Source: Streptosporangium sp. NBC_01755 (GTDB lineage: Bacteria > Actinomycetota > Actinomycetes > Streptosporangiales > Streptosporangiaceae). Taken from it: a stretch of DNA of 64,000 nucleotides. The stretch covers positions 7,936,001 through 8,000,000 of the forward strand of contig NZ_CP109131.1 in NCBI RefSeq assembly GCF_035917995.1, written 5' to 3'. The notes beneath the pieces were generated by a model, which saw nothing but the letters and a program-made list of their open reading frames with translations, had not been told where the DNA came from and ran no database searches. This document shows, in pieces, positions 1 to 64,000 of the stretch. The first letter of the stretch is position 1. Each line of letters begins with the position of its first letter. Both the position numbers and the translations under genes were made by a program.

Positions 1-483
1 CCCACCGGCACCGAGGGCGAACTGTGGGTGGGCGGCACCGCCCTGGCCACCGGCTACGTCGGCCGCCCGGCGCTCAACGCCGAGAAGTTCCCGGTGGCCG
101 ACCTGGGCGACGGCCGGCGGCGCTGGTACCGCACCGGCGACCTGGTACGGCAGCTGGAGTCGGGGGCCTTCGAGTATCTGGGCCGCATCGACTCCCAGGT
201 CAAGATCCGCGGGTTCCGCGTCGAGCTGGGCGAGATCGAGGCCGTGCTGCGGCGCACGCCCGGCGTGAGCGACGCGGCCGTGATCGTGCGGACCCCGCCC
301 GGCGGCGAGCCGCTGATCGTCGCCTACCTGGTCGGCACCCCGCTCTCCCCCCGCGAGCTGCGCTCCCTGTGCGGCGAGCGGCTGCCCGCGCACATGGTCC
401 CCGCCCGGTTCCGCACCGTTCCCCTCCTCCCCCTGAACCCCAACGGCAAGCTCGACCGACTCGCCCTGGAGGCAGCTCGATGA
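1..483 (+). CDS. NRPS adenylation domain, C-terminal end (gene partial at 5')
   Basis: Frame 1 is open from the window edge to TGA at 481-483. The visible 160 residues are the C-terminal part of an AMP-forming adenylation domain, which activates an amino (or other) acid as its acyl-adenylate. Core motifs seen in order are the A6-like TGYVGRP, A7 YRTGDL, A8 GRIDSQVKIRGFRVELGEIE and A10 NGKLDR. The protein ends about ten residues after A10, so no thiolation (PCP) domain follows in the same chain; the activated residue must be handed to a carrier on another protein or to one further upstream out of view. The specificity pocket (A3-A5) lies outside the window, so the substrate cannot be predicted. 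The stop overlaps the start of the next gene (ATGA), indicating an operon. Confidence 0.93.
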   Translation, partial: PTGTEGELWVGGTALATGYVGRPALNAEKFPVADLGDGRRRWYRTGDLVRQLESGAFEYLGRIDSQVKIRGFRVELGEIEAVLRRTPGVSDAAVIVRTPPGGEPLIVAYLVGTPLSPRELRSLCGERLPAHMVPARFRTVPLLPLNPNGKLDRLALEAAR

Positions 484-1820
484 CCACCGCGATCCGAGAC
501 GCGATCCTGTCCGGCGAGAGCGACCCCGGCCACTTCGAAGCGCTGGCCGTACCGGAGTCCTACTGGGGCGTCACCGTGCACGCCGACGAGGTCGACATGT
601 TCGCCGGGATGCGCGGCGAGGACAAGGACCCGCGCAAATCGCTGCACATCGAGGAGGTCGCCACCCCCGAGGTCGGTCCCGGCGAGGCGCTGCTGGCGGT
701 GATGGCCAGCTCGGTCAACTACAACACCGTCTGGTCGGCGATCTTCGAACCGGTGCCCACCTTCGGGTTCCTGCGCCGCTACGGCCGCCGCAGCGAGCTG
801 GCCCGCCGCCACGACCTCCCGTACCACGTGCTCGGCTCCGACGTCAGCGGCGTCGTACTGCGGGTGGGCCCCGGCGTCACCAAGTGGAAGCCCGGTGACC
901 GCGTCGTCGCGCACTGCCTGTCGGTGGAGCTGGAGGACCCCGAGGGGCACGACGACACCATGCTCGACCCGCAGCAGCGGATCTGGGGATTCGAGACCAA
1001 CTTCGGCGGCCTGGCGGAGCTGGCACTGGTCAAGGCCAACCAGCTGATGCCGATGTCCGCCCACCTGACCTGGGAGGAGGCCGCCTGCTCCGGGCTGGTC
1101 AACTCCACCGCCTACCGGCAGCTGGTCTCGCGCAACGGCGCGGCCATGAAGCAGGGCGACACCGTGCTGATCTGGGGCGCCTCCGGCGGGCTCGGCTCCT
1201 ACGCCACCCAGTACGCGCTGAACGGCGGCGCCACCCCGATCTGCGTCGTCTCCTCCCCCGCGAAGGCGGAGCTGGCCAGGAAGGCGGGCGCCTCCCTGAT
1301 CATCGACCGGTCCGCGGAGGAGTTCTCCTTCTGGCTCGACGAGCACACCCCCGACGTCGCCGAATGGCGGCGCTTCGGCAGCCGTATCCGCGAGCTGACC
1401 GGCGGCGACGACCCCGACATCGTGTTCGAGCACCCCGGCAGGGAGACCTTCGGCGCCAGCGTCTACGTCTGCCGGCGCGGCGGGACGGTCGTGACCTGCG
1501 CCTCCACCACCGGGTTCATGCACTCCTTCGACAACCGTTACCTGTGGATGAGCCTCAAGCGCGTCGTCGGCACGCACTTCGCCAACTACCACGAGGCCTG
1601 GCAGGCCAACCGGCTCGTCATCCGGGGACGCGTCCACCCGACCCTGTCGCGCACCTACGCCCTGGAGCAGAGCGCCGAGGCCGTGCACGACGTCCGCCGC
1701 AACACCCACCAGGGCAAGATCGGCGTGCTCTGCCTCGCCCCCGCCGAGGGTCTCGGCGTGCGCGACCACGAACTCCGCGAACGGCACCTGCCGGCGATCA
1801 CGCGCTACCGGTCCTCCTAG
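480..1820 (+). CDS. ccr: crotonyl-CoA carboxylase/reductase
   Basis: This 446-residue protein has the length and sequence of crotonyl-CoA carboxylase/reductase, an MDR-family enzyme that reductively carboxylates 2-enoyl-CoAs with NADPH and CO2 to alkylmalonyl-CoA such as ethylmalonyl-CoA. The dinucleotide loop is GASGGLGSYATQ at about residues 233-244. Residues known to bind CO2 in the family appear conserved: Asn82 in VNYNTVW, Phe171-Glu172 in WGFETNFGG and His366 in GTHFANY. It should therefore be a true carboxylase and not a simple enoyl reductase. The start is the ATG at 480, which overlaps the stop of the adenylation gene; upstream codons in this frame lie inside that gene. In a biosynthetic cluster it normally supplies polyketide extender units, which suggests PKS modules or an alkylmalonyl-using step outside the window. 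Confidence 0.95.
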   Translation: MTTAIRDAILSGESDPGHFEALAVPESYWGVTVHADEVDMFAGMRGEDKDPRKSLHIEEVATPEVGPGEALLAVMASSVNYNTVWSAIFEPVPTFGFLRRYGRRSELARRHDLPYHVLGSDVSGVVLRVGPGVTKWKPGDRVVAHCLSVELEDPEGHDDTMLDPQQRIWGFETNFGGLAELALVKANQLMPMSAHLTWEEAACSGLVNSTAYRQLVSRNGAAMKQGDTVLIWGASGGLGSYATQYALNGGATPICVVSSPAKAELARKAGASLIIDRSAEEFSFWLDEHTPDVAEWRRFGSRIRELTGGDDPDIVFEHPGRETFGASVYVCRRGGTVVTCASTTGFMHSFDNRYLWMSLKRVVGTHFANYHEAWQANRLVIRGRVHPTLSRTYALEQSAEAVHDVRRNTHQGKIGVLCLAPAEGLGVRDHELRERHLPAITRYRSS

Positions 1821-1830
1821 GGAGACAACG

Positions 1831-2439
1831 ATGACCTCGACGATCCTCCAACCCGGCGCGGGTGTGCGCGGGGGCGGCAAACCACTGGAGATCTGCGTCT
1901 TCTGCGGCGCGGGCCGAAGCAACTCACAGGTCATCGTCGACATGGCCAGGGCGACCGGCAGGCTCATCGGGCAGCGCGGCCACCGCCTGATCTACGGCGG
2001 TGGCGGCTCCGGCCTGATGGGCGAGGTGGCGTGGGCCGCCTCGGAGACCGGCGCGACCATCCGGGGGATCATCCCCCGGTTCCTGTACGAGCGGGAGCAG
2101 GCGATCGCCGCTCCGGCGCAGGAGACGCACCTGACCGACAGCCTGCACCGGCGCAAGGAGCACATGCTGCGCGGCGCGGACGCCTTCATCGCGCTGCCCG
2201 GAGGCTACGGGACGCTGGACGAGATCCTTGAGGTGATCTCCGCCACCTACCTGGGCATGTCCGAGAAACCGCTGGTCATCGTGAACGCCGAGGGCGTCTG
2301 GGACGGCTTCATCAGCCTGGTCGAGACCCTGCGGCGGTTCGAGCTGATCTCCCGGGCCGGGCAGCCGATGTTCCACTCCGTCACCTCCCCCGAGGAGGCC
2401 GTCTCCCTCGTCGAGCGCCTGACCGTCCCGGCGACCTGA
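1831..2439 (+). CDS. LOG-family protein (TIGR00730 Rossmann fold)
   Basis: This 202-residue protein carries the LOG (Lonely Guy) signature PGGYGTLDE at about residues 122-130, preceded by the conserved RRKEHM basic stretch and a GGGSGLMGE phosphate-binding loop near residue 53. Family members hydrolyse the N-glycosidic bond of nucleoside 5'-monophosphates (cytokinin riboside phosphates or AMP) to release the free base. ATG 1831 has GGAGA five bases upstream and follows the ccr stop by only ten bases. Its place between ccr and an NRPS gene suggests a role in the natural-product pathway, perhaps in making or releasing a purine-like piece, but this is inference; LOG proteins also occur as general housekeeping enzymes. 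Confidence 0.88.
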   Translation: MTSTILQPGAGVRGGGKPLEICVFCGAGRSNSQVIVDMARATGRLIGQRGHRLIYGGGGSGLMGEVAWAASETGATIRGIIPRFLYEREQAIAAPAQETHLTDSLHRRKEHMLRGADAFIALPGGYGTLDEILEVISATYLGMSEKPLVIVNAEGVWDGFISLVETLRRFELISRAGQPMFHSVTSPEEAVSLVERLTVPAT

Positions 2440-2458
2440 CCCCCACTGGAGGACCTCG

Positions 2459-5400
2459 ATGGAGACCCGAGCGCCGCTGTCCCAGGCGGACAAGCGCGCC
2501 CTGCTCGCCAAGCTGATGAAATCGGGCGCCGTACCCTTTCCGCTCTCCTACGGCCAGCAGTCCCTGTGGTTCATGGACCGGATGCGCAGCGAGGCCGGCG
2601 TCGCCTACAACATGCCGTTCGCCTGGACGGTGCACGGTGAGGCCGACCCGGAGGCGCTGCGCGGCGCGTTCGCCTGGCTGGTGGCGCGGCACCCGATCTT
2701 CCGCACCACGTACGGGCACGTCAAGGGCATGCCGGTGCAGCGGGTCGCCCCGCAGGGGGAGCTGGACTTCCGCGTCGTCGCCCTCGCATCCGACCAGGAC
2801 CTCGCGGCCCTGCTCGGCGCCGAGGCGGCCCGCCCGTTCGACCTGGAGCGCGGCCCGGTGCTGCGGGTCGTGCTGGTACGGCGCCCGGCGGCGGCGCCCG
2901 TGCTGTTCTGGGTCACCCATCACATCGCGATCGACGGCTGGTCGCTGTTCGCGCTGCTGGAGGAGCTGGGGCAGGCGTACACGGCGCTGCGCGGCGGCTC
3001 CGAGCCCACCTGCGCGCCACCCGCCGCGACCTACGCCGACTTCGTGGCCTGGCAGGCGGCGATGCTGGCCGGGCCGGACGGGGCCAGGATGGCGGCGTAC
3101 TGGACGGAGCTGCTGGCCGATCCCCCGCCGGGGCCGGCGCTGCCCGCCGACCGGCCGCGCCCTGCCGACCAGACCTTCCGGGGCGCCTCGCACGCCTTCC
3201 GGCTGGGCGCCGAGCGGTCGGCGGCGGTCGGGGAGCTGGCCGCGGGCGGCGGGGCCACCCTGTACACGACGCTGCTGGCCGCCTTCCAGGTGCTGCTGGG
3301 CCGGGCCTCCGGCCGGCGGGACCTCCTGCTCGGCACCTGGACCTCCGGGCGCAGCCGCCCGGAGTTCTCCGACGTCGCCGGCTACTTCGTCAACCCGGTC
3401 GTGCTCCGCGCCGACCTGTCGGGGAACCCCGGCTTCTCGCAGGTGCTCGACCGCACCCGGCGGGCGGTGCTCGGCGCCCTGGACAACCAGGACTACCCGT
3501 TCCCGCTGCTGGTGGAGCGGCTGGGCGCGCACCGCGACCCCAGCCGCTCCCCGCTGTTCGACGTGGCGTTCACGCTGCGCGCCTCGCACCGGGGGGAGAT
3601 CGTCCGGACCGAGTCCCCCGAGGCGGCGTCGCCGCTGGGCGCCTCCTCGGCGGGCGAGCGGGGCATGCTGCTGCGGTTGGGCGAGCTGACCCTGTCGACC
3701 TACCCCCTCGACCAGCGGACCGTCCGTTTCGACGTGGAGCTGGAGTTGGTCGCCGCGGACGGCGAGATCTCCGGCCTGCTGCGCTACAACACCGATCTGT
3801 TCGACGCGGACACGATCGCCTGGCTCGCCGAGGGCTACCTGCGGGTGCTGGACTTCGCGGCCGGCGACCCCGGCCGTCCGGTGGCGGCGTTCCCGTGGGA
3901 GCCCCGTCCCGGTGCCGGAGTACCGAGCGGGGACCCGGCCGCCGCGGTGGTGAGTCCCCCGGCGATCCCGCACGGTCCGGCCCCGCGCGCGGGCGCCCCG
4001 GCCGGGGAGAGCGTCGCGACCGGGAACACGGGCACGACCGGCCGGGTTCCGGCCGAGTTGCTGGATGTCGTCACCGCCGTCTGGAGTGAGGTACTCGATC
4101 TGGAACCCGGTGAGATCGGCCCGGACGACGACTTCTTCGGCCTGGGCGGCCACTCGCTGGCCGCGGTCCAGGTGGCGATGCGGATCCAGGACCGGCTGGG
4201 CGTGCAGGTGTCGATCTCCGACGTCTTCCACCACCTGACGGCCGCCCAGCTGGCCGCCTGGCTGGCCGGTCCCGCCGGGACCGGGCCCCGCCCGCTGCCC
4301 AGGACGCCCGGCGCCGGATACCCGCTCTCCCACGCCCAGGAGAGCCTGTGGGTGCTGAACCAGCTGGCCCCGGCGAGCCCCGCCTACAACGCGCCGCACG
4401 CGTTCCGGCTCCGGGGACACCTGGACGTCGAGGCGCTGGAGTGGGCGATCGGGCGGGTGGTCGCCCGGCACGAGTCGCTGCGCACCACGTTCACGACGAC
4501 CAGGCAGGGGCCGGTGCAGCGGGTGGCGGACCCGGCGCCGGTGCCGCTGCCGGTGGTGGAGACGGCCGACGCCGCCGGGCTCATCCTGGAGGAGTACCGC
4601 AGACCGTTCGACCTCGCCGGCGGCCCGCTGCTGCGGCCCGTGCTGTACCGGGTCTCCCCCACCGAGCACGTGCTGCTCGTCCTGGCGCACCACATCGTCT
4701 TCGACGGCTGGTCGACCGCGATCTTCTGGCGGGAGCTGTGCGCCCTCTACCGCAACCGGGTCGAGGGCTCGGCCGAACCGGCGCCGCCCGGCACCCAGTA
4801 CGTCGACTTCGCCGTCTGGGAACGCGAGTCGCTGACCGGTGAGCGGCTGTCCGGCCTGGTGGACTACTGGCGAAAGCAGCTGGCGGGCGCACCGCGCACC
4901 GCGCTCCGCCCCGACCTGCCCCGCCCCAGACGGCCGCTGTTCCAGGGCGCCCAGCACGCCTTCGAACTGCCCGTCGACGTACGCGGGCTGTGCCGCGCCA
5001 CCGACACCACGCCGCACATGGTCTACCTGGCCGCCTTCAAGGTCTGGCTGGCCCGCCGCACCGGCGTCTGGGACGTGACGGTCGGCTCGGTGGTGTCCGG
5101 CCGCTCCAGAAGCGAGGTCGCCGACCTGATCGGGCACTTCGTCAACACGGTGGCGGTCCGCACCCCGCTGGCCGAGGCGCACACCTTCACCGAGGTCGTC
5201 GACCGGGTCCGGCAGAGCCTGCTGGGCGCCTACGAGCACCAGGAGCTGCCGCTGTCGAAGCTGACCGCGGAGCTGGGCAGGGACCGCAGGAGCCCGTTCG
5301 ACGTGCTGTTCACCCTGCACGACCGGCGCCTGCTGGAGTCGGCCGACGACCGGCTGCCCGGGGTGACGGCCGACCGGCTGGTCATGCCGCTGGGCACCTC

Positions 5401-5569
5401 GCAGTTCGACCTGGCCCTGGAGGTCACCGACCTGGGCGGCCACGCGCGCGCGGTCCTGGAGTACGACACGGCGCTGTTCCTTCCGGAGACGGTCGCCGCG
5501 ATGGCCGGCGAACTGGAGCGGTCGATCACCGCCCTGGTGTCCGGCCCCGGCCTTCCCCTTGCGAGATGA
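2459..5569 (+). CDS. NRPS with condensation-thiolation-condensation (C-T-C) organisation
   Basis: This 1036-residue megasynthase fragment has two condensation domains flanking one carrier domain. C1 (about residues 25-460) starts with the LSYGQQSLW motif and has the catalytic HHIAIDG at about 153-159. The T domain (about 535-605) has FFGLGGHSL, with the phosphopantetheine serine near residue 566. C2 (about 620-1030) has LSHAQESLW and an intact HHIVFDG near 744. No adenylation, thioesterase or reductase domain is present. The carrier must therefore be loaded in trans, plausibly by the adenylation domain ending at 483 or a stand-alone one. Amide-forming release by C2 onto a free nucleophile is possible. 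ATG 2459 is preceded by GGAGG. A Pro/Ala/Gly-rich linker (about 475-530) separates C1 from T. Confidence 0.93.
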
Positions 5570-5657
5570 CACGGCGTACCGCGCGGGCGGTGCCGTCCTT
5601 CCCGGACGGACGCGGTGCGGGACGACTCGACCACGATCGGTGACCTGGAGGTCTGAC

Positions 5658-5834
5658 GTGAGCACCTACGTAGTGGTGGTCAACCACGAGGAGCAGTACT
5701 CCATCTGGCCGCACGACCGGGCCCTGCCCGCCGGGTGGACCGCCACCGGAACCCTCGGCGGCCGGGACGACTGCCTGGCCCGCATCGAGCAGGTCTGGAC
5801 AGACATGCGCCCTAAATCCCTGCGTACGCCATGA
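5658..5834 (+). CDS. MbtH-like NRPS accessory protein (short form)
   Basis: This 58-residue protein has the MbtH-family hallmarks [10 protein letters not shown] near the N-terminus, PAGW in the middle and DMRPKSL at the end. MbtH-like proteins bind the adenylation domains of NRPSs and are needed for their folding or activity. The GTG at 5658 is chosen because GGAGG lies eight bases upstream (5647-5651); the longer ATG at 5559 would begin inside the NRPS gene. The protein lacks the usual N-terminal ten or so residues (family members are about 65-75), and STYVVVV starts directly at the first beta strand. It overlaps the next gene (ATGA), and its presence shows that a MbtH-dependent A domain is used in this cluster. 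Confidence 0.92.
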
Positions 5835-7102
5835 CCGTCCTGCAGGGGACCCGGCCCCGTGTCAACGCCGGACGTCTGGTGAAGCAGGTGGCCAGGCTCG
5901 GCGCCATCGGCGCGGTGCCCGGCGGCGGGGTGACGCGGCTGGCGTTCACCCCCGGAGACGTGGAGGGTCGCGCCTACGTCGCGCGGCTCATGGAGGAGGC
6001 CGCCCTGGCCGTGCGGATCGACGCGGCCGGCAACCTGATCGGCCGCCGCCCCGGCGCCGCACCGGGGGCGCCCGCGCTGGTCCTGGGCTCGCACATCGAC
6101 ACGGTGCCGGACGGCGGCGCCTACGACGGGGCCTACGGGGTGCTGGCCGGCATCGAGGTGGCCAGGACCCTGCACGAGGAGGGCGTGCGGCTGAACCACC
6201 CGCTCGTGGTGGTGGCCTTCTGCGACGAGGAGGGCGCCCACGGGACGATGGGCATGCTGGGCTCGCACGGCTTCGCCGGGGTGCTGCCGCCCGGCGCGGC
6301 GCGCGCCCTGGACGATCGCGGCGTCCCGGTCGCCGACCTGCTGGCCGCGGTCGGGGGCGACGCCGACCGGCTGGCCGAGGCGGCCTGGTCACCCCGCGAC
6401 ATCGCCGCCTACCTGGAGCTGCACATCGAGCAGGGAGCGGTGCTGGAACGCCTGGGCGTACCGATCGGGGTGGTGGAGACGATCACCGGGCGGGTGAACG
6501 TCTCGATCACGGTCGACGGCGTGGCCGGGCACGCGGGCACCACGCCCATGGAGCACCGGGCGGACGCGCTGGACGGCGCCGCCCGGCTGGTGCTGGCCGT
6601 GCGGGCCATCGCCGCCGACGAGCGACTGGTGCTGCGCGCCACCACCGGGACATGCGCCGTCGAGCCCGGCATGTGGAACGTCGTCCCCGGCAGGGTCCGG
6701 CTCGGGGTGGAGTTCCGCGACACCTCGGCCGGGGCACTGGACGCGGCACTGACGCGGCTGGCCGAGGTCGCCGCCGAGGTGGCCGGCGCGACCGGCACCC
6801 GCGTCACGGTCGTCCCCGGCGCGCGCACCGCGCCGGTCGACTGCGACGCGGGCCTGCGGGAGCTCATCGCCCGCGCCACGGCCGGGCAGGGCCTGCCCTA
6901 CCACCGCCTGCCCAGCGGCGCCGGCCACGACGCGCAGATCGTGGCGCGGATCGCGCCCGTCGGGATGATATTCGTGCCGAGCAGGGGCGGGGTGAGCCAC
7001 GCCCCCGGGGAGTACACCGCCCCCGAGCACCTGGCGTGGGGAGCGGACGTGCTGCTCACGGCGGTGCTGATGCGCGACGCGACCCCGGATATCGAGCGGT
7101 AG
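5831..7102 (+). CDS. M20-family Zn-dependent amidohydrolase (hydantoinase/carbamoylase type)
   Basis: This 423-residue protein belongs to the M20 branch of N-carbamoyl-L-amino-acid hydrolases, beta-ureidopropionases and allantoate amidohydrolases. Metal-binding motifs are in order: [15 protein letters not shown] (His/Asp), FCDEEGAHG (Glu pair), LELHIEQG (His), and a terminal His in [10 protein letters not shown]. All look intact, so it should be an active dinuclear enzyme cleaving an N-carbamoyl, ureido or amide bond. Its ATG overlaps the MbtH stop (ATGA), so it is the last gene of the NRPS operon in view. It may remove a carbamoyl or acyl cap, or prepare an amino-acid building block; the exact substrate cannot be read from sequence. 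Confidence 0.9.
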
Positions 7103-7141
7103 CCGATGTGATATCGACTCGATCGCGTCCCATTCTACGTT
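7088..7141 (+). promoter_or_regulatory. candidate SARP-type direct-repeat box and promoter
   Basis: Four units recur at an 11-bp period: ATATCGA (7089-7095), TAGCCGA (7100-7106), ATATCGA (7111-7117) and GATCGCG (7121-7127). SARP activators bind direct heptamers with 4-bp spacers, so the geometry fits. A possible -10 (TTCTAC or TACGTT, 7133-7141) lies at the expected short distance. The repeats begin inside the stop end of the M20 gene and sit 53-106 bases before the small peptide gene. This reading rests on spacing and similarity only. Confidence 0.4.
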
Positions 7142-7193
7142 TGTCACAGAACGGAAGAAGGAAAGAAAACACCACGGATGAATGAGGTAGAAA

Positions 7194-7331
7194 ATGTCTC
7201 GGTGGATTACCTGGGTCGCGAAGGTCACCGCCAGTGCCGCGCTCTTCACCCTGCCTGTGGCCGTCGTTCAGGGTACGATCACCGCAGCGTCATCAGTCGC
7301 TCACATCACCGGCGACAGCACATGGACCTGA
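7194..7331 (+). CDS. small secreted peptide of 45 residues, unrecognised
   Basis: A 45-residue open frame begins at ATG 7194 with an excellent GAGG (7184-7187) six bases upstream. The product reads as an export signal plus a short tail: basic N-region (Arg3, Lys10), hydrophobic core ASAALFTLPVAVV, small residues ITAASSVA as a cleavage region, then HITGDSTWT at the C-terminus. I do not recognise a named family. It is encoded head-on against the SARP/NB-ARC/TPR gene and their 3' ends overlap by 39 bases (7293-7331). A strong ribosome site, a dedicated upstream repeat box and this position next to a TPR regulator suggest a signalling peptide or a modification precursor; both are inference. An overlapping frame from 7178 has no signal-like features and was not chosen. 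Confidence 0.62.
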   Translation: MSRWITWVAKVTASAALFTLPVAVVQGTITAASSVAHITGDSTWT

Positions 7332-10300
7332 TGATTCAGCAGAAATTCCCGATAAAGTAGCCAGTCGCGCCCTGATTCGCCGGTAATCCTCGGAATCGGT
7401 ATCGGTGCCACAATCCAGGGCGCGATTCAGCGCATCGGAGGCGGCGGCCTCGTCCCCTTTGAGGAGGAACACCTCCCCCAGCGCGGACAGTGCCCTGAAC
7501 CGCCACAGCCGGGTATCCAGCTCGGTGGATATCTCGAAGGTCTCAAGCAGATGGGCCACCGCCTCGTCGAACCGGCCGCGCCGGGCGTGCAACTGGCCGA
7601 AGGCCAGGTGAATCCGCGCCTCCACGAAGCGCTCGCGCACCTCCTGGGCGATGGCCAGCGCCTCGTCGAGACTCTCCACGGCGGCCTCCAGCCGGTTCTG
7701 GCGGACCTGTATCTCCCCCAGCCCACACAGGATGTACGCCTGCCCGATGCCGTCCTGCCGCTCCCTGACCAGGGCGAGCGCGGCCCGGGAGGTCGCCTCC
7801 GCCTCCCCTGGCCTGTCCTGGCGCAGCAGTGTCTCCCCCAGCCTGTTGAGTATCTGCGCCTGACCCCGCTCACTGCCCAGTTGCCGGAAGACCTCCAGGG
7901 CCTGTCTCAACAGGGGCTCGGCGAGCTCCGCTCTCCCCTGGTCAACGTGGACCTGGGCGATGCCCCCGAGCACGTGGGCCTCGGCGAAGCGGTCCCCGAC
8001 CGCGGCGAAGATCCTCTTCGCGGTGAGGAACCCCTCGAGCGCCGTGTCGAAGCGGCCCGCGAGCCGGTCCAGCAGTGAGATGTTGCGCAGCGCCAGCGCC
8101 ATCCCGTACGAGTCATCGAGCCGCTCGAACAGCTCACGCGCCGCCCACAGGCACTCGCCCGCCCGCTCCGGCATCTGCTGGAAGAGATACATGCTTCCCG
8201 TCGAGCAGAGAACGGCCGCCTCACCGCGCAGATCGCCGGTCCGGCGAGCGGCGGCGAGGGCCGTCTCGTGGGTGGTGCGCCAGTCATCGAAGTGGCTCCG
8301 GGCCTCGAACAGGGTGGTGGCGGTGACGGCGAGGTCCCAGCACAGCTCGGACGCGCCGAGGTGGGCGGCCTGGGAGACGGCGGCGACGAGAGCGCCGCGT
8401 TCGGCGTCCAGCCAGTCGAGTGGCCGCTCCAGGAGCTCGTCCGTGTCGGCCGGCCGCCACCGGGGCACCGAGCCGTGCAGCTGGGTGAAGGCCCCGCCGT
8501 ACTCCCGCTGGTGTGCCTCCTCGGCCAGCACGAGCCAGCAGCTCAGGGCGCGGGTGACGGCGGCGAGCCGGTCCTCGGGCGGTTCCTCCTCATGGGCCCG
8601 CTCCCTGGCATACAGCCGGACCAGGTCGTGGAAGCGGTAGCGGACCTGGTCGGCGCCGTCGGGACCGAGCACCTCGACGAGCTGGGCGTCCACCAGCTGG
8701 TCGATCAGGTCCTCGGCGTCGAGGCCGTCGATGTCGAGCAGCGCCGCGCCCGCCCAGGAGGCGAAGTCGGGCGCCTCAAGCAGCCCCAGCCTGCGGAACA
8801 TCAGCGCCGCCTCGGAGCTCAGGTCGCGGTAGCTGAGGGCGAAGCTGGCCCGTACGGTCAGCTGGCCGTAACTCAGCTCGTCCAGCCGGCGCCGCTCGTC
8901 GGCGAGACGCTTGGCCAGGCGGGCCGGGGTCCAGTACGAGCGGGTGGTGAGGCGGGCGCCCACGATCCGCAGTGCCAGCGGCAGCCCGTCACACAGCTCG
9001 CCGAGCAGCGCGGCGGCCTGGGGGTCCTCGTCCATGACCACGGAGTCGGCGACCCCGGCGAGCAGCGCGGCGGAGTCCGCAGCGCCCAGCACCTCCAGAT
9101 GGATCACGCTGGCCCCCTCCCTGGCGGCCAGGTCGCCCAGCGGGTCCCTGCTGGTCACGATCACGCAGCAGGTGCCGGAGCCGGGCAGCAGCGGCCTGAC
9201 CTGGTCGATGACCCGGGCGTTGTCCAGCAGCAGCAGCACCTGGCGCCTGCCGATGACGGTGCGCAGCAGGCCGGCGCGCTCGTCCAGATCCTCGGGAATG
9301 CGCTCGCCGGCGATGCCGAAAGCCCGCAGGAAGCGGTCCATGACCGCGCCGGGGGCCAGCGGCTGGGCGTTGAGGTCGTAGCCGCGCAGGTTCACGAAGA
9401 GCTGGCCGTCGGGGAAGCGGGAGGCGACCCGGTGCGCCCAGTGCACGGCGAGCCCCGACTTTCCGACCCCGCCCACCCCGGTGATGAGCGCGATGGTGAG
9501 CAGCCCCTGGCCGATCCGCTTGTCCAGCAGGGCGTCCAACTCGGCGATCTCGATGGTCCTGCCGACGAAGCAGGGCGCGTCCGCGGGCAGTTGCGCGGGC
9601 ACCACCCCGTGCTCGACCGGGGCCACCGGCTCCGCGGGCGCGAGCTCCGATCCGGTGGCGGCCTCGGAGACGGGCACGGAGGCGGGAACGGAGGCGGGAA
9701 CGGAGGCGGGAACGGTCACCCGGGCGGGTGCCGGGGTCAGCTCGGGGGCGTCGCGCAGGATGGCGTCGTGCAGGACCTGTAGCTCGGTGCCCGGCTCGAT
9801 GCCGAGCTCCTCGACGAGGTGCATCCGCCCGATCCGGTAGGTGTCCAGCGCCTCCGCCCGCCGCCCGCACCGGTATCTGGCCAGCATCAGCTGGGCGCGC
9901 AGCCGCTCGCGCAGCGGGTTGGCGTCGACGAAGACGGCGAGGTCGTCGATCAGCTCCCGGTGCCGGCCGAGTGCGAGCTCCAGCTGGACGCGCTCCTCGG
10001 TCAGCGTCAGCTGGCGATCGTCCAGCCGTCGCGCCTCGGACTCGACGAACGCGCTCTCGATACCCGCCAGGACCGGGCCGCGCCACAGGCCGCACGCCTC
10101 GGCGAACAGCCGGGCGGCGCCGGAGAGGTCGCCGGCGCTCTCCGCGGCCCTCGCCTTGGCGGCGAGGCGCTCGGCGAGCAGGACGTCGACCTGGGAGAGG
10201 TCGGCCTGCAGGATGTACCCGGGCGAGGAGGTACCGAGCAGGTTCGCCGGGGCGCCCGCCTCCACGAAGGCCCGGCGGAGCCCGGAGACACAGATGACCA

Positions 10301-10496
10301 CCTGGCTGCGGGCGGTGGGCGGCGGGCGCTCACCCCATATCGCCCCGGCGAGCAGGTCGACGGGGGCGACCCGCCCCGCGCGCAGGATGAGCGTGGCGAG
10401 AATAATTCGCTGGCGTGACCCTCCGATCGAGACCCGTTGCTCACCTACCAGGACTTCAAGTGGACCGAGAACGCGAAACGACAGAGCAGTGTCCAT
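7293..10496 (-). CDS. AfsR/SARP-family regulator with BTAD, NB-ARC and TPR domains
   Basis: This 1067-residue regulator has the large SARP architecture. An OmpR-type winged helix covers about 1-95 (RVLGPLEVLVG start, GxIWG, RRAFVEAG recognition region) and a bacterial transcriptional activation domain about 100-250. A Val-Pro-Ala-Ser repeat linker lies at about 258-275. The NB-ARC ATPase follows (about 310-620), with P-loop GVGGVGKS near 338 and Walker B-like VLLLLDNA. The C-terminus is a TPR array (about 690-1040). Such proteins activate antibiotic clusters by binding direct heptamer repeats, with ATP turnover and TPR contacts modulating activity. It sits next to the NRPS operon and is the obvious candidate for its regulator. 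ATG 10496 has only a weak GGTGG upstream. The end overlaps the small peptide gene on the other strand. Confidence 0.93.
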   Translation of the reverse strand: MDTALSFRVLGPLEVLVGEQRVSIGGSRQRIILATLILRAGRVAPVDLLAGAIWGERPPPTARSQVVICVSGLRRAFVEAGAPANLLGTSSPGYILQADLSQVDVLLAERLAAKARAAESAGDLSGAARLFAEACGLWRGPVLAGIESAFVESEARRLDDRQLTLTEERVQLELALGRHRELIDDLAVFVDANPLRERLRAQLMLARYRCGRRAEALDTYRIGRMHLVEELGIEPGTELQVLHDAILRDAPELTPAPARVTVPASVPASVPASVPVSEAATGSELAPAEPVAPVEHGVVPAQLPADAPCFVGRTIEIAELDALLDKRIGQGLLTIALITGVGGVGKSGLAVHWAHRVASRFPDGQLFVNLRGYDLNAQPLAPGAVMDRFLRAFGIAGERIPEDLDERAGLLRTVIGRRQVLLLLDNARVIDQVRPLLPGSGTCCVIVTSRDPLGDLAAREGASVIHLEVLGAADSAALLAGVADSVVMDEDPQAAALLGELCDGLPLALRIVGARLTTRSYWTPARLAKRLADERRRLDELSYGQLTVRASFALSYRDLSSEAALMFRRLGLLEAPDFASWAGAALLDIDGLDAEDLIDQLVDAQLVEVLGPDGADQVRYRFHDLVRLYARERAHEEEPPEDRLAAVTRALSCWLVLAEEAHQREYGGAFTQLHGSVPRWRPADTDELLERPLDWLDAERGALVAAVSQAAHLGASELCWDLAVTATTLFEARSHFDDWRTTHETALAAARRTGDLRGEAAVLCSTGSMYLFQQMPERAGECLWAARELFERLDDSYGMALALRNISLLDRLAGRFDTALEGFLTAKRIFAAVGDRFAEAHVLGGIAQVHVDQGRAELAEPLLRQALEVFRQLGSERGQAQILNRLGETLLRQDRPGEAEATSRAALALVRERQDGIGQAYILCGLGEIQVRQNRLEAAVESLDEALAIAQEVRERFVEARIHLAFGQLHARRGRFDEAVAHLLETFEISTELDTRLWRFRALSALGEVFLLKGDEAAASDALNRALDCGTDTDSEDYRRIRARLATLSGISAESSGPCAVAGDVSD
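9676..9711 (-). repeat. 12-bp tandem repeat, three copies, in SARP linker
   Basis: Three perfect 12-bp units (ACGGAGGCGGGA on the plus strand) encode the repeated Val-Pro-Ala-Ser linker between the BTAD and NB-ARC domains of the SARP protein. Being in frame, copy changes would only alter linker length. Confidence 0.9.
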
Positions 10497-10950
10497 GCGC
10501 CACCATCAGGGAGTGTCCGACTGCCCCTTGCGTAGGGTGAATTACTTATTCACGAAAAACACCATTTCAGCAGTATTTATCATGGGATGTCCAGTCTTAT
10601 TTTGCGTGCGCAGCCGAACACGGCGCCACTTGCGGGATTGTTGGAGATTACCGCGACCGGACATCCGTATTCACGCCGAACGACGCAACCGGAACCACGA
10701 GGGGTACCGGAAGGACACAAAGAGGCGCGACAGGCCCGGGCGATACCGGTGTGGCCGCCCGGACTCCGGCGCCTCCTCAGGCTCCGCCCTCCGGTGCGAA
10801 GTGGTCATGTGGCGGAGGGCGGGGCGATCCTCCCCGTCACGGAGGCAGAAGATCTGTACCGGCTTGTGTCACCTCCCGCCGGAGTCCCCGGCCACCATGG
10901 GCCATCCGCCCTGGTCACGGCTTGGGGGACGCCGGCCTGTGTCATCGGGT
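10497..10950. other. intergenic region upstream of SARP gene
   Basis: These 454 bases separate the SARP start from the stop of the secreted-protein gene. It holds the SARP promoter and a short inverted repeat (10537-10553), and locally AT-richer sequence at 10540-10600. I see no convincing gene or RNA in the rest; open frames here lack ribosome sites and family similarity. Confidence 0.6.
10537..10553 (-). promoter_or_regulatory. inverted repeat upstream of SARP gene
   Basis: Perfect 6-bp arms GTGAAT and ATTCAC with a 5-bp spacer lie 41-57 bases upstream of the SARP start codon in an AT-rich pocket. The position suits an operator or promoter element for the regulator; the binding protein is unknown. 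Confidence 0.4.
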
Positions 10951-11409
10951 TCAGGCGGAGCCGACCTTGAGGCACTTCTTGAGCGCGTCCCTGGAGCTCC
11001 GGTGCAGTGGCGCGACCTTCGAGAGCGCCGCGTCGCGCGCCTGCAGATACTTGGCCCCGGCGGCGTTGTACGCCTCCATTGCCTTCGCGGTGGCGGGATC
11101 CGCCTCCGGCGCGCCTGCCCCGAGCGGTTGCGGGGCCGTCTTCGAAGAGAGCTTGTCCACGTCCGCGGCGGCGCCGGCCTTCGCCAAGGCGTCATGGGCG
11201 ACCTTGACCTCCGGGACCGCCTCGACGCCCGCGATGGCGTCCTCGGCGTCCAGCAGCGCGAGATGCTCCTGGGCACACGCGGCCGGAGCGGGAACGACCG
11301 CGGCGGTGGCGGCAGTGGCGGTGGCAGTGGTGGCGGCGACACCTGCGGTGGCCAGGGTGGCGAGAAGGCCGACGGCGACGAGCCCCGTCGCGGCGATGCG
11401 GATGTGCAT
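10951..11409 (-). CDS. secreted hypothetical protein
   Basis: A 152-residue protein of no family I recognise. ATG 11409 is chosen over the longer frame because GGGAG lies just upstream and a clean signal peptide starts there: MHIR, a hydrophobic stretch AATGLVAVGLLATLATAGVAA, then an Ala/Thr-rich stretch to about residue 40. The mature part is about 110 residues, helical and Ala-rich. It has one Cys near each end (AACAQEH and KKCLKVGSA), which could form a disulfide once exported. A following gene on the same strand also encodes a protein with paired cysteines at its end, but nothing ties them functionally. Confidence 0.72.
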   Translation of the reverse strand: MHIRIAATGLVAVGLLATLATAGVAATTATATAATAAVVPAPAACAQEHLALLDAEDAIAGVEAVPEVKVAHDALAKAGAAADVDKLSSKTAPQPLGAGAPEADPATAKAMEAYNAAGAKYLQARDAALSKVAPLHRSSRDALKKCLKVGSA

Positions 11410-11698
11410 GGGTACTCCCGTTAGTGCTGAGGGTTGATCTGCACGGGACCTCATGCACCGCGATGACCATGAGTAATCGCCGGGATACCTCAAGTTCACA
11501 CCAAGGATCGTGCGCCCCGCGCACCCCCGCGGTCCCAGCCGGGACATCGGCCACAATTCGCCACTCCCGACGGCCGCCCTCCACCGCGTGGCCCTCGGTG
11601 CACGTACCGCGTTCCCGCCGTCGACGGTTCGGGAAGACATGCGGTGCTACCGGGCGATGCCGACCTCGCCTGTTCGGGCGGCCCGGTCCCACACCCGG
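11410..11698. other. intergenic stretch between two minus-strand genes
   Basis: Apart from the ribosome site and presumed promoter of the secreted-protein gene close to 11410, I see no gene or structured element here. The terminator-like hairpins of the upstream gene begin at 11699. Confidence 0.5.
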
Positions 11699-11744
11699 CC
11701 GCCGACGTATCCCGTCGGCGGCGAGCCGATCTCCCGACCGGCTC
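11699..11744 (-). terminator. hairpins just downstream of the NAG-repeat gene
   Basis: Two inverted repeats lie immediately after the stop of the gene ending at 11746. One has 9-bp arms CCGCCGACG/CGTCGGCGG with a 5-base loop (11699-11721); the other has 6-bp arms GAGCCG/CGGCTC (11723-11744). No T-tract follows, which is usual for actinomycete terminators. Confidence 0.55.
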
Positions 11745-11745
11745 G

Positions 11746-12855
11746 CTAGGGCAGGCCGTTCCTGCTCTTGTAGTCGTTCCAGACCCGCACGCAGTAGGCG
11801 TAGCGCCAGTCGCCGGGGGGCAGGTGGCGGCAGGCGTAGGCGGCGCTGATTCCGGCGGCGCTCCCGCCCCCGGCACCCGGATCCGACGGCCGGCTCCTGG
11901 ACACCGAGGGCGAGGGCGACCTGGTGACCGGTGCGCCCGCCCTGGTCGTACGGGACTGCGACCGTGCCTTCCGCGCCCCGGGGCGCGACCGCCTCGATGC
12001 GGTGTTCCCCGCGTTCCCCGCGTTCCCCGCGTTCCCCGCGTTCCCCGCGTTCCCCGCGTTCCCCGCGTTCCCGAGGGTGTTCGCGGTGTTCCCCGCGGCG
12101 TCGCCGACCCCCTGGCCGGTGCTTCCGTTCGCCTGCCTGGCGTTGCCGGTCACCGGCGTGGCGCCGGCCCGCGCGGAGCCCCGGTCCTCCCGGCTCTCGC
12201 GGTTCCGCTTGACTCGCTTGACCCATTCGTTCCGGGAACCGCCGGCGGTGCCGGAAAGGGCCCGCTCAGCCGGCAGGACCCGCACCGGGTCACGGTGCGG
12301 CCCCCTTCCCCTGCCCACCGGAGCCTTCCGCTCTCCCGCGGGGGCCCCGGCCGCCGCCGGGGCTCGCGGTGGCGTGATCACCATGTCGTGATCCGCGAGG
12401 AGGCGCTCCGCGGGAGGCGCCGGCGCCCTGCTCGCGGTGGGCGTCCCGGCCCACGGGGACCAGCCGGACGACCAGACGCCGACCCCTGCGGCGACGAGGA
12501 ACCCGGCGACCAGCGCCGGCCCCAGGAGCTGGTCGCGCGAGAGCCTCGACCACGGCCGCTGCCAGGGGCTGGGCGGCGGCGGCATGGAGAAAGGCCTGCT
12601 GTCGAGGTATGTCCAGGAATGACGGGCCGGTGGCCGGGCGGTCTCTTCGTCCGCCTGCTCGTCCTTCCCGTGCCGCGCGATCCCGTGGGGTGTCGGTGCT
12701 TCCTCCTGCCACCGTCCATCGGGTTCGGGAAGGGTCGCGGGCCCGGCGGAGTGCGGAGGATCTGCCGGCCGGAGCCGCGAGTCGCTGTACGGCATGCGTC
12801 CTCGCGGTCTGGCGTTGAGGCCGTGGCCGTGAGTCCGATCGTGCTCACCGTACAT
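11746..12855 (-). CDS. membrane-anchored hypothetical protein with Asn-Ala-Gly repeats
   Basis: A 369-residue protein with no recognised catalytic domain. ATG 12855 is preferred because GGGAGG sits seven bases upstream. The first 100 residues are polar and Pro-rich. A single membrane segment LLGPALVAGFLVAAGVGVW lies near 111-130, followed by a long disordered Arg/Pro/Ala-rich region. Seven Asn-Ala-Gly units occur near residues 263-284. The C-terminal 31 residues look folded and conserved in style: AYACRHLPPGDWRYAYC and then WNDYKSRNGLP, with two cysteines. The layout suggests a type II membrane protein with an extracytoplasmic tail ending in a small Cys-containing module. Function unknown. 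Confidence 0.65.
   Translation of the reverse strand: MYGEHDRTHGHGLNARPRGRMPYSDSRLRPADPPHSAGPATLPEPDGRWQEEAPTPHGIARHGKDEQADEETARPPARHSWTYLDSRPFSMPPPPSPWQRPWSRLSRDQLLGPALVAGFLVAAGVGVWSSGWSPWAGTPTASRAPAPPAERLLADHDMVITPPRAPAAAGAPAGERKAPVGRGRGPHRDPVRVLPAERALSGTAGGSRNEWVKRVKRNRESREDRGSARAGATPVTGNARQANGSTGQGVGDAAGNTANTLGNAGNAGNAGNAGNAGNAGNAGNTASRRSRPGARKARSQSRTTRAGAPVTRSPSPSVSRSRPSDPGAGGGSAAGISAAYACRHLPPGDWRYAYCVRVWNDYKSRNGLP
12004..12066 (-). repeat. 9-bp tandem repeat, seven perfect copies
   Basis: Seven identical copies of GTTCCCCGC (plus strand) follow each other without change, with a partial eighth. They encode the Asn-Ala-Gly repeats of the protein on the minus strand. Identity at the DNA level indicates recent expansion or slippage. 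Confidence 0.95.
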
Positions 12856-13039
12856 CTCGCCTCCCGTATCGCGTCCGACCTCCCCTAGCCTGGCAAAAAT
12901 CACACACTGTATGCGGCACATGACAGTACGGTCTTACCGATCTGTTATCAGCACCAGGCCGCAAAGATAAAGAAATGCGGTGAAGTGCTCGACGGCGGTG
13001 TCGAGACCGGTCACAGGCGACGCCGGCCGCCGGTTCGGA

Positions 13040-16777
<3,738 letters not shown>

Positions 16778-16784
16778 CAGACCA

Positions 16785-16801
16785 CCTCCCACTGTGGGAG
16801 G
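16785..16801 (-). promoter_or_regulatory. anti-Shine-Dalgarno hairpin of metH
   Basis: On the minus strand CCTCCC (16796-16801) pairs with GGGAGG (16785-16790) across the 5-base loop ACAGT. The GGGAGG arm is the ribosome site of metH. The other arm shares three bases with the riboswitch pseudoknot strand (16799-16804), so the two folds exclude each other. Confidence 0.75.
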
Positions 16802-16865
16802 CGCCCTTGGTGAACGATCGAGGCCGAGCGTGGCGGACCTGAGTCCGTTGCAGCGCCTCTCGACC
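16799..16865 (-). promoter_or_regulatory. SAH riboswitch candidate in metH leader
   Basis: Read on the minus strand, the leader folds as the S-adenosylhomocysteine riboswitch. P1 pairs GGTCGAG (16859-16865) with CTCGGCC (16822-16828). The pseudoknot pairs AGGCGC (16853-16858) with GCGCCT (16799-16804). The conserved loop TGCAA (16848-16852) is followed by P2 hairpin CGGAC/GTCCG (16834-16847) and CCACG (16829-16833). The order and the GCGCTGCAA core match the known family, which lies upstream of ahcY, metH and metF and turns genes on when SAH accumulates. Pairing is complete apart from one G-U. Confidence 0.85.
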
Positions 16866-17004
16866 TGAGAACCGAGGGTACCGAAAAAGGGATGACTGCA
16901 CCAAAAGCTGATTCTCAACTTGGATTTGCCGACCAGACCGCGCGAGCCGCAGGGGACGGTGCGGGTCGTTACCGTCACCCTGCGGCCTGCGACCTTTACA
17001 ATGT

Positions 17005-17017
17005 AGATTTAAAATCT
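17005..17017. promoter_or_regulatory. AT-rich palindrome upstream of metH leader
   Basis: AGATTT-A-AAATCT is a perfect palindrome in otherwise GC-rich DNA, about 140 bases upstream of the riboswitch. It could be part of the metH promoter or an operator; no specific protein is indicated. Confidence 0.3.
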
Positions 17018-17040
17018 CTCGGCGTGGCCTTCCCGCCGGC

Positions 17041-17159
17041 GTGGCGGGGCAGGGCGCCTGCCAGGCTTGGAAGACGCCGTCGTTCTGGCCGCCTGCCTCG
17101 ACCAGGCACCGGACATCGCCGTGGGCCTGGCCGGCTACGACCGGCAGGGGCGATGGTGA
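17041..17159 (+). pseudogene. fragment of FAD-dependent monooxygenase, frameshifted
   Basis: The plus strand encodes VAGQGACQA (17041-17067) and then, after a one-base frameshift, LEDAVVLAACLDQAPDIAVG and a short tail to TGA 17157-17159. Joined, this is the classic GQGACQALEDAVVLA motif of PHBH-type flavin monooxygenases (the second FAD-binding motif and following helix). No N-terminal FAD-binding half is visible upstream and the C-terminal domain is missing, so it is a decayed remnant of about 40 codons. It lies between metH and a DUF574 methyltransferase, both on the opposite strand. Confidence 0.7.
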
Positions 17160-17250
17160 GCCACCGATCAACCGGCGAACGAGTGCGACATGGGGCTGGA
17201 TCTCGTCCCCGGTATGCCTGGCGCGAAGGTCGACCGGGGCATCCGCGGGA

Positions 17251-18054
17251 CTATCGCTTGTAGGCGATCCCGCCGTACATGAGCCGCTGGCCGACGGTCA
17301 GCTGCGCCGGGATCGGCCCGTCGGGTCGCCACAGGGGCAGCGCGACGACGCCCGGTTCGAGCAGCTCGAACCCGTCGAAGAACGCGGTGATCTCCTCCGG
17401 CGTCCGGAACCGGCCGGTGCCGAGCAGCGCGAGGTACTTCTGCTCCGCGTCACGGGAGTCCTGGCTGGAGGCGCAGAAGTGGGTGATGAAGAGGTAGCTG
17501 CCCGACGGGACCGCCGCCATGTAGGTCTCGACGATTCCCCGGGGGTCGTCGTCGTCGTGCAGGTGGTGCAGGACCCCGACCAGCATCACGCCCACCGGCC
17601 GGTCGAGGTCGATGAGCCGCTTGACCGCCGGGTCGGCGAGGATCGCCTCGGTGTCACGCAGGTCGGAGGTGACCATCGCCGTACGGTCGTTCTCCGCCAG
17701 CAGCGCCCGGCCGTGGGCCAGCACCATCGGGTCGTTGTCGACGTAGACGACCCGCGCCTCGGGATTCACGCCCTGGGCGACCTGGTGAGTGTTCTCCACG
17801 GTCGGCAACCCCGAGCCGAGGTCGATGAACTGGGTGATGCCCTGCTTCGCCAGGAACCGCACCCCCCGGCCGAGGACCTGACGGTTGTAGGTCGCCACGT
17901 CGTAGATCTCGGGGACGATCTTCACGATCTCCGCGACGAAGGCCCGATCGACCTCGAAGTTGTCCTTGCCGTTGAGGACGACGTCGTAGGCCCTGGCGAT
18001 GCTGGGCCTGGTCGTGTCGATGCCGACGTCCCGCTCATCCCTCTTGTCGGTCAC
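17251..18054 (-). CDS. DUF574-type SAM-dependent methyltransferase
   Basis: This 267-residue protein is a member of the actinomycete methyltransferase group once called DUF574 (Methyltransf_19), numerous in Streptomyces and relatives. Seen motifs are the N-terminal TTRPSIARAYDVVLNGKDNF, the SAM-binding FIDLGSGLPT near residue 96 and VVYVDNDPMV. The GTG start at 18054 has AAAGGA six bases upstream. Substrates of this family are mostly unknown; many copies sit beside regulators. It is transcribed toward metH, and the monooxygenase fragment lies between them, so no operon with metH is implied. Confidence 0.88.
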   Translation of the reverse strand: MTDKRDERDVGIDTTRPSIARAYDVVLNGKDNFEVDRAFVAEIVKIVPEIYDVATYNRQVLGRGVRFLAKQGITQFIDLGSGLPTVENTHQVAQGVNPEARVVYVDNDPMVLAHGRALLAENDRTAMVTSDLRDTEAILADPAVKRLIDLDRPVGVMLVGVLHHLHDDDDPRGIVETYMAAVPSGSYLFITHFCASSQDSRDAEQKYLALLGTGRFRTPEEITAFFDGFELLEPGVVALPLWRPDGPIPAQLTVGQRLMYGGIAYKR

Positions 18055-18387
18055 AGGGGTCCTTTCCTCGTGATCTCGGGGTGATCCGAGAGATCATATG
18101 ACGTAGAAAGCCAGTAAAGATGGCCCTTCGACCACGATCACGATCACGAAAGCCCCGACCTCGGGTCAGGCGCCCCGCCGCAGCCAAAAGGTGTCCGGCG
18201 ACCACCATCCGATCCGGGCAGCGTCTCCTGTCCGACTTCGCCGGCAGGGGAGCCGTGTCCCGCCCCACCCGGGACAGAAGTCCCCTGGAGCCAGGAAGAT
18301 CCAGGACTCCCGGCATGACCCCGCTCCCTGGCCGCCCGGGACGCGGCGCGGAGACAGTGGTACCTCCAGCAATCAAGGAGGAAGACC
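18055..18387. other. divergent intergenic region
   Basis: These 333 bases separate the minus-strand methyltransferase from the plus-strand membrane protein and should hold both promoters. A short CGATCA repetition (18136-18147) and modest inverted repeats around 18270-18310 are visible, but I see no gene and cannot assign operators. Confidence 0.5.
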
Positions 18388-19005
18388 GTGTCCGTTCACA
18401 TACAGCCGAGCAACGTCAATCCGGACGGGGCCGCCGCGCCCTTCGCCGCCGCGGCACCGCAGCAGATCCGCATCGCCGGGGTACTCCTGGCCATCGGGGC
18501 CACGGCATGGGGGGCCGGTACGGTCATCGTGGGTGACAAGATCCAGGAAGGCATCCAGACACTCGACACCGTCACCGGAATGCTTTTCATCGTGGGGGTC
18601 TTCGCCCTGGTCCGGGTGGTCCTGGCCACCCGGGGGACAGGCGACGGGTGGAGCCGGGTGATCCCGGCCGGGCTGCTGGCACTGCTTCCCGGCGCGTTCC
18701 TGCTGAACGTGTTCTCCTTCGGTTACGCGACCCACGACGACTTCCCGCTCGCGCTGATGATCCTCGACGCCTGCTGGCCGCTCAGCATGCTCGGCATGCT
18801 GGTTCAGGGCATCGCGGTCGCGGTGACCGGCCGCTACCAGGGGCTGCTGCGCTGGCTGCCGCTGCTGGCGGGACTCTGGTTCCCCGTGACCATGCTGGCC
18901 CAGATCTTCGGCGGTTCGATCGTGTCGACCTACGTCAGCGCGGCGTGGCTGCTGGGCACCTACGCCCACCTCGGGCTCCGGCTCACCGTCCGGCCGACGC
19001 TCTGA
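18388..19005 (+). CDS. multi-pass membrane protein, unknown function
   Basis: This 205-residue protein starts at GTG 18388 with AGGAGGA seven to nine bases upstream. After a 25-residue polar Ala/Pro-rich N-terminus come about six hydrophobic segments: around 28-47, 62-80, 90-110, 118-145, 150-172 and 178-195. No catalytic motif is seen. Single charged residues lie mainly in the loops (GDGWSR, GRYQGLLR). It resembles the many small uncharacterised actinomycete integral membrane proteins. The next gene downstream is on the opposite strand, so it appears to be a single-gene unit. Confidence 0.7.
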   Translation: MSVHIQPSNVNPDGAAAPFAAAAPQQIRIAGVLLAIGATAWGAGTVIVGDKIQEGIQTLDTVTGMLFIVGVFALVRVVLATRGTGDGWSRVIPAGLLALLPGAFLLNVFSFGYATHDDFPLALMILDACWPLSMLGMLVQGIAVAVTGRYQGLLRWLPLLAGLWFPVTMLAQIFGGSIVSTYVSAAWLLGTYAHLGLRLTVRPTL

Positions 19006-19144
19006 CCTGCCGCCTCGGCGATCGGGGAGTCCCCCGCCCTCTGAGGCCCGGGCAGCACCGGTCATCGGCAGGGAGCCCGGAGGCACCCGGCGAGGTTCCC
19101 TCGACGGCGGCCAAGGGAGTCGTTGTCTCGGCGGTCCGGCAACC

Positions 19145-19573
19145 TCATCGAATCTCGGGCGGTTCCTCGGGCGGTTCCTCGGGCGGTTCCTCGGGCGGTT
19201 CCTCGGGCGACGGACCGAACGTGTCGGGAAAGGCGCGCTCTCCGAGCGTCTCCGGATCCTCCGACGGGTCGGACGGGTCGAGGAGTTGCCGCACGGGCGG
19301 CCTGTCGAGGAACGTGGAGACGGCCTCGACCACCCCCTCCCCCAGGGGTCGGAACGCGTCGACCACGGCCTGGGCAGGCGGACCAAGGCGGCTGCCGACC
19401 TCCTGGAGGAGGTCTTCCAGCACCTGCGGCAGCGGTGGCACCGGCAGGCCCGACTGGGACTTGGGGTGGGCCTTCTCCGGCGGTGTCCAGCGCATCGAGT
19501 CGTCACTCATGGCGAGCCATTCGTCGACGGCGCCGTCGATGGAGTCGAGCACGTGATCGGAATCGTCTGGCAT
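19145..19573 (-). CDS. acidic hypothetical protein with Pro-Glu-Glu-Pro tail
   Basis: A 142-residue acidic protein with no recognised domain. The N-terminal 100 residues look helical and amphipathic (VLDSIDGAVDEWLAMSDDSM, then VLEDLLQEVGSRLG and AVVDAFRPLGEGVVEAVSTF). The tail is PEEPPEEPPEEPPEEPPEIR, encoded by identical 12-bp repeats. Starting ATG 19573 has GGGAGCC just upstream. No signal peptide or membrane segment is apparent, so it is probably cytoplasmic. Function unknown. Confidence 0.6.
   Translation of the reverse strand: MPDDSDHVLDSIDGAVDEWLAMSDDSMRWTPPEKAHPKSQSGLPVPPLPQVLEDLLQEVGSRLGPPAQAVVDAFRPLGEGVVEAVSTFLDRPPVRQLLDPSDPSEDPETLGERAFPDTFGPSPEEPPEEPPEEPPEEPPEIR
19155..19202 (-). 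repeat. 12-bp tandem repeat, four copies
   Basis: Four perfect TCGGGCGGTTCC units (plus strand) encode the repeated Pro-Pro-Glu-Glu tail of the protein on the minus strand. Confidence 0.92.
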
Positions 19574-19775
19574 GGCGGCTCCCCTCTTGACCGGGATCCG
19601 ATAAGACGACGGTACCTCGCCCCGCCGCCACCGGGCAGAGGCGGCCCGGCGACAAGGTGGTGGCGGGAGCCCGCGGACGACTTCCGGGCCGTCCTCCCCG
19701 GTACGGCGGCGGAATTTCGATCATCAAAGCCCGCCAAACTGGCATAACCCCCTCATCTGGGGGAATGAGCTGTCG

Positions 19776-20426
19776 GTGCTCTCTCAAACTCGTCCCGCCA
19801 GCGGGGACACTCTCGCCTTCCTCGGCGCGATCATGCGTAATCCCCAGCAGCTGGGGGCGATCGCCCCCAGCTCGAAGGCCGTCGCCCGCCTGGCCGCGTC
19901 GGTGATCCCGGCCACTCCCGGAGCCGTGGTCGTCGAGCTCGGTGCCGGCGGCGGGGTGATCAGCGACGCGATCCGCGACCGCCTGCCGTCCGGAGGGCGG
20001 CAGCTCGCCGTGGAGGTCAACGAGGGCATGGTGAGCCACCTGCGACGCAGCAGGCCCTGGCTTGAGGTGGTCGCCGGTGACGCGGGGGATCTGGGCAAGC
20101 TGCTGAGGCAGGCCGGTCTGTCCCATGCCGACTCGATCGTCTCCTCCCTTCCCTGGACCCTGTTCGAGGAGTCGCGGCAGGAGCGCATCCTGGAGGAGAT
20201 CTCGGCCTCGCTCGCCCCCGGCGGCACCTTCAGCACCATCACGACGCTGACCGTGCTGCCGCTACAGCGTTTCCGGCACTTCCGTGGCCTCATGGAGAAC
20301 GCCTTCGCCACCGTCGGCACCCTGGGCCCGATCTGGTTCAACGTGCCGCCCGCCCTGGTGTACACCGGGGTCCGGGCGAGTGAGCGGCCGGCAGAGGACG
20401 TCTCCGGCGAGCCGGGCGAGGGTTGA
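19776..20426 (+). CDS. class I SAM-dependent methyltransferase (phospholipid N-methyltransferase/rRNA dimethylase-like)
   Basis: This 216-residue protein resembles the actinomycete group related to phosphatidylethanolamine N-methyltransferase PmtA and KsgA/Erm-like enzymes. Features are an N-terminal FLGAIMRNPQQLGAIAPSS segment typical of PmtA-like proteins, motif I VVELGAGGGVISDAI, an acidic loop VEVNEGMVSHL, and the motif IV region SIVSSLPWTLF. The last lies where the catalytic N/S-L-P-F/W motif of amino-methylating enzymes sits. This favours N-methylation of a lipid head group or a base, but the acceptor is not determined. GTG 19776 is used; a GGGGG tract about 12 bases upstream is a poor ribosome site, so the start is less certain than the family. 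Confidence 0.78.
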   Translation: MLSQTRPASGDTLAFLGAIMRNPQQLGAIAPSSKAVARLAASVIPATPGAVVVELGAGGGVISDAIRDRLPSGGRQLAVEVNEGMVSHLRRSRPWLEVVAGDAGDLGKLLRQAGLSHADSIVSSLPWTLFEESRQERILEEISASLAPGGTFSTITTLTVLPLQRFRHFRGLMENAFATVGTLGPIWFNVPPALVYTGVRASERPAEDVSGEPGEG

Positions 20427-20540
20427 CATCACCTGCTGGAGCGGCATCCCTCCCGTCCGGGTGGCGGGGGGGTTCCCGCAGTGCTGATCGACGCCCGCCC
20501 GCCTGTGGTCGAATTGCCCCTCCAGCGGCAACTTCAGTAA

Positions 20541-20560
20541 CCGATAATCCGGCTAATCGG
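20541..20560 (+). promoter_or_regulatory. imperfect inverted repeat upstream of LLM oxidoreductase
   Basis: CCGATAATCC and GGCTAATCGG are abutting arms matching at 8 of 10 positions, 34 bases before the ATG of the oxidoreductase. It suits an operator for an unidentified repressor or activator. Confidence 0.35.
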
Positions 20561-20594
20561 AATAAACTTCCGCTTGGCACGGGTTGCCGCCTGC

Positions 20595-21641
20595 ATGGCT
20601 GAAGACACCATCTGCGGCACGGCCCGCGGCTCCTCCGAGGTCCCCCTGTCGATCCTCGAGCTGGCCGTCGTCGGTTCGGGAGTGACGCCCACCGAGACCC
20701 TGGAGGCGAGCACCGAGCTGGCCAGGCGCGCGGAGGAGTGGGGCTACCACCGGATCTGGGTGGCCGAGCACCACGGCATGCCGTCCGTGGCCAGTTCCTC
20801 CCCCGCCGTGTTGATCGCCCATCTGGCCGCCGCGACCAGGAGCATCCGGCTGGGATCCGGCGGCGTCATGCTGCCCAACCACGCCCCGCTGATCGTCGCC
20901 GAGCAGTTCGGCACCCTGCACGCGCTGCACCCGGGCCGCATCGACCTCGGGCTCGGCCGGGCCCCGGGCACCGACCCCGCCACCGCGCGGGCGCTGCGCA
21001 GGAACGGTCCGGACGCCGACGACTTCCCCGAGCAGCTGGCCGAGTTGACCGCCTTCCTGGACGGCTCGTTCCCGCAGGGCCATTCGCTCGAACGGGTCGT
21101 CGCGGTACCCCGCTCCCCCGAGTCGGGCCGCCCGCCGATCTGGCTGCTGGGCTCCAGCGGTTTCAGCGCCCAGCTCGCCGGCATGCTCGGCCTGCCGTTC
21201 GCGTTCGCGCACCACTTCAGCGGGAACAACACCATCCCCGCCCTGGAGCTGTACCGGTCGGCCTTCCGGCCCTCCGCCGTCCTCGGCCGGCCATACGCGA
21301 TGATCGGCGTCTCCGCCGTCGCCGCCGACACCTCCGAGCAGGCGCTGCGCCTGGCCCGCCCGGGCGCTCTGTCCATGCTGCGGCTGCGGCGCGGGGCCCC
21401 GCAGCCGGTCCCCACGCCCGAGGAGGCCGAGGCATATCCCTACAGCCCGATCGAGAAGGACTTCCTCGACGACCACCTGTCCAAGGTGGTGATCGGGGAC
21501 CCCGTCGAGGTGCGGCAGGGGCTGGAGGACCTGCGCAAGCGCACCGAGGCCGACGAACTGATGATCACCACGATGGTGCACTCCCCCGCCGACCGGATCC
21601 GCTCCTACGAGCTGATCGCCCAGGCGTACGGCCTCATCTGA
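20595..21641 (+). CDS. LLM-class flavin-dependent oxidoreductase
   Basis: This 348-residue protein is a luciferase-like monooxygenase of the bacterial group often annotated as MsnO8-type LLM oxidoreductase. Seen are the TIM-barrel N-terminus LSILELAVVGSGVTPTETL, the RIWVAEHHGMPSVASSSPAV signature, SIRLGSGGVMLPNH, and GRIDLGLGRAPGTDP. These enzymes use reduced FMN or F420 with oxygen on diverse substrates. ATG 20595 is preferred over a TTG seven codons upstream. It stands alone between a methyltransferase and a broken phosphatase gene, with a palindromic operator candidate in front. Confidence 0.88.
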   Translation: MAEDTICGTARGSSEVPLSILELAVVGSGVTPTETLEASTELARRAEEWGYHRIWVAEHHGMPSVASSSPAVLIAHLAAATRSIRLGSGGVMLPNHAPLIVAEQFGTLHALHPGRIDLGLGRAPGTDPATARALRRNGPDADDFPEQLAELTAFLDGSFPQGHSLERVVAVPRSPESGRPPIWLLGSSGFSAQLAGMLGLPFAFAHHFSGNNTIPALELYRSAFRPSAVLGRPYAMIGVSAVAADTSEQALRLARPGALSMLRLRRGAPQPVPTPEEAEAYPYSPIEKDFLDDHLSKVVIGDPVEVRQGLEDLRKRTEADELMITTMVHSPADRIRSYELIAQAYGLI

Positions 21642-21714
21642 GGCCACCGACGTGCGCGGATAAAGCCGCCAATCTCCATTGAATCTGCACACAAGGTCGT
21701 TACGCTCCCGCTTT

Positions 21715-21960
21715 ATGATCAGATCGAGATGGGTGGACCTGCTGCTCGTCTGGCCGGCGGTGCTGCCGCTCGCGGTGTGGGCGGCGCTCAGGGCGACCAG
21801 CCCACCTGGCCGCAGCTGGGCTGGGAGTCCCTCCCCGGCGTGACGATCGACCACGTGCTCGCCGACTCGCGCATGGCGGTCAACACCTTCGGCGTCCACT
21901 CCCTGCCGGACACCGACCACCGCCCGGTCTTCGCCGAGCTCGGCCTGCCCCGGTTCACGG
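21715..21960 (+). pseudogene. endonuclease/exonuclease/phosphatase (EEP) family remnant with internal deletion
   Basis: ATG 21715 opens a membrane-segment N-terminus (WVDLLLVWPAVLPLAVWAAL) of the kind found at the start of actinomycete membrane-bound EEP proteins. In another frame from about 21800 comes the C-terminal EEP core TIDHVLADSRMAV and SLPDTDHRPVFAELGLP, including the conserved Asp-His pair. About 200 residues between them are missing and the frames do not match, so the gene has lost its middle. Its end abuts the stop of the convergent MFS gene. Confidence 0.72.
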
Positions 21961-23190
21961 GCCACCGAGCGGTGCCCGGACGGCCGCGGCCCTCCGTGAG
22001 CGAGACCCGCCGAGGAACAGCACCAGGGCGAGAACCGCGTACGGCACCGCGGAGGCCGTGAAGATCGTGGCGTGGTCGGTCAGCGCCGAGGCGGCGGCGT
22101 AGCCGCCGTAGGCGAGGACGGCGCCCACCTCGGTGCCCAGCCCGGCCAGCGAGGTCACGGTGGCGCGGGCCGGGCCCGTGATGCTCTCCTGCAACCGCGC
22201 GTCGGCCAGCACGCTCGCCATCTGGAAGGCGCAGAAGGCGGCCGCGACGGCGACGAACCCCACCGCGACCCCGCCGGCCGCACCCGCGCCGAGCGCCAGC
22301 GCCCCGAACGCGAGGAGGGCCGCGAGCTCCCTGTCGGTGAAGCCCCGCCCGGCCGCCGCGAACAGGCCGCCGACCGCGATGCCCGCGGAGACCAGGAGCA
22401 CCACGAGCGGCACGGCATGCGTGGCGACCCCGGCACCGACCGCGAGCAGCGGGACGTACTCCTCCAGCGACCCCCACAGGGCCGTCACCGCCGGCACCAG
22501 CAGCAGCGCCCGGCGCGTCGTCCGGTCGGCGCGTACCTCCCGCAGCCCGGCGCGCAGGGTCGCGGCGTAGCCGCCCGGCGAGGTCTCCTCCCGCTGCCCT
22601 CGTACGCGATGTTCGGGAAAGGTCAGTGCGACGGCCGTGGCGAGCACGCATGCCAGGACGCTGCCGGCGCCGACCAGCGGGTAGCCGCCCAGGGCGAACA
22701 CCGGGGCGGCGACGGCCATGGACGCCATGACGGCGCCCGTGCCGATCGCACGGGCCCGGCCCATGATCGCGGCGTAGCGGCCGGCGGCGCCCAGACGGTC
22801 GAGCTCGGTGTAGACCAGCGCCTCCAGCGCGCCCGACTGCAGCGCTCCCGAGGTGCCCCACAGGACGAAGCCCGCGGCGAACACCCAGTAGGTGGGGACG
22901 GCGACCAGCAGGCCGAAGCCGATCGCGGCCGCCAGCGGCGCCAGGGCGAGCAGGGCGCGCCGCGAGGCGGTGTCGGCCCACACCCCCGACGGGACCTCCA
23001 TCACGACGGAGGTGAGCGACCAGATCGCCAGGAGCGAGGAGATCTCCGCGGTCGACAGGCCCGTGTCGACGAAGAGCAGCGCGTAGAACGGATAGAGCAG
23101 GACGAACTCATCGAGGAACGCGTAGGTGTAGAGCGTCGCGGCCAGGCGCTTCGCGCGCCCGCCGGGCGCGCGAAAGGAAGAAATGGTCAT
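21955..23190 (-). CDS. MFS transporter, 12 transmembrane segments
   Basis: This 411-residue protein is a major facilitator superfamily member. ATG 23190 is preferred over the longer frame because AAGGA lies six bases upstream and the preceding residues are polar and unlike a transporter. About twelve hydrophobic segments are visible, with the MFS motif A-like EVPSGVWADTASRRALL between the second and third. The tail is basic (GGSRSRRAAAV). Substrate unknown; this subgroup is often annotated as a drug or multidrug exporter. It is convergent with the EEP remnant, whose last codons overlap its end by a few bases. Confidence 0.88.
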   Translation of the reverse strand: MTISSFRAPGGRAKRLAATLYTYAFLDEFVLLYPFYALLFVDTGLSTAEISSLLAIWSLTSVVMEVPSGVWADTASRRALLALAPLAAAIGFGLLVAVPTYWVFAAGFVLWGTSGALQSGALEALVYTELDRLGAAGRYAAIMGRARAIGTGAVMASMAVAAPVFALGGYPLVGAGSVLACVLATAVALTFPEHRVRGQREETSPGGYAATLRAGLREVRADRTTRRALLLVPAVTALWGSLEEYVPLLAVGAGVATHAVPLVVLLVSAGIAVGGLFAAAGRGFTDRELAALLAFGALALGAGAAGGVAVGFVAVAAAFCAFQMASVLADARLQESITGPARATVTSLAGLGTEVGAVLAYGGYAAASALTDHATIFTASAVPYAVLALVLFLGGSRSRRAAAVRAPLGGP

Positions 23191-23655
23191 GAGGTCCTTC
23201 TCGCGGGGACTGTGCGGACTCGGGATGCTCGGCATCTCCGGGGGTCCGCGGCAGCGCGCGCCGGACCGGCCTCTGGTTCAGGATCAATGTCGCCAGGTCA
23301 TGGTGCCGACCCTACAACCGCCTCGCCGGTCGCCGCCTCCCCTTTTTCCTGCGGGGTACGGGTGTCCGTTCCCTCGGCAATCCCCCGGGCCGCGGGCTCG
23401 GTGGAAGGCATGAGGTCATCGGCCTTTCTGACCTGGCGGTTACAGGATGGGAGCCGTCACATCAATTGCCGACCCCGTATTCGGGCACGGAAACTGAATG
23501 GTCGCCCGCGCCGTGCGGGTGAGGGTGATCCGACGGGGCGTCCACCTGGAGCGGTGGTGCGGGAGAACGGTTGAGCGGGGATGGGCCTCCGGTTCGCCAT
23601 GCCCTCGAGCGGCGATCACCTGGTGTGAGCACCGTGAGGAGCGTGCCGCCTGTTG
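23191..23655. other. divergent intergenic region, no gene recognised
   Basis: These 465 bases separate the minus-strand MFS gene from the plus-strand ABC pair and must hold both promoters. A short AAGGA ribosome site serves the MFS start. I find no gene with a family match, no tRNA fold and no convincing riboswitch; open frames in this stretch have atypical composition and no ribosome sites. Confidence 0.5.
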
Positions 23656-25461
23656 ATGCCTCCTGATACCTCGGACACAGAAACAGAATCCCGAACCCGA
23701 CAATCCCCGCCCCTCCCTCGCCGTGGCGGGGCCCGTTCCCTGTGGCGGCTGAAGTCCTACCTGCGCCCCTACGCCACCCGCCTGGTCCTCATCTGGATAC
23801 CGGCCTTCGCCGCGGTCGGGATCGGCATCGCCATCCCGCTGATCGGCAGGGAGATCATCGACGGCCCCGTGGCCCGGGGGGACAGCGAGGCCCTGCTCCC
23901 CCTCGCGCTGCTCGCCCTGGGGCTGGGCACGGCCGAGGCACTGCTCGTCTTCTTGAGGCGATGGCTGCTGGCCGACGCGGTCCTGAGCCTGGAGACCAGC
24001 ATCCGTGACGACCTCTACAGCCACCTGCAGCGGCTGCCGATGGGGTTTCACGCCTCCTGGCAGTCGGGCCAGCTGCTGTCCCGGGCGACGACCGACCTGT
24101 CGGCGATCCGGCGCTTCCTCGGCTTCGGCCTGCTCTTCCTCGTCCTGATCACCATTCAGATCGTGACGGTGACCGGGCTGCTGCTGCGCATGTACTGGCC
24201 GCTCGGGCTGCTGGTCGTCGCCTCGGCGGTGCCGATCGTGCTCACCTCGCTGCACTTCGAGCGCAGGTACATCCTCATCTCCCGCCGTGTCCAGGACGAG
24301 CAGGGCGACCTCGCCACCGTCGTCGAGGAGTCGGCGGCTGGCATCCGGACGATCAAGGCGTTCGGCCGCGGTCGCCACGTCCTGGGAATCTTCGAGAAGG
24401 GAGCCGTGAAGGTCTACCGGACCTCGATGGAGAAGGTCCGCCTGTCGGCGAGGTTCTTCACCTTTCTTGAGGTGATCCCGAACATCACCCTCGCGCTCGT
24501 GCTGCTGCTCGGCGCCCTGGCGGCCGGCTCCGGCACCCTGACGCTGGGCACGCTGGTGGCCTTCACGACCCTGATGCTGCAGCTGGTCTGGCCCATCTCG
24601 GCGCTCGGCTTCATTCTGACGATGGGCCAGGAGGCGATGACCGCGGCGGACCGGGTGATGGAGGTGCTCGACACCGAACCGGAGATCGTCGGGGGCGTCC
24701 GCGTGATCGGGCGGCCCCGTGGACACCTGCGTTTCGAGGGCGCGGGGTTCCGCTTCCCCGGCGCCGCCGAGCCGGTGCTTCACGATGTCTGGCTGGAGGT
24801 GCGACCAGGGGAGACGGTGGCGGTCGTGGGGGCGACGGGGTCGGGCAAGACCACCCTGACCTCCCTGGTGCCGCGCCTGTACGACGTGAGCGCGGGCCGG
24901 GTCACGATCGACGGCGTCGACGTCCGCGATCTGCCGCTGCCCGAGCTGCGCTCGCTGGTCGCCACCGCCTTCGAGGAGCCGACGCTGTTCTCGATGAGCG
25001 TCAGGGAGAATCTCACGCTGGGGCGGCACGACGCGGCCGAGGAGGAGATCGCGACGGCGCTGCGGATCGCCCAGGCCGGATTCGCGTACGAGCTGCCATG
25101 GGGCCTGGAGACCAGGATCGGCGAACAGGGCATGTCCCTGTCCGGCGGCCAGCGCCAGCGGCTCGCACTGGCCCGGGCGGTCCTCAGCCGTCCCAGGATC
25201 CTCGTGCTGGACGACACCCTGTCGGCGCTGGACGTCGAGACCGAGGCCCTGGTCGAGAAGGCGCTGCGGCATGTGCTGCGCGAGGCGACCGGCATCGTCG
25301 TCGCCCATCGGGCCTCCACGGTGCTGCTCGCCGACAGGGTGGCGCTGCTGCTGGACGGCACGATCGCGCACGTCGGCCGGCACCACGAGCTCATGGCGAG
25401 CGTGTCCGAGTACCGCGCGCTGCTGTCGGCCGACCCGGACGCCGAGGAGGCACGGCTGTGA
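23656..25461 (+). CDS. ABC exporter subunit, permease-ATPase (degenerate catalytic site)
   Basis: This 601-residue type IV ABC half-transporter has a six-helix membrane domain (about 40-330) and an ATPase domain (about 355-595). Walker A is GATGSGKTT, the signature LSGGQRQRLALARA and Walker B ILVLDDTLSALD. The catalytic Glu after Walker B is replaced by Asp, as in the degenerate partner of heterodimeric exporters. ATG 23656 follows an adjacent TTG. Its stop overlaps the GTG of the second subunit (GTGA), so the two are translationally coupled and surely form a heterodimer. The exported substrate is not evident; relatives include multidrug and peptide exporters. Confidence 0.93.
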   Translation: MPPDTSDTETESRTRQSPPLPRRGGARSLWRLKSYLRPYATRLVLIWIPAFAAVGIGIAIPLIGREIIDGPVARGDSEALLPLALLALGLGTAEALLVFLRRWLLADAVLSLETSIRDDLYSHLQRLPMGFHASWQSGQLLSRATTDLSAIRRFLGFGLLFLVLITIQIVTVTGLLLRMYWPLGLLVVASAVPIVLTSLHFERRYILISRRVQDEQGDLATVVEESAAGIRTIKAFGRGRHVLGIFEKGAVKVYRTSMEKVRLSARFFTFLEVIPNITLALVLLLGALAAGSGTLTLGTLVAFTTLMLQLVWPISALGFILTMGQEAMTAADRVMEVLDTEPEIVGGVRVIGRPRGHLRFEGAGFRFPGAAEPVLHDVWLEVRPGETVAVVGATGSGKTTLTSLVPRLYDVSAGRVTIDGVDVRDLPLPELRSLVATAFEEPTLFSMSVRENLTLGRHDAAEEEIATALRIAQAGFAYELPWGLETRIGEQGMSLSGGQRQRLALARAVLSRPRILVLDDTLSALDVETEALVEKALRHVLREATGIVVAHRASTVLLADRVALLLDGTIAHVGRHHELMASVSEYRALLSADPDAEEARL

Positions 25462-27479
25462 GCAGGACGGACCCCCCGGTGCAGGCCGGACACGTCCCCG
25501 AGAACGGGAGCTCCACCGCGCCCGCTCCCGGAGCGCCTTCCGGCAACGGGCGAAGGCGCGAGAGCGAGAGCGAGAACGGGAAAGGGAACGGGAAAGGGAA
25601 AGGGAAAGGGAAAGGGAAAGGGAACGGGAAAGGGAACGGGAAAGGGAACGGGGAATGGCGCGGGGTCGCCGCGGAGAACCAGGACGAGTTGTCGGAGCAG
25701 GTGTCGTTCCTGCTGCGCAGCAGGTCCAGGCGGCTGCTGGGCGAGCTGCTGCGCCCGTACCGCGGGGAGATCGTCCTGCTCGTCGCGATCATCGTGACCT
25801 GCAACGTCGCCTCGCTCGCCATCCCCTACCTGGTCAAGGTGGGCATCGACGCGGGCATCCCGCCGATGGTCGCGGGCGCGGGGCCGGAGACGCTGTTGAC
25901 CGTCGTCTCGGCGATCCTGGCCGCGGCGGTCATCCAGCTGGTGACCCGGCAGGTGTTCCTCAGGATGGCCGGACGCATCGGCCAGAGCATCCTGCTGGAG
26001 CTGCGGCGGCGGGTCTTCGGCCACTTTCAGAGGCTGTCGCTGTCCTTCCACGACGACTACACCTCGGGCCGGGTCGTCTCCCGCCTCACCTCCGACATCG
26101 ACGCCATCTCCGAGATGCTCCAGTCGGGCTTCGACGATCTCGTCACCGCCGTGCTGACATTGGTCGGCACGGCGGTCCTGCTGCTCGTCCTGGACGTCCA
26201 GCTCGGCGTGGTCGCGCTACTGCCGCTGCCGGTCCTGGTGCTGTTCACCGGGTGGTTCCGGCGGCAGTCGAGCATCATCTACCGCAGGACCCGGGAGACC
26301 GTGGCCCTGGTGATCGTCCACTTCGTGGAGTCGATGGCCGGCATGCGCGCGGTCCAGGCGTTCCGCGGGGAGCCGCGCAACCAGGCGATCTTCGCCCAGC
26401 TGAACGCCGACTACCGGGACGCCAACCTGCGGAGCATGCGCCTGATCGCGATCTTCTCACCGGGCGTCAAGCTGATCGGGAACGTGACGGTCGCGGCGGT
26501 CCTGCTCTACGGCGGCATGCTGGCGATCCGGGACGAGGTCACGGTGGGCGTGCTGGCCGCGTTCCTGCTCTACCTTCGCCAGTTCTACGAGCCGATGCAG
26601 GAGATTTCGCAATTTTATAACACGTTCCAGTCGGCGGGGGCCGCGCTGGAGAAGCTCTCCGGCGTACTGCAGGAGCGCCCCGCGGTGGCCGAGCCGGGCG
26701 ACCCGGTGGCGCTGGAGCGGCCGCACGGCAGGGTCGAGTTCCGGCAGGTGGAGTTCTCCTATCTGGACGGCACCCCGGTGCTGCCCCGGCTGGACCTGCT
26801 GGTCCCCGCCGGGCAGACCGTGGCGCTGGTCGGCACCACCGGGGCGGGCAAGACCACGCTGGCGAAACTGGTCGCCAGGTTCTACGACCCGGTGGCGGGG
26901 CGGGTGCTGCTGGACGGGGTCGACCTGCGCGACCTCGGCGAGGAGTCGCGGCACGCCGCGATCGTCCTGGTGACACAGGAGAACTTCCTGTTCAGCGGCT
27001 CGGTGGCGGACAACATCGGATTTGGAAGGCCGGGCGCGAGCATGGCCGACATCGTGGCCGCGGCCCGCTCGATCGGCGCCGACGCGTTCGTCTCGGCGCT
27101 TCCCGAGGGGTACGACACGCAGGTCGGCAAGCACGGCGGCAGGTTGTCGGCGGGGCAGCGGCAGCTGGTGGCGTTCGCCAGGGCGTTCCTGGCCGACCCC
27201 GCGGTGCTGATCCTCGACGAGGCGACGTCCAGCCTGGACGTCGCCGGCGAGCGGCTGGTGCAGCGGGCGATGCGGACGATCCTGGCGGACCGGACCGCCC
27301 TGATCATCGCGCACCGCCTGTCGACCGTCGAGATCGCCGACCGGGTGCTGGTGATGGACGGCGGCCGGATCATCGAGGACGGATCACCAGGCGAGCTCGC
27401 CGGGCGGGCGGGGCGCTACGCCGACCTGCACCGTGCCTGGATCGACAGCATCTCCGACCACCGGGACCTTCCCGGCTGA
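25458..27479 (+). CDS. ABC exporter subunit, permease-ATPase (canonical catalytic site, repeat-bearing N-terminus)
   Basis: This 673-residue partner subunit has an unusual low-complexity head. Residues about 30-67 are polar Gly/Lys/Asn repeats encoded by hexanucleotide repeats, ahead of the membrane domain (about 95-400) and ATPase domain (about 425-665). Walker A is GTTGAGKTT and Walker B VLILDEATSSLD with the catalytic Glu intact, but the signature is LSAGQ instead of LSGGQ. Paired with the upstream subunit this gives one consensus and one degenerate ATP site. GTG 25458 is used, with GGAGG upstream at 25446-25450; the frame open to 25098 lies inside the previous gene. A strong hairpin follows the stop. 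Confidence 0.93.
   Translation: MSRTDPPVQAGHVPENGSSTAPAPGAPSGNGRRRESESENGKGNGKGKGKGKGKGNGKGNGKGNGEWRGVAAENQDELSEQVSFLLRSRSRRLLGELLRPYRGEIVLLVAIIVTCNVASLAIPYLVKVGIDAGIPPMVAGAGPETLLTVVSAILAAAVIQLVTRQVFLRMAGRIGQSILLELRRRVFGHFQRLSLSFHDDYTSGRVVSRLTSDIDAISEMLQSGFDDLVTAVLTLVGTAVLLLVLDVQLGVVALLPLPVLVLFTGWFRRQSSIIYRRTRETVALVIVHFVESMAGMRAVQAFRGEPRNQAIFAQLNADYRDANLRSMRLIAIFSPGVKLIGNVTVAAVLLYGGMLAIRDEVTVGVLAAFLLYLRQFYEPMQEISQFYNTFQSAGAALEKLSGVLQERPAVAEPGDPVALERPHGRVEFRQVEFSYLDGTPVLPRLDLLVPAGQTVALVGTTGAGKTTLAKLVARFYDPVAGRVLLDGVDLRDLGEESRHAAIVLVTQENFLFSGSVADNIGFGRPGASMADIVAAARSIGADAFVSALPEGYDTQVGKHGGRLSAGQRQLVAFARAFLADPAVLILDEATSSLDVAGERLVQRAMRTILADRTALIIAHRLSTVEIADRVLVMDGGRIIEDGSPGELAGRAGRYADLHRAWIDSISDHRDLPG
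25578..25650 (+). repeat. hexanucleotide repeat tract GGGAAA/GGGAAC
   Basis: About twelve tandem GGGAAA or GGGAAC units encode alternating Gly-Lys and Gly-Asn in the cytoplasmic head of the second ABC subunit. Purine-only on one strand, it is a slippage-prone tract. Confidence 0.93.
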
Positions 27480-27503
27480 CCCGTCGGCCCGCGTCAGGAG
27501 ACC

Positions 27504-27535
27504 GGTGCGATGGCCTAGGAGTGGGCCATCGCACC
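27504..27535 (+). terminator. terminator hairpin after ABC exporter operon
   Basis: Perfect 12-bp arms GGTGCGATGGCC (27504-27515) and GGCCATCGCACC (27524-27535) with an 8-base loop start 25 bases after the ABC stop codon. There is no T-tract. Confidence 0.75.
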
Positions 27536-27681
27536 ACCGGTTCAAGGGTGGCCAATCGATCGATGCTCTTCCCGCAGGTCGCCTCCGGCTGAGAAATCAT
27601 GGAGCCCAGAAGATCCAGGAGCGCTTCTGCACTAATCAACCGATTGATATTTTTGTCATTCCGCTTCCCGAAGTCCTCCGT

Positions 27682-27706
27682 ATGAGAATCATCGACGCGC
27701 AGGTCC
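27682..27706 (+). pseudogene. 5' stub of an amidohydrolase gene, interrupted
   Basis: ATG 27682 begins MRIIDAQV, the usual opening of Amidohydro_2 (TIM-barrel) proteins, but the frame then runs into unrelated sequence that is the end of a decayed TnpB element. The likely continuation lies at 29724. Upstream, ATCAA-CCGA-TTGAT (27635-27648) in an AT-rich pocket may be the old promoter/operator. Confidence 0.45.
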
Positions 27707-27930
27707 GGTTCCCCAGCATCTGCGCAAGACCGCAACCTACAACGCCGTTCGCTGATTCTCGGTGTTTTCCTGCGAGGCTCAGCGAGCCGCCGCGTTGCCG
27801 CGGCTGCGTTCTCCTTTTCGGAAGTTCCCGTTTCATCGGTGCGTGCCCGACACGAGTGCCAGGTCTTACCGCTCCTCCACGGGCGTTTGGCGTCTCCCCG
27901 CAACTCTGGGCGACGTCGAGACCACGCAAA
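27703..27930 (-). mobile_element. decayed 3' end of a second TnpB-type element
   Basis: The minus strand here resembles the region just after the intact tnpB gene. The block at 27861-27900 (GGTCTTACC, CTCCAC-GGCGTTT, TCTCC spaced alike) matches 28447-28485. Translated, the minus strand reads NARGGAVRPG and then PMKREL, against NACGGLVRPD and PVKQET after the intact tnpB. No transposase domain remains. The low-coordinate edge meets the amidohydrolase stub, suggesting that this insertion first broke that gene. Confidence 0.55.
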
Positions 27931-28349
27931 CGGCTGAAGGACGGGCCACGCTCAACTCCCGCCCCGGGCCCAGAACACCACCCGGTGCGACCGCGGGTGC
28001 GCCCAGACAGGACAGGCTTGGTTTTCGCTACACCACCATCCGGGCACGTCCCACCGAAGAGACACCGGCGGCCGGTGGACCGCACCTCCCTACCCCGCCT
28101 TTTACTCATTGCCGTCGTTCGATGACGGAGAGCCTAGCTTTGGGGAATGGTCGCTCTCGCCCCAAGCACGGAGTCCGCCCTCGTGGTGGTGTCCACCCCG
28201 GCATCGCGTGCCGTTCCCTCCACGGCGTCCGTCCACCGTGCCGAAGGACACGGGGAAAAACCGACGAATGCTGACGCAACAATCAGCAGTTCATAACCCC
28301 CTCTCGGCAGACCGAACAGTACGACCGCGTGCTGGGACTGACCGGCAAG

Positions 28350-28560
28350 TTGACTTCCTCCCCACGGCTGAAGCCGGGGGATTCCAACCCTCACGGGTCG
28401 GGTTTCCTGCTTCACCGGGCCGCGCCCTCGCCGCTTTCGCGGGTCGGGTCTTACCAGCCCTCCACAGGCGTTTCACCTCTCCGCCAGCCCGGCGGCGAGA
28501 ATGTTCTTCGCGGCATTGACGTCGCGGTCGTGGACCGCGCCGCAAGCGCACACCCACTCG
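28350..28560 (-). ncRNA. candidate omega RNA (reRNA) of the TnpB element
   Basis: TnpB nucleases use a guide RNA transcribed from the 3' end of tnpB through the right end. This stretch covers the last codons of tnpB, a GC-rich structured tail (28386-28472) and the terminal hairpin, and a closely similar block is preserved in the decayed copy at 27861-27900, which argues for a conserved RNA. The guide portion would be the flanking sequence below 28350. Confidence 0.5.
28360..28380 (-). repeat. right-end hairpin of the TnpB element
   Basis: Minus strand CCCCCGGCT-TC-AGCCGTGGGG forms a stem with one bulge, immediately inside the right boundary, followed by AGGAAGTCAA. Confidence 0.7.
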
Positions 28561-29603
28561 CGGACACCAAGCGGCATGGACTGAGCAATGCTGCCGCACG
28601 CCGAGCACAGCCTCGACGACGGAAACCAGCGGTCCACGACCAGCAGCTCCCGGCCGTACCAGGCGGCCTTGTACTCCAGCATGGACCGCACCTGACGCCA
28701 GGAGGCATCAGAGATGGCGCGGGCCAGTCGGCGGTTTTTTACCAGGTTACGCACTGTGAGGTCCTCGATCGCGATCACTTGGTTCTCGCGGACGATCGAG
28801 GTGGTGAGCTTGTGCAGGTGGTCACGGCGCCGGTCGCTGATCCGGGCGTGCGCCCGCGCGACCTTCACCTTCGCTTTGGCCCGGTTGTTCGAGCCCTTCT
28901 CTTTGCGGGCCAGGGCGCGCTGCGCGCGGGCCAGCCGGTCGCGGTCGGCGCGCTTATGCCGGGGGTTGGTGACCTTCCCCGCCTCGTCGGTGACACCGGC
29001 GATCGGCCGCGACAAGGTGAGCAGGGAAGTGATCCCGGCGTCGATGCCGACCATGTCGTCAATCGGGTCCAGGGGACGGATCCTGTCCTCGCACAGGATG
29101 GACACGAACCACCGCCCGGCCGCGTCCTTCGACACCGTCACCGTCGACGGCTCGGCCCCCTGCGGCAGCGGGCGCGACCACACGATGTTCAGCGGGCCGT
29201 CCATCTTTGCCAAGGTGAGCTGACCGCCCTGGTACTTGAACGCGGAGCGGGTGTACTCGACCGAGGCCCGCGACTTCTTGCGGGACTTGAACGTCGGATA
29301 CTTGGCCCGCTTGGCGAAGAAGTTCGCAAACGCCGCCTGAAGGTGACGCAGGGCTTGCTGGAGCGGGACCGACGACACCTCGTTCAGGAACGCCAGCTCA
29401 TCGGTGCGCTTCCACGCCGTCAGCTCCGCCGACGACTGCACATAGGAGACATGGCGCCCTTCGAGGGTGTAAGCGCGACTGCGCTCCGCCAGCGCCTTGT
29501 TGTAGACCAGGCGGACACAGCCGAACGTCCGGGCAAGCTCAGCAGCCTGCTCAGGGGTCGGATAGAAACGGAACTTGAAAGCCCGCTTCACCGTCTGCGC
29601 CAT
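28473..29603 (-). CDS. tnpB: TnpB, RNA-guided nuclease/OrfB of IS200/IS605 family
   Basis: This 376-residue protein is full length for the family. The N-terminal OrfB helix-turn-helix region begins KRAFKFRFYPTPEQ and includes RLVYNKAL. The RuvC-like catalytic residues are Asp188 in MVGIDAGITS, Glu280 in AIEDLTVRNL and Asp361 in HDRDVNAAKNI. A zinc finger has CSAC (333-336) and CAC (352-354). All catalytic residues look intact, so the nuclease may be active. TnpB cleaves DNA next to a short target-adjacent motif, guided by RNA from the element end, and helps the element persist. No TnpA transposase is adjacent, so movement would depend on another element. ATG 29603 has GTGAGG upstream. Confidence 0.93.
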   Translation of the reverse strand: MAQTVKRAFKFRFYPTPEQAAELARTFGCVRLVYNKALAERSRAYTLEGRHVSYVQSSAELTAWKRTDELAFLNEVSSVPLQQALRHLQAAFANFFAKRAKYPTFKSRKKSRASVEYTRSAFKYQGGQLTLAKMDGPLNIVWSRPLPQGAEPSTVTVSKDAAGRWFVSILCEDRIRPLDPIDDMVGIDAGITSLLTLSRPIAGVTDEAGKVTNPRHKRADRDRLARAQRALARKEKGSNNRAKAKVKVARAHARISDRRRDHLHKLTTSIVRENQVIAIEDLTVRNLVKNRRLARAISDASWRQVRSMLEYKAAWYGRELLVVDRWFPSSRLCSACGSIAQSMPLGVREWVCACGAVHDRDVNAAKNILAAGLAER

Positions 29604-29680
29604 GCCTCACATCCTGCACGATCCGTTAGGCCTCGCGAGTACGTTCGACTCCATCCGCGCGGCAGTGTGCCGTGTTTCCT

Positions 29681-29700
29681 CCCCACGCCTAGAGGTGGGG
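29681..29700 (-). repeat. left-end hairpin of the TnpB element
   Basis: CCCCAC and GTGGGG pair around an 8-base centre, followed on the minus strand by AGGAAACAC, paralleling the right-end hairpin and its AGGAAG extension. Confidence 0.65.
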
Positions 29701-29723
29701 GTCTCCACGCTGGAAGGGTTTAG

Positions 29724-29885
29724 ATGAAAGACGGCACGCTGCCCGACCTGCTGGCCGCCATGGACTCCGAGGGCGTCGACCGGGCGATCATGCACGCCGA
29801 GTCCGAGTGCGGCGAGCCCCCGGAGGCGCTGAACGAGGCACTGGTCCAGGTGGTCACCGAACATCCCGGCCGCTTCTCGGGCGGC
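29724..29885 (+). pseudogene. internal fragment of an amidohydrolase gene
   Basis: The frame from 29724 reads LPDLLAAMDSEGVDRAIMHA followed by LNEALVQVVTEHPGRFSG. This is the pattern of the region soon after the start of Amidohydro_2 proteins (a helix, then a strand carrying the first active-site neighbours). It fits as the continuation of the stub at 27682, now 2 kb away behind two insertion-sequence relics. After about residue 53 the similarity stops and a different gene fragment begins, so the catalytic C-terminal part is lost. Confidence 0.6.
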
Positions 29886-30354
29886 GGCGCGGGCGGCCAG
29901 GCAGGTCGCCGCCGCCTTCCATGGCGAGTGGCTGCGCACGGGCGACCTCGGCCGCCTCGACGAGGACGGCCACCTTTACTTCTGCGGCCGCGCCAAGGAC
30001 GGGATCCGCCGCCGGGGCGAGAACATCTCCGCCCACGAGGTCGAGCAGGTCGTGGAGGGGCACCCGAGCGTGCTGGAGGCCGCGGCCGTCGGCGTGCCCA
30101 GCGAGCTGACCGAGGAGGATCTGAAGGTCTGCGTGGTGCTGCGCCCCGGCGCGAGCCTCACCGCCGAGGAGCTCACCGAGCACTGCGCCCACAACGCCGC
30201 TCCGCACATGGTCCCCCGGTACGTGGAGTTCCTCGACCGGCTGCCGAAGACGCCGACGCAGAAGGTGGAGAAGTTCCACCTCAGACAGGCCGGGATCACC
30301 CCGGCCACCTGGGACCGGGAGGCCGCACGCGCAGATCCGCCCATTCGCCGATAA
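29886..30354 (+). pseudogene. 3' fragment of an acyl-CoA synthetase (carnitine/crotonobetaine-CoA ligase-like)
   Basis: A different frame from about 29890 encodes WLRTGDLGRLDEDGHLYFCG, RAKDGIRRRGENISAHEVE and the C-terminal domain ending LPKTPTQKVEKFHLR. This is the last 150 residues of an ANL-superfamily acyl-CoA ligase with the hinge and catalytic-lysine motif (PTQKVEK). The N-terminal AMP-binding half is absent and the frame begins inside the amidohydrolase fragment without a start. An internal ATG at 30052 could yield about 100 residues, but that would lack activity. The fragment ends with a normal stop. Confidence 0.78.
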
Positions 30355-30500
30355 CCGACAGGGCCACACCTGGACCCTGGTGGCATGTCACCGTTCGAAC
30401 AGAGCGGAAGAGGGCAGCAGCGCGGGGCACGACCGGATCGCGGTGACGCCAGGCGGCGCCGGTACTGTGATCGGGTCCCGCCCACCGCTGGAGGTATCTG

Positions 30501-31568
30501 ATGAAGATAACCCGGAGACGACCCCTCCTCGCCGACTCCGTCAGGATCACCGACGACGCCGTGGAGATCCTCGACCGCCGCGTCTACCCCTTCGAGCATC
30601 GCTGGGTGCGCTGCGCCACCAGCGAGGACGTCGCGGTGGCCATCGAGCGAATGGTCACGCAGAGCACCGGCCCCTCCTTCGCGGCGACCGCCGGGATGAC
30701 CCTGGCCGCCCGTGAGGCGCGTGCCGAGCCGCCGATCCTGGCGGCGGCCCGGCTGCGCGGGGCGGGCGACCGGCTGATCGCGACCCGGCCCACGAACAAC
30801 CACATCCGCGACGCCGTCCACGCGATCCTGGCCGCCACCGTGGACGGGCCGCTATCCGAGGCGTCGGGGGAGGAACTGGTGGAGGCCGTGACCCGGGCCG
30901 CGACCGAGCACGACGCGGCCTACCAGGCGAGCAGCGCGGCCCTGGGCAGGCACGCGGCGGCGCTGCTGGAGGACGGCGCCCGCGTCCTCACCCACTGCTG
31001 GGCCGACGCCTACCTGATCGCGACGGTCGAGGCCGCACAGCAGGCGGGCAAGCGATTGGAGTTCGTCTGCACCGAGACCCGGCCCTACCTGCAGGGAGCG
31101 CGGCTGACCGCGCCGACGCTGGTGGAGATGGGCTACCGGCCCACCCTGATCACCGACGGGATGGTCGCCTCGGTGCTGGCCGACGGGCTCGCCGACGTGG
31201 CGCTGACCGCGGCGGACCGGGTGACGATGGACGGCCACGTGGTGAACAAGGTCGGCACCCTCGGGGTGGCACTGGCCGCCCGCGCCTTCGACGTCCCGTA
31301 CTACGTGCTGATCCCGGCGCCCGACCCCCAGGCGCCGGGAATCGACGACGTCGTCATCGAACGGCGGGACGGCGACGAGGTCCTGCACGTGCTGGGGAAG
31401 CGCACCGCGGGCGAGGGCGTGACCGGCCACTACCCCGCCTTCGACGCCACCCCTCCGCACCTGGTGACCAGAATCGTGACCGAGCGCGGCGCCTTCAACG
31501 CCGAGCGTGTGTCGGAGCACTTCGAGGTGCCGGAGCGTTCCGGGGCGTCCGGGTGTCAGGGGCGATGA
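30501..31568 (+). CDS. eIF2B/MtnA-family sugar-phosphate isomerase-like protein
   Basis: This 355-residue protein belongs to the eIF2B-alpha/MtnA superfamily. Conserved family features are THCWADAYLIAT (catalytic Cys), TETRPYLQGARLTAPTL, TLITDGMVASVLADG and AADRVTMDGHVVNKVGTLG (catalytic Asp and the NKxGT motif). Members isomerise ribose-type phosphates: 5-methylthioribose-1-phosphate (MtnA), ribose-1,5-bisphosphate, or 5-deoxyribose-1-phosphate. The usual MtnA HCNAG is here HCWAD, so substrate may differ from methylthioribose-1-phosphate. ATG 30501 has GGAGG nearby. No other methionine-salvage gene is in the window. It is convergent with the catabolic array on the other strand. Confidence 0.82.
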   Translation: MKITRRRPLLADSVRITDDAVEILDRRVYPFEHRWVRCATSEDVAVAIERMVTQSTGPSFAATAGMTLAAREARAEPPILAAARLRGAGDRLIATRPTNNHIRDAVHAILAATVDGPLSEASGEELVEAVTRAATEHDAAYQASSAALGRHAAALLEDGARVLTHCWADAYLIATVEAAQQAGKRLEFVCTETRPYLQGARLTAPTLVEMGYRPTLITDGMVASVLADGLADVALTAADRVTMDGHVVNKVGTLGVALAARAFDVPYYVLIPAPDPQAPGIDDVVIERRDGDEVLHVLGKRTAGEGVTGHYPAFDATPPHLVTRIVTERGAFNAERVSEHFEVPERSGASGCQGR

Positions 31569-31623
31569 GGGCCCCACGTGACCCCGGCCGCCGAGTAGTT
31601 CTGCGAGCCTCACGGTTGGTCGG

Positions 31624-32268
31624 TCAGCGTTCGTCGCGGTCGTAGGCGAACTGCAGGCCCGCGGTACCGCCTGTCTCGATGAAGAGCCTCGTGAAATCAC
31701 CAACGGTTTCCTTGCGGGACCAGTCGCGTTGCAGTTCACACAACAGTTGCACCCAGGTGATCGGTCGTGCTCCGGCCTGCTCGATTCGACGCAGCGCGAC
31801 CTCGTGGGAGATCAGCGACGTGCCACCGACGGCGTCCACGACCGGATAGACCTCGTAGCCCTCACGCAGCGCGTCGAGCATGGGAAACGTCAGGCAGGCC
31901 TCCGTCCACAGAGCCGCCATCACCAGCTTCCCGCGGCCGGTGGATTTGACCGCGTCGACGAACTCGCGGTCCTCCCAGGCATTGATCGACGTGCGGTCGT
32001 ACGTGGGTAGGTCACCGAGGACCTGCCGCAGTTGCGGGATCGGTGGTTTGTTGAGCCCGGTCTGGACGTTGACCGTCGAGTGCACGATCGGCAACTCGTA
32101 GGCGCGTGCGATCTTCGCCAGCCCGACGATGTTGTCGACAAGCGACTGGCGGTCCATCGAAGCGATCGAGTTCACCTGGACCGGTTGATAGTCGATGATG
32201 ACAACCGCCGCGTTCTTCGGCGTCAAAAGCTCATCGGTCTCCGGATCTCGGATGCGCTCGCTGGTCAT
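31624..32268 (-). CDS. isochorismatase-family cysteine hydrolase
   Basis: This 214-residue protein has the isochorismatase/nicotinamidase fold. The catalytic Asp is in AVVIIDYQPVQVNS (near residue 25), the Lys region in GRGKLVMAALWTEACL, and the nucleophile Cys is in TEACLTFPML with the characteristic cis-peptide region before it. It resembles the YcaC-like group of unknown amide substrates. ATG 32268 is used; an in-frame GTG one codon upstream has better spacing to GGGGAG, so either may serve. It is the last gene of the catabolic array and probably hydrolyses an amide or ureido intermediate. Confidence 0.88.
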   Translation of the reverse strand: MTSERIRDPETDELLTPKNAAVVIIDYQPVQVNSIASMDRQSLVDNIVGLAKIARAYELPIVHSTVNVQTGLNKPPIPQLRQVLGDLPTYDRTSINAWEDREFVDAVKSTGRGKLVMAALWTEACLTFPMLDALREGYEVYPVVDAVGGTSLISHEVALRRIEQAGARPITWVQLLCELQRDWSRKETVGDFTRLFIETGGTAGLQFAYDRDER

Positions 32269-32296
32269 CACGGCAGCTCCCCTCAGTCATGGTGAG

Positions 32297-32356
32297 TCAT
32301 GCGGCCAACAGACGGCGCATCGTCGCCAATCGCTCACTCTCGGTGTCGTCAGGCAT
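32297..32356 (-). CDS. possible 19-residue small protein
   Basis: ATG 32356 with AAGGGG six bases upstream opens MPDDTESERLATMRRLLAA, ending 28 bases before the isochorismatase start. It lies in the 194-base gap between two array genes. The ribosome site is good but nothing else supports it; it could be a leader peptide or chance. Confidence 0.28.
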   Translation of the reverse strand: MPDDTESERLATMRRLLAA

Positions 32357-32462
32357 GGGCTACCCCTTCTGACCTGGAGTAACCGCCCTGAACCGGCCCT
32401 GCCACCGGGCTACGCCGACCAGGAGATCAGCGGACGCCACGGCGCGATACACCCCGAGGGAT

Positions 32463-33917
32463 TCACCAGGAGGTCGCGATGTACTTGGTCTCGGTGTACT
32501 CCAGCATTCCTTCGTGGCCGCCTTCGCGCCCGAGGCCGCTCGCCTTCACCCCGCCGAACGGGGCAGCCGGGTCGGAGACCACGCCTCGATTGAGCCCCAC
32601 CATCCCTGTCTCCAGCGCCTCGGCGAGCTGGAGCCCCCGGCGCAGGTCCGCCGTGTACACATAGGAGACCAGCCCGTGTTCGGTGTCATTGGCGAGTTCG
32701 ACCGCCTCCGCGACGCTGCCGAACCTGACGATGGGCGCCACCGGGCCGAAGATCTCCTCTTTCAGGATCGCGGAGCCGGCGGTGACCCCGTCCAGAACCG
32801 TCGGCTCATAGTAGTAGCCCGGCCGATCCGGGATCCGGCCGCCGGTAAGTACCTTGGCTCCGCGCTCGACCGCGTCGCACACGAGATCGTGTACCCTCTC
32901 CCGCGCCGAAGCGTTGATCAGCGGCCCCAACCGGGTGTCCTCGTCCAGTCCCGGCCCCACCCGCAAATCGCGCATGGCCTCCGCGAACCTCGCACCGAAT
33001 TCGTCGGCGACCGACTCGTGGACGTAGAACCGGTTCGCCGCGGTGCAGGCCTCCCCACCGTTACGCATCTTCGCGACCATCGCCCCCTTGACCGCCGCGT
33101 CGAGGTTCGCGTCCTCAAGGACGAGGAACGGCGCGTTCCCCCCGAGCTCCATCGAGGTACTGATCACCCGGTCCGCCGCGTCGCGCAGCAGCAACCGCCC
33201 GACCTCCGTGGAGCCGGTGAAGGAGAGCTTGCGCACGGCCGACTGGTCCAGCATGGTCTTGACGACCGTCCCGGAGCGGTGCGCGGGGATGACGTTGACC
33301 ACCCCGGCGGGCACCCCGGCCTCCAGCAGGAGCGCGCCGATCGCCAGGGCGGTGAGCGGGGTGTCGCTGGCGGGTTTCAGCACGACGGAGCAGCCGGCCG
33401 CCAGGGCGGGCCCTATCTTCCTGGTGGCCATTGCGGCCGGATAGTTCCACGGCGTGACGAGCACGGCCACCCCGATGGGAGCGCGCTCCACCAGAATGCG
33501 GTAGTCGCCGGATGGGGCGGTCTGCACGGTTCCCGCGAGCCGTACGGCCTCCTCTGAGTACCAGCGGAAGAACTCCGCCGCGTAGCTCACCTCCGCGCGG
33601 GCGTCCGAGAGCGCCTTGCCGTTCTCCAGGGTGATGAGGGTCGCGAACTCCTCGGCGCGTGCCGTCATCAACTCGAAGGCACGGCGCAGGATGACCGACC
33701 TCTCCCTCGATGGCGTCTTCGCCCATCGCGGCAGAGCACGCGAGGCCGCGTCCACGGCGGCGACCGCGTCGTCCTGCGAGGCCGAGGCGACCTCGGCGAG
33801 GCGTTCGCCGGTGGCGGGGTCGACGACGTCGAGGCGGTGCGCGTCGGACGAGGGGCGCCACTCACCGTCGATGAGCAGCTCGGTGGGGCACCGTTCCAGC
33901 GCGTTCAGTGTGCTCAT
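32463..33917 (-). CDS. NAD(P)-dependent succinate-semialdehyde dehydrogenase-like aldehyde dehydrogenase
   Basis: This 484-residue protein matches the GabD/succinate-semialdehyde dehydrogenase group. It has TPWNYPAAMATRKIGPALAA, the cofactor loop FTGSTEVGRLL, the general base Glu in MELGGNAPFLV and the catalytic Cys in NGGEACTAANRFYV; the C-terminus has PFGGVKASGLGREGG. It oxidises an aldehyde such as succinate semialdehyde to the acid for entry into central metabolism. ATG 33917 overlaps the stop of a 23-codon leader frame (ATGA) and has only a weak ribosome site itself. Within the array it would handle an aldehyde released from the imported compound. Confidence 0.92.
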   Translation of the reverse strand: MSTLNALERCPTELLIDGEWRPSSDAHRLDVVDPATGERLAEVASASQDDAVAAVDAASRALPRWAKTPSRERSVILRRAFELMTARAEEFATLITLENGKALSDARAEVSYAAEFFRWYSEEAVRLAGTVQTAPSGDYRILVERAPIGVAVLVTPWNYPAAMATRKIGPALAAGCSVVLKPASDTPLTALAIGALLLEAGVPAGVVNVIPAHRSGTVVKTMLDQSAVRKLSFTGSTEVGRLLLRDAADRVISTSMELGGNAPFLVLEDANLDAAVKGAMVAKMRNGGEACTAANRFYVHESVADEFGARFAEAMRDLRVGPGLDEDTRLGPLINASARERVHDLVCDAVERGAKVLTGGRIPDRPGYYYEPTVLDGVTAGSAILKEEIFGPVAPIVRFGSVAEAVELANDTEHGLVSYVYTADLRRGLQLAEALETGMVGLNRGVVSDPAAPFGGVKASGLGREGGHEGMLEYTETKYIATSW

Positions 33918-33985
33918 CGTTCCACGTCCATTCCGGTGGCGCCCGCTGGTGAGGCGGGCGGCGAGTACGGATCGGTTGTTGTCAT
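33914..33985 (-). CDS. possible 23-residue leader peptide coupled to the aldehyde dehydrogenase
   Basis: ATG 33985 has a near-ideal AAGGAGG (33990-33996) four bases upstream and encodes MTTTDPYSPPASPAGATGMD and three more residues. Its TGA overlaps the ATG of the dehydrogenase gene (ATGA at 33914-33917). Since the dehydrogenase start has a weak ribosome site, translation of this short frame may deliver ribosomes to it. The peptide itself is Pro/Ser/Thr-rich with no known motif. Confidence 0.45.
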   Translation of the reverse strand: MTTTDPYSPPASPAGATGMDVER

Positions 33986-34211
33986 ATGTCCTCCTTGGGG
34001 CTCCGGGCGACCGCGGTCGTTCGCCCGAAGCCCCGGCCCGGGTGGGTTGCGGCACCGCGCCTCCACGGGGTTGTCACGAATTGGCGAGGACCCGCCGTCG
34101 GCACCGGAACATGCGGTGACCAGGACTCCCGCGAGACATCGCGGCGATACCCCCGAGAGGCTTGCGGGTCATCTCTGGTCCTTCCGCTTCGACGCCGACC
34201 TCCGGCGTCGC

Positions 34212-35117
34212 CTATCGGGCTTCTTGCGGGCGCAGGCCGGCCGCGCGTGCTTCGACCTCGTACAGGGCCGCGTAGTCCGACTCCGCGAACCCGTGGCCGA
34301 TGGCCGTCTGGATGAGCTGGTGGACGATGGCGCCGACCGGCATCGGAACCTCCAGAGCGCGGGAAGCGCCAAGGCCGAGGTCGAAGTCCTTGCGCAGCAT
34401 CTTGTTGTTGAAGGTCGGGGTGTAGTCGCGCTCGACGATCGCCCTGCCCTTGTGCTTGATGAAGACCGAGCCGAGCACGGAGCCGTTGATGAAGTCGACG
34501 AACGCCGCCGGGGGCACGCCACCCTTCTCGGCAAGCGCGGTGACCTCCACCAGCGACTGGGTGATCATGCCGAGCATGAGGTTGTGGCAGATCTTCACCA
34601 GCCTGCTCTGCTCGTCCGGACCGGCGTGGACGGCCGTGGGGGCGATGAGCTTCAGGTAGGGCAGCACGCGCTCGAAGGTCTCCTCGGGACCGGAGGTCAC
34701 GATGGCACCGCCGCCCTCGGCGACCATGTGCGGGTTGCCGCTGATCGGGGAGGCCAGGAACTGCACACCCCGCTCCGCGGCGGCCTGCCGTACCTCCGCC
34801 GACGCCTCGGCGGACACGGTGGAGCAGTCGACGATGACGGCCGGCAGCCGCTCGCCGTCGAGCAGCCCGCCCTCGCCGAGAGTCACGTCGAGGAGGTCGG
34901 CCGATGCCGACACCATGACGAACACGATGTCCGCGTCTCGCAAATCGCCCTTCACGTCGACGGCCTTGGCCCCCTTGGCGACCAAGGGCTCGGTCTTGGC
35001 CCGGGTACGGTTCCAGACGGTCACGTCGGCGCCCCCGGCGAGGAGGCGTTCGACCATCACGGCGCCCATGCGCCCGGTGCCGAGCCAGCCGAGCCTGTCA
35101 GAGAAATTGCTGTTCAT
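34212..35117 (-). CDS. NAD(P)-binding beta-hydroxyacid dehydrogenase (3-hydroxyisobutyrate dehydrogenase-like)
   Basis: This 301-residue protein has the family pattern: N-terminal Rossmann motif GWLGTGRMGAVMVERLLAGG, the substrate-binding glycine motif FLASPISGNPHMVAEGGGAI, and the catalytic lysine in RLVKICHNLMLGM. Such enzymes oxidise beta-hydroxyacids such as 3-hydroxyisobutyrate, tartronate or glycerate, or reduce the semialdehydes. ATG 35117 has AAGGA seven bases upstream; an upstream in-frame ATG at 35141 is less likely. Its place between an E1 pair and an aldehyde dehydrogenase suggests it makes or uses a semialdehyde in the same pathway. Confidence 0.9.
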   Translation of the reverse strand: MNSNFSDRLGWLGTGRMGAVMVERLLAGGADVTVWNRTRAKTEPLVAKGAKAVDVKGDLRDADIVFVMVSASADLLDVTLGEGGLLDGERLPAVIVDCSTVSAEASAEVRQAAAERGVQFLASPISGNPHMVAEGGGAIVTSGPEETFERVLPYLKLIAPTAVHAGPDEQSRLVKICHNLMLGMITQSLVEVTALAEKGGVPPAAFVDFINGSVLGSVFIKHKGRAIVERDYTPTFNNKMLRKDFDLGLGASRALEVPMPVGAIVHQLIQTAIGHGFAESDYAALYEVEARAAGLRPQEAR

Positions 35118-35166
35118 CGTTCGTTCCTTACGTTCGGTCATCTGCGTTGTGTGGAAAGCGCCCGGG

Positions 35167-36147
35167 TCATCGGGACAGTGCTGTGGAGACCGTGTCGACG
35201 ATCCGGTCCACCGAGGGGATCGCGAGATCCTCCAGAGAATCGGCGGAGGGCAGCGGAATGTGCGGGGTGGTGATCCGTACCGGTGCGCCGGTCAGCGACG
35301 CCCAGCATTCTTCGGTGGCGATGGAGACGATCTCAGCGCCCCAGCCGCACAGCCGCGGGTTCTCCTCCACCGTGAACAGGCGCCCGGTCTTGGCGACCTC
35401 CGCCAGGATGGTCGTGGTGTCCAGTGGGACCAGACTACGCACGTCGACGACCGCGCACTCGATGCCCTGTTCGCTGGAGAGGCGCTCCGCGGCGGCCAGC
35501 GCCCTGGGGACCATCGCGGCAAGCGCCACGACGGTGGCATCGCCGCCCTCGCGCCGGACGACGGCCCGGCCGAGCCGGTCCACGATCTCCCCATCAGGAA
35601 CCTCCTCCTTGGAGGCGTACAGGGCCTTGTGGTTGAAGAAGATCACTGGATCGTCGTCACGGACCGCCGCTGCCATCAGGCCCACGACGTCGGCGGCCGT
35701 GGCGGGGGCGACGACCTTCAGGCCCGGGATGGCCATGGCCCAGTTCTCGATCGACTGCGAATGCTGGGCGCCGAACCTCAGCCCGGCCCCGTTGCCGCAT
35801 TGGATCACCAGGGGAAAGGACACCTGCCCGTCGGACATGTACCTGCTCTTGGCGATCTCGTTGGCGACGAGGTCCCAGCAGACCGCGAAGAAATCGCTGT
35901 ACATGATCTCGGCGATCGGCCGCAGACCGGTCATGGCCGCGCCCATGGCCGCGCCGAGGATGGCCTGCTCGCTGATCGGGGTGTCGCGGACGCGGTCCGG
36001 GCCGAACTCCTCCAGCAGGCCGACGGTCGTCTTGAAAACGCCGCCGGCGGCGGCGACGTCCTCGCCGAAGAACACCACGTTGGGGTCTCGGCGCATCTCC
36101 TGGGCGATGCCGCGGGCGACAGCGCTCCGGTAGGTCAGCAAAGTCAC
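35167..36147 (-). CDS. 2-oxoacid (acetoin-type) dehydrogenase E1 beta subunit
   Basis: This 326-residue protein is the E1 beta subunit of thiamine-diphosphate 2-oxoacid or acetoin dehydrogenases. Seen are VVFFGEDVAAAGGVFKTT at the N-terminus, the VRDTPISEQAILGAAMGAAM stretch, and the C-terminal VDVRSLVPLDTTTIL transketolase-C region. GTG 36147 is the start. It follows the E1 alpha gene by 75 bases and surely forms the alpha2beta2 enzyme. No lipoyl E2 or E3 gene is present nearby, so it must borrow them or act differently. Confidence 0.93.
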   Translation of the reverse strand: MTLLTYRSAVARGIAQEMRRDPNVVFFGEDVAAAGGVFKTTVGLLEEFGPDRVRDTPISEQAILGAAMGAAMTGLRPIAEIMYSDFFAVCWDLVANEIAKSRYMSDGQVSFPLVIQCGNGAGLRFGAQHSQSIENWAMAIPGLKVVAPATAADVVGLMAAAVRDDDPVIFFNHKALYASKEEVPDGEIVDRLGRAVVRREGGDATVVALAAMVPRALAAAERLSSEQGIECAVVDVRSLVPLDTTTILAEVAKTGRLFTVEENPRLCGWGAEIVSIATEECWASLTGAPVRITTPHIPLPSADSLEDLAIPSVDRIVDTVSTALSR

Positions 36148-36222
36148 GGTGTGTGTCCCACTTTCATGTTGCGGCCGGACGTACGGCCCGGCCGTGAGGA
36201 TGGCCTGCCGCCCGCCCGGTGT

Positions 36223-37251
36223 TCAGTTACGCCAGGTCGCTCCACCATCACTCCAGACATTGGTGTGGAGACGTTCCGGCCTGGGCCATGCCCCCGCCTT
36301 GGCCTGCTCGGTCGCCTCGTCGACCTGCGTGATGATCTCTGCGTCGATCGCGTCCAGCACCGCCTCCCGGACACCGCTCGCGACGAGCCTCGAACGATAG
36401 GCGGGGAGCGGGTCTCTGGTCAGCCAGTCACGTACCTCTTCCGGATCGCGGTACTTGGCCGGATCCGCCCTGGAGTGCCCGCCGTGCCGGTAGGTGACCG
36501 CCTCGATGAGGGACGGCCCGCCACCGGCTCGCGCCTGGTCGACGGCCCGCTTCGCGGTGAGGTAGACCTCGTCGGGGTCGTTGCCGTCGATGAGGATCGA
36601 GGGCAGGTTGTAGGCGCTCGCGCGGTCGGCCGCCGGGTGGGCGACCGCGGTGACACCGTCGATTCTCGTGTACTCCATGTAGAGGTTGTTCTCGCAGACG
36701 AAGACGACCGGGAGTTTCCAGATGACGGCGAAGTTGAGGGCTTCATGGAAGGCCCCGATGTTGGTGGCGCCGTCACCGAAGAAGCACACGGTGACCTGCC
36801 CGCTCCCCCGGTACTGGGCGGACCATGCCGCGCCGTTGGCGATGACCAGCTGGGCACCGATGATCGCGTAGGAGCCGAGGATCCCGCGTTCGACGTCGAT
36901 CAGGTGCATCGACCCGCCCTTGCCGTGCATGAGGCCGTTGTCCCGGCCGAGTAGCTCGGCCATGAGCGGAGGCAGGGGCGTTCCCCGCGCGATGAGGTGG
37001 TTGTGGCCGCGGTAGGTGATGAAGGAGTAGTCGTCCTTCCGCATGGCGGCGGCCACACCCGCCGCTACGGCCTCCTGCCCGATCCCGAGGTGGGTGGTGC
37101 CCTTCACCAGGTTCTGCAGGAAGAGGTCGTAGGCCCGCTTCTCGAACTTGCGGGCGGTGCTCATCGTCCGGTACATGGCCAGCGCGATCTCCGTCGAGAT
37201 CGCCTCGTCGTCGTCCGTACCCGCGGGTGTGTGCGTGGCGTCGGTGAACAT
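36223..37251 (-). CDS. 2-oxoacid (acetoin-type) dehydrogenase E1 alpha subunit
   Basis: This 342-residue protein carries the thiamine diphosphate motif GDGATNIGAFHEALNFA through VFVCENNLYMEY (the GDG-about 28-NN spacing) and the regulatory loop region RHGGHSRADPAKYRDPEEV. It resembles AcoA/PdhA-type alpha subunits, which decarboxylate 2-oxoacids or cleave acetoin. ATG 37251 has GGAG about nine bases upstream. It lies 17 bases after the M24-family gene. Together with the beta subunit it would process a keto intermediate from the array substrate. Confidence 0.93.
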   Translation of the reverse strand: MFTDATHTPAGTDDDEAISTEIALAMYRTMSTARKFEKRAYDLFLQNLVKGTTHLGIGQEAVAAGVAAAMRKDDYSFITYRGHNHLIARGTPLPPLMAELLGRDNGLMHGKGGSMHLIDVERGILGSYAIIGAQLVIANGAAWSAQYRGSGQVTVCFFGDGATNIGAFHEALNFAVIWKLPVVFVCENNLYMEYTRIDGVTAVAHPAADRASAYNLPSILIDGNDPDEVYLTAKRAVDQARAGGGPSLIEAVTYRHGGHSRADPAKYRDPEEVRDWLTRDPLPAYRSRLVASGVREAVLDAIDAEIITQVDEATEQAKAGAWPRPERLHTNVWSDGGATWRN

Positions 37252-37268
37252 GGTTGCGTCTGCTCCGA

Positions 37269-38519
37269 TCAGTACTCGTTGGCGATGAAGAGCTCTTCAG
37301 CTGGGAACTTCGTCAGCACCTCGACACCGTTGGCGGTGACCACGACCTCCTCCTCGATCCGGGCGGCGGACACCCCGTCTGTGGCCGGGCAGTAGGTCTC
37401 CAGGGCGAAGACCATGCCCTCCTGGATCTGCATGGGGCTCTCCAGCGAGGTGAGGCGACTGATGATCGGCCGCTCGTGCAGCGCGAGCCCGAGGCCGTGC
37501 CCGAACAGCAGTCCGAAGGCGGTCTTCTCGTCCTCCATGCCGATCTCGGCGGCGGTCGGCCACAGCCGGGCGACGTCGGCGGTGGAGACGCCCGGCTTGA
37601 TCGCATCGATCGCGACGTCCATCCATTCGCGCGCCCGGACATAGGCGTCCCGCTGCGCGGAGGTCGCCCGGCCCACGTTGAACGTGCGGTAGTAGCAGGT
37701 CCGGTAGCCGTTGTAGGAGTGCATGATGTCGAAGAACGCCTGGTCGCCGGGGCGGATCATACGGTCGGAGAAGTTGTGCGGATGAGGGTTGCAGCGCTCT
37801 CCGGAGACCGCGTTGATCGACTCGACGTCGTCGGAGCCCATCTCGTACAGACGCTTGTTGGCCAGGGCGACGATCTCGTTCTCACGGATGCCCGGCTTCA
37901 GCGCCTCGACGATGTCCTGGTAGACGCCGTCGACCATGGCGGCGGCCATCGACAGCAGGGTGATCTCGTCCCGGTTCTTGATCTGGCGAGCGTCGAGCAT
38001 CACCTGCTGGCCGTCGCGCACCTCGACGCCCTGCCGACCCAGCTCGGTCAGCATCGGCATGTCGACGATGTCCACGCCGATCGGCATCCCGCCCACTCCC
38101 GCGTCTGCGAGACGGCCCTTGATCTCCCGCACCGCGTTCGCCATCAGATCGGCCGCCGGGGGCACGGCGCCGCGCATGGTGGTCCACGACGACAGGCAGT
38201 TCTCCGGCTTCATCCACGGCGCATACATCCGGTTGTGCACCGCGGCCGATCCGAAGTCCCACAGAATGAGCTCGCCGGTACGGGTGTAAACGGCGTAACG
38301 GGACAGCTTCTCCCTGGTCCACTCGCCGATCGCGATGCCGGTCAGGTAGCGGATGTTGTTGTTGTCGAACACCAGCACCGCGCCGAGCTCGGACGCCTCC
38401 AGCGCCTGCTGGATACGTTCGATCCGGTAGCGCCGGAGCCGGTCGAAGTTGACGCGCTCCTCGAAGTCGACGAGCGCGTGACCGGGAGCCGGAGCCACGG
38501 GCATGCTTGGAACGGTCAT
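37269..38519 (-). CDS. M24-family pita-bread protein lacking part of the metal site (creatinase-like)
   Basis: This 416-residue protein has the aminopeptidase P/creatinase fold: an N-terminal creatinase domain (LVFDNNNIRYLTGIAIGEW near 50-68) and a C-terminal catalytic domain. Late metal-ligand positions look kept (FGHGLGLALH, VFALETYC, ARIEEEV). The usual early Asp pair is altered: FFDIMHSYNGYRTCYYRTF has one Asp only, and the DxSRT aspartate is replaced. Creatinase, which hydrolyses creatine without metal, shows a similar loss. The protein is thus more likely a C-N hydrolase or other enzyme than a metallopeptidase; DMSP lyase DddP is another fold relative. ATG 38519 has GGAG eight to nine bases upstream. 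Confidence 0.82.
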   Translation of the reverse strand: MTVPSMPVAPAPGHALVDFEERVNFDRLRRYRIERIQQALEASELGAVLVFDNNNIRYLTGIAIGEWTREKLSRYAVYTRTGELILWDFGSAAVHNRMYAPWMKPENCLSSWTTMRGAVPPAADLMANAVREIKGRLADAGVGGMPIGVDIVDMPMLTELGRQGVEVRDGQQVMLDARQIKNRDEITLLSMAAAMVDGVYQDIVEALKPGIRENEIVALANKRLYEMGSDDVESINAVSGERCNPHPHNFSDRMIRPGDQAFFDIMHSYNGYRTCYYRTFNVGRATSAQRDAYVRAREWMDVAIDAIKPGVSTADVARLWPTAAEIGMEDEKTAFGLLFGHGLGLALHERPIISRLTSLESPMQIQEGMVFALETYCPATDGVSAARIEEEVVVTANGVEVLTKFPAEELFIANEY

Positions 38520-38600
38520 ATGTATCTCCTGAGGGATTGGCGAAGACGCACGGCTCGTGCCGGTCTTCCGGCACGGACCGTACTTCTGTCGATCGGGTGA

Positions 38601-39602
38601 TCAGCCGCGTACGAGGGCGGCGTGGTGGCAGGCCACCAGGCGGTCCGGTGACTCGAAGGCCTCCGGACGCGGTGCCGTCGTCCTGCACACGTCATCGGCC
38701 CAGGCACAGCGTGTGTGGAAGGGACAGCCAGGTGGGGGGTCGAGCGGGCTGGGGGGTTCGGATCCGGGCCCCAGTTCCCTGCGCCGGGCCGTTCTTTCTG
38801 CCTGGCGGTCAGGGTCGGCGACGAGGGTCGAGGCCAGCAGCGTCTGTGTGTAGGGGTGCGCCGGGGTGTCGTAGACCTGCTTCGCCGGTCCCAGCTCGGC
38901 GAGGCGCCCGAGGTAGAGCACACCGATGGTGTCGCTGACGTGGCGCACGACGTCGAGGTCGTGGGCGATGAACAGGTAGCTGACGCCCAGATCCCGCTGG
39001 AGATCCATGAGCAGGTTGATCACCTGGCTCTGGGTGCTGACGTCGAGAGCGCTGACCGGCTCGTCGCAGACGATGAGCCGGGGCTTGGTCGCCAGCGCTC
39101 GCGCGATGGCCACGCGCTGGCGCTGCCCACCCGAGAGCTCGTGCGGGTAGCGGTGTGCGTGGTAGGCGGGCAGTCCGACGCTGTCGAGCACGGAGACGAC
39201 CTCGCGGTCGCGTTCCCGGCTCGATAGACGTCGGTGACGTCGCATGACCTGCCCGATGGTCACGCCGATCGTCTGGCGGGGGTTGAGCGACGACATCGGG
39301 TCCTGGAAGACCACCTGCACGTCGCGGTTGAAGGAGAGCGGGGGTCTGCGGCCGAAGGCGGCGACGTCGTTTCCGTCGAACACGACGCGCCCCCCGGAGA
39401 TCGGAGCCAGCCGCAGGATGGCCCGGCCGATTGAGCTCTTGCCGGATCCGGACTCCCCGACGAGCCCCAGGGTCTCCCCGCTCCCGATGGCGAAGCTGAC
39501 GTCGCGTACGGCGGTGAGGGTGGTGGAGCGTCCGACGATGCTCCGGCCGAGCGGATATCTGACGGTGAGGTGCTGAACGGACAGCAAGGGTTCGCCACTC
39601 AT
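38601..39602 (-). CDS. peptide-type ABC importer ATPase (DppF-like)
   Basis: This 333-residue ATPase has Walker A GESGSGKSS, signature LSGGQRQRVAIARAL, Walker B LIVCDEPVSALD and the C-terminal oligopeptide-ABC extension (HPYTQTLLAS, PGCPFHTRC). The Cys residues there are typical of DppF/DppD and may bind a cluster. ATG 39602 overlaps the stop of the permease-ATPase fusion gene (ATGA). It pairs with the ATPase domain of that fusion to power import through DppB and DppC. Confidence 0.94.
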   Translation of the reverse strand: MSGEPLLSVQHLTVRYPLGRSIVGRSTTLTAVRDVSFAIGSGETLGLVGESGSGKSSIGRAILRLAPISGGRVVFDGNDVAAFGRRPPLSFNRDVQVVFQDPMSSLNPRQTIGVTIGQVMRRHRRLSSRERDREVVSVLDSVGLPAYHAHRYPHELSGGQRQRVAIARALATKPRLIVCDEPVSALDVSTQSQVINLLMDLQRDLGVSYLFIAHDLDVVRHVSDTIGVLYLGRLAELGPAKQVYDTPAHPYTQTLLASTLVADPDRQAERTARRRELGPGSEPPSPLDPPPGCPFHTRCAWADDVCRTTAPRPEAFESPDRLVACHHAALVRG

Positions 39603-41536
39603 CGAGCACCTGCCAGCTTCAGCTCGGCGGTCCTGCGGCACCGTACTCCGTCGTCGAGCAGTACGGCGTCGGTCGCGCACGTTTCGACCGCGTACGCGCA
39701 ACGCGGGTGGAACCGGCAGCCCTGCGGCCACGCCCAGGCGGGTGGCACCCGTCCCGGAATGGTGGCGAGCGTCGTGCCGTGGCCGTCACCGTGCGGCATG
39801 GCCGCGAGCAGCGCCTCGGTGTAGGGGTGGCGGGGCTGTGTGAACGTCCCTCTCACGGTGCCCACCTCGACGACCTGCCCGGCGTACATGACGCCGACCC
39901 GGTCGCACAGGTCCGCCACCACTCCGAGGTCGTGGGTGATGAGCAGGACGGACATCGACAGGCGTTCACGGAGCTCGGCCAGCAGATCCAGCACCTGCGC
40001 CTGGAGCGTGACGTCGAGCGCCGTGGTCGGTTCGTCGGCGATGAGCAGCTCGGGGTCACAGGCCAGCGCACCGGCGATGACGACGCGCTGGGCCATGCCT
40101 CCCGAGAACTGGTACGGATAGTCCAGCAGCCGCTTGCGCGGTGCGGGAACGCCGACCAGTGCGAGCAGTTCCGCCGCCCGTTCCTCCGCCTGGGCATGGG
40201 ACATGTCACTGTGCGCCCGGATCGAGTCCGCGAGCTGGCGCCCCACGGTGTGCACCGGGGACAACGCCGAGATCGGATCCTGGAACACCATGCCGATCCG
40301 GCGCCCGCGGGTCCGGCGGAGTTCGTCGCCATCGAGCCCGGTGAGCTCGGTTCCGCCGAGCCTGACCGACCCCGAGGAGACGGCGACGCCCTTGGGCAGC
40401 AGCCCGAGGATGGCGGAAGCGGTGATGGATTTGCCGCACCCCGACTCTCCGACGAGGCCGAAGGTCTCTCCGCGTCCGATGTGGAACGACACCTCTGACA
40501 CCAGCTCGGCGCCCGCGCCGCCGGTGACGGTCAGCCCCTGGACGGCGAGCAGCGCGTCGGCGGGCGGAGCGTCGGCTGCGGTCCTGGCCTCGGCCGGCCG
40601 CTCCTTCACCGACAGCGGCCGCGCCTTCTTGACGGGGGTGGCGGAGCCGCGCGGGGAGCCGACGTCGCGCAGGCCGTCGCCCAGCAGGTTGAACACGAGC
40701 ACGCTGAGGGTGATGGCCACCCCGGGCAGGATCGCCAGCAGTGGCTGCTCGCTGACGTGCTGTCGCGCGGCGTCGAGCATCGACCCCCAGCTCACCTGGG
40801 TGGAGTCGACACCGATGCCCAGGAAGCTCAGGGTCGCCTCGATGAGCAGGGCCGTACCGAGGGCGATCGAGGCCTGCACGATGAGCGGCGGGGCGATGTT
40901 GGGCAGCACCTGCCTGAACATGATCGCCGACGGTCGCAGGCCCACCACCTTGGCCGCGTCCACGTAGAGCCGTTCGCGTTCGGCGAGGACGACCGCCCTG
41001 GAGATCCTCATGAAACTCTCCGCGAAGACGATGCCCACGGCGAGCATCGCCTTGCCCAGGCCGTTGCCGATGACGGCCACTAGAGCCAGGGCCATGAGCA
41101 GCGCGGGTATCGACTGCATGACGTCCGCGATCCGCATGCCCACCCGGTCCCACCAGCCTCCGCGGTATCCCACGAAGATGCCGAGGCCCACCCCCAGAAC
41201 GAGACCGATCGCCACGCTCTGCGCTGAGGCGATCAGCGCCGTCCGGGTGCCGTATACAAGACGCGACAAGGTGTCCCGGCCGAGGTCATCGGTGCCCAGC
41301 AGATGGACGCCGCTGGGACCTGCCAGCCTGTGCTGGACATCGGGTTGGAGGGGGTCGTACGGCGCCACCAGCGGAGCCGCCACGGCGAGGACGAGCTGGA
41401 GCGCCAGAATGGCCAGGCAGACGAGCGTGACCGGCTGCCGAAGGGCCCGGCGCAACATTCCGGACGTGCGCGGGACGTCCGGGGCGTCGCCGGAGGTCGC
41501 GCCGGCGGCGGCGAGGGCGACGGGTTCTGTGGTCAC
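39599..41536 (-). CDS. fused peptide-type ABC permease (DppC) and ATPase (DppD)
   Basis: One 645-residue chain joins a DppC-type permease (about 25-290: [38 protein letters not shown] loop, [15 protein letters not shown]) to a DppD-type ATPase (about 310-640). The ATPase has Walker A GESGCGKS near 365, signature [15 protein letters not shown], Walker [13 protein letters not shown], and tail [14 protein letters not shown]. The two halves are usually separate genes; such fusions are known in actinomycetes. GTG 41536 overlaps the stop of DppB (GTGA) and has GGTGAGG upstream. It is a core part of the importer for the array substrate. Confidence 0.94.
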
Positions 41537-42477
41537 TGTGGCCTCACCTTCGGGTTGATCAGGCCGTACGCGATGTCGGCGGCGAGGTTGACCAGCAGGA
41601 CGATGACCGCGACCACCACGATCGTGCCCTGCAGCACCGGGTAGTCGGCCCGTACGACGCTGTCCATGAGCAGCGTCCCCAGGCCGGGGACGGCGAAGAT
41701 GCGCTCGATGACGAAGCTGACCGCGACGAGCACCGACATCTGGATGGCGACGACGGCGAGCACCGGCACCATCGCGTTCTTCGTCGCGTAGCGCAGGACG
41801 ATGGTCCTCCGGCGGATCCCTCTGGCCAGCAGGGTCTGCACGTAGGGCGAGTCCAGGGCCTCGATCATCGCGCTGCGCACCTGGCGGGCGATGACCGCGG
41901 CTGTGTGCACGCCCAGCGCGAACGTCGGAAGCACCAGGCCCATGAGCCAGGCCACCGGATCCTCGGTGAGCGGTGTGTATCCGATGACCGGGAACCACCC
42001 CAGGTTCACCGCGAAGACAAGGGCCAGCAGCAGCGCCAGCCAGAAGCTCGGGACGGCCAGGGCCACCGAGACCAGCACCGTCAGGAGACGGTCGGCCGGG
42101 CTGCCCGGGCGCAGCGCGCCCAGGACACCGAGGGGAATGCCGATGACGAGCGCGATGGCCATGCCCCCCACGGCGAGGGAGAGCGTGATGCCGATGCCGT
42201 CGGCGATCGACTGTGACACCGGAAGGCTGGTGTAGAGCGATGCGCCGAGGTCGCCGCCCAGTGCCGACAGCAGCCAGGAGACATACTGCTCCGCGACCGG
42301 CCTGCCCAGGCCGAGCTGCTCGGCGAGCATCCGCTTGTCCTCGATCGAGGCCCCCTCACCAAGGATCTGCGCGACCGGGTCGATCGGCGCCGCGTGGACG
42401 AGGAGGAACACGAACAACGAGACCAGCAGCAGCGTGGGCAGGGCCGACAGCAGCCGTCCGGCGACGAACTTGATCAC
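41533..42477 (-). CDS. peptide-type ABC importer permease (DppB-like)
   Basis: This 314-residue permease has six membrane segments and the family features: N-terminal FVAGRLLSALPTLLLVSLFV, the large first extracytoplasmic loop, and the EAA-type loop ARGIRRRTIVLRYATKNAMV. The C-terminus has FAVPGLGTLLMDSV. GTG 42477 overlaps the stop of the upstream amidohydrolase gene (GTGA). With the DppC half of the next gene it forms the translocation pore for peptides, amino-acid derivatives or similar small solutes. Confidence 0.94.
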   Translation of the reverse strand: MIKFVAGRLLSALPTLLLVSLFVFLLVHAAPIDPVAQILGEGASIEDKRMLAEQLGLGRPVAEQYVSWLLSALGGDLGASLYTSLPVSQSIADGIGITLSLAVGGMAIALVIGIPLGVLGALRPGSPADRLLTVLVSVALAVPSFWLALLLALVFAVNLGWFPVIGYTPLTEDPVAWLMGLVLPTFALGVHTAAVIARQVRSAMIEALDSPYVQTLLARGIRRRTIVLRYATKNAMVPVLAVVAIQMSVLVAVSFVIERIFAVPGLGTLLMDSVVRADYPVLQGTIVVVAVIVLLVNLAADIAYGLINPKVRPQ

Positions 42478-43838
42478 GCGACCGGTTCTTTCCTGAGGTG
42501 TGGCGGCATGGCGCGGTGGCTCTCGCCGAGCACCCGCTTCCTGACTCGCTGCACGGCCGCGCCCGCGTCACCCGCGTCCAGGTCGGTGAGTTTTCCGCCC
42601 TGCTTGCGCACGACGCCACCGATCACGACACTGTCCACGTCGGCCGGGGAGGTCCGCAGCACGACGTGGTCGGCCGGGTCCCCGAGGCCCATGCCGTAGG
42701 GGCCGGGGTCCACCACGATCAGGTCGGCCAGGTAGCCGGGGGCCAGCCTGCCCAGGTGATCGCCAAGGCCGATGGCACGGGCGGCGTTGACCGTGGCGAA
42801 CTCCAGCATGTGCCGGGGGTCGACCAAGGGCACGCCGGGCCGCCTGGTCTGCGGCCGGCCCGCCTCGCGCTCCTCAGCGGCCTGGATCCAGCGCATCAGC
42901 GCGAAGGTGAGCCGCATCTGGGCGAACAGGTCGACGTTGCTCCGCGCCGCCGTGTCCACACCGAGACTCGGGGTGACCCCGGCGCGCAGGGCACGGCCGA
43001 TTACGGTCATGGAGCGCCCACCGCCGAACTCGCCCTCCGGGGTGAAGGAGATGCCCCCTCCGCAGTCGGCGAGCATTTCCAGCTCGTCGTCGGCGGCGAC
43101 GTTGGCGTGCGCGGGAAGGATGTCGCCGCCCAGCAGGCCGAGGCCGTGCAGCTCGCGGATCTGGCCGCCGACGTTCTGGTGGAAGGTCATCGGCAGGCCC
43201 AGCTCGCGGGCCATCGAGACCTCGGCCTCGACCTGCTCGACCGAGCGGTACTCCATGGACGACACGGCCATGCCGATCCGGATGAGCGAGGCGGGGTCGG
43301 TGCCCACCTCGCCTCGCAGGTCGCGGACCTTGTCCAGGCGCCACTGGTGGTCGACGCCGAGCTGGTCGAAGCTGCCCAGCATGCCGAAGCCGAACAGGGC
43401 GCGCTGGCCGTTGTCACGGTGGGCGCGGAGCGACGCGTCCGCGGCCTCGGGCGACATGATGTTGTGGCAGAAGTCGAGCACGCCGGTCACGCCGCCGTCG
43501 ATCATCTCGACGCCCGCCGCGAACGTGGCGTCGTACATGTCGGCGGGGGTGAAGCTCTCCCGCAGCGAGAACACGTTGTCCTGGTAGTCCTCGGAGGTCC
43601 ACCCGCTCGCGTAGAGCCCCTTGAGCGGCGTCTGCCACGAGTGCATGTGCGTGTCGATGAGACCGGGCAGCACGATCATGCCTCGGGCGTCGATCTCCTC
43701 GGCGCCCTCCGCGGACAGGCCGGAGCCTACCGCCGTGACGTGCTCGTCCTCGATGAGGACGTCACCCAGGACGTCTCCCAGCACGGGGTCCATGGTGAGG
43801 ACGATTCCGCCCTTGACGAGCAGGCGACGTTCAGACAC
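42474..43838 (-). CDS. amidohydrolase-family deaminase/hydrolase (TrzA/AtzB/SsnA-like)
   Basis: This 454-residue TIM-barrel metal-dependent hydrolase resembles the cytosine/atrazine/8-oxoguanine deaminase branch. The metal motif HMHSW follows LPGLIDT near residue 62. Further ligands are seen in MTFHQNVGG (His), LPAHANVAADDELEML (His, general acid) and LGVDTAAR (Asp). It should hydrolyse a C-N or C-halogen bond of a heterocycle or guanidine-like compound. GTG 43838 has GGGAG seven bases upstream and overlaps the end of the preceding gene by eight bases. It sits between another amidohydrolase and the importer. Confidence 0.9.
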   Translation of the reverse strand: MSERRLLVKGGIVLTMDPVLGDVLGDVLIEDEHVTAVGSGLSAEGAEEIDARGMIVLPGLIDTHMHSWQTPLKGLYASGWTSEDYQDNVFSLRESFTPADMYDATFAAGVEMIDGGVTGVLDFCHNIMSPEAADASLRAHRDNGQRALFGFGMLGSFDQLGVDHQWRLDKVRDLRGEVGTDPASLIRIGMAVSSMEYRSVEQVEAEVSMARELGLPMTFHQNVGGQIRELHGLGLLGGDILPAHANVAADDELEMLADCGGGISFTPEGEFGGGRSMTVIGRALRAGVTPSLGVDTAARSNVDLFAQMRLTFALMRWIQAAEEREAGRPQTRRPGVPLVDPRHMLEFATVNAARAIGLGDHLGRLAPGYLADLIVVDPGPYGMGLGDPADHVVLRTSPADVDSVVIGGVVRKQGGKLTDLDAGDAGAAVQRVRKRVLGESHRAMPPHLRKEPVA

Positions 43839-45513
43839 GAGACACTCCCAGGGGTCGGGTCACGGTGGTGACGGGCAGGTTGTCGAACGGCTCGGCGCGG
43901 TACACGACCTGGCCGCCGACGATGGTCAGAAGGGACTCAAGGAGCGGGATCCGCTCCACCTCGACTGCGAAGTAGTCCTCGCTGAGGACCGCGAGGTCGG
44001 CCAGGTAACCGGGCTGGAGGCGACCGCGCTCGGCCTCCTCGAAGCTGAACCAGGCACCGGAGGCGGTGTAGCCGCGCAGTGCTTCCTCGCGGGAGAGCAG
44101 GTTGTGCGGGGCCAGTGTCCGGTTGCCGTGGACGGTGAGACCGGTGAGGAACCACGCGAGCGTGGTGAAGGGGTTGTAGGACGCGACGCGCATGGCGTCA
44201 GAACCGAGGCCCACCGGAAGGCTCATCTCCAGCATCTTCCGGAACGGCGGCGCCTCGGCGACGACCTCCGCTCCCCAGATCTTCAGCGCGTCCTCGCCCT
44301 GGAAGCGGAAGAGGCCCTGGGCGAGCACGCCGCCACCGAGCGCCTTCAGCCGCTCAAGGTCGACGGGCTTGAGCGGCTCGGCGTGCACGAGAGACCAGCG
44401 CAGGCCGCTGATGTCGTACTCGGCGTGCACCTTCTCCCAGGCGGACAGGATCGCGTCGATGGTCTCGTGCTGGTGGGCGTGGGCGTGGATCGTCCAGCGG
44501 CTCCTGGCCAGGTCGCGGAAGATCTGAAGGAAATCGTGCCGGGCGCCCTCGCCGACGTCGGCGGGCTGGCTGATCTTGTCGAGTGAGCGGTACAGGATGA
44601 GCTCACCCGCGCCGAGGACGCTGAGTATCCCGTCGCCCAGGTCCAGCGGGGTGAACCGCTGGTAGCCCGCGAACTCCTCGAACTCGGTGCCGGCTTCGGA
44701 GGGATGCACGGTCAGGCGGGTACGTACCGTCAGCAGGCCACGCCGCCACGTCTCGTAGATCGCCCGGTAGGTGTCGGGGCCGCTGTTCATGCCGCCGCCG
44801 TCGATGGCTCCGGTGATGCCGAGCCTGTTCAGCTCGCGGGCCATCGCCGCGGTGGAGGCGATCTGCTCCTCGAAGGTGGGGGTGGGCATCCTCCGGTAGA
44901 ACCACTTCATCATCTGCGTGCCGGTGACCTTGCCGGTCAGCTCGCCGTCCGCGTCGGTCTCGAAGTGCTCGGCGCCGAGTTCGCGGACGAGCTCGTCGTC
45001 GAGGTCGATCGCCCTCAACGCCGCGGTGTTCAGGACCGCCCAGTCGTAGAGGAACTGCACGTAGACCGGGTGGTCGGGGGCCACGGCGTCGAGCTCTTCA
45101 CGGGTCGGGCCGCGTCCCTCGGAGAACTGTCCGGGGTGCCAGCCGCCGATGGTCCTGATCCAGGTGCCGGGGGGCAGCGCGGCGGCCCGCCGCCGGATGG
45201 CGTCGAGAGCCGAGTCGAGGGTCTGCTCGTTCTCCCAGCGCACCTCGTCGTTCCAGGTGCGTCCGGCTCGCATGATGTGGACGTGCGAGTCGATGAGGCC
45301 GGGGATGACCCGCCTGCCCTGGACGTCGACCACGGATGTGGCCGGTCCGGCCAGACTCCTGATCTCGTCCGTGGTTCCGACGGCCGAGATGCGGTCGCCG
45401 ACGACGGCGACGGCCTCCACCTCGGCGGGGTCGTCACCGGCCGCCATCGTGGTGATCCGGCCGTTGACGACTATCAGGTCGGGCGTATGGTGCGCAGGCG
45501 AGGGCAGAACCAT
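43831..45513 (-). CDS. amidohydrolase, YtcJ/LAF3-like
   Basis: This 560-residue protein is of the amidohydrolase_3 (YtcJ-like) type: VIPGLIDSHVHIMRAG (HxH metal ligands near 73-75), TIGGWHPGQF, the large insert domain, WTIHAHAHQHETIDAIL, WSLVHAEPL and VGLGSDAMRVASYNPF with the terminal Asp ligand. Members hydrolyse formamides, ureido or amide bonds of small molecules. ATG 45513 has GGAG six bases upstream; a longer frame to 45567 lacks it. It follows the solute-binding protein gene and overlaps the next amidohydrolase by eight bases. Confidence 0.9.
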   Translation of the reverse strand: MVLPSPAHHTPDLIVVNGRITTMAAGDDPAEVEAVAVVGDRISAVGTTDEIRSLAGPATSVVDVQGRRVIPGLIDSHVHIMRAGRTWNDEVRWENEQTLDSALDAIRRRAAALPPGTWIRTIGGWHPGQFSEGRGPTREELDAVAPDHPVYVQFLYDWAVLNTAALRAIDLDDELVRELGAEHFETDADGELTGKVTGTQMMKWFYRRMPTPTFEEQIASTAAMARELNRLGITGAIDGGGMNSGPDTYRAIYETWRRGLLTVRTRLTVHPSEAGTEFEEFAGYQRFTPLDLGDGILSVLGAGELILYRSLDKISQPADVGEGARHDFLQIFRDLARSRWTIHAHAHQHETIDAILSAWEKVHAEYDISGLRWSLVHAEPLKPVDLERLKALGGGVLAQGLFRFQGEDALKIWGAEVVAEAPPFRKMLEMSLPVGLGSDAMRVASYNPFTTLAWFLTGLTVHGNRTLAPHNLLSREEALRGYTASGAWFSFEEAERGRLQPGYLADLAVLSEDYFAVEVERIPLLESLLTIVGGQVVYRAEPFDNLPVTTVTRPLGVSRV

Positions 45514-45563
45514 GGTGTCTCCGTCTTGGTTGTGATGACGAGTGGGATGACCGCTTGTGGCGG

Positions 45564-47120
45564 TCACTCCTTGACCTGGGCTTCCTTGTAACGGAACACC
45601 GCGACGTCATTGTTCGTGGACACGATGTTGCCGACCTTCTTCGGGTTGTAGGCCCAGAAGGCGGTGTAGTCGAAGTAGCCGCAGTCGAGGGCCTCGTCAT
45701 AGACGATCTTCGTGACCTTGCGCCAGGCCACGTCCCTGGCCTCGGGCGTCTCGGCGTTCAGTCCCTCCTCGACGGCCGCGGTGATCTCGGGGTACTTCAC
45801 CTTGAACGGGTTGCCCGAGGCGTCGGGGGCGAACTTCTTGTTGTAGTAGTCGTCCACGCCGGCGCGCGAGCCGTCCGACAGGATCGCGAGCGGGTACTTG
45901 CCGCTCTCGTAGGTGCTCAGGAACTGGGGAAAGGTCGGAACCTCAAGCTTGACGTCGATGCCGATCTGGGCCAGCTGGCTGCGGAAGAGCTCGGCGATCG
46001 GACGCTGGGTGTCCCAGCTGATCAGGGTGAACGACACCTTGGGGTTGCCCAGCTCCTGCATGAGCTGCTTGGCCTTGATCAGGTCGAACGGATATCCGGG
46101 AACGTCGGGGTTGAAGCCCGGCTGTCCCTCGCTGAACCGCTGCAGATGCACGTTGCCCTTGCCTCCGAGGACCGCGTCTATGTAGTCCTTGGGGTTCAGC
46201 GCATAGCACATGGCCTGACGAAGCTTCTTCTCCTTGAACGTGTTGACCGTGTCGAACATCTCGGGGTGCCAGAGGACCGAGGGGAACCACTCCGACTTGA
46301 GCCCCTCCGTCTCGGCCTTGGCGGCCAGGGTCGGAGTGGTCCAGACGACGTCCATCTGGCCGGTGCGCAGCGCGTTATACAGGCTGTCGGCGTCGTTGAT
46401 ATAGGTGACCTGAACCTTGGCGGCGCCCACGCTCTTTGGGTCGTAGTACTTGTCGAAGTAGGTGAGGACGGCCTTCTGCCCCCTGACCGACCCCTTCGGA
46501 TCGAACTTCCACGGGCCGGTCCCGCTCGGGTTCGTCTTCCAGCTGCCGTCGTCCAGCGCTTTGGGCGACACCATGTACGTGCCCAGGCGGGCCAGGTTCG
46601 TCAGGAGGCTGGGCGCCGGCCGCTTGAGCTTGATGACCACCTCCGTGGGGCTGGTCGCGGTCACGCTGGTGATCTCTTCGAGATCCCCTCGGTACGCGCT
46701 GGGTGTGCTCCTGACCCGCTCCAGGTTCTTGACCACGGCGTCCGCGTCGAATGGCGTACCGTCGTGGAAGAAGACTCCCTCGCGGAGCGTGAACGTCACC
46801 TCGCGACCGCTCTCCTTCCAGCCCGTCGCGAGCTGGGGCGCGATGGTGAAGCCGTCCTTGGCGAGGGACAGGAGGCCCTCATAGACGAGCGCGGTGTACG
46901 TCGCGTTCTGCTTGGTGATGGTCTCCCAGTCGTCCAGCCGCTGGTTGGTGCCGAACCGGAGGGTTCCGCTTGGGCCCTCCCCCGACACGGCCGCGGGCGG
47001 CGAGGCCGGGTCCGCACCACCACACCCCGCCAGGACGGTGGCGGCCATCACTCCGCACAGACCGATCAACACCCTGCGGCCGGCCGTACCGGTATCGCGT
47101 AGTGAACCTCTGTACAACAC
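45564..47120 (-). CDS. peptide-type ABC importer solute-binding lipoprotein (family 5)
   Basis: This 518-residue lipoprotein has a short signal (RRVLIGLCGVMAATVLAGC) with lipobox LAGC, so the Cys anchors it outside the membrane. The mature protein matches OppA/DppA family 5, with LRFGTNQRLDDWE, LSLAKDGFTIAPQLATGWKE and VKNLERVRSTPSAYRGDLEE. GTG 47120 is chosen because GGAGG lies eight bases upstream; another GTG three codons earlier sits on top of that ribosome site. It is the first gene of the array and should decide substrate uptake: peptides, amino-acid amides, nickel chelates and other small solutes are known for the family. Confidence 0.93.
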   Translation of the reverse strand: MLYRGSLRDTGTAGRRVLIGLCGVMAATVLAGCGGADPASPPAAVSGEGPSGTLRFGTNQRLDDWETITKQNATYTALVYEGLLSLAKDGFTIAPQLATGWKESGREVTFTLREGVFFHDGTPFDADAVVKNLERVRSTPSAYRGDLEEITSVTATSPTEVVIKLKRPAPSLLTNLARLGTYMVSPKALDDGSWKTNPSGTGPWKFDPKGSVRGQKAVLTYFDKYYDPKSVGAAKVQVTYINDADSLYNALRTGQMDVVWTTPTLAAKAETEGLKSEWFPSVLWHPEMFDTVNTFKEKKLRQAMCYALNPKDYIDAVLGGKGNVHLQRFSEGQPGFNPDVPGYPFDLIKAKQLMQELGNPKVSFTLISWDTQRPIAELFRSQLAQIGIDVKLEVPTFPQFLSTYESGKYPLAILSDGSRAGVDDYYNKKFAPDASGNPFKVKYPEITAAVEEGLNAETPEARDVAWRKVTKIVYDEALDCGYFDYTAFWAYNPKKVGNIVSTNNDVAVFRYKEAQVKE

Positions 47121-47206
47121 CGCAAGCACCTCCGCAGAGCCGTGGGGGCTCTGTGTGATCTCGTAAACAGCTTGTGCGTTATAGTGAACGCATGTGCAGT
47201 ATCGAT

Positions 47207-47226
47207 GTCAATAGTTGAACATTGAC
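47207..47226. promoter_or_regulatory. inverted repeat between the array and its XRE regulator
   Basis: GTCAAT (47207-47212) and ATTGAC (47221-47226) form perfect arms around an 8-base spacer in the 224-base divergent region. It lies 86 bases from the solute-binding gene and 118 bases from the regulator gene, a good place for the XRE-cupin operator. Confidence 0.5.
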
Positions 47227-47344
47227 CGTTTTGGTCGCAGACTGGAGGGGGTTTCGGCCGTGCACAGACATGTGCCCGCGATCAGGATCTTGTACGGTTC
47301 GATGGTGTCCCTATGATTGGATCGTTCATGCCTGAGGAGGCTTG

Positions 47345-48052
47345 ATGCACTCTCCCAAGGCCAGGGGGAGTTCCGGGCTCGGTAAGCGGCTACGGAACAT
47401 TCGCATGCAACGCGGACTTTCCCTGCGCGAGCTCGCCAAGCGCGCCGGCTGTTCCGCCAGCCTGATCTCGCAGGTCGAGCGAGACCAGACCGTTCCATCC
47501 GCCGGCGTGGTGTACGCACTGGCCAACGAACTGGACATCCCGCTGGGCTACCTGTTCGGCGCGGGTGAGGGTGATTCCCCTGGGCATTCCGAGTTCCCTC
47601 AGCTGCTCTCAGCCGTACAGACAGCCGAGCAGAACCATGACCGGGCACCCCTCAATGGCCACACAGCCGCGACGACGATGTCTGTTGGCCCCGAACTCCC
47701 GCCGGCGGTCACGAGCATCCTGCAGCTCGGCGGATCTCGACACACGATCGACCTTGCCAGCGGTGTCCGCTGGGAGCGCCTCACCCCGCAGAAAGACGCA
47801 CAGGTCGACTTCCTCGAAGTCGTGTACCAGCCGTTCGGGCGCTCCACCGACTCTCGATATCCGATCCGCCACGATGGACGTGAGTACCAACTCGTACTGG
47901 AGGGGGTTCTGCACGCGGACATCGGCTTCGAGACCTACGTACTCGAAGCCGGGGACTCCCTGGCGTTCAACCCCGCGACCCCACATCAGTACAGGAACAT
48001 GACCGACGGCATCGTCCGCTGCGTCTCCGTCGTCGTGCACTACGAAACCTGA
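47345..48052 (+). CDS. XRE-family regulator with C-terminal cupin domain
   Basis: This 235-residue protein has an N-terminal Cro/CI-type helix-turn-helix (LRNIRMQRGLSLRELAKRAG followed by CSASLISQVERD, residues about 18-52) and a C-terminal cupin barrel (about 135-230: EYQLVLEGVLHADIG, AGDSLAFNPATPHQYRN with metal-type His). Such regulators sense a small molecule in the cupin and control neighbouring catabolic or amine genes. ATG 47345 has GAGGAGG four bases upstream. It is divergent from the long catabolic array and is its likely regulator. Confidence 0.92.
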   Translation: MHSPKARGSSGLGKRLRNIRMQRGLSLRELAKRAGCSASLISQVERDQTVPSAGVVYALANELDIPLGYLFGAGEGDSPGHSEFPQLLSAVQTAEQNHDRAPLNGHTAATTMSVGPELPPAVTSILQLGGSRHTIDLASGVRWERLTPQKDAQVDFLEVVYQPFGRSTDSRYPIRHDGREYQLVLEGVLHADIGFETYVLEAGDSLAFNPATPHQYRNMTDGIVRCVSVVVHYET

Positions 48053-48278
48053 CCCCACCCGCCTCGGCGAGCCGCAAGAGCTCGGTTGCGTACTTCGGAC
48101 CCGGAGCCGTCTCGTGCGAGGCGTGGCCGGGGCGCCGCGAGGCCGGAAGTCCCGACCTGGGCCGATCATGCACGTTCGCCGACCCGGACGCGGTCGCGCA
48201 CGTGCGGGATACGGATGTTCCCAGGCCGCCGTGAGCGCTCGGAGTCCCTCGGGACAACGAGCGCTCACCGTCGGGTAC

Positions 48279-49733
48279 CTACCGGTCGGCGCCCGTCACT
48301 GCCGGGGCCGGACGCATGCTGGTGATGGCGTCGGCGTCGCGAACGCGCAGAGCGACGAGGAAGCCGAGCAGTGCGAGCGCGGTGGTGACGAGGAAGATGT
48401 CGTGGTAGGCGGCGAAGAGCGCTCCCTGCCTGCTGGTGAGATCGGCGGCGCGGTCGCCGAGGTCGCCGAGTCTGGAGTCGGTTCTCGTGGTGAGCAGGGT
48501 GGCGGCCACGGCCACGCCGGCGGCGCTGGCGACCTGGCGGGTGGTGGAGAACACCGATGAGGCTCGTGTGATCGCCGCCGGTGTGATCGTGGCGAAGGAG
48601 GCGGCCTGCAGCGGGATGACGGTGAGTGCCATGCCCGCGCCCATCACGAAGAGTGACAGCCGGACAACCCATAGGGTCGTGCCGGGATCCACCGTGATCA
48701 GTATCGCCTGTGCCGCGGCGATGACGGCGAATCCGGTCGCCAGCAGGCGGCGTGGTCCGAGTTTCGGGTACAGGCGGCCTGCCAGCGGAAGGAGCGCCAC
48801 CATTCCCAGTGCCTGGAACATCGTGACCAGGCCGGAGCCTGTCGCGTCGACACCCATCTGGTACTGCAAAAGCAGCGGCACCAGGAACAACGCGCCCATC
48901 AGCGCTCCCGACGCCGGAAGCATCAGCAGGTTGCCGGTCCGGAACAGCCGGTCCTTCAACAGGCGCAGGTCGATCATCGGCTCGGCACGGGCCAACTCGA
49001 TCACGCAGAACGCCGCCGCCAGTGCGAGGCCGGCGCCCAGTGGCACCAGCACTGCGGGGGTACCCCATCCCTCTCGGGCGCCACGGTCGAGGCCGAGGAG
49101 CAGCAGCGCGAGCGCGGCGCCGCCGGACAGGAACCCGGCGGCATCGAAGCGACCAGGATGGTCCGCACGTTCTTCGCGAAGTGCCACCGCCGCGAAGAGG
49201 ATACCGAGCACGCCGATCGGCACCTTGAGGAAGAAGATCCACCGCCAGCTGATGTTGTCGACCATCCACCCGCCGAGCACCGGGCCGAAGGCCGGGGCGA
49301 TGGTGGTCGGTATGGACAGCACCGCCGACGCCTTGGCCCGCTCGGCCGGGGGAAAGGCACGGAACAGCATCGCGGTGCCGACCGGGGTGAGCAGTCCGCC
49401 GCCGACGCCTTGGACGACTCTGGCCACGATCAGCTCGCCAAGGGAGCCGGCGAAACCGCCCCAGGCCGAGGCCGCGGTGAAGACCGCCAGCGCGAACAGG
49501 AAGGTGCGTTTGGTGCCGAACCGGTCGGCCACCCACCCCGAGGCGGGGATGAACACCGCCATACTCACCAGGTAACCGGTGACCAGCCATTGCAGAGTCT
49601 CGGTCCCGGCGCCGAAATGCCGGCCCAGCGCGGGCAACGCCGTGTTCAGCACCGTCATGTCAAGGATCTCCATGAACAGCCCGAACACGAACGCGGTGGC
49701 GACCAGCCACTTGTACGGCACCCGTCTCAACAC
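48279..49733 (-). CDS. MFS drug exporter, DHA2 (EmrB/QacA) family, 14 segments
   Basis: This 484-residue protein has about fourteen hydrophobic segments and DHA2 motifs: LFMEILDMTVLNTALPALGR (motif D1), TGYLVSMAVFIPASGWVADR (motif A region) and GPVLGGWMVDNISWRWIFFL (motif C). It exports lipophilic drugs or metabolites by proton antiport. GTG 49733 has GGAG seven bases upstream. It lies downstream of the LUD, DoxX and MarR genes on the same strand and may be co-regulated by the MarR protein as an efflux pump. Confidence 0.92.
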   Translation of the reverse strand: MLRRVPYKWLVATAFVFGLFMEILDMTVLNTALPALGRHFGAGTETLQWLVTGYLVSMAVFIPASGWVADRFGTKRTFLFALAVFTAASAWGGFAGSLGELIVARVVQGVGGGLLTPVGTAMLFRAFPPAERAKASAVLSIPTTIAPAFGPVLGGWMVDNISWRWIFFLKVPIGVLGILFAAVALREERADHPGRFDAAGFLSGGAALALLLLGLDRGAREGWGTPAVLVPLGAGLALAAAFCVIELARAEPMIDLRLLKDRLFRTGNLLMLPASGALMGALFLVPLLLQYQMGVDATGSGLVTMFQALGMVALLPLAGRLYPKLGPRRLLATGFAVIAAAQAILITVDPGTTLWVVRLSLFVMGAGMALTVIPLQAASFATITPAAITRASSVFSTTRQVASAAGVAVAATLLTTRTDSRLGDLGDRAADLTSRQGALFAAYHDIFLVTTALALLGFLVALRVRDADAITSMRPAPAVTGADR

Positions 49734-49870
49734 GGTACGACTCCTGCCCGTCCGCCGATCGGGCTCCTGACGTCGGCCGATCGGACCGGATCTTCAAAGT
49801 GGACGTCGATCGGCATCGCGTGGTTTCGGGGGAAGTCAGTCATGAAGTCCTCGTTCAGGGATGTACGTGA

Positions 49871-50521
49871 TCAGAAGCCGATGGGCTCGCGGACAAGGAC
49901 TACGGTGATGCGGCCGGGGAACATCTCGTTGTTGACGATGAGGATCTTGGAGAGCGTGGCCGGTACGCCGTAGGCCTCGCGGGCGCGTACGTCCTCGCGG
50001 GGGTAGGCGTACGTTTCGATGCGGCGCAGTGCCGTATCGAGATCGGGCACGATCTTCTGGGAGCCGACGACCCAGATGACCCGGCCCGCGCCGAAGCTGT
50101 AGGGGCCGAGCTGGCTTCCGCTACCCGAGGCGGTCAGCAGCCGCCCGTCCTCGGTCAGTGCGTGGACGCTGCCGACGACAACGTCGGGGGCGGCGCCGAT
50201 GGCGCGCATCTGGTGGAGTCGCTCTTCTTCCCGGAGTCGCATGAGTTTGGGGCGTACGGCATCGAACCGGCCGGATGTGTTGATGTCGTCGTCCAGGCCC
50301 GATGTGCGGAGCGTTTCACTGGAGACGGTGAGGATGCTCTCGTCGTCGGGCAGCATCCGGTTGACGGCGGCACGGGCCTCCGCCGGGGTGTCGACGATCT
50401 CGACGGCATAACCCTTCTCGCGAAGAGCGGCCGCTGCTCGCTGGAGCCGCTCCTCCGTCGCGGGCCGCTGGAACCGGGTGTCGATCGCGAGGCCGGTCTC
50501 GGTCGTGGTCGGAGTGGTCAT
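49871..50521 (-). CDS. LUD (LutC/DUF162) domain protein
   Basis: This 216-residue protein has the LUD domain, similar to LutC and the LutB N-terminal part: EERLQRAAAALREKGYAVEI, VSSETLRTSGLDDDI, VVVGSVHALTEDGRLLTASG and the Gly-rich stretch GSGSQLGPYSFGAGRVIWVV. In lactate utilisation LutA/B/C act together, but here no LutA or iron-sulfur partner is seen, so it is a stand-alone LUD protein of unknown role. ATG 50521 has AAGGA six bases upstream, with a GTG immediately before. Confidence 0.88.
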   Translation of the reverse strand: MTTPTTTETGLAIDTRFQRPATEERLQRAAAALREKGYAVEIVDTPAEARAAVNRMLPDDESILTVSSETLRTSGLDDDINTSGRFDAVRPKLMRLREEERLHQMRAIGAAPDVVVGSVHALTEDGRLLTASGSGSQLGPYSFGAGRVIWVVGSQKIVPDLDTALRRIETYAYPREDVRAREAYGVPATLSKILIVNNEMFPGRITVVLVREPIGF

Positions 50522-50613
50522 CACAGTCCTTCGTGTTGGTTTGTGTTAGGCGGCGTGACGGGCCGGGGCTTGACACACCGATCGCGAAAGCATCGGCGTC
50601 ACCCGGTGGCGCT

Positions 50614-50967
50614 TCAGAGGCTGGCCAGCCTGAGGGCGATCGTGACCACGCTGAGCACCAGCAGAACCAGCGATGCCGATGTGTTCTTCGCGGTGTCGCG
50701 GGCCTTGACGTGGTACAGGACGGCGCCGGCCATGAGGAGCGCCAGGCCGGCCGCGGCCGCGATGCCGAGGCCTTCGATCCACAGACCGATGACCAGCCCA
50801 ACGGCTCCAAGGATCTCCAGCCCACCGATGACACGCATCAGCCCGGCGGACACACCCAGCTGGGCGAGCTGAGCCGCCATGTCCTTCTTGCCGGAGAGTT
50901 TCGGGAAACCGGCTCCGGCGAAGGCGAGCGCCAGCAGGACGGACAAGACGGCTATGGCTATGAACAT
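50614..50967 (-). CDS. DoxX-family membrane protein
   Basis: This 117-residue protein has four hydrophobic segments (about 1-20, 43-62, 66-85, 98-116) and the DoxX features FAGAGFPKLSGKKDMAAQL and VIGGLEILGAVGLVIGLW. DoxX proteins are small membrane proteins linked to redox stress and quinone metabolism in some systems. ATG 50967 has GGAG eight to nine bases upstream. It lies between a MarR regulator and the LUD/MFS genes, a common arrangement for stress-responsive units. Confidence 0.88.
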   Translation of the reverse strand: MFIAIAVLSVLLALAFAGAGFPKLSGKKDMAAQLAQLGVSAGLMRVIGGLEILGAVGLVIGLWIEGLGIAAAAGLALLMAGAVLYHVKARDTAKNTSASLVLLVLSVVTIALRLASL

Positions 50968-51199
50968 GATCGTGGTCTCCTCGCGGCTGACGATATACTT
51001 CAGCGAATGAACTATGTTTTAGCAGAAATAATTTCGGGCCGCAGACGAGGGGTCACCGTTGACGAGATGTGAGAGCCGACTGGCGGGCATGGGTGCGGCA
51101 CACCGCGGGGCAGCCGAGGCAGGACGGCCAACGCCGCGCGCGTCCGCTGTTATCGGAAGGGAGACGCGGAGAGGGGGCAGCCGCGGCCGTAGCCGGAAG

Positions 51200-51652
51200 T
51201 CAGCGCCGGGTGTCGTGCCCGGTCGCTGATTGAGATACCCGCAACAGCGCCAGCAGGTTGGCCCGCTGCTCCGCGTCGAGCACCGAGATGATCGGCGCCG
51301 TGTCGAACAAACGACTCAGGAGACGGTCTCTGAGCTCCTGCCCTCGCGTCGTAAGGGTCAGCCGTTTTGCTCGGCGGTCGTCTGGGTCGGGCTCTCTGCG
51401 CAGGAAACCGCACTCTTCAAGGGCGTCCGCGAGCCCGGTAACGTGCGAGGGCTCGCATCGCAGCTGTCCGGCTATTTGCCCCATACGCTGGGGCTCTTGG
51501 AGTTGGAGCAGTGTGTGAGCCTGAGGCACGCTGAGGCCGACGGCGGCGGCGGTCTCCTCGAAGTGCGCGCGAAGGGCCACATCCGCGGCGAACAGCCGCT
51601 CCACGATCTCCTGCCCCTCGGGATCCGGCCACTCGATGCGCGTCTCCGACAC
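51200..51652 (-). CDS. MarR-family regulator
   Basis: This 150-residue protein has the MarR winged helix: a helical N-terminus (VERLFAADVALRAHFEETAA), recognition region LRCEPSHVTGLADALEECGF and the wing LRREPDPDDRRAKRLTLT. GTG 51652 is taken over an upstream TTG because of the GGGG tract before it. It is the first of a minus-strand series with DoxX, LUD and MFS genes and may repress them in response to phenolic or oxidative signals. The gap to DoxX (232 bases) leaves room for a separate promoter. Confidence 0.88.
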   Translation of the reverse strand: MSETRIEWPDPEGQEIVERLFAADVALRAHFEETAAAVGLSVPQAHTLLQLQEPQRMGQIAGQLRCEPSHVTGLADALEECGFLRREPDPDDRRAKRLTLTTRGQELRDRLLSRLFDTAPIISVLDAEQRANLLALLRVSQSATGHDTRR

Positions 51653-51943
51653 GATCCCCCTGCCCCACAATGTTTCAGTTCTTGAACCATCCTACGGCCG
51701 GTGCCATCGCCCTGGGTTGGCGCACAGAGCCTGTACGGGGTCCGGTGCTTGACCTTTACTTCAAGGCGGCACATGCACTGACCATCCACCGGCGACGGCG
51801 AAGTCGACGCGTTCGACGCCCCGGTGGAACGCTCGTACGAGCGGCGTACGACCTTCGCGCGGGCACCCGGAACCGGCGGCGATCGACCGGGGCCCGGATC
51901 GAGTAGGAGGGTGAGGTCGCCTCACCCTCCTCTTCCTCGTAGA

Positions 51944-52154
51944 GCGTGTGCTGCCGAACCGCCGGGAGGACCCCGCCCCACAGCGGGTATCCAGCGACGA
52001 AGCTCTCGCCGGAGGCAACAGGATCGGCGCCCTGATGCGATGCCGCGGAGACCAGCTCCGCCACTTTGTCCAGGGTCCGTTCGACGTCGAGGAATACGGG
52101 TGCCGCCTGGACGGCCGCCACGGCGATCTTCCTTCGACCGCGTTCTTCGCCCAC
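51944..52154 (-). pseudogene. truncated nitrilase/carbon-nitrogen hydrolase gene, 5' end only
   Basis: The minus strand encodes about 70 residues of a nitrilase N-terminus: AVAAVQAAPVFLDVERTLDK, then SGESFVAGYPLWGG with the first catalytic Glu (GES). After QHTLYEEEEG the similarity ends abruptly and the lysine and cysteine of the triad are missing. Substitutions near the Glu (DPVAS where DLVAF-like residues are usual) also suggest decay. No tail of the gene is found nearby. Confidence 0.78.
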
Positions 52155-52352
52155 ATCGGCTCCGACTCGGTGGCGGTGATCTCCTCACGACGCGAGAACT
52201 TCGCCATGATGATCGACAGCAGTGAGTACGCCGAGCTGTAGTCCGGCCTGTTCGACTCTCTCTGGGCGGCAAGCACCCCGCCCCCGGCGGGCAGGCCAAC
52301 GCCGGTCGAGTTCCCACCGGCAAGGCCGGATTAGCGAGCGATGCGGGGTGAC

Positions 52353-52394
52353 ATGGATTCAATTCTCTGACTAAGGTCAGAGAATGGAATCCAT
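52353..52394 (+). promoter_or_regulatory. 42-bp near-perfect palindrome spanning the start of the HTH-GNAT gene
   Basis: Arms ATGGATTC-A-ATTCTCTGAC (52353-52371) and GTCAGAGAAT-G-GAATCCAT (52376-52394) are 19 bp each with one mismatch and a 4-base centre. The right arm contains ATG 52384 and a second in-frame ATG 52393. This is a strong candidate operator for autorepression, and its RNA could also hide the start codon. Confidence 0.75.
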
Positions 52395-53292
52395 GTTGAT
52401 CGATCGGGTGCGACGGTTCAACCGGACCGTCACCCAGCGGATAGGTGCCCTTGACGACACGTTCCTCTCTCGCAGCCGCCCGCTCGGGCAGGCGCGCCTG
52501 CTATGGGAGATCGGTGCCGAGGGAAGTGAGGTGCGGTCGCTGCGCTCGCGACTCGGCCTGGACTCCGGCTATCTGAGTCGGCTGCTACGCGCCCTGCAAG
52601 CCGACGGGCTGGTCGCGGTCGACGCGAACGGCGCCGATGGACGGGTACGCACAGCACGGCTCACGCGGGCGGGGCTGGCCGAGCGAGCCGAACTGGACCG
52701 ATGCTCGGACGATCTGGCCACGTCCATCCTCGAGCCGCTCACCGGCCACCAGCGCGAGCGGCTCGTCGCCGCCATGGCCGAGGTCGAGCGCCTGCTGGCC
52801 GCGTCCCAGGTTCACGTCGCCGTCGTCGACCCCTGCCACCCGGACGCCCGCCACTGCCTCCGCGCCTACTTCGCCGAGCTGGCGCACCGGTTCGACAGCG
52901 GCTTCGACCCGGACCTCAGCATCTCCGCCGACGATGAGGAACTCACCCCACCGGCGGGCCTGCTGCTGGTCGCCACACTGCACGGCGACCCGGTCGGCTG
53001 CGGCGCGCTCAAGCTCCACCAGGACGACACCTCCGCGGAAGTGAAGCGGATGTGGATCTCCCCCACCGTGCGCGGGCTGGGACTGGGCCGTCGGCTCCTC
53101 GCCGAACTCGAGGCTCAGGCCGCGGTCCACGGCGTGCGCACTCTCCGACTGGAGACCAACCGCGCCCTGTCCGAAGCGATCGGGCTCTACCGCACGGCCG
53201 GATTCCGCGAGGTGGACGCGTTCAACGACGAGACCTACGCCCACCACTGGTTCGAGAAGACCCTCGGCTCCGACACCGCGGGGACCGGCTGA
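52384..53292 (+). CDS. MarR-type HTH fused to GNAT acetyltransferase
   Basis: This 302-residue protein joins a MarR-like winged helix (about 1-140: QARLLWEIGAEGSEVRSLRS, LDSGYLSRLLRALQADGLV, wing GADGRVRTARLTRAG) to a GNAT N-acetyltransferase (about 165-295). The latter has the acetyl-CoA loop SPTVRGLGLGRRLLAELE and the LETNRALSEAIGLYRTAGF region. Fusions of this kind are widespread in actinomycetes; they probably sense or acetylate a small amine. ATG 52384 lies inside the large palindrome; AAGG is seven bases upstream. ATG 52393 is a possible alternative start, three codons on. Confidence 0.9.
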   Translation: MESMLIDRVRRFNRTVTQRIGALDDTFLSRSRPLGQARLLWEIGAEGSEVRSLRSRLGLDSGYLSRLLRALQADGLVAVDANGADGRVRTARLTRAGLAERAELDRCSDDLATSILEPLTGHQRERLVAAMAEVERLLAASQVHVAVVDPCHPDARHCLRAYFAELAHRFDSGFDPDLSISADDEELTPPAGLLLVATLHGDPVGCGALKLHQDDTSAEVKRMWISPTVRGLGLGRRLLAELEAQAAVHGVRTLRLETNRALSEAIGLYRTAGFREVDAFNDETYAHHWFEKTLGSDTAGTG

Positions 53293-53380
53293 CAACTGTC
53301 CTGTTACCTTTTTGATCCTCCCCGATGAGAGTCGGGGAGCCAGGTCACCCGGCCCGGCATGACCGATTGCCCCTGTCGTA

Positions 53381-53565
53381 CTGAAACGGGCCATGTTCCT
53401 CGCCGCGTTCGCGTCCCTGTCCAACCCCGAAAGCAGGGAGTACTACGACAAGAAGCGCGTCGAGGGCAAAAAGCACAACGCCGCCCTGATCTGCCTCGCC
53501 CGTCGCCGTTCAGACGTCACCCACGCCATGCTCCGCGACCGCAAGCCCTATCCACTGGCTTACTG
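53381..53565 (+). pseudogene. IS110-family transposase C-terminal fragment
   Basis: The frame reads LKRAMFLAAFASL, then YYDKKRVEGKKHNAALICLA and HAMLRDRKPYP, the well-known C-terminal end of IS110-type transposases (Transposase_20 domain). Upstream sequence lacks the DEDD catalytic domain and no terminal repeats are recognised, so it is a relic. Confidence 0.8.
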
Positions 53566-53596
53566 CGGCATCAGCCCCACGTCAACAAACCGCCGA

Positions 53597-54253
53597 CTAG
53601 GCGGGGGGCCGGGCGCCGACTGTGTGCAGGGAGATGGTGACGTAGCGCCGGGCGATCTGTTCGGGGGGGAGCGGGCCGTCCGGGTCATACCAGGTGGCGA
53701 CGGCCTGGAACATGCCGAGCAGGGCCCTGGTCGTGTCCTCGGGCAGGGAGACGGCGAAGCTGTGATCGCGTTGACCGGCCCGGACCACCTCCAGCAGCAG
53801 GTTCTCCAGTTCCTTGCGCATGCCGGCGTAGTAGCGCCGGTTCTCCGGATCGAGGTAACGCAGTTCGGAGTCAAGGACGGTCAGCGACGACCGGTGGGCG
53901 ACGGTGAGCACGATGCTCTCGACGACGTGGGCGAAACGTGCGCGCGGGGTGTCCTCGGCCGCCTGGTGGGCGGCCCTGGCCCGGGCGACGAGTTCGCTGA
54001 TGCAGGTGTCCAGCAGGGCGACCAGCACGGCCTGTTTGCTCGGGTAGTGATAGTAGAGACCGGGCACCGTCACCCCGGCCTTGCTCGCCAGGTCGCGTAC
54101 GGAGCTGCCGTGATATCCGCGCGCGGTGAAGACCTCAAGGGCGCCGAGAAGGATGCCCGGCAACTCCAACGGGGGAAAGTCGCGCCAGTGGCCGATGGGC
54201 GGCAGTGAGTCCTGCACGTGCGCCGACTCTTCCACGAGCTCCATCTGGTCCAC
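53597..54253 (-). CDS. TetR/AcrR-family repressor
   Basis: This 218-residue protein has a TetR helix-turn-helix at about 30-80 (ALEVFTARGYHGSSVRDLAS, KAGVTVPGLYYHYPSKQAVL) and a helical ligand domain with the pattern of fatty-acid/CoA-linked repressors (TetR_C KstR2-like: ELRYLDPENRRYYAGMRKEL). GTG 54253 has AGGAAGAGA before it; ATG 54244 is an alternative. It is divergent from the thiolase operon, and palindromes in the 189-base gap suit its binding site, so it probably represses the CoA-dependent catabolic genes until a CoA-ester appears. Confidence 0.9.
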   Translation of the reverse strand: MDQMELVEESAHVQDSLPPIGHWRDFPPLELPGILLGALEVFTARGYHGSSVRDLASKAGVTVPGLYYHYPSKQAVLVALLDTCISELVARARAAHQAAEDTPRARFAHVVESIVLTVAHRSSLTVLDSELRYLDPENRRYYAGMRKELENLLLEVVRAGQRDHSFAVSLPEDTTRALLGMFQAVATWYDPDGPLPPEQIARRYVTISLHTVGARPPA

Positions 54254-54339
54254 TCTCTTCCTCGTCCGGGCAGGCGTCCCCGGCCCTGATCTGCTTCCCC
54301 GTCAATTGTGCCGCCTCTTCGGGGCGGGTCTTGTGCGAA

Positions 54340-54380
54340 GAACATTGTTCAGGCTACTTTAGCGACCGTTAAGTCAACGG
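54340..54380. promoter_or_regulatory. two palindromes between TetR and thiolase genes
   Basis: GAACA-T-TGTTC (54340-54350) and CCGTT-AAGTC-AACGG (54366-54380) lie in the divergent promoter region; either could be the TetR operator. An AT-rich segment between them (TACTTT, 54355-54360) may be a -10 box. Confidence 0.45.
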
Positions 54381-54442
54381 GCCCGTGAGTGCCGCCGGGC
54401 TCGATCGCCGTACCCGGCGCCCACCCCTCATAGGGAGACCTC

Positions 54443-55642
54443 ATGCCTCAAGCCGTCTTGGTCGACGTCGTACGGACGGCGTCCGGCCGTGGAAAGCCTG
54501 GCGGTGCGCTGTCAGGCGTGCACCCGACCGATCTGCTCGCCCACGTGATATCCGCCCTCGTCGAGCGCACGGGCATCGACCCGGGCGCCCTCGACGACGT
54601 CATCGCCGGATGTGTGACCCAGGCCGGCCAGCAGTCGGTCAACGTGGCCCGCAACGCGGCGCTGGCCGCCGGGCTGCCCCAAAGCGTGCCGGGCACGACC
54701 GTGGACCGGCAGTGCGGCTCGGGTCAGCAGGCCGTCGCCTTCGCCGCACAGGGCGTCCTCGCCGGCGCCTATGACATGGTCATCGCGGGCGGCGTGGAGT
54801 CCATGTCACGGGTCCCGATGTTCGCCGGCAAGATGGGCGAGGACCCCTACGGGGAGAGGCTGGCCGCCCGCTACGCCGATGGGCTGGTGGGGCAGGGCAT
54901 CTCGGCCGAACTCGTCGCGGCGCGCTGGAAGCTGGACCGCCGGATGCTGGACGAGTATTCGGCGCGTTCCCATGAACTCGCCGCCCGGACCGCCGCATCG
55001 GGCGGCTTCGAGCGGGAGATCATCCCGCTGACGGTGACCGGCGAGGACGGCGTCGAGACCGTGCACGTCACCGATGAGACGGTACGGCCGACCACGACGG
55101 CGGACGGCCTGGCGGGCCTTCGGCCCTCGTTCCAGGACGAGGCGATGGGGTGCAGGTTCCCCGAGATCGACGACTGGCGGATCACCCCGGGCAACTCCTC
55201 CCCGCTGACCGACGGCGCCGCCGCCGCGCTGATCACCACCGACGTGATGGCCGAGCGCCTGGGCCTACGCCCGCGCGCCAGGTTCCACTCCTTCTCCGTC
55301 ACCGGCGATGATCCGGTGGAGATGCTGACGGCGATCATTCCGGCCACACGTAAGGTGCTGCGGCGCGGCGGCCTGTCCATGGCCGACATCGACGCCTTCG
55401 AGGTGAACGAGGCGTTCGCGCCGGTGCCGCTGGCCTGGGCCCATGAACTGGGCGCAGACCTTGAACGACTGAACCCCCGGGGCGGCGCCATCGCGCTGGG
55501 GCACCCGCTGGGCGCCTCGGGCGTACGCCTGCTGTGCACGCTGGTCAACCACCTGGAGCAGACCGGCGGCCGGTATGGCCTGCAGACCATGTGCGAGGGC
55601 GGCGGTATGGCCAACGCCACCATCATCGAACGGCTCGGCTAG
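54443..55642 (+). CDS. acetyl-CoA acetyltransferase/3-ketoacyl-CoA thiolase
   Basis: This 399-residue thiolase has the nucleophilic Cys in VDRQCGSGQQAVAFAA (near 93), NEAFAPVPLAW, the histidine motif ALGHPLGASGVRLLCTL and the second cysteine in TMCEGGGMANATIIE. It cleaves 3-ketoacyl-CoA to acetyl-CoA and a shortened acyl-CoA, or runs the reverse. ATG 54443 has GGGAGA upstream. It is the first gene of the TetR-divergent operon and is followed by a dehydrogenase, as in beta-oxidation of side chains or ring-cleavage products. Confidence 0.94.
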   Translation: MPQAVLVDVVRTASGRGKPGGALSGVHPTDLLAHVISALVERTGIDPGALDDVIAGCVTQAGQQSVNVARNAALAAGLPQSVPGTTVDRQCGSGQQAVAFAAQGVLAGAYDMVIAGGVESMSRVPMFAGKMGEDPYGERLAARYADGLVGQGISAELVAARWKLDRRMLDEYSARSHELAARTAASGGFEREIIPLTVTGEDGVETVHVTDETVRPTTTADGLAGLRPSFQDEAMGCRFPEIDDWRITPGNSSPLTDGAAAALITTDVMAERLGLRPRARFHSFSVTGDDPVEMLTAIIPATRKVLRRGGLSMADIDAFEVNEAFAPVPLAWAHELGADLERLNPRGGAIALGHPLGASGVRLLCTLVNHLEQTGGRYGLQTMCEGGGMANATIIERLG

Positions 55643-55732
55643 CCAGAGCACGACACCCACGGCGGCGCCACCCGGCGCGGTGGGGCGGATCGGAACGGGC
55701 CCGCGGCAAGGCGGGCCAAGAGGAGAACATCA

Positions 55733-56560
55733 GTGGGTTCGATTCAAGACAGGGTGGCTCTGGTCACCGGGGCAGGCCAAGGGATCGGGCGCGCGATCGC
55801 CCTGAAGCTGGCGGCCGAGGGCGCGCGGGTCGTGGTCAACGACATCGACGCCGAGGCGGCGCACGAGACGGTGGAGGCCGTCGCCAAGACCGGTGCGGCC
55901 GGGGTCGCGGTGGTGGGCAGCGTTACCGAGGAGGGCTTCGCCGGGCGTTTCGTCGACACGGCGATGCAGCGCTTCGGGGGCCTGGACATCATCGTCAACA
56001 ACGCCGGATACACCTGGGACGCGGTCATCCAGCGGATGACCGACGAGCAGTGGGAGGCGATGCTGGCCGTACACGTGACCGCGCCGTTCAAGATCTTGCG
56101 CGCCGCCCAGCCGTTGATCAGCCGGATGCACAAGGCGGAGCGGGAGGCCGGGGTCCGCCGTACGCGCAAGGTCGTCAACATCTCCTCCATCTCGGGGCTG
56201 GACGGCAATCCGGGCCAGGCGAACTACTCCAGCGCCAAGGCCGCCGTGGTCGGTCTCACCAAGACGCTGTCCAAGGAGTGGGGTCGCTACGACGTGACCG
56301 TCAACGCGGTCGCCTTCGGCTACATCCAGACCCGTCTCACCCAGGCGCGCTCGGTGGCCGACGGCCACATCAGCGTGGAGGGGCACGACATCCGTGTCGG
56401 CATGACCGATGACCGTGTCTCGATGCTGGAGGAGGCCATCCCGATGGGACGTGCCGGCACTCCGGAGGAGGCCGCCGGCGCGGTCTACCTGTTCTGCTCG
56501 CCCGAATCCGACTACGTCAGCGGCGAGACGCTCGTCTGCGGAGGTGGCTACCACTTCTGA
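55733..56560 (+). CDS. short-chain dehydrogenase/reductase (FabG-like)
   Basis: This 275-residue SDR has the cofactor motif TGAGQGIGRAIA, NNAG in DIIVNNAGYTWD, catalytic Ser/Tyr/Lys in VNISSISGLDG and YSSAKAAVVG, and a C-terminal YVSGETLVCGGGYHF. A slightly long insert after the active site (RSVADGHISVEGHDIRVGM) is characteristic of hydroxyacyl-CoA or hydroxysteroid-like members. It probably oxidises a 3-hydroxyacyl-CoA ahead of the thiolase. GTG 55733 has AGGAG eight bases upstream. A strong hairpin after the stop ends the unit. Confidence 0.92.
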   Translation: MGSIQDRVALVTGAGQGIGRAIALKLAAEGARVVVNDIDAEAAHETVEAVAKTGAAGVAVVGSVTEEGFAGRFVDTAMQRFGGLDIIVNNAGYTWDAVIQRMTDEQWEAMLAVHVTAPFKILRAAQPLISRMHKAEREAGVRRTRKVVNISSISGLDGNPGQANYSSAKAAVVGLTKTLSKEWGRYDVTVNAVAFGYIQTRLTQARSVADGHISVEGHDIRVGMTDDRVSMLEEAIPMGRAGTPEEAAGAVYLFCSPESDYVSGETLVCGGGYHF

Positions 56561-56577
56561 ACCCGCGGTTCAGAAGC

Positions 56578-56608
56578 GCCCACGGAGGTTGTCGGGGCCT
56601 CCGTGGGC
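56578..56608 (+). terminator. terminator hairpin after SDR gene
   Basis: Perfect 11-bp arms GCCCACGGAGG (56578-56588) and CCTCCGTGGGC (56598-56608) with a 9-base loop start 17 bases after the SDR stop. Confidence 0.8.
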
Positions 56609-56699
56609 GTAGCCGTGGGCCGGCAATTCCCCGAAAAACAACGAAAACATAACGGCCACAAGGTGCTATTGCGGTCCAGCCGAAAAGCGCCACATGATG

Positions 56700-56719
56700 T
56701 GTACCGATCAGTCAGTACA
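56700..56719 (+). promoter_or_regulatory. inverted repeat in front of the ABC importer operon
   Basis: TGTAC (56700-56704) and GTACA (56715-56719) flank a 10-base spacer, 24-43 bases before the first permease start, and follow an AT-rich stretch (56628-56652). A possible TetR-type operator/promoter. Confidence 0.4.
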
Positions 56720-56742
56720 TTGGGACGTCCAAGGAGCCCAAG

Positions 56743-57759
56743 GTGACAAGCTCAACGATCTCCAAGTCCCCACTCGGCGTCGTCCGCCGACGGTTCGCCT
56801 CGATGGATCAGGGATACATCGTCGCGGGTGTACTCCTCGCCCTCGTGGTGTTGTTCTCCGTCACGCTGCCGGGCTTCTCCTCCACCGACAACCTGCTCAA
56901 CGCCGCCAGAAGCGCCTCGACGCTCGGGCTGCTGGCCATCGGCATGACCGTGGTGGTCATCGCACGAGGCCTGGACCTGTCCGTCGTCATCATCATGGGC
57001 GTCAGCTGCGCCATGGCCGTGGAGCTGATGATCGCCGGTCACGGCGAACTCGTCTCGCTGGCCGCCGGCCTGCTCATCGCGCTCACCCTGGGGCTCATCA
57101 ACGGTCTCCTGGTGGCCTATGTCGAGGTGCCTCCGCTGTTCGTCACCCTGGCGACCAGCCTGCTCTACCTCGGCTTCTTCCGCATCTTCTTCCTTCCCAA
57201 GGACCAACAGGCGATCCTCTCCAGCGCCACGGCCATGAACTGGCTCGGCAATGGAACGGTGCTTGGGATCCCCAGCCCGGTGCTGGTCTTGGCCGTGGCG
57301 GCCGCGGCCGCCACCTGGTTCATGTCCCGCAACTACGGCCGTTTCGTGCGATCGCAAGGCGACAACCCCGCCGCTGCCTCGCTGTTCGGCCTGCCCACCC
57401 GCCCGCTGCTGGTCTCCACCTACCTCGTGTCCGCGAGCGCCGCGTTCATCGCCGGCGTGGTGGGGGTTTCGGTGGCGGGAGCCTATGACCTGCGGGCGGC
57501 GGCCACCGGCACGACGCTCTACGACGTCATCGCCGTCGTGGTCATCGGCGGAGTGAGCCTCGCGGGTGCGCGAGGCAGCATCGGCGGCGTCGTGTGCGCC
57601 GCACTCCTGCTCGGGGTCATCGGCAACGCCATGACCCTGCTCAACATGAGCGTCATCGAACAGTCCCTGTCGAAGGCGTTCATCGTCCTTCTGGCGATCG
57701 TGCTCGACAGTCTCCTGCATCCGCGTGATGAAGAGACCGCACGAGTCGGAGATATGTAG
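56743..57759 (+). CDS. sugar-type ABC importer permease (RbsC/AraH family)
   Basis: This 338-residue permease has the RbsC-family pattern: LNAARSASTLGLLAIGMTVV, ARGLDLSVVIIMGVS (the G-LSVG-like core loop), the EAA-like region FVRSQGDNPAAASLFGLPTR and a late VVVIGGVSLAGARGSIGGV. About nine to ten hydrophobic segments are visible. GTG 56743 has AAGGAG upstream. It is the first gene of an importer operon with a second, unusual permease; the two probably form a heterodimer. Confidence 0.93.
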   Translation: MTSSTISKSPLGVVRRRFASMDQGYIVAGVLLALVVLFSVTLPGFSSTDNLLNAARSASTLGLLAIGMTVVVIARGLDLSVVIIMGVSCAMAVELMIAGHGELVSLAAGLLIALTLGLINGLLVAYVEVPPLFVTLATSLLYLGFFRIFFLPKDQQAILSSATAMNWLGNGTVLGIPSPVLVLAVAAAAATWFMSRNYGRFVRSQGDNPAAASLFGLPTRPLLVSTYLVSASAAFIAGVVGVSVAGAYDLRAAATGTTLYDVIAVVVIGGVSLAGARGSIGGVVCAALLLGVIGNAMTLLNMSVIEQSLSKAFIVLLAIVLDSLLHPRDEETARVGDM

Positions 57760-57805
57760 CAAGGCCCCGCCAGGGCAACTCAGCTCATTGGAGAGGTAGG
57801 TAGCA

Positions 57806-58885
57806 ATGAGCATCCGTAAGAAGGCACGCGCGGCGACCATCGCCGCGGGGATGGTCCTGACGCTCGCTCTGACAGGCTGCACCACCACTAGAGACGCCGC
57901 TTCCCCCGCCCCGGCGAACGGAACCCCGGCGAGCGGGACCGGCGGGCTGCCCGCCGTCGCCGCCCCCCAAGAAGTCATCGCCAAGTCGCTGGACGCGATG
58001 CGCGGCAAGAAGGTGCAGATGATCACCATCAGCGGCGACGGCGCCCCGCTGACCCGCGCCTGGCGTGAACGCGCCGCACTGGGCTTCAAGGAGGTCGGCG
58101 TCGACTTCACCGCCATCACCGCCAACTTCGACACCCAGGTCCTGGCCCAGCAGGTGCAGACGGCGATCGACCAAAAGCCCGCCGCCCTCATCTTGCACAA
58201 CGCCGACCTCAGCGGCCTGGCCAAACTGATCCAGCAGGCCCAGGCGAGCGGCATCTACGTCATCGTGATGAACCTCGGCTCCAACGCCCAAAGCGACGCC
58301 TACATCGGCCCCAACTGGCTATCGATGGTGTCGGAGCTGGCCGAACGCGCCTCCTCGGACTGCAAGGCGATGAACAAAAAAGACGTCGCCATCATCAACG
58401 GCTTCGGATCCGACACCGGTTCGCTGCTGACGGTCGAGGCGGCCACCAAGACCTTCAAGGAACAAGGCATGAACCTGGTGGCCAGCCAGCCCGGCCAATA
58501 CGACCCCACCAAGGCCAACGAGATCACCCGTACCTTGATGCAGCAGCACCCCAACCTGTGCGCGGTCCTCGGCAACTGGGACGGCATGATGACCGGCGCC
58601 GCCAACGCCGTGGCCCAGGCCGGCAAGATCGGCCAGGTCGGCGTCTACACCACCGACTCCAGCCAGGTCGCCTGCGACGGCATCGGCAAGGGCACCATGG
58701 CCGCCGCGGTCAACTACGGCGGCGGAACCACCATGGGCGACAACGCGGTGGCCCTGACCCAGTATCTGCTGCAGAGCGGACTGACCCCCGGCGGCGTCAA
58801 GACCGCCCTGTTCACCCCGACCCAGATCATCGACAAGACCAACTACCAGCGCGTCGGCTCCTGCTACGCCGCGACGGCGCAGTAG
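57806..58885 (+). CDS. sugar-type ABC importer solute-binding lipoprotein
   Basis: This 359-residue lipoprotein has a signal with lipobox LTGC (TIAAGMVLTLALTGC), then a disordered Ser/Pro/Ala linker and a periplasmic-binding-protein type 1 fold (VQMITISGDGAPLTRAWRER, AALILHNADLSGLAKLI, QHPNLCAVLGNWDGMMTGAA). It binds the compound for import; RbsB-like proteins bind sugars, but actinomycete members also carry polyols, autoinducers and aromatic or sterol-like compounds. ATG 57806 has GGAG about eleven bases upstream. A stem-loop follows, before the next permease. Confidence 0.93.
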   Translation: MSIRKKARAATIAAGMVLTLALTGCTTTRDAASPAPANGTPASGTGGLPAVAAPQEVIAKSLDAMRGKKVQMITISGDGAPLTRAWRERAALGFKEVGVDFTAITANFDTQVLAQQVQTAIDQKPAALILHNADLSGLAKLIQQAQASGIYVIVMNLGSNAQSDAYIGPNWLSMVSELAERASSDCKAMNKKDVAIINGFGSDTGSLLTVEAATKTFKEQGMNLVASQPGQYDPTKANEITRTLMQQHPNLCAVLGNWDGMMTGAANAVAQAGKIGQVGVYTTDSSQVACDGIGKGTMAAAVNYGGGTTMGDNAVALTQYLLQSGLTPGGVKTALFTPTQIIDKTNYQRVGSCYAATAQ

Positions 58886-58913
58886 CCCCCACCGCCACCC
58901 GGCCCCCGGGTGG

Positions 58914-58945
58914 GCCCGCGGGTGGGCGCCCTTCCACCTGCGGGC
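58914..58945 (+). terminator. intercistronic stem-loop after the solute-binding gene
   Basis: 12-bp arms GCCCGCGGGTGG (58914-58925) and CCACCTGCGGGC (58934-58945) with one G-U and an 8-base loop lie between the binding-protein gene and the second permease. Such structures in importer operons raise the amount of binding-protein message relative to downstream genes, by partial termination or mRNA protection. Confidence 0.6.
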
Positions 58946-58984
58946 CTTTGGGGGTATTCACGCTTCACGAATGGGGAACGACAC

Positions 58985-61111
58985 GTGCCCAAGGATGCAT
59001 TCGCTCTCACCGGTATGTCCTGGCGACACAGGTTCTCCTTCCAGCGATCCCTTGCCGAACTTCTCGGCAAACGCTGGATGGAGGCGGTGGTCCCTTGCCT
59101 GCTGCTGGTCGGTGTCCTGACGTACTTCAGCATCACCACCGAGGGCTTTTTCACCCCGGACAACGCCTCGACGCTGTCCCAGAACTTCGCCGAGCTCGGC
59201 CTGGTCGCGCTCGGCATGACGATCGTGCTCATCGGCGGCGGCATCGACTTGAGCGTCGGCTCGGTCTTCGCGGTCGTCAACGGCTTCGCGCTGATCGGCT
59301 ACAAGCTGCTCGGCTGGCCGGTCGCCGTCGTCGCCGTCGCCGCCATCGCGCTGGGCGCGCTGCTCGGGTCGGTCAACGGCCTGCTGATCGCCTACGCCAA
59401 GACCCGGCCCTTCATCACCACGCTGGTGACCCTGCTCGCCTATCGCACGGTGGCCGAGTACATCGACGCGACCTACAGTCCCGAACTGACCACCACCACT
59501 CGGATCGACCCCGCCTGGGACATGCTGGGCGCCGGACAGATCGCCGGTCTGACCACCCAGTTCGTGTGGCTGATCGTCGTGGCCATGGTGGTGCACGTCC
59601 TGCTCAGCCGCAGCCGCTGGGGATGGCGGATCACGGCCATCGGCTCCTCCAGGACCTCGGCCCGCCGGGCCGGTATGAACCTTCCCGGCATCACCTTCAG
59701 CACCTACGCCGCCGCCGGCGCGCTGGCCGGCGCGGCCGGGCTGCTGACCGCGAGCAGGCTGGAGCAGAGCTCGGCCTCCACCGGCGTGGGCATGGAGTTC
59801 GCGGTCCTTACGGCCGTCGTGCTCGGCGGCGTCAGCCTGGCCGGAGGCCGCGGTACGGCCATGCGCGCCCTCATCGGCGCGCTCGCCGTGGTCGCGATCT
59901 CTCAAGGACTGACGCTGCAGGCCCAGCCGCGCTACGTGTATTCGATGGTGCTGGCCGTGATCCTGCTGCTGTTCGCCGCCTTCGACCTCAAATGGGGCAA
60001 GAACCGCGGCAAGGCCATCCAGAAGATCTACATGGCGCCCGGCCGCTTCCGGCTCAAAGCCTCGCCCGACATCTATGAGAAGGGCAGCGTGTGGGCACTG
60101 AACGACCGGCTCACCGGGGCCGAGGCCATCGGGACCGGGGAACTCGACGGCCCTGAGGACGTGGTGGTCGACGACCAGGGGCGCATGTACTGCGGTGACC
60201 GGCGCGGCTGGCTGTGGCGCATCGACGACCCGGCCGCCAAGCCCGAACTGGTGGCCCGCATCGGCGGGCACCCGCTCGGTGTGGTCATGGACGCCGGCGG
60301 CGATGTGGCCATCTGCGTGGCAGGCATGGGTCTGTACGGCATCAGCCCGCAAGGCGAGGTCAAGCCGCTGGCCACCGACGTCAAACGCACCTGGTACCGC
60401 ATCAACGACGACTCGGCGATCCGACTGGCCGACGACCTGGACATGGCACCCGACGGCAAGATCTACTTCAGTGACGCCAGCACCAGGTTCGACGGTGATG
60501 AGTACTTCCTGGACCTGATCGAGTCGCGGCCCAACGGCCGGTTGCTGTGCTACGACCCCAAGACCCGCCAGACCAGCGTCGCGCTGCGCAACTACGCCTT
60601 CCCCAACGGCATCTGCGTCTCCCACGACGGCATGTCGGTGCTCATCAACTCCTCCAACCTCTACCGGATCGACCGCTTCTACATCGCCGGGCCCAAGGCG
60701 GGCCGGCTGGAGCCGTTCATCGAGAACCTGCCGGGCATCCCCGACAACATCAACCGCGCCTCCGACGGAGGCTACTGGGTGGCCTTCGCCGGCATGCGCA
60801 CACCGGTGTGGGACCTGGCCATCTCCATGCCCAAGTTCCGCAGGCGCATGGTCAAGGAACTGCCCTTCGACGAATGGCTCGTCCCCAACCTGAACACGTC
60901 ATGCGTCATCAAGATCACCGAGGAGGGAGAGGTGGTCGAGTCCATGTGGGACGGACAACAGAAGGATCACGCCGTGATCACCTCCATGCGCGAACACGAG
61001 GGTTACCTCTACCTCGGCGGGCTCACCAACGACCGCCTGGGCCGGGTACGGCTGACCGCACAAGAGCGAAACGGCGCCCGGCGTCACGCGCGGGCGGTGA
61101 GCACCCCGTGA
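58985..61111 (+). CDS. sugar-type ABC permease fused to a strictosidine synthase-like beta-propeller
   Basis: One 708-residue chain carries an RbsC-type permease (about 20-345: LGMTIVLIGGGIDLSVGSVF, SRWGWRITAIGSSRTSARRA, VVLGGVSLAGGRGTAMRALI) followed by a six-bladed SMP-30/strictosidine-synthase-like propeller (about 365-700). Propeller signatures are SDASTRFDGDEYFLDLIESR, PNGRLLCYDPKTRQTSV, YAFPNGICVSHDG and LPGIPDNINRASDGGYWVA. GTG 58985 is used, with GGGGAA upstream. The fusion is in one frame with no stop or ribosome site between the parts. If the permease has an even number of helices, the propeller is cytoplasmic, ready to act on the arriving solute as a lactonase or similar hydrolase. 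Confidence 0.9.
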   Translation: MPKDAFALTGMSWRHRFSFQRSLAELLGKRWMEAVVPCLLLVGVLTYFSITTEGFFTPDNASTLSQNFAELGLVALGMTIVLIGGGIDLSVGSVFAVVNGFALIGYKLLGWPVAVVAVAAIALGALLGSVNGLLIAYAKTRPFITTLVTLLAYRTVAEYIDATYSPELTTTTRIDPAWDMLGAGQIAGLTTQFVWLIVVAMVVHVLLSRSRWGWRITAIGSSRTSARRAGMNLPGITFSTYAAAGALAGAAGLLTASRLEQSSASTGVGMEFAVLTAVVLGGVSLAGGRGTAMRALIGALAVVAISQGLTLQAQPRYVYSMVLAVILLLFAAFDLKWGKNRGKAIQKIYMAPGRFRLKASPDIYEKGSVWALNDRLTGAEAIGTGELDGPEDVVVDDQGRMYCGDRRGWLWRIDDPAAKPELVARIGGHPLGVVMDAGGDVAICVAGMGLYGISPQGEVKPLATDVKRTWYRINDDSAIRLADDLDMAPDGKIYFSDASTRFDGDEYFLDLIESRPNGRLLCYDPKTRQTSVALRNYAFPNGICVSHDGMSVLINSSNLYRIDRFYIAGPKAGRLEPFIENLPGIPDNINRASDGGYWVAFAGMRTPVWDLAISMPKFRRRMVKELPFDEWLVPNLNTSCVIKITEEGEVVESMWDGQQKDHAVITSMREHEGYLYLGGLTNDRLGRVRLTAQERNGARRHARAVSTP

Positions 61112-62220
61112 ATCTGACTGCCGAGCTGCGCCGCAGCCTCAACATCGTCACCGAGTTCCTCATGCCCTCACGGGCGGAGAACCGCGCCATCCCCTCCCTG
61201 GACGGAGGCCTGGCCGCCAACGACGCCATCGACTCCCTGCGCGCCCACTGGTCGAGCACCGAGGAGGAACCCGACGACATGGCGCCCGCCGGTGAGCACT
61301 CGGTGCTGTTCACCGTGGGCCGCGCCGTACACGGCCTGGACCTGCGATCCGGGCAGACCAGCCAGGTCGCCTCGCTGCCCGGCCCGGCCTCGGCGATCTG
61401 CGCCGACGGCAGCGGCGGCCACTTTGTGGCCGTGGAAGGCGAAGGCCTTCACCGGCTGACGGCCCGCGACGGCCGGGTCACGCGCGTCAGCGAACACCCC
61501 CTGTCCTGCGCGACGAGCCTCACCTGCGTGGACGGCTCGGTCTATGTCACCCAGGGCAGTACGGGGTTCTCCGCGCAGCAGTGGGCGCACGACCTGATGA
61601 GCAAGGGCGCCTCGGGCAGCCTGCTGCGCATCGACCTCTCCTCCGGGCGGGCCAAGACCCTGGCCTCGGGCCTGGCCTGGCCGGCCGGGGTCACCGCAGG
61701 GCCCACGGGCTCCACGCTGCTGGTGTCGGAGTCCTGGCGCCACCGCGTCTTGACGTTCGACCTCAACGGCGGCGCGGGCCGTACGCTGCTGCCGAACCTG
61801 CCCGGCTACCCCATGCGCCTGTCACCTGACGGCCGCGGCGGATATCTGCTCGCCTTCATGGCGCTGCGCACCCACCTGATCGACTTCGTGCTGCGGGAGG
61901 ACTATTTCCGCGAGGAGATGGTGCGCACCGTCCCGCCGCAGTTCTGGATCTCACCCGCGCTGCGCTCGACGGGAGAGCGGTGGGAGCCGCTGCAGATCGG
62001 CTCCATGAAGCATCTCAACCAGACCAAACCCTGGGCGCCCTCACGCGCCTACGGCCTGCTGGCACAGATGGAGCCCGACGGCACCTTCACCCGAAGCTGG
62101 CACGCCCGGACGGGGTCGGCCCGCACCGGGATCACCTCCGCCCACGCCGTCGGCGGCCGGATCGTCATGGTCAGTAAAGGAGGGCGGATGGTGCTCGCCG
62201 AACAGGAGGAGCCACGATGA
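61108..62220 (+). CDS. SMP-30/strictosidine synthase-like beta-propeller protein
   Basis: This 370-residue protein is a second, divergent propeller: ICADGSGGHFVAVEGEGLHR, CVDGSVYVTQGSTGF, GSLLRIDLSSGRAKTLASGL, WPAGVTAGPTGSTLLVSESW and LPGYPMRLSPDGRGGYLLAF. The N-terminal 65 residues are helical. There is no signal peptide, so it should be cytoplasmic. GTG 61108 overlaps the stop of the fusion gene (GTGA) and its own stop overlaps the ATPase start (ATGA), so all three are translationally coupled. Relatives are lactonases, organophosphate hydrolases and Pictet-Spengler-type enzymes; activity here is unknown. Confidence 0.85.
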   Translation: MNLTAELRRSLNIVTEFLMPSRAENRAIPSLDGGLAANDAIDSLRAHWSSTEEEPDDMAPAGEHSVLFTVGRAVHGLDLRSGQTSQVASLPGPASAICADGSGGHFVAVEGEGLHRLTARDGRVTRVSEHPLSCATSLTCVDGSVYVTQGSTGFSAQQWAHDLMSKGASGSLLRIDLSSGRAKTLASGLAWPAGVTAGPTGSTLLVSESWRHRVLTFDLNGGAGRTLLPNLPGYPMRLSPDGRGGYLLAFMALRTHLIDFVLREDYFREEMVRTVPPQFWISPALRSTGERWEPLQIGSMKHLNQTKPWAPSRAYGLLAQMEPDGTFTRSWHARTGSARTGITSAHAVGGRIVMVSKGGRMVLAEQEEPR

Positions 62221-63710
62221 CGCCACAACCCCTGCTGGAGATCAGCGCCGGATCCAAGAGCTACGCCGGTGTGCGGGCCATCCAGGACATCGACTTCACC
62301 CTCTACCCCGGCGAGGTGCACGCGCTGCTGGGGGAGAACGGCGCGGGCAAATCGACCTTGTGCAAGGTCATCGCGGGCGCCGTCCGGCTCGACGGCGGGC
62401 GGCTGGACATCGAGGGCCGCAAGCGGGAGTACACCCATCCCAGCCAGGCCCTGCGCGACGGTGTGGCGATGGTCTATCAGGAGACCAGCCTGGTCCCCAC
62501 GATGACCGTGGCCCAGAACCTGCGGCTGGGCGATGAGGCCCTGCTGTCACGCTTTCGTTCGCTCAACATCGAAGGCCGCCAGCTGATGCGGTCGATGAAC
62601 TTCCCCGTCCAGGTCACCTCGCTGGTGTCCTCACTGGGCAGCGCGCAAAAGCAGATGGTGGAGATCGCCCGCGCGATCCGCCGACGCGCCAAGATCGTGA
62701 TCTTCGATGAGCCGACCGCGACCCTCACCCCCGAAGAGACCGAGCAACTGTTCGGCGCCATCGGCCAGCTCACCCGTTCCGGCGCCGGAGTCATCTTCGT
62801 CTCCCACGCCATCGAACAATCCCTGCAGATCGCCGACCGGGTCACCATCCTGCGAGACGGCCGCCACCAGCTCACCACCGCAGCGGCCGACATCGGCCGC
62901 GACGAGATCATCCGCCTCATGGTCGGCCGGTCGGTCGAATACGCCCGCCGCCCGCCCGAAGAAGGCACGGTACGCGGCCCCAAGGTGCTGAGCGTGGAGA
63001 ACCTGACCATGGGCACCACGGTCAAGAACATGTCCTTCTCCGCCTACGCCGGCGAGATCGTCGGCATCGCGGGCCTGGTGGGCTCCGGCCGTACCGAAGC
63101 CTGCATGGTGGTGACCGGCGCGCTCAAACGCAACCGCGTCAACGGCGGCAGAGTCCTGCTCGACGGGCGGCCCGTACGCTACCGCGTCCCGCGCCAGGCC
63201 ATCCAGGACGGCATCGTCTACATCACCGAAGACCGCAAGGTCAACGGCTTCTTCGAGACCATGTCCATCGCCGAGAACATCGCGATCGGTGAGGCCGCCT
63301 CGGCCAAGAGACTGGCCCTGCTACGAGGCACGCGCCGGGTCAAGGAGGTCGCGGCCAAGTTCATCAAACGGTTCCAGATCCGCGCCATCAACCCCAACGC
63401 GCGCGTGATCGAACTGTCGGGCGGCAACCAGCAGAAGGTCGTCTTGGCCAAGTCGCTCACCGGCGACCCGCGCGTGGTCATCTTCGACGAACCGACCCGG
63501 GGAGTGGACGTCGGCTCGATCGAGGAGATCCACCAGCTGATCCGCCAGATCGCCGACCAAGGCGTCGCGGTCGTGCTGATCTCGTCCTATCTGCCGGAGA
63601 TCTTCTCCCTGTCCGACCGGATCCTGGTGGCGCGCGGTGGCCGGATCGTGGCCGAGTTCTCCCCGGACACCGCCACCGAGGAATCGGTCATGTTCGCGGC
63701 CGTGCACTGA
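62217..63710 (+). CDS. sugar-type ABC importer ATPase with two ATPase domains (RbsA/MglA family)
   Basis: This 497-residue protein has the tandem ATPase layout of RbsA/MglA. The first domain has Walker A GENGAGKST (near 41), a modified signature SLGSAQKQMVEIARAI and Walker B IVIFDEPTATLT. The second domain has the usual degenerate loop GLVGSGRTEACMVVTG, signature LSGGNQQKVVLAKSL and VVIFDEPTRGVDVG. ATG 62217 overlaps the stop of the propeller gene. It energises both permeases of this operon. Confidence 0.95.
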   Translation: MTPQPLLEISAGSKSYAGVRAIQDIDFTLYPGEVHALLGENGAGKSTLCKVIAGAVRLDGGRLDIEGRKREYTHPSQALRDGVAMVYQETSLVPTMTVAQNLRLGDEALLSRFRSLNIEGRQLMRSMNFPVQVTSLVSSLGSAQKQMVEIARAIRRRAKIVIFDEPTATLTPEETEQLFGAIGQLTRSGAGVIFVSHAIEQSLQIADRVTILRDGRHQLTTAAADIGRDEIIRLMVGRSVEYARRPPEEGTVRGPKVLSVENLTMGTTVKNMSFSAYAGEIVGIAGLVGSGRTEACMVVTGALKRNRVNGGRVLLDGRPVRYRVPRQAIQDGIVYITEDRKVNGFFETMSIAENIAIGEAASAKRLALLRGTRRVKEVAAKFIKRFQIRAINPNARVIELSGGNQQKVVLAKSLTGDPRVVIFDEPTRGVDVGSIEEIHQLIRQIADQGVAVVLISSYLPEIFSLSDRILVARGGRIVAEFSPDTATEESVMFAAVH

Positions 63711-63756
63711 GAAACGCGCGGAACAAGACCACGACGCGCCAACGGAAAGGACAACG

Positions 63757-64000
63757 ATGAGCGGCTTCACGATGCGCGGCACACTCGACGTGGGCGCCGC
63801 CCGCTCACCCGACGGGGTGGCCCTGACGTTCGGAGAGCAGCAGATCACCTACCGTGAGCTCGGCACGCGCATCGACCAGGTCGCGGCCGGCCTGGCCGTG
63901 CTCGACTTCCAGCGGGGCGACACCGTCATGGTGGTGCTGCCCAACTGCGTCGAATACGTCGAACTGTTCTATGCGATCGCGACCCTGGGCGGGGTCATCG
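63757..64000 (+). CDS. acyl-CoA synthetase, N-terminal start (partial at window end)
   Basis: ATG 63757, with GGAAAGG seven bases upstream, opens a frame to the window end. The 81 residues read as the start of an ANL-superfamily AMP-dependent ligase: SPDGVALTFGEQQITYREL, AAGLAVLDFQRGDTVMVVLP, NCVEYVELFYAIATLGGV. It would activate an imported acid as its CoA ester for the thiolase/SDR steps encoded upstream. The catalytic motifs lie outside the window. Confidence 0.88.
   Translation, partial: MSGFTMRGTLDVGAARSPDGVALTFGEQQITYRELGTRIDQVAAGLAVLDFQRGDTVMVVLPNCVEYVELFYAIATLGGVI

Follow-up and report, generated by a model that had tools for sequence, protein, structure and literature searches.

A candidate tryptophan-tailed peptide signal encoded beside a large NB-ARC/TPR SARP regulator in Streptosporangium and its relatives

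Among the closest described counterparts of the locus reported here are the RRNPP systems (Rap, Rgg, NprR, PlcR and PrgX), in which, likewise, the gene for a small secreted pre-peptide adjoins that of a TPR regulator (PMC10075063); the same source gives small molecules as the typical signals of actinobacteria. In AfsR the NOD and TPR parts inhibit the SARP domain, and the protein is modulated by ATP and phosphorylation, no peptide ligand being named in the available portion of that account (PMC10936776). AfsR and other large SARPs share with the regulator considered here the combination of SARP, NB-ARC and TPR domains, together with 11-bp direct-repeat boxes. To our knowledge, no activating signal has been established for large NB-ARC/TPR SARPs, and many of the antibiotic clusters that carry such regulators are silent in the laboratory.

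The peptide gene and the adjoining SARP regulator

The sequence analysed, referred to below as the window, is a stretch of 64,000 nucleotides from Streptosporangium sp. NBC_01755 (NZ_CP109131.1, positions 7,936,001 to 8,000,000), and all coordinates are positions within it. The features discussed are as follows, G003 and G167 being two other genomes, the first from the same genus.

7110..7124 (+): 11-bp direct repeat of SARP type upstream of the peptide gene, GATA-N7-GATC, matching GATA-N7-GATR at 7/8 positions
7136..7141 (+): -10-like TACGTT, 13 nt 3' of GATATCGACTCGA in the window and in G003
7184..7188 (+): ribosome-binding site GAGGT, from the sequence
7194..7331 (+): pre-peptide gene, 45 aa (ORF, G003 relative, N-terminus rule, substitution rates)
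7194..7301 (+): signal-peptide-like part, aa 1-36, with S-V-A at its end (hydrophobicity/charge rule)
7302..7328 (+): HITGDSTWT, aa 37-45, the tail predicted to be the mature peptide (DSTWT shared with G003 and G167)
7293..10496 (-): large SARP regulator, 1067 aa (ORF, Pfam, AF2 model, sequence and structure matches)
9756..10190 (-): BTAD domain, aa 103-247 (Pfam)
8829..9500 (-): NB-ARC domain, aa 333-556 (Pfam)
7458..8231 (-): TPR array, aa 756-1013, the proposed peptide groove (helix pairs from AF2, groove inferred)
7842..7868 (-): R877-x3-Q881-x3-R885, a TPR A-helix signature that marks peptide-linked SARPs

The small gene specifies a 45-aa secreted-type product reading MSRWITWVAKVTASAALFTLPVAVVQGTITAASSVAHITGDSTWT, with GDSTWT at its C-terminus, and its ATG lies 5 nt beyond the GAGGT. 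The N-terminus conforms to a charge and hydrophobicity rule and may direct Sec secretion, with a cleavage site after S-V-A predicted by the -3/-1 rule. The regulator has the large-SARP architecture, since Pfam recognizes BTAD (142.8 bits), NB-ARC (37.7 bits) and three stretches of TPR_12, and its SARP domain matches that of AfsR (8k60) with a Foldseek TMt of 0.94. The original observation of a small secreted-type frame with a ribosome-binding site, tail to tail with a giant SARP gene, is therefore confirmed in the sequence. When seven tryptophan-tailed peptides were tried against Pfam and NCBIfam no family was found for them, the one match below cut-off being to WGxxGxxG (16.8 bits against 35).

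In G003 a peptide 56 % identical to that of the window, with an identical DSTWT tail, is encoded beside an 80 %-identical SARP, and in G167 a 67-aa secreted-type ORF ending in DDSTWT lies beside a SARP of 67 % identity; because both genomes keep the tail beside related SARPs, the peptide ORF appears to be more than a chance reading frame. Comparison of the window and G003 peptide genes gives a dN of 0.26 and a dS of 0.60, over only 36 synonymous sites, and pairwise dN/dS values range from 0.29 to 1.15. The two window genes have 39 bp in common (7293-7331), whereas in G003 and G167 the pair is separated by a gap of 12-13 nt, and the overlap is thus incidental rather than conserved. The suggestion that the 3' overlap adds antisense control is not supported by these relatives, and we reject such control as a general mechanism. 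Among nine window genes sought in a 20-kb region of G003 only the peptide and SARP genes are present, which suggests that this pair moves as a unit. A role in tuning the adjacent NRPS genes, also proposed originally, finds no support either, since the G003 pair has other neighbours and no promoter in the window besides that of the peptide gene gives a strong match.

Tryptophan-tailed frames beside other large SARPs

A small frame with a tryptophan near its end was found near 52 of 157 distinct large SARPs (42 called by rule and ten added by hand), in one of two fixed geometries, either convergent at the 3' end of the SARP gene or in tandem 81-549 nt upstream of it. Within the window's own genome such a peptide lies beside two of nine recognized large SARPs. 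In the discovery loci 17 of 34 SARPs had a motif-bearing secreted-type ORF in their near zone, with no far matches in 463.5 kb. Under a strict rule the held-out loci gave 7 of 41 SARPs against 0.15 expected, with L121 doubtful and three far matches, and the named held-out loci gave 12 of 83, also against 0.15 expected and with two far matches, a count that includes the doubtful L206 and L212 as well as L149 and L160, which are duplicates of discovery genomes. Opposite-strand controls yielded none, none and two in these three sets respectively, and one of the two is the peptide of a neighbouring SARP. Small frames with a D-S/T-x-W-like tail were thus found beside related SARPs, held-out loci included, as the original prediction anticipated.

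The rule behind the 42 rule-based positives made 61 calls in 55 SARPs, compared with eight calls in eight SARPs for a mirror-orientation control, and a motif filter applied after it left 48 SARPs. All 61 calls are of 85 aa or fewer under a 95-aa filter, and one plasmid member has 101 aa. Once the tree had been seen, L144, L195, L206, L212 and L159 were dropped by hand; in the same way L121 lost its upstream call, and L096 and L109 their downstream ones. Nine of the ten additions (L090, L093, L111, L112, L115, L118, L121, L128 and L155) came from a relaxed listing and L143 from the rule output; some of their peptides have no clear signal, and for L111 the frame lacks a start codon giving at least 25 aa. 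The relaxed listing covered 29 clade loci only, and negatives outside the clade had less scrutiny. All 52 curated positives fall in one SARP clade, which is true only after curation because the dropped L144, L195, L206 and L212 lie outside it; for the 84 SARPs outside the clade no rule call was left after curation, four calls there having been dropped by hand.

Promoters, repeated tails and a TPR signature

Direct repeats with an 11-bp period, of the kind near -35 on which large SARPs act, precede many of the peptide genes and are putative SARP-binding sites. The window peptide promoter scores 33.6 with a PWM whose training sites included this promoter itself, and the next best score in the window is 11.8. 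The arrangement GATATCGACTCGA-N13-TACGTT is conserved in G003 and, with up to three mismatches allowed, is found in the window's genome at the peptide gene only; TA[CG][CG]TT is the majority -10 form in 34 peptide promoters. GATA-N7-GATR at 7/8 or better lies upstream of 28 of 45 linked and all nine orphan peptide genes (it is missing at 7/8 from the other 17 linked genes) as against 70 of 1526 other genes, the motif having been derived from the same promoters that were then counted. At the starts of the SARP genes themselves the box is present at the background level (9 of 165), and autoregulation of the SARPs through it is rejected.

A genome-wide search with the exact promoter is the freer test, and in 200 genomes of the family it found 15 sites in 11 genomes, eight of them already known and seven new. 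Downstream of 14 of these 15 sites lies a small ORF that has a ribosome-binding site, a hydrophobic start and a C-terminal PW[x], whereas of 4830 positions chosen at random in those loci as a matched control only 30 (0.6 %) have one. The ORF shown for each site was picked with a preference for tryptophan tails. The same search across the class gave 0 of 296 genomes, so that the exact form is seen only in those 11 family genomes, and the Streptomyces peptides L152 and L166 are preceded by CGAAA-type 11-bp repeats instead. Apart from the peptide genes, no gene had a strong match in the PWM scan of the window or in the 200-genome exact search, and the output of the proposed circuit is therefore unseen.

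The conserved part of the precursors amounts to only about five residues, and in eight of them the tail is repeated (QDPW four times; PPWG, DFPW, SDPWG and DTHW three times each; DDPWT, DMPWG and DSDPWG/SDSDPWG twice each). Two Streptomyces strains carry plasmid-borne precursors with closely similar starts, of which one (that of Streptomyces sp. NBC_00503) has four copies of DDPW and the other a single copy. The orphan peptide genes, unlinked to a SARP, end in NTPWG or GTPWG. The window peptide passes the hydrophobicity/charge rule for the N-terminus, as do the nine orphans and those curated members that were called by rule.

On the regulator side, Q881 is present in 51 of 52 linked SARPs as against 11 of 105 others, and is not present in the 84 SARPs outside the clade. 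Within the clade a peptide accompanies 51 of 61 SARPs with Q881 (the other ten having no neighbouring peptide) and one of 11 without it. The drop in entropy is greater in TPR A helices than in B helices (p 5e-7). Since Q881 and the peptide are confined to the same clade, we note that phylogenetically independent pairs average 4.1-4.7 concordant against 0-0.1 discordant, with a median p of 0.06-0.125. Tail distance correlates about equally with the distances of all SARP domains (r 0.57 for DBD/BTAD, 0.57 for TPR, 0.56 for the arm and 0.52 for NB-ARC); coevolution specific to the receptor domain, the TPR, is therefore not demonstrated.

A proposed signalling circuit and its relation to known systems

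The recurring tail and the shared regulator-type promoter suggest a peptide signal that is both sensed and switched on by SARPs, and the repeated tails, orphan copies, SARP-type promoter and TPR signature, all read from sequence, are consistent with sensing by the TPR domain. The pair is probably best read as a pheromone and its receptor with autoinduction, RRNPP-like in its working, in which a STAND-SARP would be the receptor and secretion, import and binding are inferred. The small gene would give a secreted pre-peptide whose C-terminal GDSTWT is the signal, probably released as HITGDSTWT or a shorter form; after export and trimming, the tail would return to the cell through an oligopeptide importer and bind the concave TPR groove, relieving inhibition by the NB-ARC/TPR part. 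The freed SARP domain might then bind the direct repeats upstream of the peptide gene, so closing an autoinducing loop, and act on further targets. Several of the results above weigh against this reading: the even correlation of tail distance with every SARP domain, the spread of dN/dS values, the clade SARPs that have Q881 but no peptide, the low number of peptides beside large SARPs in the window's genome, the linked copies that lack a signal sequence or the GATA box, and the failure of the exact promoter to appear in the class-wide search.

The promoter evidence would also suit a peptide that is output only, its gene activated by the SARP and its product working extracellularly or through some other receptor, as an antimicrobial or surface factor might; a SARP-type promoter points to regulation of the peptide rather than by it, and the tail-distance correlation shows no TPR preference. 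We nevertheless regard this as unlikely, since just some five residues are conserved, in repeats in some precursors, and linked SARPs have in common a TPR A-helix residue not found outside the clade. That the tail acts on the SARP within the producing cell, with secretion dispensable, is favoured by several SARP-linked copies that keep the tail (e.g. ..GGNTPWG) behind a degenerate N-terminus with no recognizable signal sequence, but this seems quite improbable, since the window peptide, the orphans and the curated rule-based members pass the N-terminus rule.

A RiPP precursor or cluster product, as in the FxSxx-COOH or HaaA systems with their related NB-ARC/TPR partners, must also be considered, because the NB-ARC/TPR part of the window SARP matches NCBIfam HaaT (380 bits) and FxSxx_TPR (64 bits), though far under the cut-offs of 1125 and 300, and because an FxsB gene lies near one orphan. 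Against it stand the Sec-type signals given by a crude rule, the different genes that flank the G003 pair, and a crude maturase motif scan that was negative at all 52 positive loci and in the window (and at all 109 negatives, so that its sensitivity is uncertain; the FxsB gene at L267 was detected), and we think it very improbable. Least probable of these is control in cis, with a leader peptide or the antisense overlap tuning the SARP transcript: the window overlap and the tandem copies 5' of SARP genes would allow it, but G003 and G167 have no overlap, many pairs are convergent and the orphans are not linked to a SARP at all.

Returning to the pheromone reading, we incline, with less assurance, to the broader view of a widespread and undescribed actinobacterial system, in which NLR-like (STAND) SARPs directly sense re-imported tryptophan tails as the missing activating ligands of this NB-ARC/TPR clade, and linked and orphan peptide genes form a regulon under the same SARP box. 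If short synthetic tails activate these SARPs, the ligand could be read from the genome, by going from a SARP to the tryptophan tail beside it and adding that peptide. Further pairs and orphan signals can also be sought in sequence data by way of the Q881 signature and the promoter that the peptide genes have in common.

The TPR region of the window SARP has sequence matches (about aa 827-1016) and fold matches to LGN/Pins, eukaryotic polarity proteins solved with peptide or protein partners, with which it has the fold alone in common; the TPRs of LGN/Pins hold extended peptides. The FxSxx-COOH/HaaA systems resemble the window pair in having a related NB-ARC/TPR protein and a small peptide with a C-terminal motif, but they have a radical-SAM maturase and their NB-ARC/TPR partner lacks a SARP domain. 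NosP, as named in a review (PMC10972967), is a SARP-family regulator that responds to peptidyl ligands, and so likewise joins a SARP to a peptide, although in that case the peptide reportedly derives from the nosiheptide precursor. Set against the five criteria given for RRNPP systems, the 45-aa window product falls within their propeptide range of 10-100 aa, the two genes are directly adjacent, as in the relatives (orphans excepted), and the receptor has a TPR array (TPR_12 three times in Pfam; helix pairs in the AF2 model), whereas the 1067-aa SARP exceeds the 250-500 aa given for RRNPP receptors (PMC10075063). The receptor here is of about 1000 aa and has SARP and NB-ARC domains, and the pheromone reading, if true, would extend TPR-type peptide signalling to the Actinomycetota and to NLR-like STAND receptors.

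The peptide gene, the SARP beside it and their relatives

The original prediction of a small secreted-type gene lying tail to tail with a large SARP regulator is borne out for both reading frames and, by their coordinates, for the 39 bp overlap of their 3′ ends; the strong ribosome-binding site proposed for the small gene is also present, as GAGGT located 5 nt ahead of the ATG. The relevant features are as follows.

24-7102: zinc-type dehydrogenase, LOG-like protein, NRPS and M20 peptidase genes; homologues of all four adjoin the pair in the relative G167
7110-7124: box in the peptide promoter (a SARP-type 11 bp direct repeat, GATA-N7-GATC, 7 of 8 positions fitting GATA-N7-GATR); TACGTT lies 13 nt beyond GATATCGACTCGA, with identical spacing in the same-genus genome G003
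7194-7331 (+): 45-residue peptide, tail GDSTWT
7293-10496 (−): 1067-residue SARP

The SARP contains BTAD, NB-ARC and TPR domains, and its AF2 model (19 alignment rows) has a mean pLDDT of 88.4 and a pTM of 0.66. The N-terminal part matches AfsR structure 8k60 (TMt 0.94), and the remainder resembles STAND proteins and LGN/Pins TPRs. The NRPS has two condensation stretches and one carrier domain, with no match to an adenylation domain.

When 16 genomes of the genus were searched with the peptide, strong matches were found only in G000, G002 and G003, the next best E-values being at least 0.09. Both G000 and G003 have a complete copy (56 % identity, tail ADSTWT); in G002 the peptide is a fragment lacking the first 11 residues, and the SARP lacks its first 127 residues and is split over two frames, so that in the sole broken case seen damage hits both partners. 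The G167 peptide (67 residues, ending DDSTWT) is too diverged for BLAST with window genes and was recovered by the small-ORF rule. A gap of 12-13 nt separates peptide and SARP in G003, and likewise in G167. Among nine window genes compared, the peptide and SARP are the sole ones present in the 20 kb G003 region, and the G167 region additionally has the alcohol dehydrogenase, LOG-type, NRPS and M20 peptidase genes; the two thus remain paired despite changed neighbours.

Small W-tail frames beside large SARPs

A query (P0002) run against 200 genomes of the family matched at 1e-100 in 167. Regions of up to 20 kb were taken around 14 SARP places in the same genome as the window and 66 in relatives, together with 80 named GTDB loci (the best 80 of 587), and secreted-type small ORFs with tryptophan among the last nine residues were counted by orientation and distance to the SARP. 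In the first set (76 SARPs; 8 of 81 regions had no recognised large SARP), the first kilobase holds 22 such frames upstream on the same strand, with 2-3 per kb beyond, and 19 downstream on the opposite strand, with 0-4 per kb beyond; the two wrong orientations hold 0 and 1. The corresponding numbers for the named set (83 SARPs) are 6 and 10 versus 3 and 4. A stricter motif, fixed after the first 40 regions, was found at 7 of 41 and 12 of 83 in held-out sets (about 0.15 expected in each), counts that reduce to 6 and 8 because L121, L206 and L212 are doubtful and L149 and L160 repeat discovery genomes. The window's own genome has a peptide at two of nine recognised large SARPs (those of the window and of locus L069). 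Among the named strains and species with such a peptide are Streptomyces sp. McG3, S. poonensis, Streptomyces sp. ISL-10, Micromonospora humi, Lentzea alba, Nocardiopsis metallicus and Microbispora siamensis. Of five Streptomyces plasmid records examined (from 368 matching), four have such a gene, annotated 'hypothetical protein', in one of the two geometries, and no W-tail peptide gene was found in the fifth.

Overall, 52 of 157 distinct large SARPs are linked to a W-tail frame (42 by rule, 10 added by hand), and in a FastTree phylogeny the peptide calls cluster in a single clade (73 rows); four calls that the rule made elsewhere in the tree (L144, L195, L206 and L212) were judged spurious by sequence and removed after the tree was seen. 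Geometry and tail mostly track subclades. In one subclade all 11 SARPs have a convergent W-tail frame; the rule called five of these frames, and the six picked out by eye include two without a clear signal (L112 and L128) and one without a start codon (L111). Tail distance correlates with SARP distance to a degree reached in 0 of 2000 permutations, and about equally for all SARP domains.

Alignment on the tryptophan gives (D/N/S/G)-x-(P/T/H)-W as the prevailing tail pattern, commonly with G, D or T next. The tail is repeated in eight survey and two plasmid precursors; that of NBC_00503 has four DDPW units versus one in NBC_00190, the starts of the two being closely similar. For 11 pooled pairs, pN and pS are 0.23 and 0.34 over whole genes and 0.13 and 0.28 over the last eight codons; dN/dS of single pairs ranges from 0.29 to 1.15, and the case for coding constraint therefore leans on the tail more than on the ratio.

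L097, L098 and L101 have two secreted-type peptides with NMHWGN in tandem downstream of the SARP, and the DNA upstream of these suggests a third frame with DNMHWGNP. In S. poonensis (L166, 5986-11284) a W-tail gene lies between two consecutive SARP-type ORFs, on the opposite strand. A 70-residue ORF downstream of the L086 SARP (8451-8663) is similar to one at L044 and possibly represents a second small family by these regulators. A conserved secreted-type peptide ending ADNPWGPGPQS (L162, 12976-13128; L163, 11010-11162) lies, at L162, next to an ATP-grasp gene and some 4 kb away from a SARP that has no Q881.

TPR signature and promoter box

Four TPR-region residues distinguish the 52 linked from the 105 other SARPs: Q881 (98 % versus 10 %), R877 (96 % versus 44 %), R804 (87 % versus 20 %) and R885 (81 % versus 18 %). 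All four fall on A helices, the ones lining the groove in a TPR array. Averaged over A helices, the entropy drop between linked and other SARPs is 0.84, compared with 0.44 for B helices (p 5e-7). The 11 other SARPs with Q881 include the broken G002 gene and one truncated at a contig end. Outside the clade none of 84 SARPs has Q881 or a curated peptide. Inside it, a peptide accompanies 51 of 61 SARPs with Q881 versus 1 of 11 without (two of these being gaps). The association of Q881 with the peptide is in part due to shared descent: among phylogenetically independent pairs, the mean number in agreement is 4.1-4.7 and the mean number in conflict 0-0.1 (median p 0.06-0.125). We note that at L169 a secreted-type 45-residue ORF ending GECEWC has an unusual position, upstream and opposite to a Q881-bearing SARP at 5971.

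Period-11 direct repeats (at least 7/8 matching) occur upstream of peptide genes in 0.56 of 55 regions versus 0.15 in shuffles, and other periods in 0.24-0.40. The box, scored as at least 7/8 matches to GATA-N7-GATR, stands before 28 of 45 linked peptide genes and all 9 orphans, compared with 9 of the 165 SARP genes and 70 of the 1526 remaining genes. A 42-nt matrix built from 34 peptide-promoter sites, with its 25th percentile as cut-off, gave 18 matches in 783.8 kb, all at peptide promoters; as it was trained on these, the zero matches elsewhere are the informative part. No strong box was found away from peptide genes in the regions scanned. A search for the full pattern GATAN7GATRGCGN8TASSTT without mismatches located 15 sites, 7 of them new, spread over 11 of the 200 family genomes (the reversed pattern gave 1), and none in 296 class genomes. 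ORFs start 51-167 nt beyond the box (92-98 nt for 10 of 15 exact sites), and a fixed rule (small ORF with ribosome-binding site, hydrophobic start and C-terminal PW[x]) holds at 14 of 15 exact sites versus 30 of 4830 random positions of those loci. The fifteenth (G094:C18), beside a SARP, has a degenerate ORF with tryptophan followed by seven residues.

A profile of seven NTPWG-type peptides recovered unlinked genes as well as SARP-linked ones. Eight of nine 10 kb candidate regions contain nine unlinked peptide genes ending NTPWG or GTPWG with no large SARP in view; no peptide gene was seen in the ninth (G037). In genus g31, several SARP-linked copies retain GGNTPWG with a decayed N-terminus. 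One orphan (L267, 4954-5151, NTPWG) is separated by about 1.8 kb from the FxsB radical-SAM gene (6908-9382) of an FxSxx-COOH-type system, and at L272 (4611-5187) two orphan W-tail genes on opposite strands face each other at their 3′ ends, each preceded by a box.

A proposed circuit and its relation to known systems

The promoter, tail and TPR signature are the computed parts of a circuit in which the pre-peptide would be exported and trimmed, and the tail imported and bound in the TPR groove of the SARP. Binding would free the SARP from NB-ARC/TPR inhibition, a form of control reported for AfsR (PMC10936776), and the freed SARP would then act on the box in the peptide promoter, giving autoinduction. 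CGATAACG in the peptide promoter resembles the reverse complement of the published repeat unit, a likeness of sequence alone, orientation aside. No link between a SARP and a small secreted peptide was found in the open-access literature, a search taking best matches only for broad queries, with subscription papers and preprints outside it. Of the five RRNPP criteria given in PMC10075063, the peptide-SARP system shares peptide size, TPR and adjacency; as to Sec export, the N-terminus of the peptide is signal-like by a rule of charge and hydrophobicity; the SARP falls outside the receptor-size criterion, and the system is therefore left outside RRNPP, although its proposed working is alike.
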